A stretch of 64,000 nucleotides of DNA, taken from positions 1 through 64,000 of the forward strand of contig JAIWWG010000055.1 in NCBI GenBank assembly GCA_025435555.1, read 5' to 3'. How positions within the stretch are numbered: position 1 is the first letter of the stretch; the number at the start of each line of letters is the position of its first letter. A program made the position numbers and the translations under genes. Below, piece after piece: positions 1 through 64,000 of the stretch. Origin of the DNA: Chytriomyces cf. hyalinus JEL632. Taxonomy: Eukaryota > Chytridiomycota > Chytridiomycetes > Chytridiales > Chytriomycetaceae. Below the pieces are notes generated by a model. It did no database searches. It was not told the DNA's origin and worked only from the letters and a program-made list of their open reading frames with translations.

Positions 1-827
1 GCGCGTACGATCTTCTTGGCGGATTAAAGAATCGATCCATTCAGGGCACTCAAATGCCAATGAGCATAGCGAAACATTACTTGGATCACCCAACTCCTGT
101 TGAAGCTATTTCCGAAACTGTTGCAGCCAGTGGATTCAAAAAGCGCGATTTTGGGCATATGAGTTACTCGGGATTGTTGGTGGCTGATGGTCTCATGGCC
201 TATGCATTGCAAAGTACAACAGACTCACCCACACGCTCGAAAATTTTCTCTATTGTCAAGAGTATTGTTGAATCTGTTCAGTCCACCAGTGCGTCCCCCC
301 TCAGCTCATCCTCCCAATGGCCCTTGCCGCCATCTCCAAACCCGTCTGCGCAATCTCTTGCGCGAGGCTACGAAGTCGTCCGAGCTGGACTCATGAAGAG
401 TGCAGACAGAATCCACATGACTGTGTGTCGCGAAGAAGTCGACATTGAGAAGGCCGTGAAATTGCTCGACGCTGCTAAGAAAGCGAACCGCGTGAGCTCG
501 AATCTGCTGCTGCGTTTCCTCGAAACTGTGCACCGCAGTCTCAACGGGGAACATCGCAAAATCACCGACAAGGACGCATTCGGTCACGTGCAGCGAGCCA
601 CCAAGTTGCTGGAGGGTAGTGGATACACGACAAATGCCAGTTTTATGGACGTGATTGTGCGCATTTTTAAATCGGATGGAAATGCACCGTGTGGGATTAT
701 TGACTACACGCTGCTTGAGGCAGTGCAAGGGTGGGCTGGAGCTGGTGGAGTTGCTTCCACGATTGCGAACCCAACTTTGCGTGAGTTTATGAGCAGTAAC
801 GGGATCAAGATGCTCGTTGAGGAGTAG
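1..827 (+). CDS. PPR-like helical repeat protein, 3' part only
   Basis: The reading frame is open from the left edge of the window to the TAG at 825-827, so the start and any upstream exons lie outside. The protein is rich in paired helices with pentatricopeptide-like spacing (for example around 433-520), but no single repeat matches the consensus strongly. Its last 30 or so residues (G-G-V-A-S-T-I, then L-R-E-F-M, ending M-L-V-E-E) match the C-terminus of the next gene downstream (G-G-V-A-S-S-I, L-L-A-F-M, ending L-L-E-R-E). The two are therefore tandem paralogues. PPR proteins usually act on organellar RNA; that role here is inference. A 268-codon frame on the opposite strand is a shadow of this gene. 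Confidence 0.6.
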   Translation, partial: AYDLLGGLKNRSIQGTQMPMSIAKHYLDHPTPVEAISETVAASGFKKRDFGHMSYSGLLVADGLMAYALQSTTDSPTRSKIFSIVKSIVESVQSTSASPLSSSSQWPLPPSPNPSAQSLARGYEVVRAGLMKSADRIHMTVCREEVDIEKAVKLLDAAKKANRVSSNLLLRFLETVHRSLNGEHRKITDKDAFGHVQRATKLLEGSGYTTNASFMDVIVRIFKSDGNAPCGIIDYTLLEAVQGWAGAGGVASTIANPTLREFMSSNGIKMLVEE

Positions 828-896
828 TTGTTCCAATGATAAAGGGTGGCTGCAAGTCCAAGTTTTCTTTTTGTTTGAAAAATCACACGAAAAAAA

Positions 897-3448
897 ATGC
901 AAAGCAACAACGCCCTGCAGTTTGTTCGCAGCGCCGTCACTGAACACTCGTTCGCACGAGCCCTCGTTGCATTCACAAAACTGAGCCAGGCAGACAAGTC
1001 CGAGTTCGCAAAAACTGCAGAAGCAACCGCTCTTGCCCGCAATATCGCCGAGAGAGGACTCTTGTTCAGTGTAAAGCGTTTTCTTGCTTTCATTCACCCT
1101 TACTGTGCCCATCTAACTCTGTTATCTTCAATCATATAAAGCCGGCATCTTCAAGACCCCAGTTCAGCACCGCATCCATCGTCGCGCTCCACCAAGAACT
1201 CCCCAACTCTCCTGACGCCCAATGCGCACACGTGAAATCCCTGATTGGCGATAGAAAAGTCTCACATGCTGTTGTAGAAGCCGTCAAACAAAAGCCCATG
1301 CATGCAAGCGTCAAGAGCGCTATGATTTTGGGTCTGGCACGGTTGGGATCACCCGATGTGTCGTTGAAGCTGGTGGACAAGTGGATCAAAAAGGATGGCG
1401 AGGTTAAGGCCCATTTGCATGTGTTGGAAGGGGTTGTGGCTCAGGCTGCGTTTGATAACGGGTTGGATATCCGTGAAACCGAGAGGTTGTTTGAATTGTT
1501 GAAGAAGGTGGAAGGGTATACCATGCCTGTAACCATGTATTTGCGATTGGCGGGCGGATTTGCGCATAGTGGTGATTTGGAATCGACCATGAAGTATTTG
1601 AAGGGTGAGTTTTTTTTGTTGAGTTTTTTTTATTGTTTCTCGCTTGTCTCTCTTCTGTCTGCTTTCCCATGCGTATTTCTGGATATGGCATTGACGAAGG
1701 CGCCCTATCATTTCATTTAACATTCGCCCTTTCTTGCAGAATACATGTTGGTTTCAGGCGCGAAGCCAGAAAGAGAGTACTACAAGGTTTTGATCACCGT
1801 CTATTCAAACTTAGGGAACCCTGCGAGTGCGGCCTTGGCGGTGAGGCTCTCTTTTGTCAATTGACCTCCATATTTGACTAAACAAATATTCCGTTCCTGC
1901 AATTAACAGTACCAAAGTCTCCGCGATGCAGGCTTTTTCGCTGACGAAGCTGACTTGAAAAATCTCATCAATGTGCACGGACGATCCGGTGACGTTGAAG
2001 CCGCGGTGAAATACTACAATGAATGTGTGGCACCGTCGGCTGATCGCTCGAAACCCACCGATACCGAAACTGATGCCGCTTCTAAGCCGGACACCAAACC
2101 CCAATCGCTGCAGTTCTTTAAGCCAAGCGCCAAAATGAACGCAGCACTGATTGAAACGTACGCCACCAACAATCAGCTCGCAAACGCATGGAACCATTGG
2201 CGCGCATCTTGGGGAACCCTTTCTGGACTCAAATTCAATCTCGCTCCAAATGCATTTGCGGAATCGATCGCTGCGCATTACCTCACAGTTCCCGAATACA
2301 CTCAAGCCATCGCTGATGCAGGGAAGGTTGTGAAACGGTTTCAAATGGCACACACGGGGTTCTCTGGAAGCATGGTTCTCAGGGGGCTTGTTCAACTTTC
2401 GAGCAATCCTTTAAGAGATGAAGCTTCGCGTGCGCGTGCGGCGATTATGGTTCCTGAGTTGGTGGCAGCATTGCACCAGGCTCCTCCGGCTCCTTTGGCG
2501 ACTTTTGAGACCTTTCCTGAGCCTCCAGTCAAGGCTGTTGCTGTACCAAAAGCGGATTCTGATGGTAGCGCAAAGACAAAGAACAAGAAGAGGAAGAACA
2601 AGAACAAGACTCTGGATGCCTCTGAAACTGTCGTATCTGAAACTACCGCGACTGAGATTTTGCCTGCATCTTTTTCTGTTGATGCAACCGGCTCAACTTC
2701 AAAGCTTGATATCCCAGGCACCGAAGCTGCCTCTACCGCCACTACTACTGCGTCCGAGCCAACAAAAGCTACTGTTCCAGCAAGTTCTGAAAGTGCTGCT
2801 ACTGACTCTCCAGTCGAAAAACCAGAAGTGAAGGCAGACAATGCGACAGCTGAACCTGCAACAACTCCCCTCGAGAGCGAAACATCCTCCGAACCATCTA
2901 CACCAAGTACCACGAGTGCAATTTCCGAGCTTGAATCCGCGAAAGCCGAACGTCGAAAGAAAGCGCTTGAAGTCAACCAAGCTCTATTCCTTCGTTACCG
3001 CCGCAACCTGTTCTTTGGAATCGATAAAACGGTCATGGCTTTTTACAAAGGACAGGCCGACTTGCCATCAGCAACCGCGCATTTGGAGAAATGCGTTGCA
3101 TCAGGCCATATTTCGGGTGAGATTCTGAATTCATACCTCGCGACCATTGCACTGGCTGCCGAGCGTCAAGTCGGTGGTGCTTTGGATGTGACGACTCCAT
3201 TGACTCGCGCGATGCAGCACTTTGCAAAGCTTGTTCCTCAATATGAACGGTCCAACATTGCCATGAACCACGTTGTGCGCGCGTGCAGATCGAATGCTGC
3301 CACGTTGTGCGGGATTGAAGGAATGACTCTTAAGGAGGCGGTTACGAAGTGGGTCGAGTGTGGCGGGGTTGCGTCATCGATTCAGTCGCCCGAGTTGTTG
3401 GCGTTTATGAAAGAGCATGGCATTGTTTCGTTGCTTGAAAGAGAGTAA
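897..3448 (+). CDS. PPR-like helical repeat protein, four exons
   Basis: Four exons join in frame: 897-1070, 1142-1604, 1740-1840 and 1910-3448, with donors GTAAAG, GTGAGT and GTGAGG and acceptors AAG, CAG and CAG. The N-terminal two thirds contain PPR-like 35-residue helical pairs (for example V-L-I-T-V-Y-S-N-L-G, then L-I-N-V-H-G-R-S-G-D-V-E-A-A). A low-complexity linker rich in Ser, Thr, Glu and Ala, opening with a Lys-rich basic block, spans about 2540-2930. A helical C-terminus ends L-L-E-R-E, like the upstream neighbour. The start is 69 bp after the stop of the upstream paralogue and follows an A-rich leader. The likely role is organellar RNA binding or expression; the family assignment is by pattern only. 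Confidence 0.65.
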
Positions 3449-3668
3449 GTTTCTGATATAGAACGTTGCTGTTCACTTTAATTTCACTTGCTTTGGATTT
3501 CAAGGACCGAGGTGTCCAATATTCAGTAAAGGAGGAATAAAAGTAGGAAGGATGTTATTCACAAGCATCAATATAAACCATAAAAGACAAGACCCATCGA
3601 AAAAGAACGAGACGCCATTAAAAACACAGCACCGGAGACGCCGATACACTTTTATAGTCAAGAGTTGA

Positions 3669-4422
3669 TCAAATAATCCCTCTGCAAGCCAAAGCATACG
3701 CCCTCAACGCGTACAGGCACGCCAACATGGCCAGCGTGAAAAGTGTCTGAAATGCCAGTGTAATCACGCTTCGGAAAAATCCGCCAAGAATTGTCCAATG
3801 GATAAACTGCAGAACGTCGACAGCAAAGAATACGAGCAGTGCCCAACCGTAGGCTGTGAAAAATCAGGATTTTTTTCGTTTTAAGTCTCCAATGCGCTAC
3901 ACTGCAGGGTCGTTCCTGTAAGCTTACCAGTCATCCATTCTGGAATCAGTCGAAAGACGGCCTGGAAGATGCAACAATGAGATAAGAAAATTACAAAGAA
4001 AAACGAGTTCAGACACACGAAAACAAAAGCGCACATGTCCCTCGTTCTCCTCCATCACTCACCAAGAATCCAAAGACATCCATGCACAGCCCGAGAATAT
4101 CGAAAATGATGTAAATCCAGAGAATCGGGTTAAACATCAGACTGAGACTCGTTGACAGGTTGATGATGCCCAGGATGGCGTACGCAGCCAGAATGACGAG
4201 TAAGACGGGTCGCAGGGGTAAGTTGAACCAGGTTGTCGGTTCGGGAATGTTTCCGTGTGGGGTGACTGGTTTTGCGTCTTTGATTTCGGCCATGCTCTGT
4301 TTTTGTGGGTGTGTGGGGGAGATGCGGTTGTCTGTTATTGAGGGGTTGCAGCTGGGTAGGTAGCCGCTGAGGTGGTGGGAAGCGGGGTACTCAACTGGCA
4401 TCTTGACCATGTAGTTGCCCAT
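3669..4422 (-). CDS. four-helix membrane protein, tandem copy A
   Basis: Exons on the minus strand: 4422-4396 (M-G-N-Y-M-V-K-M-P), 4296-4063, 3961-3928 and 3853-3669, giving about 192 residues with four hydrophobic segments. The first intron (donor GTTGAG, acceptor ACAG) is in frame and stop-free, so read-through would give a longer N-terminus. Alignment with copy B supports splicing (S-M-A-E-I-K-D-A-K-P against T-A-S-E-L-R-N-A-K-P). The end A-Y-A-L-A-C-R-G-I-I is shared with copies B and C. The intron after V-F-G-F-L is at a different place from that in B and C, where it lies about 15 residues earlier. I do not recognise the family; a role in an internal or plasma membrane is all that can be inferred. 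Confidence 0.7.
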
Positions 4423-4669
4423 TTGTTCTGGCAGAGTTTAAATTTTCAAAAAAAAAAAGGTGCAACCCATTGTCAATTAGACGCAAACCCATGAATTTGG
4501 GAGGCCGCGTTTTATTGGGACTCCAACTCTTGACGTTGAAAATGAGCAGTCGCAGTTTATTCCCCCGTTTTTATACTGTACATGTTGCGTGGCGCAAAGG
4601 AACGGTTGTCTCTCTCTGCTTGTCTCCTTCTCTTACTTTCCCTCACCTATCTGCCCTCTTCATCTCCTT

Positions 4670-5444
4670 TCAAACAGATATTCCGCGACACGCCAGCGCA
4701 TACGCCTTCAACGAATAAATGCATCCAACCATCGAAAACACAAACAGCGCTTGCAAAATCAACGTCACGGTCCCTCCAATAAAGTTGCCAAGCACCATCC
4801 AAGTAATGAAACGAATCGAATTCACTACGAGTAACACCCACAGCGCCCATGTGTACACTGTGTGGGAGGTTTCCAGAGTTTATGTGAGAAAAAAAAAATG
4901 AATGAAAGGAGAAAAGGCCTTACCAATCATGTACTCCGGAATCAGTCGATGCACGGAATAGAATCCAAAAACATTCAGTGCAAGACCCAACAAGTCGAAT
5001 CTGCAATAGGGTGTTTTTCGTTTCACACGCCTCACACAACAACAAAAACCACTGAGGAACAAGGAGAAAAAAAACCCTTACGCGATATACCACCAAAAGA
5101 TGCTGTACCGCCATGCGAATGGGATACTTTGGCCGATGCCGGCAATCTCCATAATCGCAAAGAGCGCCAGAAACACGAGCATAAATGCGCGGAGTGGGAT
5201 ATCAAAGAACGTCTTGGGAACAGGCACAGACGGATCCACGATGGTTGGTTTCGCGTTGCGTAGCTCGCTCGCAGTCTGTTCATTTTTGAAAAGATGGTTA
5301 TTCAGAATACCTCCGCGCGTGTTCGGGGTGTGGGTGGGATGTCCCAGGACAGCTGCTGTGACGGAGCCGAACGCTGTCATGATAGCATTCATGCAGGGGG
5401 CGGGGTTAAGACTCAACTGGCATCTTGACAAACGTGTTTCCCAT
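4670..5444 (-). CDS. four-helix membrane protein, tandem copy B
   Basis: Exons: 5444-5418 (M-G-N-T-F-V-K-M-P), 5275-5082, 5000-4924 and 4857-4670. Donors are GTTGAG, GTAAGG and GTAAGG. Four hydrophobic stretches follow a polar N-terminus: around A-F-M-L-V-F-L-A-L-F-A-I, F-D-L-L-G-L-A-L-N-V-F-G-F, W-A-L-W-V-L-L-V-V-N, and T-L-I-L-Q-A-L-F-V-F-S-M. It ends A-Y-A-L-A-C-R-G-I-S-V. Exon 3 (77 nt) and exon 4 (188 nt) are identical in length to those of copy C, so B and C are closer to each other than to A. Function unknown. Confidence 0.75.
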
Positions 5445-5856
5445 GCTAGGCTGTTTGTCTGGCTGGTATTTTTTTTTTATTTGAGAACAGAAACTCCTTC
5501 AAAAAACACTCACATACAAAATCAAAATGGAACACACTGAAGCATCGATAGCATTACCGGGCCACTGACGCAGCAAGCGCGCAAAGAGTCCTCCTACTCG
5601 CACGACCCATTAATGCAATGCAGCCCATCAATTCTCACTGGCATTTTTGTTGGGATTAAAACTTCTCCCTTGACAATGAGCAGTCGCAGTTTATTTCCCC
5701 CATTTTTGATACTGTACATGTTTGCAAAAAAAATGGATGCGCAAGGAACTGGTTTCAGCCTGTCTCTCTCCCTCTTCCCCCTCTCTGCTAGTGTTCTTCC
5801 CTCCTGAGTTTTCTCCTTTCCTTCCTTCCCTTTCACTCCGCTTTCCCCTCCAAATT

Positions 5857-6530
5857 TTAAATCGCAATGCCGCGACACGAAAGTGCATACGCCCTCAACG
5901 AATACATGCATCCAACCATCGAAAACGTAAACAGAACTTGCAAAATCAGCGTCACACTCGCTTCATCAAAGCTTCCAAACACGGCCCAAGTGATGAAACG
6001 GATTACGTTCACAACGAGTAACGCCATTAACGCCCATCCGTACGCTATGGAGTTTGCAGATATGAGCGCCTGAAGAAGTTGAAAATGTGAAAGTACAGCG
6101 CAAACGCACCAATCATGTGCTCCGGAATCAATCGATACACGGCAAAAAAGCCGAGAACATCCAGTGCAAGACCAAACAAATCGAATCTGCAGAAAAAAGT
6201 GTTTTCGATCCAGGTTCAGACTACACTTTTCGAACATGCGACAATAAACCAAAAAAATCCCTCCTTGCGCGATAAAGAACCTAAAGATGCCGTTACGTCC
6301 TGCATAAGGAATACTTTGTGCGACCCCAACAATCCCCATGATCACAAACAGCGCCAAGAGCACGAGCACCAGAGTTCGCAAGGGATGGATGCGCGTGGAA
6401 TGTTTTAGAATGCCGCTGCAGTATCGGGTGGGGTGGGTGTTCCAAGAGAGATCTGACGGAGCCAACGATGCCATTCCAACAGTCATGCGATTGCGGTACG
6501 TTGAGACTCAACTGGCATCTTGACAAACAT
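5857..6530 (-). CDS. four-helix membrane protein, tandem copy C (5' end uncertain, possibly damaged)
   Basis: The last two exons (6186-6110 and 6044-5857) match copy B in length and sequence and end [11 protein letters not shown]. The exon before them ends at 6269 and uses a GC donor (GCAAGG) where copy B has GTAAGG. A short 5' exon, 6530-6513 (M-F-V-K-M-P), matches the leader exon of A and B and is followed by the same GTTGAG donor. No acceptor joins it in frame to the first membrane helix, and the segment around K-T-F-H-A-H-P changes frame relative to B. Translation may instead start at the ATG at 6486, or copy C may be a recent pseudogene. Confidence 0.55.
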
Positions 6531-6614
6531 TTGCGCTTGTTCGCTGGGTGGAAAAAAATTTATTGGGTGTGGTTTTTATTCCAAAAATCCCTTCAAAAAA
6601 ACAGTCCAAAAAAC

Positions 6615-7751
6615 ATGACCATCACAGACAAGATCACGGACACCATGACCGACAAGGCCAAAGACAAGATGAAAGACACGATCAAAGACGAAACGCACAT
6701 TGACAGCATCACTGGGAAACAGAATCAGCAGCCCAAAGAGTCCTACTATTCCCTCTTGGTCAAGGACTTTGCTGCTGGCGGTGTTTCCGGCACTGTCGCA
6801 AAGACAGTCACGGCCCCGGTTGAACGTGTCAAGCTTGTCCTGCAGACTCAGGAAGCCAACGGACAGGTATGTATCTGTATCTTTAAATGCAGTGGAACAC
6901 ACCATTCATCTTTACTTTCAAAAAAAACGCGAGGTTGTATCTGGCAAAGTGCCACGCTACACGGGCATCCGAAACACATTCATGCGACTGCACAACGAAC
7001 AAGGTCTCGCATCTCTGTGGCGTGGAAACTTTACCAGCTGCATTCGCTACTTTCCGACCCAGGCCATCAACCTGGCGTCCAAAGACTATTTTCGAAGCAT
7101 GATGCCAAAGAATGGGCCGCAGTTGGGTTTCTGGCGTTTCATGGTCGCGAATATGATGTCGGGTGGGTTAGCGGGTGCCTTTTCTCTTGCGTTTGTGTAT
7201 CCACTTGATTATGCGCGTACTCGTTTGGCTGCAGGTATGTGTTGGGTGGTTCATATTTTTCCTAATTCACAAAAACCATTTTCACAACAGACGTGGGTTC
7301 TGGCAAACGTCACTTCCACGGCCTCTGGGACTGCCTCGTAAAGACGTCTGAAGGCCCAAACGGTTTCCTAAGCTTATACAAAGGATTCGGAACTTCCGTC
7401 GCAGGAGTCATCCCACTCAAGGGTCTTCAATTCGGACTCAATGACACGTTAAAAGGCATGAGCCCATGGGACAAGGATACATCTCCAACGGGTATGATGT
7501 ACAAGTGGGCCATTGCGCAGTCGTCCATCATCACGGCAGCGTATGCGACGTACCCGCTGGACACGGTGCGCCGTCATTTGCAGATGGAAGCAGACGTACC
7601 AGATGAAAAGCGTATTTACAAAGGAGCTGTGGACTGCTTCAACAAGATTATGAAGTGTGAAGGGTGGTATGGGTTGTTTAAAGGAGCGGGAGCGAATGTT
7701 GTGAGAAGTTTCAGTGGGGCAGTGGTGCTTGTGCTTTATGGGGAGATGTAG
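6615..7751 (+). CDS. mitochondrial ADP/ATP carrier-like protein with degenerate signature
   Basis: Three exons (6615-6866, 6934-7234, 7291-7751) encode a mitochondrial carrier with three repeats. Repeat 1 has [12 protein letters not shown]. Repeat 2 has [17 protein letters not shown], which is diagnostic of ADP/ATP carriers. Repeat 3 has [12 protein letters not shown] where canonical ADP/ATP carriers have the R-R-R-M-M-M signature. The third Arg and two of the Met are therefore replaced. The N-terminus has a charged stretch of alternating D/K and T (about residues 1-30) that is unusual for the family. It should sit in the mitochondrial inner membrane; substrate specificity may differ from ADP/ATP exchange. 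Confidence 0.85.
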
Positions 7752-7981
7752 GCAATCTTCGCAAGGGGGAGTTGCTGTGTTTCTTGCGTGAGTTTCTTTA
7801 CTTGTTTTGGTTCTGTTTTGTAGATGATTTTTTGGGGTCTTTTTTATCCTTTTTACGCGGCGATCGAATACAACTGAGCGAGTTGCAAACACGTCATTGC
7901 ATCACTATTGCACTTGCACATTTATTTGACTGTCGCAGACTGTACGCACGGGAATATACACAACCAAAAATGATACAAAAA

Positions 7982-8602
7982 TCACTCGTGCTTCTTGCCA
8001 ACCGTCTCCTTCTCCGTCTTCTCCGTTTCTTCTTCTTCAGACGTCTTTCCTTCCACTCGTTCGAGCAGTTTGATGTAGCTGTAAATAAAATAAAATATAA
8101 AAATCAGCCACCGAAAAGACACAAAAAGGGTCCAACAACTCAACTTGTTCTTTTCGCGCAGACGCATAAACACAACATGGAACATGACAAGCGTGAATAG
8201 CGACGTGATAAAGTGTTTCTCAGCGCGCAGCACCTTCAGTTCTAATCGAAAGACGAGACAAGCAGGCGGCAGTGAGCAGAGAGAAAAATAAACAACGCAA
8301 GTTACAATTCACAACTCACGGTACTGCGTCGAATACTCGTGTGCGTGGTGACCCCCATTCTCCTTGGTTGCATTCCAGACACTCGCAAGAGCGTATCCAC
8401 TCTCGGCGAGAAGGGCACCGACGATCGAGAAACCGGCCACGAACGCAAACTGCGCATTCTTGTTTTTGCTGAGGTTTCGCACGTGTTTGATCATGACCCG
8501 GCGCTGCGTGGCCGGCAGGAAGGATGGCGAGATGAGCGATCCGACGTACACGGCAATCTCGGCAAAGAGGAGGAAGAGTGTGAGGAGGCTGAATAGAGAC
8601 AT
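7982..8602 (-). CDS. BAP29/BAP31 (yeast Yet) family ER membrane protein with KKXX tail
   Basis: Exons: 8602-8320, 8241-8145 and 8078-7982. The N-terminus (M-S-L-F-S-L-L-T-L-F-L-L-F-A-E-I) and the three predicted helices follow the layout of BAP29/BAP31 proteins, which are ER chaperone-like sorting receptors. The third exon encodes a short charged tail that ends K-K-H-E, a canonical dilysine ER-retrieval signal as in human BAP31. Donors are GTGAGT and the less usual GTTGAG. It is a tandem paralogue of the gene at 9226-10041, with matching intron positions. Confidence 0.75.
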
Positions 8603-9225
8603 TTTTTTTTGTGGAGTGTGGTTTGTTTTGAGGATGGTTATTTTTTACGAGGTTTCATGTGGGGAGGACATTGGAAGTTCGAGAATGTGGATGAAATGCC
8701 CGAATCGTGAACAATGTGGCTGAAATGTTGCTGGCCTTACAACGAAGGGTTCAGTGACACTCTGCTGGATGCGCAAATGGTTGCAAATGATAGCACTGTC
8801 TCAGCAGAGTTCCTTTGCTACTTGGCAAAGATCAGTGCTGTACTCATTATTCTCACTTGTGATAGATTGCGAAGAACTTCGAATTTCATGTTGCTCTGTT
8901 GTCTGAAATGGAGCACCCAGCTGGGCATATCTGCGTATCTGCATGCGTATCTATATATCCGCTGACGACAGGTATGGATCATGGATGTTTGGTGTTGCGT
9001 TCTTGTTGCAAACGCGTGCTGTTTGAACCCAATTTTGGTTTGATGGGAAATCGCCGGAACAAAATGAAGAATTGTCATCGCTTTGTCAACAAGGAAATCC
9101 TTATCTTGGTAGAGCGAACAATGGCGCGCAATCGTACTGGATATTTTATTTTAAAAAAAAACAAACATGAGGTTCTGGTCAGTATTTTGTCTGAGGTTCG
9201 TTTTCCGTTCATTCTACAGTCCCAC
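8603..9225. other. intergenic, no gene seen
   Basis: About 620 bp between the two BAP31-type genes. Frames present are short and lack splice-consistent extension or recognisable motifs. The segment next to 8602 would hold the promoter of the upstream gene. Confidence 0.5.
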
Positions 9226-10041
9226 TCACGCCTTCACTTCCTCAACAATTGTATCCTCATCCGCAACACGAAGCTCGTCTTCAAGCGACGATGATTTTGA
9301 TACACCCGACTCGTCTTCAATCGCCGCAAGCATCTCAGCCGACAGCGTGAATCCAATCGGCACATTATAGTCCGAGTCCACTGCACGCTCACTCGCTTGT
9401 CCCGACACAGTCGCAATGCCCTTGTCCGTGATGGGTGCCGCAGAGAACGGATCAGGGGTTGGCTTCAACGCAGCAGCCCTTGCCTCGTCTTCATCCTCTT
9501 TCAACTCAATCTCGTACTTTTCCAGCAGTTTGATGTACGCGTTCTTGTCGCGCAGTTGGAAAAAGACGACACTGACCCATGTGACAATGATTAGCAATCA
9601 AGCAAGTGCGCCAATGCCCAGTCTCTTAAACACTCACATGGCCATCAGGATGGTGAAGCTGGTGATGAGCAGCTGCAGCTGTGCGTCCCTGATCTGGACC
9701 ACTGATAGAGAAGGGTCAGTCTTTACCACTGAGAGGGAAAGAAGGCACACTCAACAGAACAGCAAGTGCCCATGTCCGCCGTCGTACTCGTCCGCATACT
9801 CGCCGCTAGTCTGCATGCGATCAAGGCGAAACACATTCTCGACAAACAGTGCACACACAATCGAGAAGGCCGTGACGAACGCTGTCTGAGCGACCGAGTT
9901 CTTGTACACGCTGCGTAGTGACTTGATCATGGCGCGGCGTCTCGATGTGGGCAGGAACGACGGCGAGATGAGGGACGAGAAGTAGATGACCACCTCGGCA
10001 AGGAGCAGCGCCAGAGTGAGGCGGGTGAAGAGCGACTCCAT
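9226..10041 (-). CDS. BAP29/BAP31 family ER membrane protein, second copy without dilysine tail
   Basis: Exons: 10041-9756, 9701-9638 and 9571-9226. The start M-E-S-L-F-T-R-L-T-L-A-L-L-L-A-E-V and the segment S-S-L-I-S-P-S-F-L-P match the neighbouring paralogue. The junction to Y-I-K-L-L-E-K is shared too. The extra acidic tail is much longer, about 80 residues, and ends E-E-V-K-A, so the KKXX retrieval signal is missing. Donors are GTTGAG and GTGAGT. This copy may localise differently or rely on pairing with the KKXX copy, as BAP29 and BAP31 do; that is inference. Confidence 0.7.
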
Positions 10042-10130
10042 ATGTTTTTGATTGGTTGGTTGATGGGAGTGTTCAAATCTGGTAAATAAACTTTCTCTCT
10101 CGAAATCTCTTCCCAGCAGCAATACAACGG

Positions 10131-11035
10131 ATGGGTTTGAGAGTCGTTCCAGTCGCTGTCAACGCGGACAACTACGCGTACCTGCTTCAGACTGACGCAG
10201 CAAAGGGGCTTTGTGCGGCAGTGGATCCATGTGAGCCAGACAAGGTCATTGCGAAGGCAACTCAGCTGGGATGGCGTATCGAAGCGGTTCTGACGGTGTG
10301 TTTCACTGCACTGTTATTCTTTTTCGAACGCAAGAGAGCTTATTGAATCCCCTGTCTTAGACGCACCACCACGCCGATCACTCCGGCGGAAACTCAGATC
10401 TCGTGCGCCTGCTGAGTCCGGAACAGGTTCCCGTGTTTGGCGGGGATGATCGAATTCCATCCATGACGCACAAAGTGACGGACAAGAGCGCATTTAAGCT
10501 GGGCCAAGTCGAGATTACGCCACTCTTTACCGTCTGCCATACGAGGTTTTTGTATTCGAAATCAAAAACATACTGATCTTCCAGAACCTTAAAACTAATT
10601 TTTTCCTCCAGGGGATCCGTGTCATACTTTGTAACCACTCCAGAGTCGTCCGAAAAAGCAGTCTTTACGGGGGATACTCTGTTTGTCGGCGGATGCGGCC
10701 GCTTTTTTGAAGGAACTGCTGAAGAAATGCACAAGTCGCTCAACACAATTCTTGGATCTCTCCCTGACGAAACGTCAGTATACTGCGGACATGAATACAC
10801 TGCTTCGAATCTTTCTTTCGCGGCAAGCATTGAACCCGAGAATCGCGAAATTGCGGCAAAACTTGCATGGGCAAAGTCGGTTCCTTGTACCGTTCCGTCA
10901 ACTCTTGGCGAGGAAAAGCGGATTAATCCTTTCATGCGGGTGGGTGTGGAGCAAGTGCGACAGGCGTGTGGAGGGCTGGTGGACCCGGTGGCAGTGATGG
11001 CGGCTTTACGCGAAAAGAAAAACAACTTTCGATGA
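10131..11035 (+). CDS. hydroxyacylglutathione hydrolase (glyoxalase II)
   Basis: Exons 10131-10295, 10361-10545 and 10612-11035 join to about 257 residues, the usual length. The metallo-beta-lactamase metal motif T-H-H-H-A-D-H-S-G-G-N spans the first exon junction. Later ligands are present in V-C-H-T, F-T-G-D-T-L-F and C-G-H-E-Y-T. The family's usual H-T-x-G-H reads H-T-R-G-S here. The C-terminal half has the substrate-binding helices (N-P-F-M-R). It hydrolyses S-lactoylglutathione to lactate and glutathione in methylglyoxal detoxification. No mitochondrial presequence is evident, so a cytosolic form is likely. Confidence 0.9.
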
Positions 11036-11157
11036 AACGCCACGGACATGACAGCCTCTCTTGCGAAGAGAGCGTCATTGCAGTTGTGTGTAAAATAAAT
11101 AAGCAGATCCTTTGGTATTGGTGCATATCTGGATATATTTTCAAACATGAGATCAAA

Positions 11158-12267
11158 TCAGAGCATCAATCTGGGATCATCTGAGGGTCCAGCAGAGGCA
11201 GTAACGGCAGGAACCGTATGGGCTGCCTTCTCCCTGTTGACCTGGTCCATCAAGATTTGCGCGTCTCTATCCGTGTTGGCAATTCTCTCACGGTGAATAT
11301 CGGTGGAATATACCGTCTGCCCATTCTCAATCCTGGCAGTCTCAACCACCTTGACCTTGCTGCCACTGACTGCCTCCAGCTCCTCTCTCTGGGCTTTTCT
11401 TGCCGCAATGGCGAGGATCTCCCTATTGGCCTCTCTCTGCAGCTGTTGGTCCTCACTGGACTCGGCAAGCTGGGTCAGAGCCTGCCTCCGTTGTGTATCA
11501 GCAACGATCAATGCATGTCGCTCAGCCTCAATCTTGGCCATTTCCTTCTCCGTCGCCAGCTTTGCCTTCTCCGCCTCAAGAGCCTTGTGTGCATGTTGCT
11601 GCATGCGCAGAGTTTCCAACTCCTGAAAGCGTCTCAATTCGTTTGCCTTGGCTCGCGCCAGCTCATCGAGATGTGCCTCGTTGTCACGCATACGTTGAAG
11701 CTTGATCCTCTTGCGCTCACTGTTAAACTCGCGAATCCCACGCGGCGACAATCCGTGACCGCCGCTGGCCCATCTCCAAAAACACCCAGCCAAACAGGAC
11801 AGCAAACAAAGTGACACCAATGCCACACCTGCAATTGCCAAGGCGTAGTACAACGTGTTTCCTTGGATCTGGGCAAGGATGCTTGGTGGTCCGTTGTCAA
11901 GAGTTGTTTGAAGTGTGCACAGGCTGCTGGTCGTCAAGTCCAGGTAGCAGGTGCATGTGTATGTCATGTTTCGTTGACATGGCGATGGAGTGCTGTCACA
12001 TGTCAATCCGGCTGGGAGCAAAGTCTGGTTTCTCGGTGCATTGGGGGGCGTGAATAGGCTGGCGGGCACCTGGTTGTTTGATGTGTTGGGCACTGCGAAC
12101 AGACTGGTGGAGATGGTCTTGTTGGCGCAGAAGGTGTATGAGTTGTTGATGGTGCCGTTGGTAGGTGGAGTTGGCTCTTGTCTGCAGCTGGACGCCTGGA
12201 TGGAGCAAGTTGCGCTCTGCTGGGTTGGGTATGCGACGATGATGCCGGTAAGGTTGGTGGTGGACAT
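11158..12267 (-). CDS. single-pass membrane protein with cytoplasmic coiled coil, family member 1
   Basis: Single exon, about 369 residues from the ATG at 12267 (upstream in-frame codons lack an ATG). Residues 1-130 are Cys-rich and Asn/Thr-rich with several N-x-T/S sequons and no N-terminal signal peptide. One strong membrane segment follows (A-L-A-I-A-G-V-A-L-V-S-L). Then comes a long charged coiled coil (E-R-K-R-I-K-L-Q-R-M-R onward), a conserved motif (I-E-N-G-Q, R-E-R-I-A-N-T-D-R-D-A-Q) and the end D-D-P-R-L-M-L. The expected topology is N-out, C-in. The closest relative is 16328-17380. The family is unknown to me and looks lineage-specific. Confidence 0.75.
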   Translation of the reverse strand: MSTTNLTGIIVAYPTQQSATCSIQASSCRQEPTPPTNGTINNSYTFCANKTISTSLFAVPNTSNNQVPASLFTPPNAPRNQTLLPAGLTCDSTPSPCQRNMTYTCTCYLDLTTSSLCTLQTTLDNGPPSILAQIQGNTLYYALAIAGVALVSLCLLSCLAGCFWRWASGGHGLSPRGIREFNSERKRIKLQRMRDNEAHLDELARAKANELRRFQELETLRMQQHAHKALEAEKAKLATEKEMAKIEAERHALIVADTQRRQALTQLAESSEDQQLQREANREILAIAARKAQREELEAVSGSKVKVVETARIENGQTVYSTDIHRERIANTDRDAQILMDQVNREKAAHTVPAVTASAGPSDDPRLML

Positions 12268-12718
12268 TGTTGGCACAGCGCGCTCGGGTTGAGGAAAATT
12301 TTCTCCCACTCAATCAACTGGGCATTTCACTTGGAACAGGTCTTTGCACCAGGCAGTTCCAATGCTGGCAAACCTGCTACCGAGATCAGTGACCAGTTTG
12401 GTAGACTTGCGTGGCTTACAGCGAGTCACATGCGGGTCTGGTGGGCCTCATCCCGTTAAGCATTCAACTGGCATTAGATTCTAGTCGCAGGCTGAGTGAG
12501 TTCCACCTTCTTTTATATTCAACAGACTCGAGAATAACACTATTCTTGTACTGGTATCCGAGACTTTAAAGCATATTTGTGTCATCAAGACGGTGGTTCT
12601 GTTGCTGGCTCAGATCCCATAGGCTACTGCAGCCTCTCTGTCCATGCGTGCATATAACTGATGTTCAAAACAGTATTCACGAAAAAGCGTCTGATTGAGA
12701 GCTGGAATGACATGAAAA
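12268..12718. other. intergenic, no gene seen
   Basis: About 450 bp upstream of the coiled-coil membrane gene. It should include that gene's promoter; nothing else is recognisable before the inverted repeat that follows. Confidence 0.4.
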
Positions 12719-13075
12719 TTGCTGGGTTTATTCACAACTGTCTTTACCGCCAAACGAACCATGTCAAGCAGTGTATCAAGAATCCTAAGCGCGTTTCATG
12801 CTTGCATTTGAAGAGAGCTATACGGCGCCCAACGCGTTTCACAGAACAAAACCAAACACACAAAAGAAGCTATAATTGAAATCAACCCACACTCTGAACA
12901 TCCAAGCTTGCCTTTGCGTCACTGAACTCTTCTGCAATTCCCAGTCTATGATATAAAGCGCTCCTATGAAGTTGATTCAAGGTGACACTGTTATGAGCAG
13001 TTAGATTGAGCGATGCTTGGCATCGACGCGGTGTCCAAGAGAAATCCAACTTAAGTGACGCCGATGCAAAAACGC
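12719..13075. repeat. left copy of a long inverted repeat
   Basis: The reverse complement of this segment matches 34934-35300 almost base for base, with few differences. Shared landmarks in order on the minus strand are: C-A-C-T-T-A-A-G-T-T-G-G, GGACACCGCG, the sequence encoding the last residues of the zinc-protein gene (S-L-D-V-Q-x-V-G stop), and a spacer ending near GTGAATRAACCCAGC. It therefore carries the 3' tail of a zinc-protein gene without the rest of that gene. The match fades shortly after 12719. Confidence 0.85.
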
Positions 13076-13251
13076 AACCAATTGCACCCGCCCCCGAACT
13101 GGATGGAACACAGATGCACGCTTGTCGAATATCATGACCAGAGTCTCATTGCAATTATTTTCTATGTATGAATAAAATCTGTGGTATATTTCGAAGGAGA
13201 CGCGATGCCATGCATTCGAGACAAGATGTATCAGCCCCAGGAGAAGGCGAA

Positions 13252-14290
13252 TTACAATGCTCCCTGTGCGTATTCGGTTACCAATCTGTCGAACCCGGGT
13301 CTTGTCTTCTCATTCTGAGATGCACGCAGATATAAATCCGCGCATGTTCCCCAACCGACTTTTTTACACTTTGACACCGTCCCTCTTGATCCCAAGTAAG
13401 ACACAACATTCCCAGGCTGTGCTTTCCTAATAAAGTCCATGAACCCTCGCCATTGTGTTGGGTTCATAGAACCCAGAGAATTGTTTGAAAGTACGAGGAC
13501 GGCACCCTTTGCACCCAACACGGCTTCAATGTCAGGATATTTAGCCATCAGCTCATCTGCACGCAGACAAAAGCTGCCAAAGGAAAAGAGACGGACTGCA
13601 GATTCTTTTCCAATGTTATCAGATAAACGATCCAAGACTGGAAGGAGAGATTCGGCGCGTGAACAAAAGCTGTTTGTCGAAAGCAATGCCACTGCAGATT
13701 TCGTTCCAAACTTTTCCGAGAGAATATTCAACACAGGCAGCATCTCAGTTTGAGCACAAAAGCTGTTCATTGAAAGCAATGCCACTGCGTTTTCCGTCCC
13801 GATCGCTTTTGAGAGAGAGAGTCCAAAACAGGAAGCAGAGTTTCAGCCCGAGCAGAAAAACTGTCTGAAGCAAGCAGCCTAACTGCAGATTCCATCCAAG
13901 TTTCTCTGATAGCGTGTCCAAAACTGGGAGAAGAGCATCCGCATGAGCATAAAAGCTGTCTTTCGAAAGCAACATGACTGCCGATTTTGTCCCGAACTTG
14001 TCAGAGAGAGAGTACAAAACTGGCACCAGAGACTCAGCTCGAGCGCAAAAACTGTTGCTTGTAAGCAATCGAACAGCATCCTTCGCCCCAATTTTGTTTT
14101 TGAGAAGCAGTGCATCGGTCCGACAAATGAAGCTTTTTGTCGAAAGCAACCTGTCCGCCGACTTGTCACCTGCAAGTTTTACAATTGTTTTTCGAATGTC
14201 GCGAGGACTTTCAGAGGCAGCAGAACGTCCGGTTGCTGTTCCAAGATGGCGCTGTGGGGATGATGACTTGATATCTCGACTGAAGACCAT
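13252..14290 (-). pseudogene. 32-residue helical-repeat protein, frameshifted copy
   Basis: Reading from the ATG at 14290, about eight repeats of a 32-residue unit are seen, pattern G-x-x-x-A-V-x-L-L-S-X-X-S-F-C-x-R-A-E-x-L-L-P-V-L-D-x-L-S-x-K-h. The pair X-X reads TK, SN, KD, SD, MN, TN, FG, NN in order. The frame is lost near 13897 (one base missing after L-G) and changes again near 13815 in a CT-rich run. The last part then runs to the stop at 13252 with a non-repeat C-terminus (W-G-T-C-A-D-L-Y). I found no intron that would repair the shifts. Two short helices around a variable loop suggest an alpha-solenoid like TALE or mTERF repeats. Partner copy: 35324-36358. Confidence 0.75.
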
Positions 14291-14510
14291 GCCGAGCGAA
14301 GCATTTCCACAACATATTTTATGTTGCTTTTATTTAAATTTTTGTTAAACATTTTCGGACACCTTCGCTTCTCCTCAGCTTCGAGTGTCTGACGTTCTCC
14401 CACTCGACAAAATATCATCACCAAAAGATGAACAGTGCATTTTTGCAAACAAACAAATCTTTGTCTTCGAACCATGCGAGAAAAGACAAGGGAGCGCGGC
14501 TTACAGGCCT

Positions 14511-14762
14511 TCAATACCTCTTGCCAGACTCAACACATCCAGAGAAATCACGGCTCACAGAACACACGAGCCCATAGTTACCACAGTTGTCGCTGTACTG
14601 CCAGTACGCAGTGGGTCCAGCTGGGCCACCGACGTAAATCTTGTTGTTTCCCTCGCCGCACGCGCACTTTCCCTCGTGGCCAACACAGGATGCACCTTGC
14701 TCGTAACCAGCGTAGCTAGCGACACGCATGCGGTTAGATTTGTGCTGAGGGGCTACAGCCAA
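14511..14762 (-). pseudogene. fragment of a secreted Cys-rich gene
   Basis: This frame matches only the last domain of the Cys-rich proteins at 32992-33843 and 42160-42819 (R-V-A-S-Y-A-G-Y, G-A-S-C-V-G, A-C-G-E-G-N-N-K-I-Y-V, ending C-V-E-S-G-K-R-Y). It lacks a start codon, a signal peptide and the first domain. A Cys conserved in both full genes is Gly here (Y-V-G-G-P-A). It lies next to the frameshifted repeat gene, as the other Cys-rich relics do on the right side of the region. Confidence 0.8.
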
Positions 14763-14888
14763 GGGTTTCTTGTTGCAAACTGGAACTTACTCTCTGACAA
14801 AATGAAATGTGGCGGCGATGTCTTCAGGAATCTTCTCGACGCGTCATTGGTGCTTTTTCGACATAAAGAGACGTGGCACTTGCAATTC

Positions 14889-14889
<1 letters not shown>

Positions 14890-14923
<34 letters not shown>
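14890..14923 (+). repeat. 34-base poly(A) tract
   Basis: An uninterrupted run of A lies 17 bp upstream of the start of the nucleotidyltransferase-like gene. Several genes in the window have shorter A-rich leaders before the ATG (897, 20643, 36804). The length may be subject to assembly error. Confidence 0.9.
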
Positions 14924-14924
<1 letters not shown>

Positions 14925-14940
14925 ACCGTGTGAAGCAGAA

Positions 14941-16165
14941 ATGGGAAGGTACCCTCTGGACAATGTCCAAAGACTCACAAACAGCGACCACGCGCGTCTA
15001 CTCGCTCTCCTTGTCCCAAGGTAACCATATCAGTTGCAATGAATACGTACCTGATCCTCCTTAAACACCGTAAAAACATAGTCTCAAGACGCACTTTTCT
15101 CGCGTAGGAACCCCACGCTTTCTCCCAACAAAAACGTCACACGCGGACCTCGATCTCGTCGTCCAATGCCGACTCAACGCAGTTTCCATCAGTTCCTTCC
15201 AAAACACGCTCGCCGCCGAATGGGCCGCAACCAGCAAAGTCATCAACGGCGCAACCTGTAGTTACAATGTCCAAGGATTTCAAGTGGATGTCACGTTTCT
15301 TCCTTCCAAGAATTTACAAAACGAGCGCGAGGATGAGGATGACGAGGCCATCTTCAATGCGTATCTCGGTTGCATGCATTGGGGCGACTTTTCGCACATC
15401 ATGGGAGTCATTGTGAAGCAGTTTGGATTGAAATGGACGTCACTCGGGTTGGAGCTCGTTGTTTCAGATCAGGATGCGTATGACTCGATAGCTTTGCCAC
15501 AACCTGTCAAACAGTCACACAAGTCCGACGACACTCAAGAACCACCAAACCAAAACAACCCGCAACAACGCATTGGAGAAATTCTTTTAACGCAGTCATT
15601 TCCAGACGCGTTGGAATTCCTCAAGTATGACCCGCAGAAATGGCAAGATGGGTTCTTGAGCGAGGGGGACATGTTTGAGTATTTGGTCTCCTCGCCACTG
15701 TTTTCACGGGAATGGATGCTTCCATGGGTGAATGCCACGAAACCTGTTGAGAAGATGACAGCCACTGTGGCTCTCTTTAAACAGTTTCTGATGCAGCACA
15801 AGTCCGAGGCAGGAGACTGTGACTTGGGATCGAATCCCATCGAGAAACACGCGTTTAAAATGACTGCCTTGCACCATTTTGGAAAGATGGACAAGCACCA
15901 AGACATGGTTACCGCGTTTTTGCAGAAATCGGCGATGGATGAGTTGATGCGGGCCGTGTTTAGTGGTAAACTGGTTGTGCGGGTGACGGGGTTAGATCCA
16001 AAGTACGATGGAGGAAAGATCGGGCAGATCAAGAGTCGTGTTCGTGGGTTGATTGAGTCGAGGCGTTTGAGCGGTGACGTTGCTGATTGGAGGCGGGATA
16101 TTGCTCGGATAACACAAAAGGACATGGAACAAATTGTGCGCAAGGTTTGGGATGACATTTATTAA
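14941..16165 (+). CDS. putative nucleotidyltransferase-fold protein
   Basis: Exon 1 is 14941-15020 and exon 2 is 15082-16165, joined in phase at AG|T. The first 60 residues after the junction carry V-G-T-P-R-F-L-P, then A-D-L-D-L-V-V, which fits the polymerase-beta-type pattern hG[GS]x(9-13)Dh[DE]h. A third carboxylate follows in F-Q-V-D-V-T-F. A mostly helical C-terminal half of about 250 residues has no motif I know. Spacing of the three acids is as in poly(A) polymerase and OAS-type enzymes, so transfer of a nucleotide to an RNA or small molecule is possible. Substrate unknown. The protein is not similar to its neighbours. Confidence 0.55.
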
Positions 16166-16327
16166 ACGTTCAGAGATTGGACAATGGAGCAGCATGAAGG
16201 AAGTCTCGTCGGTGCAGTGGCTCTTGAAGTTAAATTGGTGGAAAGGGAAAAATACAGTCTCTCAATCAGAGTACCTCAATGTGGGGGTTATATGTCTACT
16301 TGTATTACTGATATCAGCAGAAGAACA

Positions 16328-17380
16328 TCAGAGCATCATTCTGTGATCATCTGAGGGTTGAGCGGGGGCAGTAACGGCAGGAACCGCATGGGCCGCCTTC
16401 TCCCTGTTGACCTGGTCCATCAAGATTTGCGCGTCTCTGTCCGTATTGGCAATTCTCTCGCGATGAATGTCGTAGGACACTGTTGTTTGGCCATTCTCGA
16501 TTCTCGCCGTCTCGACAACCCTGACAGTACTACCACTGACGGCCTGCAGCTCCTCTCTCTGGACCCTTCTCGCCTCAATAGCACGCAGCTCTCTCTCAGC
16601 CTCTCTTTGCAACTGCAAGTCCTCGCTTGACTCGATCATCTGCGTGAGAGCTTGTCTCCGCTGTGTGTCAGCAACAATCAAAGCGTGGCGCTGAGCCGCA
16701 ATGTTTGCCAACTCCTTCTCCGCCGCCAACTGCGCCTTCTCCGCCTCGAAGGCTCTGTGTGCCTGTTGCTGCATGCGTAGCGACTCCAACTCCTGGTCAC
16801 GTCTGAGTCTGTTGGTCTCAATGTGGGCCAACTCGTCAAGACGTGCCTCAGCGTCACGCATGCGTTGGCGCTTAATCTCCTTGCGTTCTTCAGTGTATTC
16901 TCGGACCCCACGAGGGGAGAGTGGGTGGCCGCCGGTAATCCATTTCCAGCACGTGTTGATCACGCAAAGGGATACGAGTACAATTGCGGTGATGAACAGG
17001 GCAAAGTACAGAGTGTTTTCTTGGATCTTGGTCATGATACTCTGTGGTCCGTTGTTGTCAGCAATTGCTTTGAGGGTGCACTGGCTGCTGGTTGCCAGAT
17101 CGAGGTAGCAGGTGCAGATGTAGGTCTGGCTACGCTGGCATGCGGATGGAGTGCCGTCACAGGTCATTCCGGCTGGGAGGGCCGTCTGGTTTGTGGCCGG
17201 GTTGGGTGGCGTGAATAGATTGGCCGAGGTGGTCATGTTGGCGCAAAAGGTGTAGGCATTGTTGATGGTGCCGTTGGTGGAGTCCTGGTTGGTGTTGCAT
17301 GTGGCTGCCTGGACGAGGCAGGTGAGGCTCTGCTGGGTCGGGTAGGCAAGGGTGATGCCGGTGATGTTTGCCGCCGACAT
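16328..17380 (-). CDS. single-pass membrane protein with cytoplasmic coiled coil, family member 2
   Basis: Single exon, 350 residues, closely related along its whole length to the gene at 11158-12267. The first residues (M-S-A-A-N-I-T-G-I-T-L-A-Y-P-T-Q-Q-S) and the Cys-rich ectodomain match. So do the membrane segment (A-L-F-I-T-A-I-V-L-V-S-L), the coiled coil and the C-terminal motif (I-E-N-G-Q, R-E-R-I-A-N-T-D-R-D-A-Q). It ends D-D-H-R-M-M-L. Several N-x-T/S sequons lie in the ectodomain. The nucleotidyltransferase-like gene sits between the two copies on the other strand. Role unknown; surface or endomembrane receptor-like architecture. Confidence 0.75.
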   Translation of the reverse strand: MSAANITGITLAYPTQQSLTCLVQAATCNTNQDSTNGTINNAYTFCANMTTSANLFTPPNPATNQTALPAGMTCDGTPSACQRSQTYICTCYLDLATSSQCTLKAIADNNGPQSIMTKIQENTLYFALFITAIVLVSLCVINTCWKWITGGHPLSPRGVREYTEERKEIKRQRMRDAEARLDELAHIETNRLRRDQELESLRMQQQAHRAFEAEKAQLAAEKELANIAAQRHALIVADTQRRQALTQMIESSEDLQLQREAERELRAIEARRVQREELQAVSGSTVRVVETARIENGQTTVSYDIHRERIANTDRDAQILMDQVNREKAAHAVPAVTAPAQPSDDHRMML

Positions 17381-17690
17381 TTTGGGTTACAGTTTGGGTT
17401 GACAAACGGGATCTTTGGCCACGAGGACAAGAAAATTTTCAAACCCAGTCGATTTGACAGCGTCAATGGCAACACCCCCACGTTCGCTGGTCCACCCAGG
17501 CATTGGCGGTAGTTTCGACGGACTCTACGGTGATTCCCAGGGGTGGGTTTGGTGGGCGGGTGCTGGGAATGGGTTTTCTGTCCCACAACAGCAAAGCGAT
17601 GCTGACAAACCGTTCATGTGAGTTCAATACAAGTTTCTTTTATATCCAGCACAAGAAATAAGGTCATTCTAGAATGGTATATCCGAGACT
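17381..17690. other. intergenic, no gene seen
   Basis: About 310 bp between two members of the coiled-coil membrane family. It holds the promoter of the 16328-17380 gene and probably the 3' end of the next transcript. Confidence 0.4.
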
Positions 17691-18782
17691 TTAAAGCATA
17701 TCCCCGTCTTTAAGACGATGGCCAGCTGAATTCTGTGTGTTGGGTCCTGAGCCGTAATTTTGTTGCTGGTTCTGAATGCGCTGCATGTCCGGACCCACAG
17801 ATCCCATAAGTTGCTGTGCCTCTCTGTCTGTGCGTGCGTATCGCTCGCGTTGGATTTCTCTCCGGTTGTCAACAACGCGTCCATCCTCCACAATGGTACT
17901 CTCGAGCACTTTCACGTAATTGCCGCTCGTCTTCAAGTCCTCCTCCCGCTGCTCCGACCGCATGGAAATCATCAGCATCTCCCGTTCAAACTGTCTCTTG
18001 AGATAGTCGTCGGTAGTGTTCTCCAACATGTTGATCAACTGGTCCTTGCGCGTCATATCCTTGATCATCATATCGTGGCGCTCCTGCGTGAGTCTGTCCA
18101 TCTCAACTTCCTGTGCAACCTTCAGCTTTTCCGTCTCGAGTGCGCGTTGGGCGAAACGTTCCGCTTCGACCGTCAATAATTCCTGCTCACGACGCACGGC
18201 GTTGGCATGGGCGCGTGCTTCTTCGTCCAAGTTTTGTTCTTGCTCCAGGATCCGTTTACGGTGCAGTTCTTCACGTTGGAACTTGCGGTCCTTGATGTAA
18301 CTGGAGATACCTTTGGGTCCAAGAGTCTTTCCACCACTGACGCAGTGCCAAATAATTCCGATAACGCATAAGCTCCCAAGAATGATGCCTGAGATGAGCA
18401 GGCCGAACTTAAGTGGATCATCAAAGAGACCGCCGCCGCCGCTGCCGCTGGATCCGAGGGTATTACCGTTGGAAGAGAAGGCCGCTTGGGTGCAGTTGGG
18501 CTGAACGACAGGATCGTTGAAGCATCTGCAATAGTATTGGTTTTCCTTGAAGCACTGGGGAGGTGCATTGCACTTGAGGCCGGTGGGAAGCAGGACCTGG
18601 TTGGTGGGAGCGTTGGGCGGGTAAAGCAGACTGTCTGGGCTGTCTGGGTTGCCGCAGAAGGTGAATCCGTAGTTGTAGGTTGACCAACTGGTCAGGTTGA
18701 AGGAGCAACTGGTGTAGGACGTGATGAGACAGCTTGCGCTGAAGCCGGAGGGCGTCGTAATGGCGGAACCAGTGAGGGACAT
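17691..18782 (-). CDS. single-pass membrane protein with cytoplasmic coiled coil, family member 3
   Basis: Single exon, about 363 residues from the ATG at 18782. The ectodomain (M-S-L-T-G-S-A-I) has Cys pairs and N-x-T/S sites and is divergent from members 1 and 2. The membrane segment is F-G-L-L-I-S-G-I-I-L-G-S-L. A coiled coil follows. The conserved C-terminal motif reads V-E-D-G-R-V-V, R-E-R-Y-A-R-T-D-R-E-A-Q-Q-L-M. The end is K-D-G-D-M-L. In the C-terminal motif it is closest to member 4. Confidence 0.75.
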   Translation of the reverse strand: MSLTGSAITTPSGFSASCLITSYTSCSFNLTSWSTYNYGFTFCGNPDSPDSLLYPPNAPTNQVLLPTGLKCNAPPQCFKENQYYCRCFNDPVVQPNCTQAAFSSNGNTLGSSGSGGGGLFDDPLKFGLLISGIILGSLCVIGIIWHCVSGGKTLGPKGISSYIKDRKFQREELHRKRILEQEQNLDEEARAHANAVRREQELLTVEAERFAQRALETEKLKVAQEVEMDRLTQERHDMMIKDMTRKDQLINMLENTTDDYLKRQFEREMLMISMRSEQREEDLKTSGNYVKVLESTIVEDGRVVDNRREIQRERYARTDREAQQLMGSVGPDMQRIQNQQQNYGSGPNTQNSAGHRLKDGDML

Positions 18783-19466
18783 GTTTGTGTTGTTGAGACT
18801 TTGTTTCGGCTTGCCACTTTGGATGGGAATTATTTTCAACTACTGCGTGTCACAAGGCGTTTGATTGGGATGGCGACTGGGCGATATTTCAGTTCCAGCT
18901 CCGATGCAGAGAGTCAGAGCCAGAGTCAGGAGAGGCGAGAGGAGAAGCGAGAGGATGGGCCGAGAAGTAAAATAGAGCGACTGACAGCAACAAAGAGAAG
19001 AAGAGGAAGAAAAGGTGAACTTATTTTGGACCAATCACAATCAATTCTAAATCCATTTGGACCAGTCTCCGTCTCTGAAAGATGATGCCATCTACGAAAG
19101 CACATTTGCTGCACAATGTCTGCTTGCACTCATCCCTCCTTTATGCGCAGAATTGGTCAAGGCCAACAAAGCAAGGCTTAGCTGCCAAGGCACATTTTAA
19201 TCTACCGACGGGAATTATCTCCCGTCTTCCACCACGGCCATCTTCAAACAGGCATCCACGAACCCCACGATCGGCGCGGGGGAGTCTGGACATGGTGATT
19301 CCGTGCAAACGGAAGAATAAATCGTTTGATTCTTTGGCATCGAATTCCAATTCTCAACTATATCTAAAACTTCAACTATCACAATGAGATCATCAATGCG
19401 TGGAAAAGAAAATGCCATGACACGCTGTTTGCAGTACCCCTCCCGATTCAGGCGTTGTTGTTATTG
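18783..19466. other. intergenic, no convincing gene
   Basis: About 680 bp. A 67-codon frame on the minus strand (19215-19418, starting M-A-F-S-F-P-R-I) and an overlapping 69-codon frame were considered. Neither has a recognisable motif or a clear splice extension. A purine-rich stretch lies at 18925-19015. Confidence 0.4.
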
Positions 19467-20537
19467 TTAAGATGCTGATGGAAGAGTAATCTGGTGCAAA
19501 CCATTACCGACTGATCCAACCAGCTCCTGAGCCTCCGCGTCAGTCTTGGCATAACGCTCTCTGAGAATTTCCTGCCTTGTACCCACGACGTTGCCATTCT
19601 CTATAATGCTGCTCTCAATGACTTTGATGTTATCTCCACTCACTTTCAACTCTTCCTCTCGCTTGGCAGCTTTAAGTGCAAGCGCTGTCTTGAACCGCTG
19701 CGCAAGTCTCTGATTTTGTGCGTCTTTGGAGTTTTCAACAATTGAAGATAATTGCATCTGCCGCTCCACCTCCCGCATCTTCAGTTCATGTCTTTTTTGA
19801 GTAATCTCGTCGCTCGCCTTTTCGAGTGCAAGTTTTATCTTGTCTTCCCTCAATGCACGGTTGGCAACACCCTGGTTGAACGCCTCTGTCAGCTCCTTTT
19901 CGCGCCGCACGCGATTGGCCTCCATCCTGACTGCTTCATCGCGTCGGTTCTCTCGCTCCAAGTCTTGCTCCCGGTGTCGGCGCGTGTCGCGACTTTCTTG
20001 GTCTGCAAGGTTCTCTTTGATTCCGCTCATGCCTTCCCAGCAAAAGCAGAGCAGGAAAAGAACTCCCTTCCAGCAACAGGCCAAACACAAGAGAACAAAG
20101 ATGATGCTTGCAATAGTCTTGAATGCGGGGGAATTTGCAAGAGATGAAGAATCGCTGCTGCCGCCGTTGCTGCTGCTGGTGGAGGATGTGCAGCCGGCAA
20201 ACTTGTTTTGATCAATGTAACAGGTGGCAGTGTATTGGATGCCATTGATGCAGTAACGTGTTCCATCGCAGACAAGGCCGATAGGCAATTGGGTTTGGTT
20301 CTTGGGAGGGTTGTTGGGTAGCATGAAGGGCGGAGCGAGACTTGACTTTGAGTAATCTGCGCAAAAGTTGTAGATTGCACCAATAACTGCTGTTTCAGAG
20401 GAGTTGCTGCAGGCGGGGCTCGTTGTGACCGCGCATGTGACTGAAGAGAATGTGTCGCTATTTCGAGGACCCGTGAAGATACCCGTGTGAGCTGCAGGCG
20501 GGCTCAGGATCACCGCCGTTGTTGTTCGAGTGGACAT
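19467..20537 (-). CDS. single-pass membrane protein with cytoplasmic coiled coil, family member 4
   Basis: Single exon, 356 residues. A Cys-containing Ser/Thr-rich ectodomain is followed by a Ser/Gly run and a membrane segment (I-A-S-I-I-F-V-L-L-C-L-A-C-C). A long coiled coil rich in R/E/K follows. The conserved motif reads I-E-N-G-N-V-V, R-E-R-Y-A-K-T-D-A-E-A-Q-E-L-V. Unlike the other members it ends T-L-P-S-A-S, without the terminal M-L. It is transcribed divergently from member 5, with 105 bp between the start codons. Confidence 0.75.
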   Translation of the reverse strand: MSTRTTTAVILSPPAAHTGIFTGPRNSDTFSSVTCAVTTSPACSNSSETAVIGAIYNFCADYSKSSLAPPFMLPNNPPKNQTQLPIGLVCDGTRYCINGIQYTATCYIDQNKFAGCTSSTSSSNGGSSDSSSLANSPAFKTIASIIFVLLCLACCWKGVLFLLCFCWEGMSGIKENLADQESRDTRRHREQDLERENRRDEAVRMEANRVRREKELTEAFNQGVANRALREDKIKLALEKASDEITQKRHELKMREVERQMQLSSIVENSKDAQNQRLAQRFKTALALKAAKREEELKVSGDNIKVIESSIIENGNVVGTRQEILRERYAKTDAEAQELVGSVGNGLHQITLPSAS

Positions 20538-20642
20538 TCAGCCTGTTTTACTGTAAAATCGAAAATAATCAAAAATCCATAAAATTGTGATCACGATTTT
20601 TCAAAAAAAAAAAACTCACCCAAAAACCATCCCAAACAGAAA
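20538..20642. promoter_or_regulatory. short divergent promoter between family members 4 and 5
   Basis: Only 105 bp separate the two start codons. The interval contains an A-run (20600-20612) and no obvious TATA box. It is likely a shared bidirectional promoter. Confidence 0.45.
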
Positions 20643-21245
20643 ATGAACTGGTTCCGTGAAAAGTCGCAAGATGCACGCATGAAGAAGGAGCGGGACGCCC
20701 TGCGTTTGCACGAACAAACCATGGAAGAGAACCTGCGCATTGAGCAGAACCGATTGCGCCGCGAGAACGAGCTCCGTAACATTGAAAACACCCGCATTGC
20801 GCAGCAGCAACTGGCCATGGATAACCAGCGAATGGCCCTCTTGCAGCAGCAGAGTGCCCTGGAGGCTGAACGCCACCGTCTTAAAGTGGCTGAGCAGAAC
20901 CGAGCAAGCGAGCTGTACCAGCGAAGAGAGAACGGCATCGATCAGGGCATGCTCAGACAGCAGGAACGAGACCGCATTGCGAGGGAGATGAGAGAGGCTG
21001 CCCGCAAGGAGGAGGAGATGTATGCCACCGAGCGTATCACGATCACAGACAACTTCACCATGGAGAACGGCGTCATGCAAGCATCTGGACAGAACGTGCA
21101 GCGCATTCGACAGGCAAACACCAACGCTGAAGCGGCACTACTGATGGCTTCGATCCAGGCCCAGATGGACCAACTCCACCAGCAGCAACCGGCCATCACC
21201 AACTCTTCGTCAACGCCGCGTGTGCAGACTGACGACATGCTGTAG
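20643..21245 (+). CDS. soluble coiled-coil protein, truncated relative of the membrane family (member 5)
   Basis: Single exon, 200 residues. It lacks the ectodomain and membrane segment of members 1-4 and begins directly in the coiled coil (M-N-W-F-R-E-K-S-Q-D-A-R-M-K-K-E-R). It keeps the C-terminal motif in altered form (M-E-N-G-V-M, R-I-R-Q-A-N-T-N-A-E-A-A-L-L-M) and ends T-D-D-M-L like members 1-3. The frame is intact, with an ATG in an A-rich leader, so it is probably an expressed soluble form. It could dimerise with the cytoplasmic parts of its relatives; that is inference. Confidence 0.7.
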   Translation: MNWFREKSQDARMKKERDALRLHEQTMEENLRIEQNRLRRENELRNIENTRIAQQQLAMDNQRMALLQQQSALEAERHRLKVAEQNRASELYQRRENGIDQGMLRQQERDRIAREMREAARKEEEMYATERITITDNFTMENGVMQASGQNVQRIRQANTNAEAALLMASIQAQMDQLHQQQPAITNSSSTPRVQTDDML

Positions 21246-21425
21246 ATGCTGTGTAGAAAGATGGTTGCCATGTCGGAGTGTTGAGTCTGCTGTGCCCGGG
21301 AATAAAGCCGCTTTTGTGATTTGACGTGTCGCACAATTTCCCGACTGGCACACCAAAATTTTGCCCATTTGAAACATCGCTGCCAAGCCAAGTCGGTCAC
21401 GCACAACTTGACCTTAACAGCAACG

Positions 21426-23979
21426 ATGGACACCGAGCGAGTTGTTGGTTATTGCGGCATTGTCGGCTCGCTGATGCGCGTGCGCCGTACGCCGTACACC
21501 ACAGGAGAGCTGATCCTGGTGCGTCTTTCTCAGCGGCAAACTCGTTTGCTCCTCCCCACTCAACGCAAACCTTCTCCTTCAACAGGTGCGCCTCCGCCCA
21601 AACAAGGAGCGCAACGGCTTTGAAGGAACCCTGATCATCAGCAGCACTTCCACGCCATTCATTGCATCTCTGGTTCTCATCCTCTGTCGAAGACCGCATT
21701 GTGACTGACACTGAAATATCATGGACACTCGTGCACGATATATCGACAACAGTGCCGTTGAATGATTGCCTGACTGCGCTGTGCGATCAGAGGTATGTTT
21801 GAAAAGTTGCGGATCAGCGTCGTTGAGGCCGAGCGAAACACGCGATGTGCAGAATGGCTGGTTATTGCAGAGTCCAAGAATGATATTTGCAGTGCGAGGT
21901 GACTTCATTCTAGACTCGTTTCCAAGATCGGTTCACTCATTTGCTGACTCGCTCTCATCTCATTACAAACACACATCTTTGCCGTGGACATTAAACGCAT
22001 CGTCGATCCCATCCGCAAATCATACGTGTCCGATGATGGATGGATGGGCATGGGCCACGTCCCGTACAAGTTCATGCGTGACGCACTTTTTCTTTTGCAA
22101 CTGGCCAATGCCATCCTCCAGTCAGAGTACTTTTTCCGAGTATGGACGCTCCAGGAGATTATCCTCCCGAGCAGCTGTACATTTCGTTTGGTCGATACGG
22201 CGCCAAGAACCGAAGCAACATTGTCGACGCTGATGCGATCATTAACGCAACAAACATGGCAATGGCGGTTATCGGCAGCATCCATAAATAAATCAGTGAT
22301 GCTCACGAGAATAGCGCTCCATACCAGGCCTTCCGGGCTGCAGCCATCATCATCATGGATAAGATCCGCGCTCAACTGAAACTGCTCGAAGATGGCCGCA
22401 ACCTCGGACGTACGGCCAAACTCGAAGCAGCCAGACACCAACTGAGTCCAAGATACGTCGAAGACGTACTGCGCATCCTCTCAAGCGCTCCACGCAAGTC
22501 TCGGTTTGCCAAAGACTTTGTGTTTGGCTTGCTAGGACTGATCAAGGTGGACATGGAGCAGGATGACGCTTCTACGGAGATCATTGTGCGTCGGTTCCTA
22601 GCGCAGATTTCGCGAAACACGCGTCGTGTTTGGGTGAGCGGTGGATTCATCAAACTCATGAACCCGTACGCCAACTGGTGGGTGAGTTAACTCGACATTT
22701 TTGCGTGGGTCCAAACCCATCTGTGACTTTGATCCGACCAAGCCGCTCGGCGATACGTTTGGAACAGTGTACAAGGCAAGGAATATGGATATCAAGAGTA
22801 ACTTTTCGCTTGTTGTGGGTGCGCCTGATTTGGTTGACTCGGAAGCCGTTCCGGTTGAAGCATGTTGTGTGCACTGAGCACCAGTCTGCAGTTGTTTTGA
22901 ACAAGAGCGAGCAACTCGGTGTCGATGCCATTGAACTCACTCGTTCCTGGCTGCTTTTCGGACGAGGTATAATTCTTTTTTACTTTCTCCGTCAATGGTC
23001 ACCCCCAATCCACAAAACTCAAAAAACAGGTGAATCCCCATTCCGCGCTCTCGTGCGCGCAATTCTCGGCCTCGAAGCAAACATATCCGAATCCGATTCC
23101 CGCATCCGCCGCGAAATGCACCACCACCTCAACTCCATCGACGAAGACGAAAGCGCAAACTCATACATGCACGGCGGCGCCGTCCCAACAAACTTGGTCG
23201 TAACCCAAACTGAACTCTCCAGTCTCTTTCGCACAACCGCGGCCTAAGCGACCCTACGTTGCGCAATTGATGTCGTCTGTGGATGCAAGTTTGGGTGTCC
23301 AGACAATTTGTTTAAACGTATGCTTGCTGTGCGGTTGCCGCAAGTCTTGCCGTTGTTGAACTTTAGTGCCATGCAGATGCGTGAAGAGCGATTGATTATC
23401 TGTGAAGTTGAATTGGACATCAAGACGGATTTGATTGCGAAACTGCTCCCAGATCCAGACAAGCCAAAACACAACGCGTCCGTGGAAGGTCTCGATGACA
23501 GCAAGAATGCAAGCGCCGCAGTAGAACGCAGCCTGCGAAAACTGAGATCTGTGAAAGTGTTTATCCCTGTAGAAGGGTTTCTTGTCTCGCTGCGTGATGA
23601 GAAGGCGGGGCCCATGAGACCAAAGCTCAACAACATTGAACTTGTGGAGCGTGGAAGATGTGTATATGCAACCAGAAGCAGTGTCCATGAGTTGAGCGGG
23701 TATCAGCCGTTGGGACTGTTTGTGTTCAAGACGGACATTTACGAGTTAATTGAGAAGCAACGCGCTGTGCAGGACGTAGAGTCCAAGGCAGAAGCTGGCG
23801 CCGATGGTGGTCAGAATGGAAACACTGGAGACGGAAATGGTGAGACTGCCAACGGCGGTGAGGGTGGCGCTAAAGCGGGTCCATCCTCTGGGGGCGGTGA
23901 GGGTTCAAAACCTCTCTCTAGAGCTCCTACTGCGCATCCTGCATCCTCAGCCGCTTCTCCAAAAAGAGTTGATGGTTGA
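21426..23979 (+). pseudogene. HET-domain protein gene, decayed
   Basis: Conserved stretches occur in order but in different frames. An N-terminal exon starts at 21426 with an intron near 21520-21586. Then comes a segment with L-L-Q-L-A-N-A-I-L-Q-S-E-Y-F-F and R-V-W-T-L-Q-E-I-I-L-P (around 22095-22165), which is the typical core of a HET (heterokaryon incompatibility) domain. A one-base shift follows L-P, a TAA sits near 22290 and further shifts lie near 22690 and 22860. A TAA follows the segment ending near 23247. A last open stretch (23308-23979) has a Gly-rich tail. At least four lesions make a functional product unlikely. HET proteins act in fungal non-self recognition. Confidence 0.65.
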
Positions 23980-24161
23980 GCAAAGTGTAAAGGCTTGTTT
24001 GCCATCTTTGTGGGAATAAACATGCGATAGAGTGTTCAGTGCATGTGAATCAATTCTGAGATAAAGCTCGGAAAAACCACCCTCAGAATGAAATCAAGGG
24101 GAATCAGAAATGCTCAAAAAAAAAAAGTGACGAAAAACTCAGTTCTCAACATCCTCAAAAC

Positions 24162-24896
24162 ATGCAAGCACAGCCTCGCCACTGTCGATACTTTCACAAA
24201 CCAGGCGGCTGTCCCGCTGGCACCCAGTGCAACTTCAAACACGGCCCAAGAGACATTCCACAGCAAAGACACTGGCGCGACCAACGCTCCTTCAAAAGTA
24301 CGCACAGCAACAGTCCTTCCCGCAGACACGCCTCTCCACCTGCTCGTGCACCTACCATTCAACAGCAGCTGCCGAAAAGCTTTCAGGAGGGAAGAAAGCG
24401 ACCCGCGTGCGATTCAACAAGCAAAACACCCATTCTAGACCCCATCTCCACAGCGCCCATCGCTCCAGTATCCAATAAACGCGTCCACTCCCACGCCAAC
24501 CCACCCAACATTAGCATCTCCACAGGCATAGCCACCAGCCCCGCATGGAATCTCCGCAGCAGCAGCAACAGCAGCGATACCCTCTCACCAACCACCCGTC
24601 TCGCTGAATACTGCGAGCTGCACACGTTCCTCGAATGGGACGGCACACTCACAAACGAGAGTAAAGCGTTCAGCAGCGATCCCAAATACGGGCCCGAGTG
24701 TACAACGCGGTCGTATGCGCATTGGGGTATTGCGAATGTTGAGCATGTGCATGAGTGGATTGCTGTGGAGACGGAGTATTTGATAAAGTATGCGAACGTG
24801 TTTCGTGGCGCGGTGAAGAGGGTTGAAGGGCGGGGGTGGGTGCAGGCGGCCGGGTCGTTGGAAGCGTTGTTGAAGGAGAAGGAGGGGTTGGAATGA
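24162..24896 (+). CDS. CCCH zinc-finger protein
   Basis: Single exon, 244 residues. Residues 8-28 form one CCCH finger with spacing C-x8-C-x5-C-x3-H, the RNA-binding type. A Ser/Pro-rich disordered region (30-145) follows, then a C-terminal domain of about 95 residues rich in aromatic residues (L-A-E-Y-C-E-L-H-T-F-L-E-W-D-G-T-L) that I do not recognise. An RNA-binding role is likely from the finger alone. A 5' exon cannot be excluded. Confidence 0.7.
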   Translation: MQAQPRHCRYFHKPGGCPAGTQCNFKHGPRDIPQQRHWRDQRSFKSTHSNSPSRRHASPPARAPTIQQQLPKSFQEGRKRPACDSTSKTPILDPISTAPIAPVSNKRVHSHANPPNISISTGIATSPAWNLRSSSNSSDTLSPTTRLAEYCELHTFLEWDGTLTNESKAFSSDPKYGPECTTRSYAHWGIANVEHVHEWIAVETEYLIKYANVFRGAVKRVEGRGWVQAAGSLEALLKEKEGLE

Positions 24897-25203
24897 TTTT
24901 GACGTGATTGTGTCTGAGGTGATGTTTTTTATTTTCCAATTCTTTTCTGGCGCACTGTGAACTTGGTTTGCTTTACCAAAAAGACTAAAAAAAGGGTTCA
25001 AAATGTGGATCTGGTCTCTTCCTCGCCAACCGACCTTTTGTTTTTCTTTGTGAATATTTACGTTCTTTTTTAAGAGAAAAGATGCGACATGACGACAAAA
25101 ACGAGAGTTATACACCCTTTGGAAAAAAGCAAAACAACACTGGACCCTCTCTTCCCTCTCCTCACTTCCCCACCAAAAAATAAACACAAAAACACAGCAT
25201 CCA

Positions 25204-26465
25204 TTAAGCCACATCCGGCAACTTGTACTTTTGGGGCTGAAGTTGAGAAGCGAAAGGGGAAGCCGCATCTCTCGGATACGACGCAGAAGTAACAGCAGCC
25301 GGAAAGGGATCCAGTTCGATAGAATTACTCCCCCTCATTACTAGTTCACGCTGGTGCTGCTGATGTTGTTGCTGCTGCTGGTGGAAGTGATACTGTTGCT
25401 GCGGGTGCGGCGAGATCCACGAGATTGGCGAACCTTTTTCCTGAGCAATCAGAAAAGTCCCAGATTCAACACCGCGACTTGGCGCATACCCCAACATCCG
25501 CGACGATGCATTCGAATGAACACCGCCAGGAACAAACGCCCCTTGATCCAGATTATGACTAATCAACGCGCGTTGGTACTGCTGCTGCTCCGCTTCAGGC
25601 CCTCCTCCAACAGGTTGCTGCCCCGCCAAAGTTGGAACCTCGCTCCAACCCACCGACCTTTCTGAACGAGTTTGGAACTGATGCTGTTGATCGTTCCATA
25701 CGAGTCCCGTGTTCGCATTCGATTGTTCCAATCCGGTGGGGTCGTCTGCGACGGGCATGAGTTTCGTTGCAGTGGGGCGTCCAAACCGATCTCGCACTGC
25801 AAAATAGCGGCGGCGAATCCACCAGCCGATGCACATGATGAAACCAAACACGAGGACGGCTGTTGCGAGTGAGCAGATGAGTGTAATGTTGCTAGGGATG
25901 GTGGAGTCGTCAAAGGGGGAACTGGAAGAAGTGCCGTTGGAGACACCGGAGGGAGAACTTGTTGAAGTTGAAGTGGGAATAGGTGCGATCCAGCCTGACG
26001 GAGGGAGTGTAAACGGATAAGCAAATGGGACAGTTGGGTTGAGAGGAGATCCAGCGCCAGGTAGACCGACGCCAGGAGGCGGACGCGGCGGAGGGAGTAT
26101 TCTTGGGTCATTCTTCAAAGGGGGTGGCCATGGGAAGCCCATTGGCCAAGAAGGTGGGATCGGCGATTCGGCTGGAAAGACTCCATTTGGTGGAGCCTGT
26201 CTCCAGGGAAGGCCCGGTGACGGTGGAGGAGGTGGGTACGGATAGAATGGTGGCCATAGAAGGTTGTCCGGCGGTGTCTGAGTCGGATAAGGGTCTGAGG
26301 GGATGTGGTTGAGTGAATGCAGCGCAGCGAGCATGGCTCTGGCATGTACTCACACGGCAGAGGGAATCCAGCAATGGCAAACGCGACAGCTGAAGAGACT
26401 AGACTAGATGTTGCCATTGAGGCGGCCGCAGCTGAAGTTGCTGCGGAGGCGGAATTGGATGACAT
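25204..26465 (-). CDS. Pro-rich single-pass membrane protein with WSEVP motif, copy 1
   Basis: Two exons: 26465-26354 (Ala/Ser-rich signal-like N-terminus) and 26294-25204, joined at the donor GTGAGT and acceptor CTCAG. A Pro-rich ectodomain of about 150 residues contains W-P-P-P and Y-P-Y-P blocks. It is followed by a membrane segment (I-C-S-L-A-T-A-V-L-V-F-G-F-I-M-C) and a basic stop-transfer (I-R-R-R-Y). The cytoplasmic tail carries G-W-S-E-V-P-T-L and a Gln/His-rich stretch. Shared layout with the next gene marks a tandem duplication. Function unknown; wall-sensor-like architecture is suggestive only. Confidence 0.65.
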
Positions 26466-26522
26466 TTTTTTTTCTTCACCTTTTTGAACAGTTCACACGT
26501 ATTTACACATTTGCCAGTTTAT

Positions 26523-27182
26523 TCACTTCTTTGATACGAGATACGAAGGGCTCTCGCGTACTTCATCTTGTAAAACCGGAACCTCGCTCCACGTGAGCAT
26601 CGGTCCAGTCGGCATGCCTGGGCGTGGTTGCTGTTCCCCCCCTGTCGCTCGATGCTGCCCAATCTCCGTGAGCCCAACCGCAACAGATCCCGTACCATTA
26701 CCACCACTACATCCACTTCCATTATTGTCGCTGCATCCACTGCCAGTCACAACAACCGCAACACCGTCCAGTCCCCTTGCAACAACCTCGCGCTTAGCAG
26801 CCCTCCGCCGCATCCAGCGCTTGCGCAGGCAGAATCCGATGGCAGTGAGTATCCCGAAAGATGTTAAAACAACTAGAATAGCCAGAATAAGGCGGACCGG
26901 CTTTACTGCGGGAGGTGGCGGCACGCCGTCTTCCGATCCAGCGTCTGCTGCGGGCAAATTCGTGGGCTGAAGAATGGCTGAAGTTGCAGTGGGTAAGCGT
27001 AATGGTGGTGGCCACGACCATGAGGAGGGCCAGCCGGGTGGGGCAATGGTGTCGGCTGGGATGCGGAAGCCATCTGGAAGTGCGGGAAGGCACGGGAAGC
27101 CTGGGCCGAGACGGGGTGGGTACGGATAGTCGTCAGGCCACTGGTAGATGTTGGAGTAGAAGGTGGGGCAGTGATCGCCCAT
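26523..27182 (-). CDS. Pro-rich single-pass membrane protein with WSEVP motif, copy 2
   Basis: Single exon, about 219 residues from the ATG at 27182; an in-frame extension upstream lacks support. The ectodomain has Y-P-Y-P-P-R-L-G-P and W-S-W-P-P-P-L blocks like copy 1. The membrane segment is I-L-A-I-L-V-V-L-T-S-F-G-I, followed by R-K-R-W-M-R-R-R. The tail is Gly/Ser-rich and ends with L-T-W-S-E-V-P-V-L then S-Y-L-V-S-K-K. The WSEVP motif is the only strongly conserved cytoplasmic sequence between the two copies. Confidence 0.65.
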   Translation of the reverse strand: MGDHCPTFYSNIYQWPDDYPYPPRLGPGFPCLPALPDGFRIPADTIAPPGWPSSWSWPPPLRLPTATSAILQPTNLPAADAGSEDGVPPPPAVKPVRLILAILVVLTSFGILTAIGFCLRKRWMRRRAAKREVVARGLDGVAVVVTGSGCSDNNGSGCSGGNGTGSVAVGLTEIGQHRATGGEQQPRPGMPTGPMLTWSEVPVLQDEVRESPSYLVSKK

Positions 27183-27590
27183 TGTGAAAAGGCTTGATTT
27201 GGGTGTGTTGCTTGCCAGAAATGCTTTTATTTCGTCACCAAAGCTAAACTGCCAAGTGAAAATGCTGCGCGGATAAAGCGCTTCTGACTGCAACAGATCA
27301 TCTCACGATGGTGCCGTATGTTGGATTGATGTGCCTAGACAGCATTGATGGACATGCATACCTAGACAGCTCAGATGGACCATGTCCAGGGACCCCAGAC
27401 CGATAGAGAAACTCTGTCCATCCACAGCGCTGTCTTAGGGGGTGGATCACTCCCAGATCTGTCCTCACCGCGTCCAGGCTTGGTTGCGAGTGTTCAAACG
27501 CGGTTTTCGTCGGGGAATTTTCAGGACTTGAACACTGGAAGTTGAACACGGTCAAGAACCAAAAAAAAGTGCATAAAATCGAGCCCTGTT
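27183..27590. promoter_or_regulatory. intergenic with TTGAACAC motifs and TATA-like box, stranded upstream of a transposon
   Basis: About 400 bp without a gene. Two copies of TTGAACAC lie at 27528-27535 and 27542-27549, followed by a TATA-like GCATAAAATC near 27570 and a CT-rich stretch. The same order (TTGAACAC, TATA-like box, CT-rich leader, ATG) precedes the Cys-rich gene ending at 42160. This segment is therefore probably the original promoter of the Cys-rich gene now at 32992. Confidence 0.5.
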
Positions 27591-27599
27591 TCCCTTCAC

Positions 27600-27830
27600 C
27601 CCCAATCTTTTCACGGGCGAAATCGGCCGATTTATCAGTCGAAAACGGCGACGATGCGGCGACGATACACGACCGATAAATCGGCCGAGATCCGGACGCT
27701 CACGCCATTCGGCCGATGTTCTTCCGATTTATCGGTCGAACATCGGAAACCTATCGGCCGTATCTCGCAAGCATATCGGCCGCGTATCTGCAAACCAGTC
27801 GATGAACGGTCAACCCAAAAGCTGGATTTA
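27600..27830. repeat. left subterminal palindrome cluster
   Basis: Repeated words ATCGGCCG, CGGCCGAT and CGATAAATCGGCCG occur at close spacing, in both orientations. They are probable binding sites for the element's transposase. Confidence 0.7.
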
Positions 27831-27965
27831 TGGGCAGTAAAATAAAATATTTATCGTTCGTAAAGTTAAAAATTTATTATGTATAAAATGAGCACTCGTC
27901 GCAAGACCAGCTGTCGCAAGACCACCCGTCGCAAGGAACAATGCCGCTGTTGAGGTGAGCAGCGA

Positions 27966-29060
27966 TTATACCCCTTCGTTCTCATCATTTGAGTCAGCGG
28001 CTGCCTGTGGGCCCTGATCTGTGTATGTTGCCAGATCTAAGGCCTTGATCCGTTCCAGTTCAGCAGGACCCCCCGGCCCAAGACCTGCAATGCGCCTCAT
28101 CTCCTCGATGAGGATCGCAAAGTAGGGAACCCTCACCCTCAACATACCACGGACTCTGCGCTGTGTGAAGGTGAGTATTTATATTCGTGTCACAATTGCG
28201 AAACATCGTGAAACACTTACCATCAACGCTGCACGCTTCAGAACGTCATTCGTCAACTTGCACCTATCACCGAATACAACTACAGCGTATTTTTGAAGGG
28301 TGAGATTAGCGGTGTTTTTATTGTAGTGTCCTTTGATCTATTAATGCAAAGTTAGTTCAGCACAACAGAGCCATTCATACTCAATGCCATCAACTCACCT
28401 TCTTCACCATAGTGTCGCGAGCGCTTCGAAATGAGCTCTTGATCTCTTCAATAAACATGGTGCGCTGATCTTCATTGTATGTTGCAATCAAGGGTCCCCA
28501 TTCTGTTTCAAGGTGATGCTGAATGTGAAGAAGCAGAGTTAATAAAGATGAATATCAATAGGACTTGTTTTCACCTCTATCTTAGTGAGATTTGGTTTCA
28601 GAACGTACTTGGTGGCAGTTGCGACAAAATATTTCTCATTTGCACGTTTGATGTCTGTCCTCAACGCTTTTGGAATTGTCTCACGCATCTTGGGCACAAA
28701 GCTATTGCTGAGCATAGCAATAGACTGCCTCAAAGCTGTGGTTTCACTGTTACTGTATTCAGCCTGCTCTTGAAACTGTTCTTTCAGATCTCTGATCACA
28801 GAGACAAAGGGCTGCATATCTGAATTTGAATGAGACAGTGAGGTGAGAAACATCATGTAGTGAAAGGCAACATACCAATCTGAGTTGATGGACCAGCCTG
28901 AAGAGGTGAGTTGGAGAATCTGGCAGGTCCCCTTTGTTGGGGGCTGAATTGGTCAAACTCTTCATCCTGATGACGAGGGCGGTAAGAAACTGGCTGGCCA
29001 GTAGATCCCTGGAAAGTAAAGCTGATTGACCCCTGTGCAGTGGAAGATACACTGTATCAG
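27966..29060 (-). CDS. accessory protein of the transposon
   Basis: Exons read from right to left: about 29050-28876, 28819-28575, 28518-28399, 28337-28221 and 28160-27966, with good donors (GTATGT, GTGAAA, GTGAGT, GTAAGT) and in-frame joins throughout. The 5' end is uncertain; an in-frame stop lies just upstream of 29040, so a further small 5' exon is likely. The product is mostly helical with a Gln/Pro-rich N-terminus and a middle segment (F-V-A-T-A-T-K-Y-V-L-K-P-N-L-T-K-I-E). No enzyme motif is visible. Head-to-head placement with the transposase-like gene suggests co-mobilisation. Confidence 0.6.
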
Positions 29061-29121
29061 ATCACCCTTGCATGCTGATCAGTTCTGAGGCTCATTTTTC
29101 TTTGCTCCAATTTGTTCCGAC

Positions 29122-32048
29122 ATGCCCAATTTGTTCTGTGATTCATCCCAATTTGTGCCCAACATGCATCAAAGTCAGCACAGATGTCCAAACTGCAACA
29201 CGCCATTTGCTGGGAAACGCTGGGCAAGGAATCTGAACCATCATCTGCAGCGTTGCACAAATGAGTCGGAATCAGATGATGCTTGGAGTATGCATTCATG
29301 CAAGAGTACAAGCTCTGCTCAGCAAAGTTTTGACAGCCTTGCATTCAACCAAGAGTGCATCAATATGATTGCTGAGACTGAAGCAGGTAAAGGCTTTTTG
29401 ACTGGGTTAGCAATTTACAAAATGGACTGACAGATCTGTTGCCAGCAGATTCCAATGATTGTCTCAGTGACAAAAGTGTCAGAGCAGAAGAACAATGCGC
29501 AATTGTGGCTGGACCAGATGAACATCACAGCACAAGCGACAGCAACAGTATTGATCAGTCAGATAGAACTGACATGGAATTGTCAGACACTGATGATGGT
29601 TCTGATATGGACTCTGATGATGGTTCTGATATGGACTCTGATGATGCAGCTTCTGACTTTGGATCCAGCCATTTCTACCCATTTCCATCAAGAACACATG
29701 CTCTGCTATTCAGTCTGCTATTTGCTAAGCGTCGCCGCATCAGTATTACTCAAATGAAACTTCTCTGGGGAATATTTGAACTGCTGCAAGTCAAGTGCCC
29801 TTCTTTGAATGCAATTTTGAAGCTACGCAAGAAGCTTTGCAAAGTGCAGCCCATTGAAAGGAAATCTGCATCAGGCATTCAAATCTTTGTCAGGCCTATT
29901 CCTGAGCTCATTGAATCTGCGTTTGCAACACCATCTATTGCAAAGGAAATCCGATATGGTCCACAGTTATCAACACATCCACAAGAAATTTTTGAGTCAT
30001 TAGCATTTTCTGTGAGAGCGCCTTGCCTTTGGATGGACAACAATTCAACTCGATTTTACGCTGGGTGAGATCTTCCTTAAATGTTTTTAGTGATTTAGCT
30101 GATATCACTTTTAGAGATACTGTTGTAATGCCCAATTTTGAAGAAGGCATTATTAAGTGTTTTCCAAAACCTGGTATTGTGGCATTTGGGCAAGTTGCTG
30201 AGCATTTCCATTCTGTGTTGTTGCAAAACTTCACAACTACAGTTGAACTGCATCCAGGGGATGCAATGACACTTGTTCAAAGGGGCAATCTCAGTATTCG
30301 AGGTTTGTGTGCAAGCATTTATTTTGAAGATAGTAACTGAATTTGTTCAGCAAATGGCCGGAAAGTCATCAACTTTCCAGTCATCTGCAGCTCAGATGAA
30401 ACTTCAGGAAACACAACCAAGCGCTACAACCACTTTGAAAACTTTTTCGTTATATTTCCATTGCTTCCGCACAAGTTTTATGGTCCTCGATATATCAACT
30501 TTGCTGCCACTACAAACACTGGATCATGGTCAGATATTGCTGAGGTTGTCTTGCACGATTTGAGAGAAGGTAACATTAATCTGTATTTATTTTGACATTG
30601 CAGTACTGAATAAATCACCAGGCAGCCCTCTATCTCTTGGAATCAAAGTACTTGACTCAAGCACCGGAGAGGATGTGATTGTTGTTTCACAATTACTTGC
30701 AATGCTTGTGGATAATCCACGTGCAGCCCAAATATGCCATCAAGCTGGAGCACGAAGTGACTTCAACTGTCGAGTTTGCACTGCACCTATTGGAAGTCCA
30801 TCCACTTGCATGCAACTTCATCCTTATCGATGGTTATATGAAACCAAGCAAGTACTGTCTCGAATGGCACAGATGAACAAAACACAATCAGAGTCTCTGA
30901 GAAAAGCAACTGGGATAACTGTTCCATCTGAGCACGCCAACATCTATCTCTCCCTCCCTGGTTTTTCACCTCATGCGCAAACTCCAGTTGAAATTCTCCA
31001 TACACTGTTACTTGGAGTCATGAAATACTTGGGGACAGAGTCCAAAGAAAAGCTGAAGTCAAGGTCTCTCAAACTCAGAGCTGCATCTCTATTTGCAATC
31101 ATCTCAACCTATCAACACTGTCATTTGTCATCAAAACAAGTGACTCGCTACATTGGAAGCATGAATGGAAAAGACTTCAAGGGCCTTGCACAAATAGGGC
31201 CATTATTCTTCCCTTGGCTTCAGCCAAATCTAACTTGGCTTTGGCTTGCTGGTGCAATTCTTACGAAACTGGCATATGATTCCAAGTATCCACACTTTGA
31301 GTTAAGGTACCGCCATCTCCAAAAGGCTACCATTGCAGTTCAGCGTCTGTTCCATGTTTCACTGCCATCAGCAAAAGACAAGCTCAAAGTCCATCTACTT
31401 TCTCATCTCCCTGATAATTTCCGGATCTGGGGACCACTGTCTCTGTATGCTGTTGAAGTTCCAGAACAAATGAATGGAGATGTGCGCAAAGACATAGCAA
31501 ATTCAAATCGGCATTCACCATCAAGAGATGTGGCATGGGCATTTGCAATTCGGGAAGGGACAGTATCATATTTACGAGGGGCATCAGGAGGAGGGCCTGG
31601 ATTACTTGAACTTGGAGCAAATTCCATTATAGTCAAGCATTTGTTCCCTCCCATCAGGCCAGTTCCATCAAGAGCTCGCATTCAGATTGGCAGATTCTTC
31701 TTTTTTGACAACTGGGGCCGTATTGGAAAAGTCATTCAACATAACGAGCACACCAAAACTTGTCTAATGCAAGAATTAGAGCTGAACGGCCAGTTAACAT
31801 CATGGAGATTACGTGCATGTAGTTTGCACAACAACTTCTATGTCCCTGTTGGCAATATCAATGACCAAGCAGATGTCAGTCACGACTGCTGGGAAGAGCA
31901 GTTTTTGTGCAGCTGGAGACAAGATGGATCTATTGCACATTCAACTTTGAACACGTATTTTCTAAATCCCTTTCGCATGGAATGTCATCACACACTTGGA
32001 AGTGCCCAAACAGATGTGTTCCTTGACTTTTTACTCTCAAAAGCTTGA
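29122..32048 (+). CDS. transposase-like protein with N-terminal zinc finger, five exons
   Basis: Exons 29122-29386, 29434-30064, 30091-30302, 30351-30569 and 30604-32048 join in phase to 923 residues with no lesion. The N-terminus has a C2H2-like finger (C-P-N-C, later H-H-L-Q-R-C). An acidic D-S-D/G-S-D-M repeat spans 29590-29650. A second Cys-pair (F-N-C-R-V-C-T-A-P) is near 30770. The stretch T-P-V-E-I-L-H-T-L-L-L-G-V-M-K-Y near 30980 is a motif I associate with expanded transposon-type proteins in mushroom genomes. Acidic catalytic residues could not be assigned. The intact multi-exon frame suggests recent activity. Confidence 0.65.
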
Positions 32049-32649
32049 GATGTTTGTTGCTTCTTTGATTCAATAAAGAATTGAGAGCCTGTCTGAGCAC
32101 TTGAGGTCCAAGGCCCATGTAGTGTTGCAAAACAAAGGTGAAAGGAGATGATTTGGTGGAGCAATTGATTGGCAAATAGTGGTTGGTCATGAAATCCTCT
32201 CACAAAATAAGAGCGCAGCCTTTTAAGTGTTTTATGTTCAGTCTTGTCAAAGCCCTCTGTTACGTAATCAGCCTGATCACGTAACTACCGCTCTCGCCTT
32301 TCAGCTATATTTGGAACCGTTCTTCACAACATTTTTGGAACCGGATTTCGACATGTCGAAATCTCTCTCGCCACTTCCCACGACATTTTTGGAAAACTCT
32401 TTATTTAGAAAACTGGAATTCAATATTTAAAGCGCTCCTCGTTCACTTGAATAAAGCAGCTTCTCTTACAACTCTTAATTCTCTTAAAGACAATCCTCAG
32501 AAAAACTCCTCGTACTCAGAGCCATTCCACACTATTAGCTATTCCGTCCCATCGTCACTGGGCATGCAGGATAGTCGTGGGAACCCTCGCATCCACTGCG
32601 TGGTATGCTGGTTCAAGTCCCCTTTTTGTCACTTTTATCTCTAGCACCG
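32049..32649. other. 3' non-coding part of the transposon
   Basis: About 600 bp after the transposase-like stop without a supported gene. It contains a TATTTAAAG box near 32426 and a pol III B-box-like GGTTCAAGTCC near 32610, followed by T5. No complete tRNA fold could be drawn. Confidence 0.4.
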
Positions 32650-32945
32650 CTTTTCTGCCGATGAAACGGCCGTTTTTCTCCAGCTCATCCGCCGATGATC
32701 TGTGGCTAAAAATCGGGCGACAATCTTCAGTGTCATGCGACCGAATAACGGCCGATTTCAAAAGCGGCCGTTTATTCTCCGCCAATCGGCCCGTTTTTTA
32801 GCAGTTTATTCAACAGTTTACTGACAGGCAAATCAACCGGTCATCGTTGCCGAATCGGTGACGATCCCGGCCGACGCCGATTTCGGCCGAAAGCTTTGCC
32901 GATTCCGCTCCGATTTCTTTCGCGGCCGTTATCGGTCGGTTTTTT
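32650..32945. repeat. right subterminal palindrome cluster
   Basis: The same CGGCCG/ATCGG words as at the left end recur (for example AACGGCCGATTT, GCGGCCGTTTATTC, TTTCGGCCGAAA). This marks the right end of the element, about 45 bp before the start codon of the Cys-rich gene. Confidence 0.7.
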
Positions 32946-32991
32946 CGTTGGCGGTGTTCCAAGCAAACAGAATAACCAACAACAACAAACA

Positions 32992-33843
32992 ATGCAATAC
33001 CCAATCATCCTCTCGGCCTTTGTCGTCCTCGCCTCAGCCAGCAACTACCAAGGGCAAACTGCCTGCGTCAAGGGAACCAGCTGTAACGCGAACCAGCAAA
33101 ACAACAACTTGAATTTCTGCTGCGACGGAACCATGATGCTTACCTGTGGCCCTGCCGGCCCAACTGCTCACTGGCAGAAGAGCTCCGACTGCAAGTCCAT
33201 TGGCCAGTGCTTTGCGGATGCCAACTGGGCTGGATGCACCGGTGACAGCTCGTACGAGAACAACTACAACGACGCTCCTCCCATTTACTACGAGCCAGCA
33301 CCGGCATACAAGCACTCCAACGCCCCACCCAAGGACTACGGCGGCCAATCTGCCTGTGTCCAGGGATCAAGCTGTAACGCGAACCAAAAGAACAACAACC
33401 TCAACTTTTGCTGCGACGGCACCAAGATGCTCACTTGTGGACCTGCCGGCCCAACTGCTCACTGGCAGTACAGCTCTGACTGCAAGTCCGTTGGTCAATG
33501 CTTTGCGGATGCCAGCTGGGCTGGATGCACTGGCTCTGGCTCAGACTCTTCCTACTACTCACCACCAGCTCAGCAGTACAACCAGCCATCCCCACCCCCA
33601 CAACAATACAAGCAATCCAGCCGCATCCGTGTTGCCAACTATGCTGGTTTCGAAGAAGGTGCTTCATGTGTTGGCCAAGAGGGAAAGTACTCTTGCGGTG
33701 AGGGAAACAACAAGATTTACGTCTGTGGCCCAGCTGGCCCAACCGCGCACTGGCAGTACAGCGACAACTGCGGCAAGTACGGACTCATGTGCTCAGTGAG
33801 CAGCGCGTTCTCTGGATGTGTTGAGTCTGGCAAGTACTACTAG
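32992..33843 (+). CDS. secreted Cys-rich repeat protein, three domains
   Basis: Single exon, 283 residues. A signal peptide (M-Q-Y-P-I-I-L-S-A-F-V-V-L-A-S-A) is followed by two near-identical domains of about 55 residues: A-C-V-x-G-x-S-C-N-A-N-Q, N-F-C-C-D-G-T, L-T-C-G-P-A-G-P-T-A-H-W-Q, D-C-K-S, G-Q-C-F-A-D-A. Then come Pro/Tyr/Gln-rich linkers and a third related domain ending C-V-E-S-G-K-Y-Y. The Cys pattern is reminiscent of small chitin-binding modules such as CBM19, but the match is not secure. Likely extracellular or wall-associated. A transposon ends only about 45 bp upstream of the start codon. Confidence 0.8.
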   Translation: MQYPIILSAFVVLASASNYQGQTACVKGTSCNANQQNNNLNFCCDGTMMLTCGPAGPTAHWQKSSDCKSIGQCFADANWAGCTGDSSYENNYNDAPPIYYEPAPAYKHSNAPPKDYGGQSACVQGSSCNANQKNNNLNFCCDGTKMLTCGPAGPTAHWQYSSDCKSVGQCFADASWAGCTGSGSDSSYYSPPAQQYNQPSPPPQQYKQSSRIRVANYAGFEEGASCVGQEGKYSCGEGNNKIYVCGPAGPTAHWQYSDNCGKYGLMCSVSSAFSGCVESGKYY

Positions 33844-33964
33844 TCCAGTGGCTTTGACAACGCGCTCCATTCTTTGCACTTTTTCCTTTCAACAAGGCAA
33901 CGTAATAAACATGCTGTGATATCCTGATTCAAACCTGTTCAAAATGCGTTTTTCTTTTTCTCTT

Positions 33965-33990
33965 CTTTGAACACTTCGTGTTGAACACAT
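33965..33990 (+). promoter_or_regulatory. TTGAACAC motif pair before a Cys-rich relic
   Basis: TTGAACAC occurs twice within 20 bp, separated by TTCG, forming a partly palindromic site. It is followed by a TATA-like ACATAATAAACAT. The site lies about 60 bp upstream of the Cys-rich relic at 34047. Confidence 0.45.
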
Positions 33991-34046
33991 AATAAACATC
34001 AACCCTCACCAACCCTCACCAACCAAAACATCCAGCAAACACCGCA

Positions 34047-34340
34047 ATGCTGCACTTTGGACCAGAGGGACAGACAGCGCAACGTCAGCTGTGATGGTCC
34101 CTACATGCTCACATGCAGTCAAAGCAGCCAGTTCGCTCGCTGGATGTACTCTTTCGATTGCGGCTCTATCGATGGGACATGTTACTCTACGAGGAATCTC
34201 CCGAGGAACCGGCCCCCGTCGTCAACGAGCAGGCACCGTTATCACCAGCGCCACTTAACCCTGAGCAGCAAAACTTGTCAAAAAACTGCGGCGGCCAATC
34301 CGTATGCGTGAAGGGTGCAAGCTGCACATTAACACGTGGA
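34047..34340 (+). pseudogene. relic of a secreted Cys-rich gene
   Basis: Fragments match the Cys-rich family in more than one frame: M-L-H-F-G-P near the start, then C-D-G-P-Y-M-L-T-C and F-D-C-G-S-I-D-G-T-C (compare D-C-K-S-x-G-Q-C). A second unit opens with C-G-G-Q-S-V-C-V-K-G-A-S-C and stops. An early stop follows the first 13 codons and the signal peptide is missing. It sits directly before the decayed zinc-protein gene. Confidence 0.7.
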
Positions 34341-34488
34341 TGAGTCCCCGACGCAGAACTGACCACACAACAGAGTATACCTGCGATGGAATCCAGTCTG
34401 AAACAGAGAGAAGGATAAAAAATTAGCCTGAAAAGAACCGTGACAAAGCATTACCAAACAAACAAAACACCAAAGACGACAAACAGAA

Positions 34489-35119
34489 ATGGCCGCTTCT
34501 TCAGAATCCCAAGTCCACTTCTCCAACCCAGAGCGCGACTCAGTCAACGAAGCCCTTCACTTCCTTGCGACCACCCATGACTCTGTTTACAAAATGAGAC
34601 TCAACGCGGATGTACTTGTCATGATTTGCGCGCACCTACCTCCATCAATCTGCGGATTCTGTCGAAAAATCCGCGTCCGGGAAATTTGATTGTTCTCGAT
34701 GCCACAGCGAGTTCTTGTTTTGTGTGAGATCGATCCCCGGGCTTGCAGGCTTACAAGATCAAAGAGGCAAACAAGTCGCAGTTGGTGCCCAACTCGAACG
34801 GCTTCAAGTGTATGAGAGGGTGTGAGGGACGGATCTGTGCTCGATGCGTGCAGGCTCATAACGACGGACCGTTTAAATGCTCCCAGTGCGACCACTCGTT
34901 TGTCTTTTGCTGTCGGTGGCATGGACCGTTTTTGCATCGGCGTCACTTAAGTTGGATTTCTCTTGGACACCGCGTCGATGCCAAGCATCGCTCAATCTAA
35001 CTGCTCATAACAGTGTCACCTTGAATCAACTTCATAGGAGCGCTTTATATCATAGACTGGGAATTGCAGAAGAGTTCAGTGACGCAAAGGCAAGCTTGGA
35101 TGTTCAGAGTGTGGGTTGA
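34489..35119 (+). pseudogene. zinc-binding F-box-like protein, decayed copy
   Basis: Starts M-A-A-S-S-E-S-Q-V-H-F and aligns with the intact gene at 36804-37433. After L-C/I-C-G-F-C the frame is lost near 34670 and again near 34740. Further on, C-M-R-G-C-E-G-R-I-C-A-R-C and S-F-V-F-C-C-R-W-H are preserved. After C-C-R-W the sequence switches to the segment shared with the inverted repeat (starting CACTTAAGTTGG at about 34946), and only the last codons (S-L-D-V-Q-S-V-G, stop) reappear at the end. The middle of the C-terminus is therefore replaced. Confidence 0.75.
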
Positions 35120-35300
35120 TTTCAATTATAGCTTCATTTGTGTGTTTGGTTTTGTTCTGAGAAACGCGTTGGGCGCCGTATAGCTCTCTTCAAATGCAAG
35201 CATGAAATGCGCTTAGGATTCTTGATACACTGCTTGGCATGGTTCTTTTGGCGGTAAAGAAAGTTGTGAATGAACCCAGCAATTTTCAGTATTCCAGTTC
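34934..35300. repeat. right copy of a long inverted repeat
   Basis: Nearly identical to the reverse complement of 12719-13075. Here it joins the broken zinc-protein gene to the helical-repeat gene that follows. Confidence 0.85.
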
Positions 35301-35323
35301 TCAAACAACCGTGAAATCGTGAC

Positions 35324-36358
35324 ATGGACATCATTACTTGCGGAGAATTCGAAGGTGTCCGAAAGTGTGAAACTGACGCCGCAGTCGCATTACTTTCGAA
35401 AGACGGGTTTTGTACTCGTGCAGATGCCCTTCTACCTGTTTTGGACATGTTGTCAGAGAAACTGGGGACAAAATTGGCTGTCACCCTGCTTTCGAAAGGC
35501 AAATTTTGTGCTCGTGCAGAGTCTCTGGTTCCGGTTGTCAACGCACTTTTTGAAAAGCTCGGGACGGATTCTGCAGTTAGGCTGCTTTCTTCGAGCAGTT
35601 TTTATGCGCATTTGGATGCTGTTCTTCCAGTCCGATATGCCTTCAGAGAAGATTGGGACAAAAAATGCAGTCGCGTTGCTTTCGACGGACAGTTTTTGTG
35701 CGCGCGCAGATTCTCTGCTTCCAGTTTTGGACATTCTTTCAGAGAAATTGGGGATGGAATCGGCAATTGCGCTGCTTTCAACTTTGCTGATCATGAGGCT
35801 CTACTTCCTATTGTCAGCACACTCTCCAAGAAAGTGGGGACGAAATCTGCTGGCAAGCAGCTTTTGTCAACCGGATTTTGTGCTCACTTTAAGACCCTTG
35901 TGCCAATATTGGACTCGTTGTCAAAAGCAGTTGGGGCGAAATCTGCAGTGGCATTGCTTTCGAGAGATAGCTTTTGTTCTCGTGCTGAATCTCTGCTTCC
36001 AGTCTTGGATCGTTTATCAGATCAACTAGGAATTGAATCTGCTGTCCGTCTACTATCCTGTGACGGATTTTGTGTGCATGTTGATGAGTTGATGGATAAA
36101 TAAAAACGCGCTATTCCAGTTCTTTCAATTCCTTACCTGGTTTCGATGGACGCATCGCAATGGCGATAGTTTATGGAGTTTATTCAAACTGCGCAGCCTG
36201 GGGATACGTCGCCGTATTTGAAATCATACAAGACTTTAACTTGTAAAAAGATTGGTTGGGGAACATGCGCGGATTTGTATCGGCATGCATCTCAGCATGA
36301 GATGACAACAGCCGGGCTTGAGAGATTGGTGGATGAAAACGAGCAGAAAACATTATAA
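35324..36358 (+). pseudogene. 32-residue helical-repeat protein, frameshifted copy
   Basis: Same repeat family as 13252-14290. From the ATG at 35324 three repeats are in frame. The frame then shifts near 35630 for about two repeats, and returns near 35770, where part of a unit is deleted. Three more follow, ending at a TAA near 36101. The remaining C-terminal domain (ending W-G-T-C-A-D-L-Y-R-H-A-S, then E-Q-K-T-L) is open again at 36173-36358. Readable variable pairs after 'LLS' include KD, KG, SS, TD, RD and CD. The lesions are different from those of the left copy, so the two decayed independently. Confidence 0.75.
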
Positions 36359-36540
36359 TTTTCCTTCTCTTGCGGCTGATATATGTCTTCTTGTATGCAT
36401 GGCCTCTGGCAAAAAATAGACCACAGATTCAATGAATATAAAATCATTGCACTGAGACTCTGGCCGTGATACCTGAGGAGGGCATCTGTAGTACATGCGG
36501 TTCGGGGGCAAGTGTAATTGGTTGTTTTTTGGAAGGGCAG

Positions 36541-36615
36541 TCACTTGAGTTGGATATCTTTCGGACACCGCGTTTGTGAAAAGCATCGCTCGATCTAACT
36601 GCTCATAACAGTATC
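36541..36615. repeat. third, partial copy of the inverted-repeat segment
   Basis: CACTTGAGTTGGAT, GGACACCGCG and ATCTAACTGCTCATAACAGT occur in the same order and spacing as at 34946 and on the minus strand at 13060. It lies about 190-260 bp upstream of the intact zinc-protein gene, so it may be a promoter-associated piece. Confidence 0.75.
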
Positions 36616-36803
36616 GGTCGCGATAAATCAACTGAATCATCTATCGATGGGTCTTAAACGTACAGTAGACTATACTTGAGATGGAATCTCGACTGATGGA
36701 GAGAGCAGGTTACCAAACAAAAAAAAAAAAAAAAAAGGAGTCTGAAAAGACACCAAAAAAAAACACAATTACCAAGACAAAACCCAAAAATACGACAATC
36801 AGA

Positions 36804-37433
36804 ATGGCCGCTTCTTCAGACTCAGAGCAATTTCGAGTTCATTACTCCGACCCCGAAACATGCTCAGTCAACGAAGTCCTTCATTTCCTCGCCGCCACGC
36901 ACGACTCTGTGTTTAAACCGAAACTCAGCGCGGACGTTCTCATCCTGATCTGCGCATTCCTACCTCCATTATGCGGATTCTGTCAAAGAATCCACGACCT
37001 TTGGAAGTTTGATTGCTCCCGCTGCCATGGCGAAGTCGTGTTTTGTAGAAACACCCCGTGCTTGGAGGTCTACAAAATCACAGAAGCAAACAGTTCTGGT
37101 CTGACCTCCAATTCGAGCGGCTTCAAGTGTATGAGAGGGTGCGAGGGACGGATCTGTCCTCGATGCGTGGAGGATCTCGACTATGGACCATTTCTCTGCC
37201 ACAACTGTTCGTACTCGTTTGTCTATTGCTGTCGCTGGCGTAGGATTTGTGACGAGTGTTTTGAGGTGTTTGCTAGGCTGGACGACATGCCAGATAGTTC
37301 TGATGATGAAGAAGGGAATGATGAAGACGTGCATGATGACGAGTTGCTGGCGGCATTCCTGCAGAACAGCGGCAATTCAGATCTTAGCCAATCCGGCGCA
37401 AAGGAGAGCTTGGATGTGGAGGAAGTGGGTTGA
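36804..37433 (+). CDS. zinc-binding protein with F-box-like motif, intact copy
   Basis: Single exon, 209 residues. Residues about 37-55 (K-L-S-A-D-V-L-I-L-I-C-A-F-L-P-P) resemble the first helix of an F-box. Cys pairs follow: C-G-F-C, C-S-R-C, C-M-R-G-C, C-P-R-C, C-H-N-C, C-C-R-W, C-D-E-C. They fit two or three zinc-ribbon or RING-like sites. The C-terminus is acidic (D-D-E-E-G-N-D-E-D) and ends S-L-D-V-E-E-V-G. If the F-box reading is right, it could be an adaptor of an SCF ubiquitin ligase; that is inference. An A17 run lies in the leader. Confidence 0.65.
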   Translation: MAASSDSEQFRVHYSDPETCSVNEVLHFLAATHDSVFKPKLSADVLILICAFLPPLCGFCQRIHDLWKFDCSRCHGEVVFCRNTPCLEVYKITEANSSGLTSNSSGFKCMRGCEGRICPRCVEDLDYGPFLCHNCSYSFVYCCRWRRICDECFEVFARLDDMPDSSDDEEGNDEDVHDDELLAAFLQNSGNSDLSQSGAKESLDVEEVG

Positions 37434-37933
37434 TTGGCATTTTCTCGCGTTGGCCGTGTTGTAGGGAAAGGACGCTTGAAGAAATGTTGAACGATAAACT
37501 GCTTGCTTTAAAATCAGACGCGTATATAAACGCCAAGTTCGATCTGCCAATCCCACATCGGTTCTTGCTTGATGCCATAGCCGCTTGACTGTCTTCTTTC
37601 GTGCGCTACACGCAGTTTAAAACATATCTTCGCTTGAGAAATCTTCGTTGTAAATTCCGCACGATGATGAACCTTCTTTCTGTTTGAACAGATGTGCAGA
37701 CACGGAAAATCATATAAAAACGCGACTCCTTGATTCTGACGTACTTATATAAAAAAAGGATGTTTGCTTTTACTTCACTGCGAATAAAAGTACAAGTCAC
37801 TCTGATGCAACCATGCAATGCTGCATTGCCGCTATTTAAAGCTCTCATATTCACTTCGGCAGGATTTCCAATCGTCTCCTCCCCACCGCTGGTCGACAGA
37901 CACTTTGGGAGGTTTGAGGCAGTCTTGGAACAT
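37434..37933. other. intergenic, no gene seen
   Basis: About 500 bp. Short frames on both strands have no motif or splice support. Confidence 0.4.
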
Positions 37934-39189
37934 GTCCGATTTGGAGGATGACGCAAGCTCCATTTCCAACAAAGAGTATCAGCGCATGCTTGGCGCTAAC
38001 CACTTTATTTATACTTGGAGTCACATGATATAGATAAAAAGGGTCCGAAAATGGCAACGCATCTCCCGCACCCGTCCAAGGAGAAGACGCTCGATACAAA
38101 CGCAAATTCAGCATCCCGATTCTGTACTACAATCCGGATACTTTTGTTGTGGTGGACAAACCGTTCGACGTGCGCATCGACGGAGACGCATCGCAGTCAC
38201 CGACCCTGCAAAGCCTTCTTGATGCAGCCTTCCCGCAGCATGCACCGCTGCGTCTTGTTCATCAGCTGGATCATGTGACAAGGTGACTTGATATCTTGGC
38301 AGTCTTCATTGCGCGTATACAATCCACATATATTTGGGAACAGAACGTCACTCTCTGACAAACTCTTTTATATTCTATTATTGTTTCTTCAGTGGCGTTC
38401 ATGTCTGGGGCACCAGTTCCAGCAGCGAAAGACCAGAAAAGCGTATTCGGCCATTGTCGCAGGATTTGTACTCGCGTCAGACTTTTTCATCAATAGCCCG
38501 ATTGCTGATATGCTGTTTGACGAGAGGAAGCGGATGTGTGTGGGGTATGTACCTGTCGACTTTTTTATTCCACGATTTTGCTGAAGACGCAGAAGTTCGG
38601 AGAGCAATCCAGGGAGGGAAGCTGAAACTCACGCGACTGTAGTCAAGAGAGGATACATGAAATTTGCGGGTTCAGATCGAATCAAGAAAGTTTCCTTGCT
38701 GGAGCTGAAACCAGAGTCAGGCAGGCGGCATCAGCTGGTATGAACACGACGAAAAAAATTAACGCACCGTATCTCTAACCAACTCGTGTTCTCGTCAGCG
38801 TGTCCACGGCGCATATTGGGCATCCAATAGTTGGGGATGTTTTGTATGGACGCCCTTTCAGCACAGACTCCCCTCGAACCATGATACACGCCAAATCTCT
38901 TTTTATGCCATTGCCGCATGAGGGTGATCTCTTATTTGTACTGTCTTTTTTTTCTTTCAACGCGTTTGCCCAACTTAAACATGTTTTTCAGGAAGCCCCC
39001 GACCCATTTCCAGATTTTCTCATGAAAGATGAATAAGTTACTAAGGAAATTCGAAAACTCGCAGATTTACCCTCGAATATACCAAAAATATGGATGCGAT
39101 ATGGTCTGGACGGGACGCCAGTGACGGACGAAGACTTGCAGATAAACGAGCGAGCAACTACCGACGTCGATTCGTCCAGTGTCAAATAG
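37934..39189 (+). pseudogene. RluA-type pseudouridine synthase (RPUSD1-like), decayed
   Basis: Pieces in order: P-I-L-Y-Y-N-P-D-T-F-V-V-V-D-K-P, then L-V-H-Q-L-D-H-V-T-S-G-V, which is the catalytic motif with the aspartate and the HQLD form seen in RPUSD1. Next come K-T-R-K-A-Y-S-A-I-V-A-G, L-K-P-E-S-G-R-R-H-Q-L and A-H-I-G-H-P-I-V-G-D. Introns are recognisable near 38282-38391, 38545-38583 and 38738-38799. Frames differ between the first exon and the next, after S-G-V, and before A-H-I-G-H. A TAA at 39037 interrupts a C-terminus that otherwise runs to 39189. Several independent lesions indicate a non-functional gene. Confidence 0.65.
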
Positions 39190-39391
39190 TTGGAATTAAA
39201 TAAAATAGAATGAGACTTGGCGGTGGCTGAGTGTACCTGTTTTCGTGCAGGGTCTCTTCTTTTTTTTTTGACCCGCCGAAATCAAAAATCAAAAGAATCC
39301 GTCGAACGCGTTCGTAATTCTCAAAACACACTTCTCGCGTTTCTTTTTCGATCGTGGCGGTTGATTCAGGCGCAAGTTGGACGCGAGATTG

Positions 39392-40870
39392 ATGGACTCG
39401 AAAGACATGCTCGGAATGAACTGCGTTCACCCTTGTTTGAAAGAGCAGAAGGATATGCCAGAAGGGTCTACATCTCATTCTCAGGTGTGTTTACATCTGT
39501 ATATGTTTATGTTAACTGTTGCTGAGTTCTTCTTTCAGCGTCACACCAACGCATCAGAAAACACAGCAGCAGTGAATGCAAGACCGCTGCCTCACGCCTT
39601 GACGCAACCCGAGTCACATGCCATAACTGATCCAAACATACACCTCCCACCGTTGAATGCGCGCAGCTGTCCAAACACGCTCGGAATGAGCGCACGAACC
39701 GAATCGCACTTCTTCAGCCACAAACCAGGCCACATCCAACCCATCCATCACAACAAAGTGAACGAATTCGGGCTCACGCTGGAGCAAATGAATGACTTGA
39801 TTTCAAGTTTCCAAGAAATGAGAGAAATTCCAGAGCCGGATATTTTTGAATACTTTGTGAACGATATTTCGGATCCCGACGCTGACCTGCAGAACGAACT
39901 GGACCCAGCACCAAAAGAGCATGCGAAAACAAATTCGGAAGAGACGAATACTTCAACAGCAGTCAAACAAGCCGGACTCCCCTTCCCAACACCCATGCCC
40001 ACGCGTGGAACTACTCCAGCCGCAAGGTTCAAGACCCTCCCAATCCTGCAAAATATGAGCCCGTTCCATACGGATCAAGTCACGCTTTATGCTGCTCAGC
40101 ATCCAGTGGTGGATCTGGCTCCAGCGAAAAACGATTCCTTTGTTAGCCGCTCCTTATTGGAGGGAAAGTGCATGTCTTCTTCGCCAAAGCAAATGATTCC
40201 GATTTCACCATCAGAAGTGTTGAAACATATTTCTACATACACCCTGCTTAATTCTACTGCAGCAGCAGCAGAAGTAAACTTAAATGGATTCACAAAGATT
40301 ACTCCAACGGCACAACCTCAATCCCACCAACAATCATTCCATTCCAGTTTAAATCCCATCCCTCAATCCAGCCCCACGCCGTCCCCATGCAACATCTCAG
40401 AACCATTCCGCCCGAAAAAGCAGTTGCCTCTAAATTTCGCAAATCCCGTTAAACTCGAAACGTCCGAAACATCGCCCGCCCAATCCTCTTCATCATCAGT
40501 CACATCAGCCTCAGCGATGCAATCTGCGGACACAGAAAGACGCAGCATCAGGCGCGGGAAGCAATGTCGCAACGCGTGTGTGCATTGTAAACGGAGCAAC
40601 AAGAAATGCGAAGATGTTCGACCGTGTTTGCGATGCGTGCAAACGGGGATGGAAGATTCGTGCGAAGATGCGCCGAGAAAGATGCGGCACGGGCAGCGGA
40701 GAAGAGGGCCGTATCGGCGGAAGGAGGAGGTTATTGCGTTTGATTACTCATCGATTGTGGAAAGAAAGTTACCCGAGAGACTGAGCAGTGTGTCGAGCAC
40801 TGGGTCTCCCATCGTGAAGCCTCAGAGGGAGGTTCATCATTTCTTGCCACGGATGGGATACTTCGAGTGA
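39392..40870 (+). CDS. Zn2Cys6-type transcription regulator
   Basis: About 492 codons from the ATG at 39392; a possible 54-nt in-frame intron (39485-39538, GTGTGT to TTTCAG) would shorten it by 18 residues. Near the C-terminus lies one Zn2Cys6 cluster, spacing C-x2-C-x6-C-x5-C-x2-C-x8-C, containing A-C-V-H-C-K-R-S-N-K-K-C and followed by a basic patch with R-R-R-G-P-Y-R-R-K. The long N-terminal part is Ser/Pro-rich and disordered. Clusters of the K-R-S-x-K-K-C type occur in fungal regulators with the cluster at the C-terminal end. Target genes unknown; nuclear location expected. Confidence 0.8.
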   Translation: MDSKDMLGMNCVHPCLKEQKDMPEGSTSHSQVCLHLYMFMLTVAEFFFQRHTNASENTAAVNARPLPHALTQPESHAITDPNIHLPPLNARSCPNTLGMSARTESHFFSHKPGHIQPIHHNKVNEFGLTLEQMNDLISSFQEMREIPEPDIFEYFVNDISDPDADLQNELDPAPKEHAKTNSEETNTSTAVKQAGLPFPTPMPTRGTTPAARFKTLPILQNMSPFHTDQVTLYAAQHPVVDLAPAKNDSFVSRSLLEGKCMSSSPKQMIPISPSEVLKHISTYTLLNSTAAAAEVNLNGFTKITPTAQPQSHQQSFHSSLNPIPQSSPTPSPCNISEPFRPKKQLPLNFANPVKLETSETSPAQSSSSSVTSASAMQSADTERRSIRRGKQCRNACVHCKRSNKKCEDVRPCLRCVQTGMEDSCEDAPRKMRHGQRRRGPYRRKEEVIAFDYSSIVERKLPERLSSVSSTGSPIVKPQREVHHFLPRMGYFE

Positions 40871-41017
40871 AGGGGAAGACTTTGCTTTCTTCCATTTGCT
40901 TCTTCACAGTTTTTGGCGGTATTCATTCTATTGCGTTTGTATATGTGTTGTACTTGGTAGTTACATAAAAAGGTATATAAATAGAGACATACTGACGGCG
41001 TTTTTAATAGTCCCAAA

Positions 41018-41849
41018 CTACGGAATCTCATCAAACGGCGCCGTGTCATTGAAGCACTTGTCCCACACAACCCTCACAGCATCCTCTGCAACAGTCCCCT
41101 CCCCACACCCTGGGAGCATCGAAACTCCCAACACTGCCCTCCTTCGAACACATGCCTGATGATGACGTGCGATTTGGAAATTGCCGCGACGCAGTTCGCG
41201 AGTGAATCTGCATTCACCGGAGAGATTGACTGCGCGGATTTCTGCGCATGCGTGCTGCTCGGGTGATTTCCAGTTGATGTTGGTTGTGCAGTGGTCGAAT
41301 GCGTGCACAAGCTAGAGTAAAAAATCTTAGTGATGGCAATGCCTATGCAGTGAATGGTGTACAATACCTCGTGTGTGATTGTATCTTCCATGTGCTGTCT
41401 GTTGAGAAACTTGTTTTGGCATAGTACAACCTGCCAAGAAAGAATTCAGTCAATATACAGTGACAGCAACATCATTCAACAACACTCACCCCCGCGTCTG
41501 GAGAGAATCCACCGGCTCGATTCGAATCGCACGGCATACACACGAAATGCGATGCGTTGAACGGACAGCCAACTTTTTCAAGGTTTTCGAGCATGAATTT
41601 GGCCATTGCACCTGTGTCGATGTGAAGCATCAGAGATTTGAGTTGTTTAAGATCAGGAAAAGAAGATGCGCAACTGTTTGACAGCAGTTTTCCCTTCCAC
41701 TTTTCACACTTTGCTTTGTCGATTTCGTCCTGGGCAGTGTCCCTCACTGCTGCTTCGATCGGTGCTGGGATGTTGTTTGCTGTGGCTGCTGGTGCATTGG
41801 GTTGAGGTGCTGCTGGATGGGATGTGCTGGTGCCAAAGAGACCAAACAT
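41018..41849 (-). CDS. ATP23: mitochondrial inner-membrane metalloprotease ATP23 (peptidase M76)
   Basis: Exons 41849-41490, 41430-41368 and 41311-41018 join in phase 0. The junction of exons 2 and 3 creates the zinc motif H-E-L-V-H within E-D-T-I-T-H-E-L-V-H-A-F-D-H. Other family hallmarks are present: V-V-L-C-Q-N, C-A-E-I-R-A-V-N-L-S-G-E-C-R-F, C-V-R-R-R-A, and D-T-A-P-F-D-E-I-P at the end. ATP23 processes the Atp6 precursor and helps F1Fo-ATP synthase assembly in yeast. Length (about 239 residues) is typical. Confidence 0.92.
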
Positions 41850-42159
41850 TTTTTAAGTTTTTAATAAATCCGAATATATTTACCATCAGTTTACGTTAAT
41901 ATCATCGCATTCAATTCTCACGCGTTTTTCTGATTGTCATTCAAGACTTAAGGATCGGCGCCATACAATACTTGAATTGCTGACAAAATATGGACGAGAG
42001 ATGGACAATCTCAGTCAGAATCAAACTTGGAGCATTTTGCGCGTGGAAACGAGTACGAACTCAACAACGCGTGCATTCTGATCTCCACTGCGGATATATA
42101 GTCATTTTAACATGTTTTTATTGTGCTGGTATCGCACGTAAATGGGTATAAAGCATGAC
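41850..42159. other. intergenic, no gene seen
   Basis: About 310 bp between two minus-strand genes; it contains the ATP23 promoter and the 3' region of the Cys-rich gene. Confidence 0.4.
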
Positions 42160-42819
42160 TTAGTGGTAACTCTTGCCAGACTCAACACACCCAGAGAATG
42201 CGCTGCTCACAGAACACACAAGTCCATACTTGCCGCAGTTGTCGCTGTACTGCCAGTGCGCAGTGGGTCCAGCTGGTCCACAAACATAAATCTTGTTGTT
42301 TCCCTCGCCGCACGCGTATTGTCCTTGGTACCCCACACAGGAGGCACCTTCCTCATACCCGGCGTAGTTTGATACACGAATGCGGCTGGATTGCTTGTAT
42401 TGCTGAGGGGGTGAGGGTGCCTGGTAGTACTCCTGTGGAGGCGGTGGAGCCTGATAATATTGCTGAGAAGGAGGAGCCGGCTTGTATGGCGTGTCATACG
42501 AAGATCCGCTGTCGTAAGAAGAACCGCCGCCAGTGCATCCGGCCCAACTAGCATCTGCGAAGCATTGACCAACAGCGCTGCAGTCGGAGCTAAACTGCCA
42601 ATGGGCAGTGGGACCGGCCGGACCACAAGTAAGCATTTTGGTTCCGTCACAACAGAAGTTGAGGTTGTTGTTCTTTTGGTTTGGGTTGCAGGAAGAGCCT
42701 TTCACGCATGGTGTTTGGGCAGCGTAGTTTGAAGGGGAGTTGTTGGACTGTTGGAAGTAGTTGCTTGGAGCAGCAGAAGCGATGGAGGCCAAGGCAGAGA
42801 AGAGAGCTGTGTACTGCAT
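42160..42819 (-). CDS. secreted Cys-rich repeat protein, two domains
   Basis: Single exon, 219 residues. A signal peptide (M-Q-Y-T-A-L-F-S-A-L-A-S-I-A-S-A) is followed by one copy of the N-terminal domain (P-C-V-K-G-S-S-C-N-P-N-Q, N-F-C-C-D-G-T-K-M, C-G-P-A-G-P-T-A-H-W-Q, G-Q-C-F-A-D-A). A Pro/Tyr/Gln-rich linker and the C-terminal domain (S-R-I-R-V-S-N-Y-A-G-Y, ending C-V-E-S-G-K-S-Y-H) follow. It differs from the gene at 32992 mainly by having one instead of two N-terminal domains. Likely extracellular; function unknown. Confidence 0.8.
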   Translation of the reverse strand: MQYTALFSALASIASAAPSNYFQQSNNSPSNYAAQTPCVKGSSCNPNQKNNNLNFCCDGTKMLTCGPAGPTAHWQFSSDCSAVGQCFADASWAGCTGGGSSYDSGSSYDTPYKPAPPSQQYYQAPPPPQEYYQAPSPPQQYKQSSRIRVSNYAGYEEGASCVGYQGQYACGEGNNKIYVCGPAGPTAHWQYSDNCGKYGLVCSVSSAFSGCVESGKSYH

Positions 42820-42829
42820 TTTTGAGGAC

Positions 42830-42965
42830 TGAAGTTGTTATGAGAGAGAAGGGGGAATGTCCGTGCTGTTTATATGCGGTCAGGTCAGTCGTGTTCGATT
42901 GAACACTTTGGAGTCGAACCTTGATTGATGTCGAACATGGTTTCTTTGGTGTTCAACGCGCTCCA
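42830..42965 (-). promoter_or_regulatory. promoter with TTGAACAC-type motifs
   Basis: On the minus strand, GTTGAACACC, TGTTCGAC, GTTCGACT and a palindrome-like GTGTTCAATCGAACAC precede a TATA-like GCATATAAACAGC at about 70 bp before the ATG, followed by a CT-rich leader. The same word occurs near the other Cys-rich genes. Confidence 0.55.
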
Positions 42966-44354
42966 TTCTGTGAACACGCAAATACCAGCAGTCAGCAGCT
43001 CGAAGCAACGCTCACCATAATCACGGCTGCCTCCCACCGTGCTCCACACGCGCACTCAACACATGTGAAAATTGTCTGTAAGGTGTGAGCAGATAAAACA
43101 AAAAAAAAGACGCCGCCTGCACGCCGCATCACACATGTCTGTCCCTTTGATCTCTGAAGATAAACCGAACGCGCGTTATGTGACAATATATTTAGTTTCA
43201 TCACACACATGCATCAACCACTGACAGCATGAGCACTGAACACTGGGCGCACGTCTCAGCAGGATACAGGCAGATTGCCGCTAATAAAAAACGTGATTTG
43301 TGATGGCGTTCTTTTGGCAGTTATTTAAGACGCAACAGGGACGAAAAAAGAAAAACATAGGGGTTGGGCGCCAGGCAGTGAGCTGAATCACACATTCCCG
43401 CCCCTTTTACGATGGAGGCTGACGGACCTGCTTGCTCCCCCCAGTCACATTTTTCAGCCATTTACACCCATGTTGACAATCCCAGCAAGGCGATTTTGGG
43501 ACAGAAAAAACGCGTTTTGCTGGGCAGCACGCGTGATGCATGTGTGGTGTTGTTCACCCGCTGTATCACAACACGGGCGCTTTTATGATTGAACCTTTTT
43601 CGAACATCGAACACCTACTTTTGGGTTCAACTGCGCGTGAAGAAACTGAGGTACTGGTGCGCGTATTCTTGTTGTGGACCCAACTATATACAGTACTTAA
43701 GGTATTCATGGCATCACAGCATCGATGTCAGCGATTGACATGACAAACAGGTTTGTTCGAAACTATGATGCAACACCCAACAATCAAAATATGCCGCGTC
43801 TGTCCATCGTGCTTTCAGAATGCTTCAGCAGTGCTTGAGATAGTTTGTTGAGCATGAACGCAGTAACTCCGTTCAAGTTCTTGGAATATGTTTCATATTA
43901 AGAGTTTTCCAACTCCCTTCTGAGAGTTGGTCTCACACCGAAAATGATAAAAGTTTAAATTTAAAGATAAAAACATTTGTCCGTTCATCACTTTGATGTG
44001 AGTACATTCACTCCCCTCTCTCTCTTCGCTTTTCCGCATCAGAACATCCGCACTGTCAGAACTCTATAAGAGTGGTGGCAGTGCTGCTGTCAGGAGGAGG
44101 GCGCCTCGATATGGTGCCACTGGATCACTGACTGCACATCTCCGCCTTACTAATGACACTCTGCTTGATCCTCCGCATTGCATTGCTTTTCTGACTTGTT
44201 CGATCCCATTCTGACCCGGCCTTGTTTCAACACCACAGAGTTTAACGCGTCCAAACAAAAGAAAACAGCTTGCGAACATGACAATGTCGTACATGAGGCA
44301 AGCGACAACTGAAGCTTCCGGATGTTTCTCTAACAACCTTCAATATGCGATATC
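42966..44354. other. long intergenic, no gene seen
   Basis: About 1.4 kb with only short frames. A segment near 43266-43340 (CAGGCAGATTGCCGCTAAT, then CAGTTATTTAAGACGC) is similar to 60664-60735, which suggests a dispersed repeat. Old duplicated sequence is possible but not identifiable. Confidence 0.45.
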
Positions 44355-45874
44355 ATGCTCTTCTTGCCAATGCCCAACAGCGAGGACGTTGCATTCGTCA
44401 AACCCGTTCCTCGAAAACACGTCAACAGACTGAGCATACAGCACTGGTATGCAAGAACAATGCGCAGTCCCATTTTCGAACAAGAAACTGACTCGAATCT
44501 TCTTCTTTGATTTTTATTTTGTTTTGTTTTGTTTATTTTTTTGACAGGCAATTGCGCGATCTGGTTTCCTGTCCAAACACGCGGAAGGAGTTTTACTTTG
44601 TCAATCAAAACAATGTGCACGGCTACAACACCGACACTCAAACGGTGCGCTATCCGCCCTGCTTCATGTCAATGTGTCACCTGAGTTTCTCACGAATTTA
44701 GACAACAACCGTTTTAAAAGACCTCACTTACTCCCCAACGAGTATGACGACGGGGTACGATTTTTCATTTGCATGCGATTGTATAAGGGTTCTTACTATG
44801 GAAATAGGGAAGGATATATCGCCGCTGGTGGGCAAAGGAGTCAACTCACTGTTCGGCAGTTGGCAACAAACTGGTAAATGACGCGTGCATTTTGCACCCG
44901 AATCAAAACCCATCATCATTAAAAAAACCCACCCTCATACCCAGGTTCGCCCAAGCAACAGTCGGCGGATCCATCAATAACGCCATGACAATCAGCGCAT
45001 ACCACAATCAAGCACGTCTCCTCATATGCAACAATGATGAAACCATTAAAGTATACTCGCTACCAAGTCTACAACGAATTACGAGCATCAGTTTACCCAC
45101 CGCTGTGAATTACTGCAGCGTGAGCCCGGATGGACGAAAGTTGTGTGCAGTTGGGGATTCGAATCAAGTGTTTTTGTATGACGTTGGGCCTGGAGGAAGT
45201 TATCAGCGGGTTCAGTCTTTGACGGGTGAGGACTTTTTGTGCGTTTTGTTTTTTAAGAGTCTTGTCATGCTCACACACGCGTTTCTTTCACAGCTGTTTC
45301 CGATGCATGTTTTTCCTGCGCATGGAATCAATCATCGGATAAATTTGCGGTTGCAACGCAAGATGGGTTTGCATGTGTGTGGGATATTCGAAGCACAGAA
45401 AAAGTGGCGAAACTGCCGACAAAACAGAACCCGCAAGTGAAAGGTGCTGCGCGAAGTATCAAATTCTCGCCGTCAGGATCGATCGATTTACTCTTGTTTA
45501 GTGAGGTAACGAAAAAAGAAAAAAGGTTTTCGTTTGTTGTGATAAAGTACTAATTTCGATTTCGCAGCATGTCTCTTATGTGAACCTTGTCGATGCAAGA
45601 ACATTTAACGAATGCCAGAGCATCCGTGTTGCACCGCCGCACTGCGATCAACATATTTCTGGTGTTTCATATTCTCCCGATTCGAAGTCCATCTTTGTTG
45701 GTCAGTCTTGATATAATTCTCGAGTCAACAGTTTGTAAACTCTTACACTAACTCCACGCTTTATGTGTTCCCACGCACGCGTTTGTTTTCATTTTAGGCC
45801 TTGAGACGACAGTTTTAGAGTATGACGTCGACACAATGAGTCGCAGGTCCTTTCCTGAAGGATCCATTATTTGA
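44355..45874 (+). CDS. WD40 repeat protein of the fungal DUF2415 type
   Basis: Eight exons (44355-44446, 44548-44644, 44702-44754, 44808-44873, 44945-45225, 45294-45505, 45568-45700, 45798-45874) join in phase. Hallmarks of the fungal DUF2415 family are the start (I-Q-H-W-Q-L-R-D-L-V), A-A-G-G-Q-R-S-Q-L, L-L-I-C-N-N-D-E-T-I-K-V-Y-S-L and D-G-F-A-C-V-W-D-I-R. Near the end is L-L-F-S-E-H-V-S-Y-V-N-L-V-D-A-R-T-F. The WD units form a beta-propeller, normally a scaffold for protein complexes. Function is unknown. Small exons 3 and 4 were placed by frame and family pattern. Confidence 0.75.
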
Positions 45875-46136
45875 GCACAACAAACGATACATTTTCCTGT
45901 TTATTTTGTTTCTTTTATTTTCTGTATTAAAGCGATTTTTGGGTTCTAAACTCCAGGTGATGGCATATTGTCCAGACTTAAATCGTCGCAATTATTTATT
46001 GCAAAGCTGGAACCCCAACAAATAAATGGAAACTTGGGACAGCAGATGAATCAGCAAACTTTTAAAAAATAATGAGCGGCAGAAAAAGCAGAAAAGGAAA
46101 GCGACTAAATATTAAGAGTCCCCATTTAGATTATCA

Positions 46137-48265
46137 TCAGTGATGGTCATGAGAATGCCCAACAGAATGATCATGTCCATGGCTCGATGAATGTCCATGT
46201 GAATGCGCGTCACCCACTTTCGACGCATGATTTGAACTGCCATGAGAATGTTCGTGGAGATTCGACTTGTTTGATGACTCTGCACGGTCTGCATCGACAA
46301 CATCCAGTTGAGAGTCCTTTCTCCCAAGTTTAAACGGAGTCACACGTTTCAACCAAGCTCCACTCGTTTCAACCGGCGAAGTTGGAACTGCAACCGAAGA
46401 ACTATCGTGTTTGTTTGAAGTCAACCACGCCGCAGCTGGGGCACCCGCTGTGTTGTTTGAAACTTCTGGAACGTCCTTATTTTCAAGCGCAACTAACGCG
46501 TTTTCGTCTGGACAACACACTTGCTCATTACATTCGCCACCTTCACATTTCAGCAAACATCCGTCTTCAGTGTCCTCATCGCCAGCCACACTGCCAGCCG
46601 CATGCGACGGACCGGCAGAATCAGACGCAACGCCATTATTAATTCGCCGCTTCACAAATTCGGGCTGCACAGTCGTGCTGTGAATTCCGTATCCATGAAG
46701 CAACCGTTTCACATTGGCTGCAATTTGCATATACGATTGATCAGGGTTTGACGACGGATCGAGACACCGCACGTGAACACTTGCGACAGTTTTGTTGTCA
46801 CTGAGACCCCATACGTGTAATTCGTGGATATCCAGTACACCGGGTAACGCCAGGATTTCAGTCCTCAGTTTTTCCATTGATACAGAGCTGGGGACACCTT
46901 GAAGCAAAATATACGCTGCAGAGCGAACAAGCGGAATCGCGCTTGACACAATCAGTCCAGTAATCAAGAGCGACACAAGCGGATCCATGTAATATTTCCA
47001 ATCCCCCTCTGCAAACATCATGACCAAAGAACTGATGATGACTCCAACGGATCCAAGTGCATCTCCCAATGCGTGCAAAAATAGTCCTTGCATGTTCATG
47101 TTCCCGTGGCTGTGGCCACCATGGCCATGACTGTGATCATGGTTTTGATGGCTGTGATGGGAATGGTGGTCATCTTCATCCACGGTGACACTTGTTTCTG
47201 CATGATCATGTGAATGCGAATGCGAATGGTGGCCATGGTCACCATGACTGTGCGGGTGCTGTTCGTGTTGAAGTTTCGATGTTGACGATGTTGCCGTGGA
47301 TTGTCTCATCCGATCAGCCTCAGCGATAATCGTCGCTCGAGCATGCGCAAAAGAGTGGTAAGCAACCGGCTGCGAGATTATTTCAGTCATTGGAACAGAT
47401 TCAGAAGAGTTTGAACTGGAGTCATCAGAGAGGATTGTGGGATTCGCAGCAGCAACAAGAGGGTCCGAGGCAAGCGCCTCCATTTTCTTTTTTTTCTCCT
47501 TTTTTGCTGAATGTCCGCCGCCGTGGGAGTGGGTGTGTGAATGCGAGTGGTGGTCATGTCCATGGTCGCCATGGTCGTGGTGCACATGACCACCAAACAG
47601 AAACATTCCCAGCAGATTGACACCAAGACCTACGCATCCAACAATAAGGACCATTTTCGGGTTCTCGATACCTTTTGTTTTTTGTTTTGAAATAGACACA
47701 TCCAAACAATCAGCACAACATCAAAACAAAACACTGAAGGAGAAAATAAAATAAAATATAAAAGAAGCAGCAACTTACCAACAGGATTAATAAAGCGCTG
47801 GACGGCCTCAATCGCAATCGTGAAACAAAGGGCCAAAAGAAAAACGGCGTTTGCGAATGCGCCGAGAATCTCGGCTCGCTGATACCCGAAAGTAAACTGC
47901 GGTTTACGAACACGCTGCTTCGCAAGGCGGATGGCGTAGAATGCAATCACGAGTGCGAGGACATCGCTCAGCTGTGTTTTGTTGTGAGTGAGTCAGTGTG
48001 AGTCATTCGGATGCAGCGAGAGACAGCGTAAGGGGAACAGAGTGAGAGAAAGAGAGATAGAGATAGCGACAGCCAACGAGAGGTGAATACATGAGATGAA
48101 GAGAAAGAAAAAGGAGACACAGAAAATAGCACCCACCATGTGAAACGAGTCTGCAATCAGCGCAATCGACCCAGTCAGATACCCTGCGATAATCTCAAGA
48201 AGGAAGATTCCCAGTGTCAGGGCCCCGACAATCAGAATCTTTGCTTCTCTTTGGAGCTCAATCAT
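46137..48265 (-). CDS. zinc transporter, cation diffusion facilitator (ZRC1/COT1-like)
   Basis: Exons 48265-48137, 47971-47779 and 47671-46137. Six membrane helices are in the usual order. Zinc-site pairs H-x3-D are seen in helix 2 (A-D-S-F-H-M-L-S-D) and helix 5 (F-L-H-A-L-G-D-A-L). Two His-rich cytosolic loops lie between helices (H-V-H-H-D-H-G-D-H and further on), plus a third His-rich stretch at the C-terminus. A V-G-G or G-Y-Q-R-A-E-I-L-G-A segment between helices matches the family. It moves zinc (and possibly cobalt) into the vacuole in exchange for protons. The His-rich C-terminus is unusually long. An opposite-strand frame is a shadow. Confidence 0.88.
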
Positions 48266-48317
48266 GGCTGCGAGTGAATGTGTGAGTTGTGTTTATTTTA
48301 TTTTAAATATTTATAGA

Positions 48318-49304
48318 ATGGGTCGTGTTTCCCTCGCAGCACTCTGCAACGCCCACGGCCAGGACCCAAGTTTATCATTCTCGCCCGTGGCAGACACTTC
48401 CGATGCGCCCAATCCAAGTTGGTGGAAATTGCGGGTCAGTGTCTGTGGCTATACATTCGAGGGCGAGGAGTGGAAGGACAGCCGCAAGAAGGCTGCAAGC
48501 GAGGTGACTCACGCCTTTTCGACTGAACGAGATCTGCTTCTCTCAATACGTTGGAAGTGACTCATGAGTCAGTGGATAAAACAGGCTGAGCGAGTTGCGT
48601 TCAGAGCACTGTCAAAGAAATGGGCACGGCACAACCCAAACCACACTCCCACAGCGCGCCCTGTGCATTCATCTCAGAGCTCGTCAAACTCATGGGCTTC
48701 GAATTCAAATCCCGAAACTGAACACGTCTCAGTTCCAAGCGTGCGTACCCTCGAAACTGAACCAGCCAACTTCATCAAACGCATCAGAACGGATGAACCA
48801 GTTGCCGTAGCACACGTTCGCGATCAATCTGCCGGAAAAAAGGCAGTCGCACCGCAACAAGTACCCAACTCGACAGCTTCTACCACATCCAGCGCATTTG
48901 TTCCAAGGCAAGGTCGAAATTACAAGAGGTTCTCCCTCCCTCCCTTCTCTCTCTTTCTCTCTCACTCTCTCTCTTTTCCCACTCTCCCCATTTTGACCTG
49001 CTCACCCTTCAAATCTCTTCATTGATAAAGCCTCCCTTCTGAATTCAGCATAATCTGCGAAATGATGCCAAACTACCGACAACGCTCCGGCAAAGAAAGG
49101 CGCGCCGTTAAACTCGCAGTCAAACGATTTCTCACTCAGGAACTTCAAGATCGGTTTTCTGAATGCGTGACTGCTTGCAAGGGCCACAACGGTCTGCATC
49201 AGACGTATTCTGTTCCTGCGAATATTCACTACAAGTTTGAAGACTGGATATTTGCAGAGTTGAAACGATGCTTTCCCGATGATGTTGTGCGCGTGAGCCC
49301 GTGA
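48318..49304 (+). CDS. double-stranded RNA-binding domain protein
   Basis: Exons 48318-48503, 48585-48928 and 49049-49304, about 261 residues. The first 75 residues form a dsRBD: L-A-A-L-C-N-A-H-G-Q-D-P, then W-W-K-L-R-V-S-V-C-G-Y-T-F-E-G-E, then R-K-K-A-A-S-E-A-E-R-V-A-F-R-A-L. The last part crosses the first intron. A Ser/Thr/Asn-rich linker follows, then a basic C-terminal segment (R-Q-R-S-G-K-E-R-R-A-V-K-L-A-V-K-R) that I cannot assign. It is not accompanied by an RNase III or deaminase domain. Likely binds structured RNA. Confidence 0.65.
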
Positions 49305-49356
49305 GAAAGGGAGTAATTGTTTTTATCGTAAAATGAGTAAATAAAAGATCCTCGAA

Positions 49357-50644
49357 ATGGCGAACGAAGACGAGGAGTTCAAACGGGAAATGTCAGTGGA
49401 CGAAAAGATGAAGGACGAAGTTTCGGAGGGTGGAAGAGACAGAGATGCAGACAGAGACAGGGGCAGAGACAAAGACGGCGATGATAAAGACAAGGTGCGC
49501 TTTGGGAAGGATCGGCGCAGCGATGATGTCAAGTCCCTCTTTGTGCGTGGCCTGGCACAGGGAACCAGGTATATACTTTTGATTTTTCTGTTGAGCCGTT
49601 GTTCTTGTGGTTTCTGTGTGGAGCTTTTATCTTACTCGCCGCTTTGCGTGCATGCTCAAAAGGGCCGAGGATTTGAACAGCGCTTTTGAAACATATGGAA
49701 AAGTCAGAGACGGTGAGTCCATCTCTTTTCCCACACATCAAATGAAGCCATATTTTAAAAAACTTGCGACGGCAGTGTACATCCCCAAGGACTACTACTC
49801 TGGCGGTATCAAGGGCTTCGCATACATCCAGTAGGTGTCCCAAGTCATGTTTGACCTCCAAATACACCCACCCCCAAACTACTCCCCGTCCTGCTGTCCT
49901 TGCAAGTGTTTTTACGTCGACCTGCAAGTTTCACGCAAGAAGAGAAGCTTGGCTGACATGAATCAAGAGGGGAGATGGGGGCTCCAAGATGTGTTTTGGA
50001 TACAAGCAAGTTCAAGTTTTGACAAGAGAGAGAGAGCAGGCGTCCTTTGTCCATCCCCCCTTCAAGTTTTTGATTTCCTTTTTGACCGCCAAGTCAAGTC
50101 ACAAACGCTACACTTTCCTGAACTCAAGCTTTACATGAACTCTCTCCACTCTCTCTCCCTTCATGCTAGATATGAGTCCCAAGCCGAAGCAGACACCGCG
50201 TATGACAAGATTGAATATCTTACGATTAACGGCCGTCGTTTGACTGTCGAGTGGGCTTCTGGGGACCGAAAGAGTATATATTTCATTTTAGTTAACCTGC
50301 TCACATGCTAATAGTTTTTCAAAATTAGCTCCTGGACAGATGCGCAATAAAGACGGCTCGCGCGCAGGTGGGAGCAATAGCGGCAGTGGTGGTGGCGGCC
50401 GCCGAAGAAGTGTTGAAAGATACAGACCGCGTGACAGTGGTCGCTCGCGCTCCAGAAGCCGTTCGAGAGATCGCCGTCGGCGGTCCAGATCTCGGTAGGT
50501 TATTGGTCAAATGATGCCAGTACATCGTTCTTATTCAGATTATTCTGTATATGCAGCTCCCCACCTCGTCGACGCGATCGATCTTACTCGCGGGACAGAG
50601 ATTCCAGACGGGACAGAGACAGGGGGGACAGAGACAGACGATAA
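49357..50644 (+). CDS. SR-type splicing factor (SRSF10/TRA2-like)
   Basis: Seven exons: 49357-49568, 49663-49712, 49776-49830, 50170-50273, 50329-50494 and 50557-50644 cover the main frame, with a 339-nt intron before 50170. A charged N-terminus precedes an RRM (S-L-F-V-R-G-L, then G-F-A-Y-I-Q-Y). Directly after it comes G-D-R-K-T-P-G-Q-M, typical of SRSF10/12, and a C-terminal RS domain (S-R-S-R-S-R, S-P-P-R-R-R-D-R-S, R-D-R-D). Nuclear splicing regulation is expected. The long intron with CT-rich stretches may itself be a regulated intron, as in other SR genes; that is inference. I count six exons; a seventh is not supported. Confidence 0.85.
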
Positions 50645-50880
50645 AAATTCAGCAAGCATTGGAGTGGCGCAGGTCGTACCATGGACTTTGCCCCGATGTT
50701 TGAATGTGGTTTCTGTTTTGTTTCGCTCCGTTATTTTTCATGTTGTTGGTTCGAGTCTTTTTCTGTGTTTTATCAGCGGATTTATTAAAGCATCCTGCTT
50801 CTGATCTCTGAAAGTGAGTGTCGTCACATGAATTGTTAGAATGGGAAGGAGAAACACTTGAAAAAAAAATTTTGAATCGT

Positions 50881-52258
50881 CAGATGCCCAGTCGCGTCGA
50901 TTTGCTCGGAAATGCGGGATATGTTCGCAGTCGAAATCGTTCCACTTCCTCACGAAGAATTGCAATGTCCTGCGACTGACTTTTTGCCAGATCCACCAAC
51001 TTTGGTCGCGTATAAATGTCGCTAAGCGAGTTTTTATCCCCAAATTTGCGCCGCCACCTGCTCCAGCCATAGTTTTGCGCATGACTGCGCAAAGGGAGGT
51101 GGAGGTGTTAAAAAGATAAAAGAAAGGAGCCAAAATAGGGACAAAGACAAACCTTGCACGTCATGAATTTTACGCCGTTCTTTGACTGCCGCTTCTAAAT
51201 CGCGTAGCCGCAGTTCCAGTTTATCATTCTCGCGTTTCTTTTCATTCATTTCTTCACGCGGTTTGTTCTCTGGACGGATGAGTTCCTCTTTTTCAGTTTC
51301 TTCGGACCGGTCATCCAGTTTTCCGCCCATCATGATCATGACGCCTCGTTCGCGGTAGTTGTCTTCTTGGGCGGCGCGTCGGCGGTCTTCTTCTTCGCGT
51401 TTTTGTGCTTCAATTCGTCTCAACTCTTCAGGTCCAATGAACTGTGAAAATGATATGTGGAGTCAGTTTCATGGATGTATTTGCTTCCGCTTCATTTGAT
51501 TTTTCTTCACCTTTTCTGCGTGCACTTCGCTATCATTTACTTCAATCATTCTCTCGGGAACCTCGTCAGCACCGGTTTGAACAGCGCTTCTTGAGACTGT
51601 TCACAGTTGATGTTGTGTTGAGATACTCGAAGGCAGGTGTGTAAATTGCTGTTACCTGCAACTCAGCCATAATCGTTGCAATTCGATCATTCTTGTCGTC
51701 AATCTTCATAATTTCATCTTTCTTGACTTTGAAAAGTCTTTGAAGTTCGTGTTGAATTCGACCTTGATTTAGTTGATGGCTTCGTCCAACAGAATCCGTT
51801 TCCGTTCGTCCGTTGTGAGTTCCAAGCCGCTGTACAGAAGCGATTTGAAGTGTTTGTATGTGTTTTCTTCAGGCGGTGGTAGCATTATGTGGCCTCCATT
51901 CCAACTCCTTCAAGACGCCGTCATTACCGACACAAACGATTTCATGCGCGTCTCGAGCGATGGCAATGTTCTTGACGCCGCCAATCAGGCTGTCGTGGGC
52001 AAAGAGTTTGGCGCTTCTTGTGTCTGCGAAGTTGAATGTGTTGCCTGAAACGTAGCATAGTACTGTCGGTGCAATGTGCTGAGGAGTGTTGACTGGTGCG
52101 TGGCCGTGCGATTTGCTGTGATATATACTGTAAGCATGGATGGATATAGGATCTTGAAGGAAAAATATTTGGACGCGTGATTGCTCTTGCCTGATTTCCA
52201 ACTCGCCAAAGAGCGTTGCTGGCATTCTTTGAACTTCGTTGTTTCTTTTTTTACACAA
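50881..52258 (-). pseudogene. cilium/flagellum-associated protein (CFAP43/44-like), decayed 3' part
   Basis: Reading right to left: a WD40-like stretch (F-N-F-A-D-T-R-S-A-K-L-F-A, then V-G-N-D-G-V-L-K-E-L-E-W) ends in a stop. A one-base shift leads into L-P-P-P-E-E-N-T-Y-K-H-F-K-S-L-L. A TAA interrupts this, another shift follows, then K-K-D-E-I-M-K-I-D-D-K-N-D-R-I-A and, after an intron, F-I-G-P-E-E-L-R-R-I-E-A-Q-K-R-E-E-E. Then D-N-Y-R-E-R-G-V-M-I-M-M-G-G-K-L resembles the C-terminal coiled coil of CFAP43. Upstream WD repeats are missing. Such proteins exist only in ciliated lineages. At least three lesions. Confidence 0.5.
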
Positions 52259-52264
52259 ACCACT

Positions 52265-52890
52265 TTATTTTGAACAATTCTTGACAAGGACATCGACCAA
52301 CTGTTGAAAAGGCGGTTCAAAGAAATGATCCTCGTCCACGATTTCAAAGTACTGATTCTTGGGCCCAAGACTCTGCGCCACGCGTCGCTGCTCCTCAATC
52401 GGCACAAGCGAGTCCACGGCACCGCCAAACTGGACAATGAACCCGCAGTTGCGTTGGATGCCCTCCCAGTCCCACCCACCGTCGAAATACCCAGACGCCG
52501 CCTCACCTTCATCGCCAAGCGCGTTATCGTATGCAGCCACGATCACAATACCCTTCACGGGAAACTCTTCGGCGTATCTCAGCGCTGCAACTGCGCCTGA
52601 CGAGTGTCCGACAATGACCGCTTCGCTGTTGCATCCCATTTTGTTTTGAATGTGTGGGATCCAGATGCTGCGTTTTGCGCCGTTTGGATCGGGCATTCCG
52701 TATGGACCTGTGGGATTCATGCAGTGAGTTGTCTATTCCATGGGGCATGAGATTGGTGTGTACCAGGCATGACCACGTCAAACAGGCCCGTGTCTTTCAG
52801 CGCCGCCTCAGACCATCCGTAGAAATTGAAGCCAGAAATGTCGCCGCCACAGCCATTTCCAGGCACAATCAGCACCCGCGTCTTGCCCAT
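52265..52890 (-). CDS. RBBP9/YdeN-family serine hydrolase
   Basis: Exons 52890-52764 and 52707-52265, about 189 residues. The nucleophile elbow is V-G-H-S-S-G-A, within a small alpha/beta-hydrolase of the RBBP9 family. The start (R-V-L-I-V-P-G-N-G-C-G-G-D) and the late D-x-x-V and D-H-F-F-E-P motifs provide the Asp and His of a triad. The substrate is unknown. The stop codon lies close to the decayed CFAP relic on the same strand. Confidence 0.8.
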
Positions 52891-52932
52891 TTTATAAAGT
52901 AAACAAACCTATAAAATAAATAAATCGGAGAC

Positions 52933-53721
52933 ATGTCGTTTTTGCGCCGCTTCACAGCCGACGACCTGTTCTCGTTCAACAACATGTAACTGCAGCTTCG
53001 AATCAACACACAAATGCCGGGGAAGTTGATGTCGCATGCTCTCCAGCAATCTCGATCCTCTCACAGAGACATACAACATCTCGTTCTACCTGGGGTACCT
53101 CGCGCAATGGCCAGACTACTTTGTCATGGCTCAGTCGGCCTCAGAGGCACGCATGGGATACAGTTACGTTGTCTTTGTGTTTTGGCTTTTGGATTCAAAA
53201 GCTGAGACTTGCGCTTACTCTATGTTTGATCTTTCACAGTCATGGGCAAGGCTGAGGGCGATGGAGAGTTGTGGCATGGGCATGGTAATCCGATTTTATG
53301 CATGGACCTGATGAAGCTCTGTTTGATCCCCAACACGTCAACATTAGTCACGGCACTGACAGTGGCCCCCGAATACCGGCGCATGCAACTCGCAAAGCGA
53401 TTAATGGATGTTCTCGAACACATTAGCGACAAGATGTACAACGCGTACTTTGTCGATCTGTTTGTGAGGGAGAGCAACAGCGTTGCCATTGGAATGTACA
53501 CGCAATTCGGATATTCAATTTATAGAACAGTGCTTGGATACTATAGCGGTAGCGGGGACTCAGAAAATGCGTATGGTGGGTTTGATTTCTGCTTCCATGA
53601 TATTCGAGGTGTCCTCTGATTTGTGTTTATAGACATGCGGAAGGCGCTTCCTCGGGACAAGCTCAAAAAGAGCATCATTCCTCTCAAACATCCTGTGAAA
53701 CCAGAGGATTTGGAGTGGTGA
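52933..53721 (+). CDS. NAA20: N-alpha-acetyltransferase NatB catalytic subunit
   Basis: Exons 52933-52985, 53047-53162, 53240-53284, 53348-53575 and 53633-53721. Family hallmarks are clear: F-T-A-D-D-L-F-S-F-N-N-I-N-L-D-P-L-T-E-T-Y, G-Y-I-M-G-K-A-E-G, W-H-G-H-V-T-A-L-T-V-A-P-E-Y, Y-F-V-D-L-F-V-R and A-Y-D-M-R-K-A-L. In the acetyl-CoA loop, R-R-M-Q-L-A has Gln where human NAA20 has Gly. NatB acetylates N-termini starting Met-Asp/Glu/Asn/Gln. It is divergent from the hydrolase gene; the start codons are 42 bp apart. Confidence 0.92.
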
Positions 53722-53854
53722 TGATTTGCATCCAGAAAATAATAAAACTTGTGCACGCATCTGCGCACAAGGTTTGATCAGTGTACTGACAGTGTATTTC
53801 TTCACATGCGTCCATTCCAGCACCCAAACGAAAAGCTAACAGCGGTTCCTCTCC

Positions 53855-54614
53855 TCAAACGGATGCGTACTTTTTGATCCATTCCTGACATGTTTTTTCG
53901 TACTGAGCCCGGTTCGTGTTCATGGCTTCGGCAACACTTGTATTGATGGCATCATCTGCATTGGGCTCCGCAAGAACCAGAACGAGCGAGTTTAAAATGT
54001 CTGCAATCTTGTTACTTGGTTTCCAGACCTGTCCAGTACGAAAAAATCACGTCAGTACTATTAAACACTATGGCACATGAGGAAAAACAGCCGCTTCACT
54101 CACGTCAGGCTTCAGGACTCCGATGCAAATTGAACCGTCTTCATCGACATTGGGGTGATAGATTTTCGTCACAAATTTGACCTGCAACAAAATGGATTTC
54201 ATCATCAGCAAAAGTTGCAACAACGCAAGAACCAGCCAATCTTAATGGATCGTGGGATCACACAGAATGCGTTCGCTCGAACTGGAAAGCATTCACAACA
54301 AAACAAAAAAGGATGGGCGGACTTGCCTTGGGTGGTTTAAACGGGTAATCGCTGGTAAAGACAAGAGCAACTGTGAATTTACCGCCTTGATACGGGCTAT
54401 TTGCCTGGGCGGAAAGAAACCAGGCGAAACGAAAGATCACGCTTTAAGAGGTGCATTTTGGGATACCATGGGTCCCGACACAACAACGTACAGGTCCAAC
54501 AAGCTTCGCCTCCCAGTTGAGCAAGTCTGAGTCTGAAACAGGGCCAGTGGCAAAGTCTTCCGAGGGTGTGTTGGTCAGTTCGCCGAGCTCTTTTTGCAGA
54601 CGCTTTGAAGCCAT
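53855..54614 (-). CDS. ubiquitin-conjugating enzyme E2
   Basis: Four exons. The first is 54614-54492; the second (about 54405-54327) ends with a GC donor (GCAAGT). The third and fourth follow, with donor GTGAGT. The E2 fold is complete: P-Y-Q-G-G, Y-P-F-K-P-P-K, Y-H-P-N, then catalytic Cys in G-S-I-C-I-G-V-L-K, and V-W-K-P-S, L-A-E-P-N-A-D-D. Length about 148 residues. The I-C-I-G-V-L-K-P-D and W-K-P-S forms place it with UBC4/UBE2D-like fungal enzymes rather than UBC13 or SUMO E2. Confidence 0.88.
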
Positions 54615-54670
54615 TTTAATGGTAATAAATAAAATATTTCGAAAAAAGCAAGTTAAATAAGTTCGTGGAG

Positions 54671-57600
54671 ATGGCAACTGCTTCTGTGCAATCCGTGGCT
54701 GCAGCCATGGACGTGATGTACAACAAGAGCTCAAGCACGGCCGAGAGAAAGGGGGCCGACGAATGGCTGAGGGTGTTCCAGAAAGGGGTTGGTTTCATTT
54801 GTTATTTCCATCCTCATCTCGAGAAAGGCTCATGCTTACTCACTTCTCTGTCTCGATACCCACCCCATTGCGTTCATGCATCGTGTCATGGTGTTAGACG
54901 GACGCCTGGACTGTCGCTGATTCCATACTTAAAATGGATGCAAGTGTTGGTGTCGAAGTACTCGTGTTTGCTGCCCAGACATTGCGGCAAAAGGTGACAC
55001 GTTATTACAACCGATACCGTTGAATGCATTCTTGCTAACGAAAAAGGATTCCTAGACCAGATATGACCTATCGCAACTGAATCTCACCCAGCAGACCGCA
55101 CAACGCGACTCTCTCCTTTCGCTCGCAAGCAAGTATAAAACAGGCCCTCGCGCTGTGACCCGCCAGCTGTGTCTCGCTCTAGCAGCTCTTGCCGCCCATT
55201 TGTCTGCATCCGTATGGCCCGACCCAGTCGCGTCTCTCTTGGACGTATTTTACACGCCGGCAGATTGGCCGATCCTCGTTTCACTTTTGTCAGCAATGCC
55301 GTTCGAATTTGAAGACTCGACGACAGATTCCTCATTTTTTGATGCTGACCCCAATGCACATGGCAATTCATCTTCGCGAAGAGAGACTGTTATTTTCAGA
55401 AACTCTAATCGCGTTTTATTGGCTTTGATGACTATTCTGGAAAAATGTAAGATCGTGGGATTCTTGTTTCACGAATTCACTTTAAGCAGAATTTCGATAC
55501 CGATAGGTGACAACTCGGACCTTCTCAGACAAACTCTTGACTGTATCCGCGTCTGGATTGAATCTGGGGATATTTCCCTGGAAAAGATTGCAGCCACTGG
55601 TCTGATGCAGTTTTGCTTCTCCTGCGTTGCAAACCCAAATCAAGACGAGTCAGTGTTTGAAACAAGTATCGATGTCATTTGTGAAATCATTCGGCGCAGT
55701 GGCAGCAGACTCGCAAGTGCTCGCGGCGATCAAACCATCATTATGCCTCTTGTCGAAACCATTTATGCGGGCATTGTTGGACTGTCTCCCATCTTGAATG
55801 CTGCTGCAAATTCAAATGCAAATGAAGATCTGGACCAAGAGGAACGGATGCGGGGATTGTGTCGGTTGTATGTGAATGCTGGCGAATCTTACCTCAGTTT
55901 AATCCTGCAACACTTGGAAGCCTGGCATTCGATTGTGGAGGGCATTTTGGCATGTACCAGTGTCGCGGATCTTGAAATTGTCGCAATCACTTTCCAGTTT
56001 TGGTCAATCTTGACGGAGGAAGTCACATCTCCTGGTTCGGAACGCCTGAAACTCGTATTTGTGGATATTTACCGGCGTTTAAACGATGTCATGATTCATC
56101 ATCTTCACTATCCGCTGGATAACTCTTGGACAGCGGAGGAACGGGATGAGTTTCGCGAGTTTAGACACAACATGGGGGACGTTTTGAAGGCGTGCGTGTT
56201 GGTGCTTGGACAGGAAGAAGCACTCGCTCGGCCATATGCAATTCTGCAAAGTTTCGTTGTCGCCGATTCCGCGTCTTTGAACGGAACTGTTGCTGGAACT
56301 CTAAATCCAGATACTCCATGGCAAAAAATCGAAGCACCGCTCTTTGCACTCAGAACGATGGGTCGAAACATTCGAAATGATGAAGGAACTGTGTTACCCG
56401 TGATTATGAGCATGTTACCACAGCTGCCTGCACATCCCAAAGTTCGGTATGCTGCGATTCTCGTGATTGGGCGGTATGCCAGTTGGACGCGCCTGCATCC
56501 GGAATTTATACCCTATCAAATGACGTTTATTTCGAAAGGATTCGAAGATGTCGAGAGTGTTGGTGCTGCAAGTCAGGCGCTCAAATTTTTGTGTGATGAG
56601 TGTGGTGATGTGAGTTTTTTTTTCCATTCATTTGTTCAACCGACTGCTTTTCGATGTTAATCGTTTTTATGTGGATTCTGGACAGATGCTTGTGGACTAT
56701 CTCAGCCAACTTCATCCATTCTACATGAGCATCGGAAAAGTTTTGGATCGTCATGAACAAGTCGATGTGATAACCGCGTTGGCTCACGTCATCAAGCATG
56801 TGCCTGTCCAAAGTCATGATGCGAGTTATCCGGATATGCTCAAAGTGTTGGAAATGTTTTGTCTTCCCATTGCGCAGCGATTACACGAAATTGGAAGCAG
56901 TGTCGCGCCAGCTGGTGGATTCACGAAAGATTTACAAGTTGAAGTTTCAGGTCCGAATGCCTTTATCCTTGTTACTTGAAGTTTTAGTCTCAATGTCCTC
57001 ATATTTGACTTTGCAGAACTGATTGATCAGTTCTCTGTCTTCATTTACAACGCACAACCCGATATGTCCACCCTCCCAGCAACACTACCGCATCCATGCC
57101 TCACGCTCTTTACCAACATGTGGCCAGTGTTTGAATCTTTACTGCGCCTCCAAGATCCCAAAATCACCAACAGTGCGTGTCGATGTGTTGTCAAATGCGT
57201 TGAAGCTCACCGAGGCACGTTCAAGCCCATCGCTCAAGTAGTTTTGCCTACTCTTGCCGCCAATTTCGAAGCTACAAAGGTGACAAGTCTGCTGTGGGCA
57301 TGCGGTAAATGCGTCAAGCAGTTTGGAAGTGACGACGCGTTGGATGGAGATTTGATGCAGAGGCTGTGCGAGAGTGTCAGCGGGCCTGCGTTTGAAGTGA
57401 TTCGGGAGAGTAAGGGGAAAGTGGATCATGTTTCTGACAGTGAGTACATATTCTTTATTTGCAGCAATGATGCAAAAGAATCCGGTTTCTGACAAGTTTT
57501 TCTCTCTCAACAGTGGTAGAAGACTTTTTCATGCTTCTCAGCGCACTTGCAAACACGTGCCCATCTCATTTTCTGAAATCATCTCTTTTGGGCATGTGGC

Positions 57601-58230
57601 TACAATGCGCGATTGCTTGCATGCGCGTGCAACAGCTTGACGCTTGGCTTGCCGTTTACAGCGACTTTCTGAAATCCACACTCACCTTGGCATCAAACAA
57701 CTCGGCGCAACAAAACAAGCGAAACCCCCAATCACCGCAGCAGATTCCATTAAAGCACGAACCACTGTTAACACTCCTCCTGACAAACGGACTCGCACAG
57801 GAACTCATGAACGGAATCGTTCGTGGGATTGGATCTACATTTCCGTATCGAGAAGACTTGACGCAAGAGGAAGGAAGCGGTGCGAGTACCGTTGGATCGT
57901 GTGTGTTGAGCTTGAGTGATGTTGTTGCTCGTGCAGGTGGCAATGCAGATGGTGCTGCTGCTGCCGGACGTGGAGGGATTTTACTGGTTGGAAATGCGCT
58001 GCAAGGGATTGAAGATGAAAAGTTTTTGGATGCAGAGAAGGCTGTTTTTGCGGAAAAACTGGGAGTGTGAGAACTTTTTATTTTTTCCATTTACGCGTAC
58101 CTGATGCTAAGATATTGTCTTTGTTCTTTTCTGCAGAGCTTTGGATAAGCGAGATGTGCATCGGATTGATTCACTCATGCATGAGTACGGTGTCAAGTAC
58201 CGACGCAGAAATCATAACCGGAAAGGATGA
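54671..58230 (+). CDS. karyopherin beta of the TNPO3/Mtr10 group
   Basis: Seven exons (54671-54787, 54898-54993, 55056-56609, 56686-56950, 57017-57439, 57514-58066, 58137-58230) give 1033 residues in one frame, close to the usual length. The N-terminus has A-W-T-V-A-D-S-I-L, then E-V-L-V-F-A-A-Q-T-L-R-Q-K, the importin-N signature of this group, followed by HEAT repeats throughout. Mtr10 and TNPO3 import SR proteins; an SR-protein gene lies at 49357-50644, though linkage need not be functional. The gene is divergent from the E2 gene, with 56 bp between start codons. Confidence 0.88.
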
Positions 58231-58402
58231 GGCGACCTTGCATTTGTCTCTCATGTTCCGGTCCCTGTGGAATGGCTTGGCCTCGATTGGTGGACTTGTT
58301 GTTTGTGTGTGTGGTGGTGTGGATTTCAAATGGGTGATAAATAAAGTGCGTAAATATTCCAAAAAATGCAAAAATGAATTCGTCATTACAAATCCTCCCA
58401 AA

Positions 58403-60456
58403 ATGCCCGCAAACCAAACCAAGGCGCCAAAGAGAATCGCAGTGATCGTAAGCGCACACCCTCCTTCCCCATCTGTAGCTTAGAGTTAGCATACCAACAC
58501 GCTGTCTTCACAACACAGGGCTCCGGTGTTTCCGGACTTAGTGCAGCTTGGCTCCTGTCACAGCATACGCCCTTTGAAACACGCGTGTCGCTGTTTGAGA
58601 GCGGCGACTACTTTGGTGGTCACTCACATACTGTTGACCTGCATTCGCTCGACAACAGTGAGACTGTCGGTGTCGACACGGGCTTCATTGTCTGCAACCC
58701 AATTACCTGTAAGCACCACTTCTCAGTCATTGTTTTATCTCTTGCAAGGATGCTCGTGTTGACTAGATACCTGTTCTCATTCAGATCCAAATCTGCTTGC
58801 GTTCCTCGAATGCCTCAATGTCCCACTGCAGCCATCCGATATGTCTTTTGCCGTCAGCCGCAACGGCGGTGCCTTTGAGTGGAATGGAAACAACACAAAC
58901 ACGCTCTTTGCACAGCGCGAAAACATTTTCAACCCAGACATGTGGAAAATGGTGTCGCAAGTGCTTCGCTTTAACGAGCAGGCTGACAAGATTGCGCGCG
59001 AAGCCGATGATCTTGAATTTGACAGAAATGGAAATGTTCGCGAAGATGCCAAAGGTTTTTGTTCTATGATTTGTCCCGTCTTGATGGCACTTCTTTACTT
59101 ACCCTCCATATTTCTTTGACCAGCCCACCCTTACGCGAAAATGACGCTGGGTGAATTCTTTGAGCAGTTTGGATACTCAAAGTTTTTCTATCAAAACTAT
59201 ATTGTTCCGATGACGGCTGCTATTTGGAGCACACCTGCAAACATGACATTTGACAAGTTTCCCTTGCTCACCCTCGTTCGATTTATGCGAAACCATATTC
59301 TTCTGCAAGTTGACAACAGGCCCAAGTGGATGACTGTTGATGGGGGAAGGTAATTGAAAATTTGTTCCTAGCGGACTTTAGCATCTGTTAAAAAATCTTG
59401 ATTATCCCCAGTCGCAAGTACGTGGAAAAAGTCATCTCACAGCTGGCAGACACGCGCCTCAACACCCGAATCACTCGCGTCAAACGCTCTCTTGCGGATG
59501 GAACAGTAACCCTGACAGACTCCTACGGTAAGACTGAGGTCTTTGACCATGTAATCTTTGCCACGCATTCGGACCAAGCGCTGGCCATTTTGGGCGATGA
59601 TGCAACTGAAGACGAACGCGCAATCTTGGGATCTATTAAATTCCTGAATAACCGGGCTATCTTGCATCGAGATGAAAAGGTGAACTCAATCATTTTTGCT
59701 GGAACCGTCTGCTCTTAAGCTGATGTGTTAAATTGCTTCCTCAGTTGATGCCAAAGAGAAAACTAGCATGGGCCAGCTGGAGTTACCTGACCGAAATTTC
59801 GAACGAAACAGACTCTCAGAGCATGTGTCTCACTTACTGGATGGATAACTTGCAGCCGCACATCGATCCACGCAAGTTTGGAAATGTCTTTGTCACCATG
59901 AACCCTCTATTTGAGCCTGAGGCTTCCAAAGTGGTTGCTGAGTACGAATACACTCACCCATTGTATTCTCCAGAGGTAAAGCTCGCGTTTATGAAGATAA
60001 CATGAAGGAAACTGATTTGCTCCATCCCAGACAATTGCAGCTCAAGACTCTCTCAACACAATTCAAAACAATAACTTGACCACCTTCGCAGGTGCTTGGA
60101 CAAACTACGGGTTCCATGAAGACGGTCTCACTTCAGGCCTGCTTGCCGCCACATCTCTGGGTGCCATCTGCCCATTTGAAATCTCATTGAACGGCGGTTA
60201 CCCCACGCGCCGCGTTCCACCTTCTCCACCTGCATGGGCTGTGAAAGAGTTTGGTATCAAGCAATACGTTCCAGCAAAGCCGCGATTCGCCACGGACGAA
60301 GCGAGACAAGCGTTTTTAAAGAATGTGTTGGAAAACCACAGCATTGTGGGCAAAAAGAAGCAAGGTGGTAGCAATGGTGGTTTGGGTATGGCCACGGTTA
60401 TGTCTGCAGCAGTGTTGGTTGTTGCGATTGCGTCGGCTGTGTTTTATTTCAAGTAA
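58403..60456 (+). CDS. NAD(P)/FAD-dependent oxidoreductase with C-terminal membrane anchor
   Basis: At least seven exons; the first is 58403-58447 and the second starts at 58519, together forming the dinucleotide motif V-I-G-S-G-V-S-G. The next motif, G-G-H-S-H-T-V, is typical of flavin-containing amine-oxidase-type enzymes (COG2907 group). Further conserved segments are F-A-T-H-S-D-Q-A-L and Y-W-M-D-N-L-Q; near the end comes F-A-G-A-W-T-N-Y-G-F-H-E-D-G. The last 20 residues are hydrophobic (V-M-S-A-A-V-L-V-V-A-I-A-S-A-V-F) after a Gly/Lys linker, so a tail anchor is likely. Substrate unknown. Confidence 0.8.
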
Positions 60457-61012
60457 ACTGAACTTTTCGCTCTTTCTTTAACAAGTGTTCTGTGGGGATG
60501 CATATGGTGGGCATGGGGAATTTTCAGAGAATAGGAAACAGTGGTCATACTGGGGTAACATTTCCGTGCCAACAACTACTGCGAAAGACTGTGAAGTTCT
60601 CGCAATTTAGTGACGGGCAGATGCCTTTGATTGAAGTGTTGGAGAATTTACTGAAACTTTTTACAGGCAGATTACCGCTAATTTTTTGAGCTGTCAGTTC
60701 CACGGTTCTTTCCGCAGTTGTTTGAGACGCGACATCATACAAGCGGCGGGTTATGCTGAGAGCGTATTATAACGCGTTAAGATTATGAAATTGTTTGGAG
60801 TGGTGTTGCGGGCAGCGTCAGTCATGTGAATATGTATTCGTCTGACTGAAGGCCCTTGCGCGGTAAACGCACAGCAAGAATGTGGCGAATACCGATGGAA
60901 CGTGGTGCGTCACCGTGGATTCTGGTGATAGAGGACTGGATACTGTGAGAAAACGTCTGCTGTTTTTCAAGCAGCCGGGACAGGGGCAAGAAAGAATCAC
61001 CAAATGTGTAGT
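60457..61012. other. intergenic, no gene seen
   Basis: About 550 bp between convergent genes. It holds the relative of the 43266-43340 segment at 60664-60735 (CAGGCAGATTACCGCTAAT, CAGTTGTTTGAGACGC). Confidence 0.45.
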
Positions 61013-62011
61013 TTATTTGTGTTTCCTCGAAAGATGCGACAAGAGAATTCCAGCTGCCACGGAAACATTCAGAGAGTCAAGCGACCCCTTTCCCTCAAGC
61101 TTACGACTGTCCCCGCCAGGTATTAGCAGATGCGCGCTGCACTGGTTGGAAACAATCTTTCTCAAGCCTTCTCCTTCGGATCCCATCACCACAATAACAG
61201 GGGTATTAATGGCGGGCATATCCCAGCAGTTGAGCACTTTCGAAGGTGGAGCACCTGATCAATTTTGGGATGTTGAACGCGTGAGCGAATGGTGAGTTCA
61301 AGTCAATATGGTACCAATGTCAGTTCCAAAAACAGTCCATCCAGCTTCTTTCGACGCGGCAAGGAAAGACGGCAAGTTCTTTGTGGAATAGAGAGTTTCG
61401 AAGGATTCGAGTACGCCAGCCGAAGCCTTTGAAACGACAGGGGATAGCGGGGCTGTGTTTGTCGTCGTTGTAACGATACCATCGAGACCAAAAAACGAAG
61501 CGGATCTCAGGATAGCGCCCAAGTTCATGGGATCTCTGATGCTGTCAAGGGCAAGCCACAGAGGGAATGCCGGACTATCTGGGCGCTGCGTGAAATCGAA
61601 CGAAATTTCATCTTTGCCCCCAGAAAACGCATCGTAACAGCTTTCACGGGTATCGAACGCCCCGAGCGCGCGTAAACTCGTCAGCTGGATGGGAGATACC
61701 TCCAGAGCAAGCCCGTTGTGGGTGCTGGCCCCCGAGAGTGTTTTTGGGAGAGTGTAGTGGACCGCGCTGTCATTGTGTTGATTGTTCAATCAGACGATTT
61801 GAATCATGCGTATGTCGCCCCTTCTTGTGGGGCCGTGCGTTACTCTATCAACTCACACAGGACATGTCACTCACAGCTTGGCCGCACGGGCGAGAGACAC
61901 GGCAGCAGCAGCATGGGTCGAATTGCCTTCCGCGAACAGTTTAAACATGCGCCGACGCTGCGAAGAAAGAGCGGCAAGAACTGGTGCGCTTCCGTACAAA
62001 AGCTCTTTCAT
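61013..62011 (-). CDS. MRM1: mitochondrial 21S rRNA 2'-O-methyltransferase MRM1 (SpoU family)
   Basis: Exons 62011-61875, 61766-61315 and 61254-61013, with donors GTGAGT and GTACCA. Landmarks: Y-G-S-A-P-V-L-A-A-L near the start, H-N-G-L-A-L-E-V-S-P, then SpoU motif 1 (L-D-S-I-R-D-P-M-N-L-G-A-I-L-R-S-A), motif 2 (V-V-M-G-S-E-G-E-G-L) and motif 3 (S-L-N-V-S-V-A-A-G-I-L-L). These form the AdoMet knot. MRM1 modifies a Gly-loop guanosine of mitochondrial 21S rRNA. The N-terminus is shorter than in yeast and a clear presequence is not visible, so an upstream exon is possible. Confidence 0.85.
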
Positions 62012-62059
62012 TTTATTTACTTTTTTATATTAATACATTTACGCAATAAAATGAAACAA

Positions 62060-62545
62060 TTTCAACTATCGTATGGATGAAAAATAAAAACTCATCTGGA
62101 TAAAAAGACTTTCCATTCATGTGGATGAAACTGAGCACGCGAGTTCCAATGAGTTGAAACGTACTCGTGTACATGAAAGCATGGCAAGAAATAAGATTGC
62201 TTGAATCACTCAATATCAGATTGAGTATGCACATTTCAAATAAACACGCTGCTTCCTCTACACACTCATGTGCTCTGCCTCCACTGCGCAGTTCTATTTC
62301 ATACATTGCAATATCTTTGTTTATTCTTGTGGATACGGGTCCTTGCGTGTTGATGCGCTGCTCGGCTGCTGTCTGGATGCCATGACGTAGAAGTCAAGCT
62401 CATGTGAATGAGTTGACGCATTTCATGTGGATGAAAAAGGCTGGTTCAACTCATGCGGATGAGATAATCTCACTTTCATATCAACGCGCTTTATTCTATT
62501 CATCCACATGAGTGCTTCTGGCCTTCATACGGATGAGTTTTTGGA
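62060..62545. repeat. cluster of TCATNNGGATGA motifs
   Basis: Between MRM1 and the seven-helix gene, TCATGTGGATGA, TCATGCGGATGA, TCATACGGATGA, TCATCTGGATAA and GTATGGATGA-type words recur about seven times in both orientations (near 62070, 62090, 62117, 62428, 62452, 62499, 62527). Confidence 0.7.
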
Positions 62546-62608
62546 AAAATTTCATTCTTATTGCCCATAGTGCACACATTACTCTCGTTTTATCCCATGA
62601 ACAACCAA

Positions 62609-63550
62609 TCAAGACGCGACAGGAACCGGTTTCTTGGACGCTGCTTCGAAAGTGGCGGCCATCTTGACATTCGTTGTCTTGAAGCCGAGCAAACTGTCAA
62701 TCGTCTGCGGCACAAACGCGTTGCCCAGCTTCATCAGTAACAGCGCCACGTAACTCACCACAAGCACCGAGTACGAGCAAGCAAGGAAGATGAAGAAGTT
62801 GGTCTTCCGGAACACCAGCCCGACTCCATACAAAGTGATGGACATCGCAAAGAACACGATCGACGCTATCCCACACCAGGCAATCATCCCGTAAAACCGC
62901 TCCCCTTCCCCTTCCAGATCCTCAAGTATCCCACGCGTGTAGATGCAGAACGCCGTCAACAGCACGCCGTCAAAGACAACTGCCAGTATCGCAAACACAA
63001 GCGGCAATACCGTTGATGCCACAAACAGAATCGATGAAAACTGTGCGTCCAGATCCGTGCCATGCAGTATCGCGTGTGATAAACTCGGAATCGTTTCCAA
63101 CACTCCCATCAAAGGAATCCACAAAGCCAGGATATGCAAAAACTTGGCAGTTTTTGGCAGAAGCCGGCGGACAATGCTGGCACTGCGGTCCCAGCTGTAT
63201 CGGATTGCCAGCACTTCCATCAAGGCCGCGCACGCTGTCTGACCTGCGGCGCTGTACCGATATCTTGCAGACAAGTACTCAGCTTCAATAGTGAGATTGA
63301 GGCTGATGTGGAGCCCAACGAGCGAAGTGGCCATCAAAACGAGGTGAATATTTGCGCTCGTCAGAACGACTCGTTGCACAGGCCGATCCACAAGCATGAT
63401 GTACATCAAGTGCAGGAGCATACATAGAATGATAGCTGCGATCGACACAGTGGTCAGAAAGACAGCCACACGGTTTAAGTTGTACTTGTCTCCAGGCGGG
63501 GGTATATCCATAGCGCTTTCCTGATGTAAATCTGCAGCTGAGATTGCCAC
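62609..63550 (-). CDS. seven-helix integral membrane protein
   Basis: Single exon, 313 residues with about seven hydrophobic segments. The first follows L-N-R-V-A-V-F-L-T-T-V-S-I; loops are short, with H-I-S-L-N-L-T-I-E-A-E-Y-L-S-A-R between helices 2 and 3. The C-terminus is basic (K-T-T-N-V-K-M-A-A-T-F-E-A-A-S-K-K). Layout suits a GPCR-like or rhodopsin-type topology, but no ligand-binding Lys or DRY-type motif is evident. Family not recognised; role unknown. The promoter side faces the 3' end of the next gene. Confidence 0.7.
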   Translation of the reverse strand: MAISAADLHQESAMDIPPPGDKYNLNRVAVFLTTVSIAAIILCMLLHLMYIMLVDRPVQRVVLTSANIHLVLMATSLVGLHISLNLTIEAEYLSARYRYSAAGQTACAALMEVLAIRYSWDRSASIVRRLLPKTAKFLHILALWIPLMGVLETIPSLSHAILHGTDLDAQFSSILFVASTVLPLVFAILAVVFDGVLLTAFCIYTRGILEDLEGEGERFYGMIAWCGIASIVFFAMSITLYGVGLVFRKTNFFIFLACSYSVLVVSYVALLLMKLGNAFVPQTIDSLLGFKTTNVKMAATFEAASKKPVPVAS

Positions 63551-63727
63551 AATTTCAGATGAACTGGCGCTGACTAAACAAGCTTGCTAAATAAAACACA
63601 GCTACTGATATATCTGCTTTATTGAAGGAACAAAGAGAAACAAAGACATCCAGCTCGGCAACGAGACACTGCAAAGATGGGCCAGCTGTGAAAGACACGC
63701 CCGAGTTTCCCTCTTCAGTCGCGACAA

Positions 63728-64000
63728 TTAGAATTCGTCCGTTTGCGGAACAAGAATAATGAAGTTTTGAGTCATGATGTTGCGCTGCAAAACAGGTTGT
63801 TCAGAGAAAATAGACAACGACAAACGAAAAAGGGCTTACTCGAAAGTGCAGTAGTTGCTGCGTAAATTTGTTCTTGTTGCTTGGAGCCAGTATTGTTTGG
63901 ACCCCATCCATTAATTCTTGAAATGCCTGCAAACGATGTCAGCAATCAGTCAGTTATGTTTTCTTCAACAATGGCATTTGAACCCACATTTAATAGCACC
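63728..64000 (-). CDS. 3' end of an unidentified gene
   Basis: Two clean exons (63926-63840 and 63784-63728) and the end of a third entering at the right edge. They read L-L-N, A-F-Q-E-L-M-D-G-V-Q-T-I-L, then L-L-H-F-R-R-N-I-M-T-Q-N-F, ending L-V-P-Q-T-D-E-F at the TAA at 63728-63730. Donors are GTAAGC and GTGGGT. Most of the gene lies beyond the window. I do not recognise the family. Confidence 0.55.

What the first reader, a model, noticed from the sequence alone, without database searches (positions are those of the whole stretch)
13252..14290. A 32-residue helical repeat with a variable pair after 'LLS', resembling TALE and mTERF units
Sequence: eight units with near-invariant A-V-x-L-L-S, then two variable residues (TK, SN, KD, SD, MN, TN, FG, NN), then S-F-C-x-R-A-E-x-L-L-P-V-L. 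Established: TALE repeats (33-35 residues) have V-V-A-I-A-S, two base-specifying residues, then G-G, and L-L-P-V-L later in the unit; mTERF repeats have a similar L-x-P-x-h-x-x-L spacing. Inference: the family may be an eukaryotic solenoid with a variable, possibly nucleic-acid-facing loop. Position 13 uses only N, D, G, S or K, as in TALEs, but those residues also cap helices in any loop, so convergence is possible. Both window copies are frameshifted, so an active member must be elsewhere.
Basis: partly seen in the sequence, partly recalled or inferred. Interest (0 to 1): 0.8.

Follow-up and report, generated by a model that had tools for sequence, protein, structure and literature searches.

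The report
TALE-shaped repeat family in a chytrid
A chytrid fungus carries about thirty copies, a few of them intact, of a gene for a probably mitochondrial coiled repeat protein that is predicted to be shaped like known DNA-reading proteins; the copies in this window are dead ones.

The parts
13252..13842 (-). Copy 1, C-terminal part: last units and the conserved C-terminal region, in one open frame
   Evidence: tblastn of P0002 at 13803-13264, 77% identity
13770..14000 (-). Copy 1, middle part in a third reading frame, with one full unit (pair SD)
13745..14311 (-). Copy 1, N-terminal part: end of the presequence-like stretch, N-terminal unit and first units; most of the presequence-like stretch is missing compared with intact members
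   Evidence: comparison with alignment A1
14538..14774 (-). Fragment of a linked cysteine-rich, probably secreted gene directly upstream of copy 1, same orientation
   Evidence: 73% identity to P0004 residues 100-178
35315..36346 (+). Copy 2 of the repeat family, frameshifted
32992..33816 (+). Linked cysteine-rich, probably secreted gene upstream of copy 2, same orientation

Best explanation
The window holds two dead copies of a chytrid gene family that encodes probably mitochondrion-imported alpha-solenoids with a TALE/mTERF-like superhelix. Each intact protein has a presequence-like N terminus, a degenerate first unit, 6-11 further 32-residue three-helix units, and a conserved helical C-terminal cap. 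The likely mechanism is that the superhelix wraps a nucleic acid in the mitochondrion (mtDNA or a mitochondrial transcript). The stripe made by positions 8, 12, 13 and neighbours would be the contact face and the number of units would set the target length. The copies are made and lost quickly, as in some organelle trans-acting factor families. Shown: repeat, family, open copies, constraint. Predicted: fold. Inferred: import, nucleic-acid binding, contact face.
Confidence: 0.5

Rival explanations
1. A modular one-unit-one-base reader: the pair at positions 12-13 (above all D, G or N at 13) specifies the base, as in TALEs, by convergence or remote descent.
For: Pair at the helix 1-helix 2 turn; 120 of 141 units have D, G or N at 13 and 39 pair types occur; the pair changes somewhat faster than other variable surface positions (ratio 1.37, 0.99-1.82); TALE chains are the best structural matches.
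Against: Positions 3, 8, 27, 28, 31, 32 have higher entropy than either pair position; D, G and N codons are linked by single transitions and favour tight turns (recalled); no GG at 14-15; position 13 is counted as helical in the model.
Confidence: 0.15
2. A protein-binding mitochondrial alpha-solenoid (assembly factor or scaffold) that only shares the solenoid shape.
For: Variable positions are spread over helix 1, the turn and helix 3; near-neutral charge; an mTERF protein, MTERF4, forms a complex with the protein NSUN4 (title of 4fp9).
Against: The best structural matches are DNA-binding solenoids, though that list holds only Foldseek's own top candidates.
Confidence: 0.25
3. A rapidly duplicating family whose spread reflects segmental duplication of a block with the cysteine-rich neighbour, with no conserved molecular role of the variable surface.
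For: 21 of 29 copies look broken by my reading; the neighbour lies directly upstream in the same orientation of 6 of the 29 copies.
Against: Constraint on open copies (pN/pS about 0.4) and a C-terminal region shared with distant homologues.
Confidence: 0.1

Closest known systems
TALE / BurrH DNA-binding repeat proteins (PDB 3v6p, 4hpz, 4cj9)
   Different: 32 residues and three helices per unit, S/G-F instead of G-G after the pair, many other variable positions, no accepted profile match, fungal gene with presequence-like N terminus
mTERF / pTERF proteins (PDB 3n7q, 3mva; PMC11417379, PMC4705650)
   Same: About 32-33-residue three-helix unit; hydrophobic residues at 7-residue spacing (F15, L22, L29 as against 11, 18, 25); probable mitochondrial location
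   Different: No match of family proteins to PF02536; no proline where mTERF has it; alike tandem units in many gene copies; lower structural Z (8.8 at best)
[quoted passage not shown]
   Same: Helix-loop-helix repeats with variable positions 12-13; one reported from a fungal species
   Different: The paper reports TALE-type pairs, the TALE code and predicted type III signals; the units here lack TALE-type pairs for the most part (T, S, K or R at 12), and secretion signals and binding were not tested
Restorer-of-fertility-like PPR genes (PMC5080715, abstract and outline seen)
   Same: Related in sequence and position, without introns in the Brassica locus, organelle-directed solenoids (analogy of evolutionary mode)
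   Different: Different repeat; the abstract reports hallmarks of positive selection, which I did not find here; no target or arms race shown

Membership tests
TALE | Unit of 33-35 residues (as in the finding) forming two helices (PMC12482156 passage) | tested here: not met
   32 residues and three helices in 6 of 6 regular units of the model
TALE | Two conserved glycines after the variable pair | tested here: not met
   Position 14 S 52, G 17, R 2; position 15 F 71 of 71 units
TALE | Variability concentrated in positions 12-13 | tested here: not met
   Ranks 7 and 8 of 32 in entropy over 141 units
TALE | Match to TAL effector profile models above cut-off | tested here: not met
   PF03377 against the genome: two hits below cut-off, neither on a family locus; NF041308 in 1 of 17 proteins, 14.3 bits against cut-off 1000
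TALE | TALE-like superhelix | tested here: met
TALE | One unit reads one base | not testable with these tools
   needs binding assays
mTERF | Match to PF02536 | tested here: not met
   No family protein matches it; genome-wide, one place on C216 passes the cut-off (24 against 23.1 bits) but is a low-complexity coding tandem repeat outside the family
mTERF | About 33-residue motif of three short helices | tested here: met
   definition from PMC4705650 passage
mTERF | Proline at 8, hydrophobic at 11, 18, 25 | tested here: not met
   Heptad spacing present (F15, L22, L29) but the proline position falls on variable position 12 (definition from PMC11417379 passage)
mTERF | Organellar location | tested here: inconclusive
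   Composition of 14 N termini only
mTERF | mTERF fold by structure match | tested here: inconclusive
PPR / TPR / HEAT / ARM solenoids | Profile or structure match | tested here: inconclusive
   No Pfam match above cut-off; absence from the structure list excludes nothing (note)

The most novel reading that the evidence does not exclude
Fungi, reported to lack mTERF, have their own mitochondrial, tandemly modular nucleic-acid reader with TALE-like architecture, in which the residues at 8, 12 and 13 of each 32-residue unit specify the target and the family turns over rapidly in conflict with mitochondrial genes or elements; distant relatives of unknown organisms (P0016, P0018, P0019, P0007) use the same kind of unit with other N-terminal domains.
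Probability: 0.15. Interest if true: 0.9.

Novelty: new variant of a known kind. Interest (0 to 1): 0.6.

Why it matters
A eukaryotic tandem array of alike units with a TALE-like predicted superhelix and a probable mitochondrial address would give a compact module for testing nucleic-acid reading in organelles. It would also bear on the statement that mTERF genes are apparently absent in fungi (PMC3981765, passage seen). Several open paralogues with different unit numbers and pairs make the idea directly testable.

Tried and rejected
Pfam on window ORFs, family members and homologues: hits below the curated cut-offs only (best for family members DUF7260 at 0.0007, C12orf66_like at 0.0012, XylR_N at 0.0022 in 5 of 9). 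PDB by sequence, single and profile: nothing credible. NCBIfam: AvrBs3 in 1 of 17 proteins (P0003, E 0.0068; about 3.4 units against 3.4 units by my arithmetic); I give it no weight because the same search gives an acyl carrier protein model at 6.3e-6 for L034 and the other 16 proteins show no AvrBs3. PHROGs: unnamed families down to 3.2e-6 for L034 and 2.2e-5 for L031 (phrog_28076), a weak late-activator hit (0.034) for L031, nothing consistent. The PF02536 hit on C216 passes the cut-off but is a low-complexity coding tandem repeat. Relatives in IMG/VR and in bacterial and archaeal genomes: none confirmed; these scans need an exact pattern match. BFVD structures: none at E 0.001 or better. 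P0016 model: too uncertain to use. Telomere test of subtelomeric location: the 30 listed TTAGGG matches lie on C94, C111, C193 and C209, none on a family contig, so not testable. In the VIA list for P0001 I saw no PPR, TPR, HEAT or ARM entries; this excludes nothing. A guess that P0007/P0019 begin with a uracil-DNA-glycosylase-like domain was dropped: no profile support. Decoy arrays made were not used. The homologue searches were capped (searches scored only the candidates sharing most words), so absence from other fungi is not shown. Literature: in the rows listed (only open-licence full texts are held, and most lists were cut) I saw no paper on this chytrid family. PMC13126933 seen as abstract and outline; PMC5472282 as abstract, outline and passages; PMC12482156 as passages.

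Full report
What is there. The finding is correct about the sequence. On the minus strand of 13252-14311 lie eight 32-residue units in three reading frames, with DNA spacing mostly near 96 bp. Two proteins returned by the homologue search lie on contigs of 91280 and 321562 bases of Chytriomyces cf. hyalinus JEL632; the own genome has contigs C14 and C169 of exactly these lengths, so I take the window to be from that chytrid (Chytridiomycota; its saprotrophic habit is recalled).

Family. Searching the own genome with the window ORF gave 111 matches, 28 clusters, 29 copies by my reading. Five are open from ATG to the conserved end. Three are near-intact or uncertain: L042 stops near the end, L045 has no ATG at its start, and the divergent C169 copy is two overlapping frames that may be exons. 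I read the other 21, among them both window copies and the P0001 locus (one TGA in its N-terminal part), as broken or fragments. A second query, the first frame of the divergent C169 copy, gave 72 matches on the same contigs except C215 (loci not compared one by one). Homologues: 19 distinct proteins over three capped searches: 4 from JEL632, 9 from C. hyalinus, 1 from C. confervae, 5 without organism names. Two of the unnamed (P0016, P0018) share both the unit and the C-terminal region; P0007, P0015 and P0019 have units of about 35-36 residues by my count and a shared N-terminal domain of unknown kind.

Anatomy. Intact proteins start with an Arg-rich, acid-poor stretch ending near RHLATSTT (alignment A1; composition of 14 N termini), which I read as a mitochondrial presequence; no predictor was available. 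Then come a degenerate first unit, 32-residue units, and about 100 residues of helical C terminus that look like degenerate units. One search found 71 units in eight genes (7-12 per gene).

Variable pair. The pair sits at the first turn and is mostly polar or charged (position 12: T, S, K, R, A, N; position 13: D, G, N in 120 of 141 units), so probably exposed. It is not unique: over 141 distinct units from all frames, positions 28, 27, 31, 3, 8 and 32 have higher entropy. The units were picked by 18 key positions that exclude 12 and 13, which makes the key positions look conserved; the other positions can be compared fairly. Over 48 disjoint nearest pairs, positions 12+13 change at 0.90 of the synonymous rate (0.67-1.15), other variable surface positions at 0.66 (0.54-0.78), ratio 1.37 (0.99-1.82). 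This set includes units from broken copies. In the eight genes with open arrays the overall ratio is 0.41, with 12 at 0.79 and 13 at 0.66 (1540 pairs of 56 core units, first and last units dropped); the 17 closest pairs gave 1.25 and 2.24, too few and not independent. I see no firm evidence of positive selection.

Membership. Family proteins fail the sequence-defining features of TALE and mTERF tested here and meet, on a predicted model, the fold of the first and the three-helix unit of the second. I therefore call it a new variant of the TALE/mTERF kind of solenoid, working perhaps like them, and not a member of either.

Mechanism. Presequence-like N terminus, solenoid and family turnover suggest an organelle nucleic-acid-binding factor. 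The analogy with restorer PPRs (PMC5080715, abstract and outline seen) is one of evolutionary mode and is incomplete: those genes show hallmarks of positive selection and these do not. Nucleic-acid binding is at about one in two in my judgement, a base code at about 0.15.

Neighbour. A cysteine-rich, probably secreted gene family (P0004 N-terminal part; 28 matches in the genome, about 17 places by my grouping) lies directly upstream in the same orientation of six of the 29 copies: C197:44 kb, C197:60 kb, C197:213 kb, C14:24 kb and both window copies (distances about 0.2-1.5 kb). Other members of that family lie elsewhere, some of them far from any repeat gene (for example C23 and C196). In C. 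hyalinus P0004 the two are fused in one gene model, so the arrangement is not limited to JEL632. I take it as a co-duplicated block; a functional link is untested.

Noticed in passing
window 14538-14774 (-), 32992-33816 (+), 42190-42738 (-): Cysteine-rich, probably secreted gene family (CBM_1-like hit below cut-off) that lies directly upstream of six of 29 copies of the repeat gene in the same orientation.
   Followed up: partly
L046 (G000:C169:43500-53000); P0003, P0005, P0006: NCBI models fuse a methyltransferase-like domain to the divergent repeat gene; the repeat gene seems to have its own ATG and Arg-rich N terminus.
   Followed up: partly
P0007, P0015, P0019: Unnamed proteins with 35-36-residue relatives of the unit share an N-terminal domain without any profile match; P0019 ends in a lysine-rich tail.
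   Followed up: partly
G000:C216:166405-167145: Coding tandem repeat of low complexity that triggers an mTERF profile hit just over the cut-off.
   Followed up: yes
G000:C94:22236-22862: Telomere-type TTAGGG repeats at this place; distance to a contig end was not checked.
   Followed up: no
window 14890-14923: Run of 34 A upstream of copy 1.
   Followed up: no
window 39377-40870 (+): ORF with a fungal Zn(2)-Cys(6) cluster match just below the cut-off near its C-terminal end.
   Followed up: no
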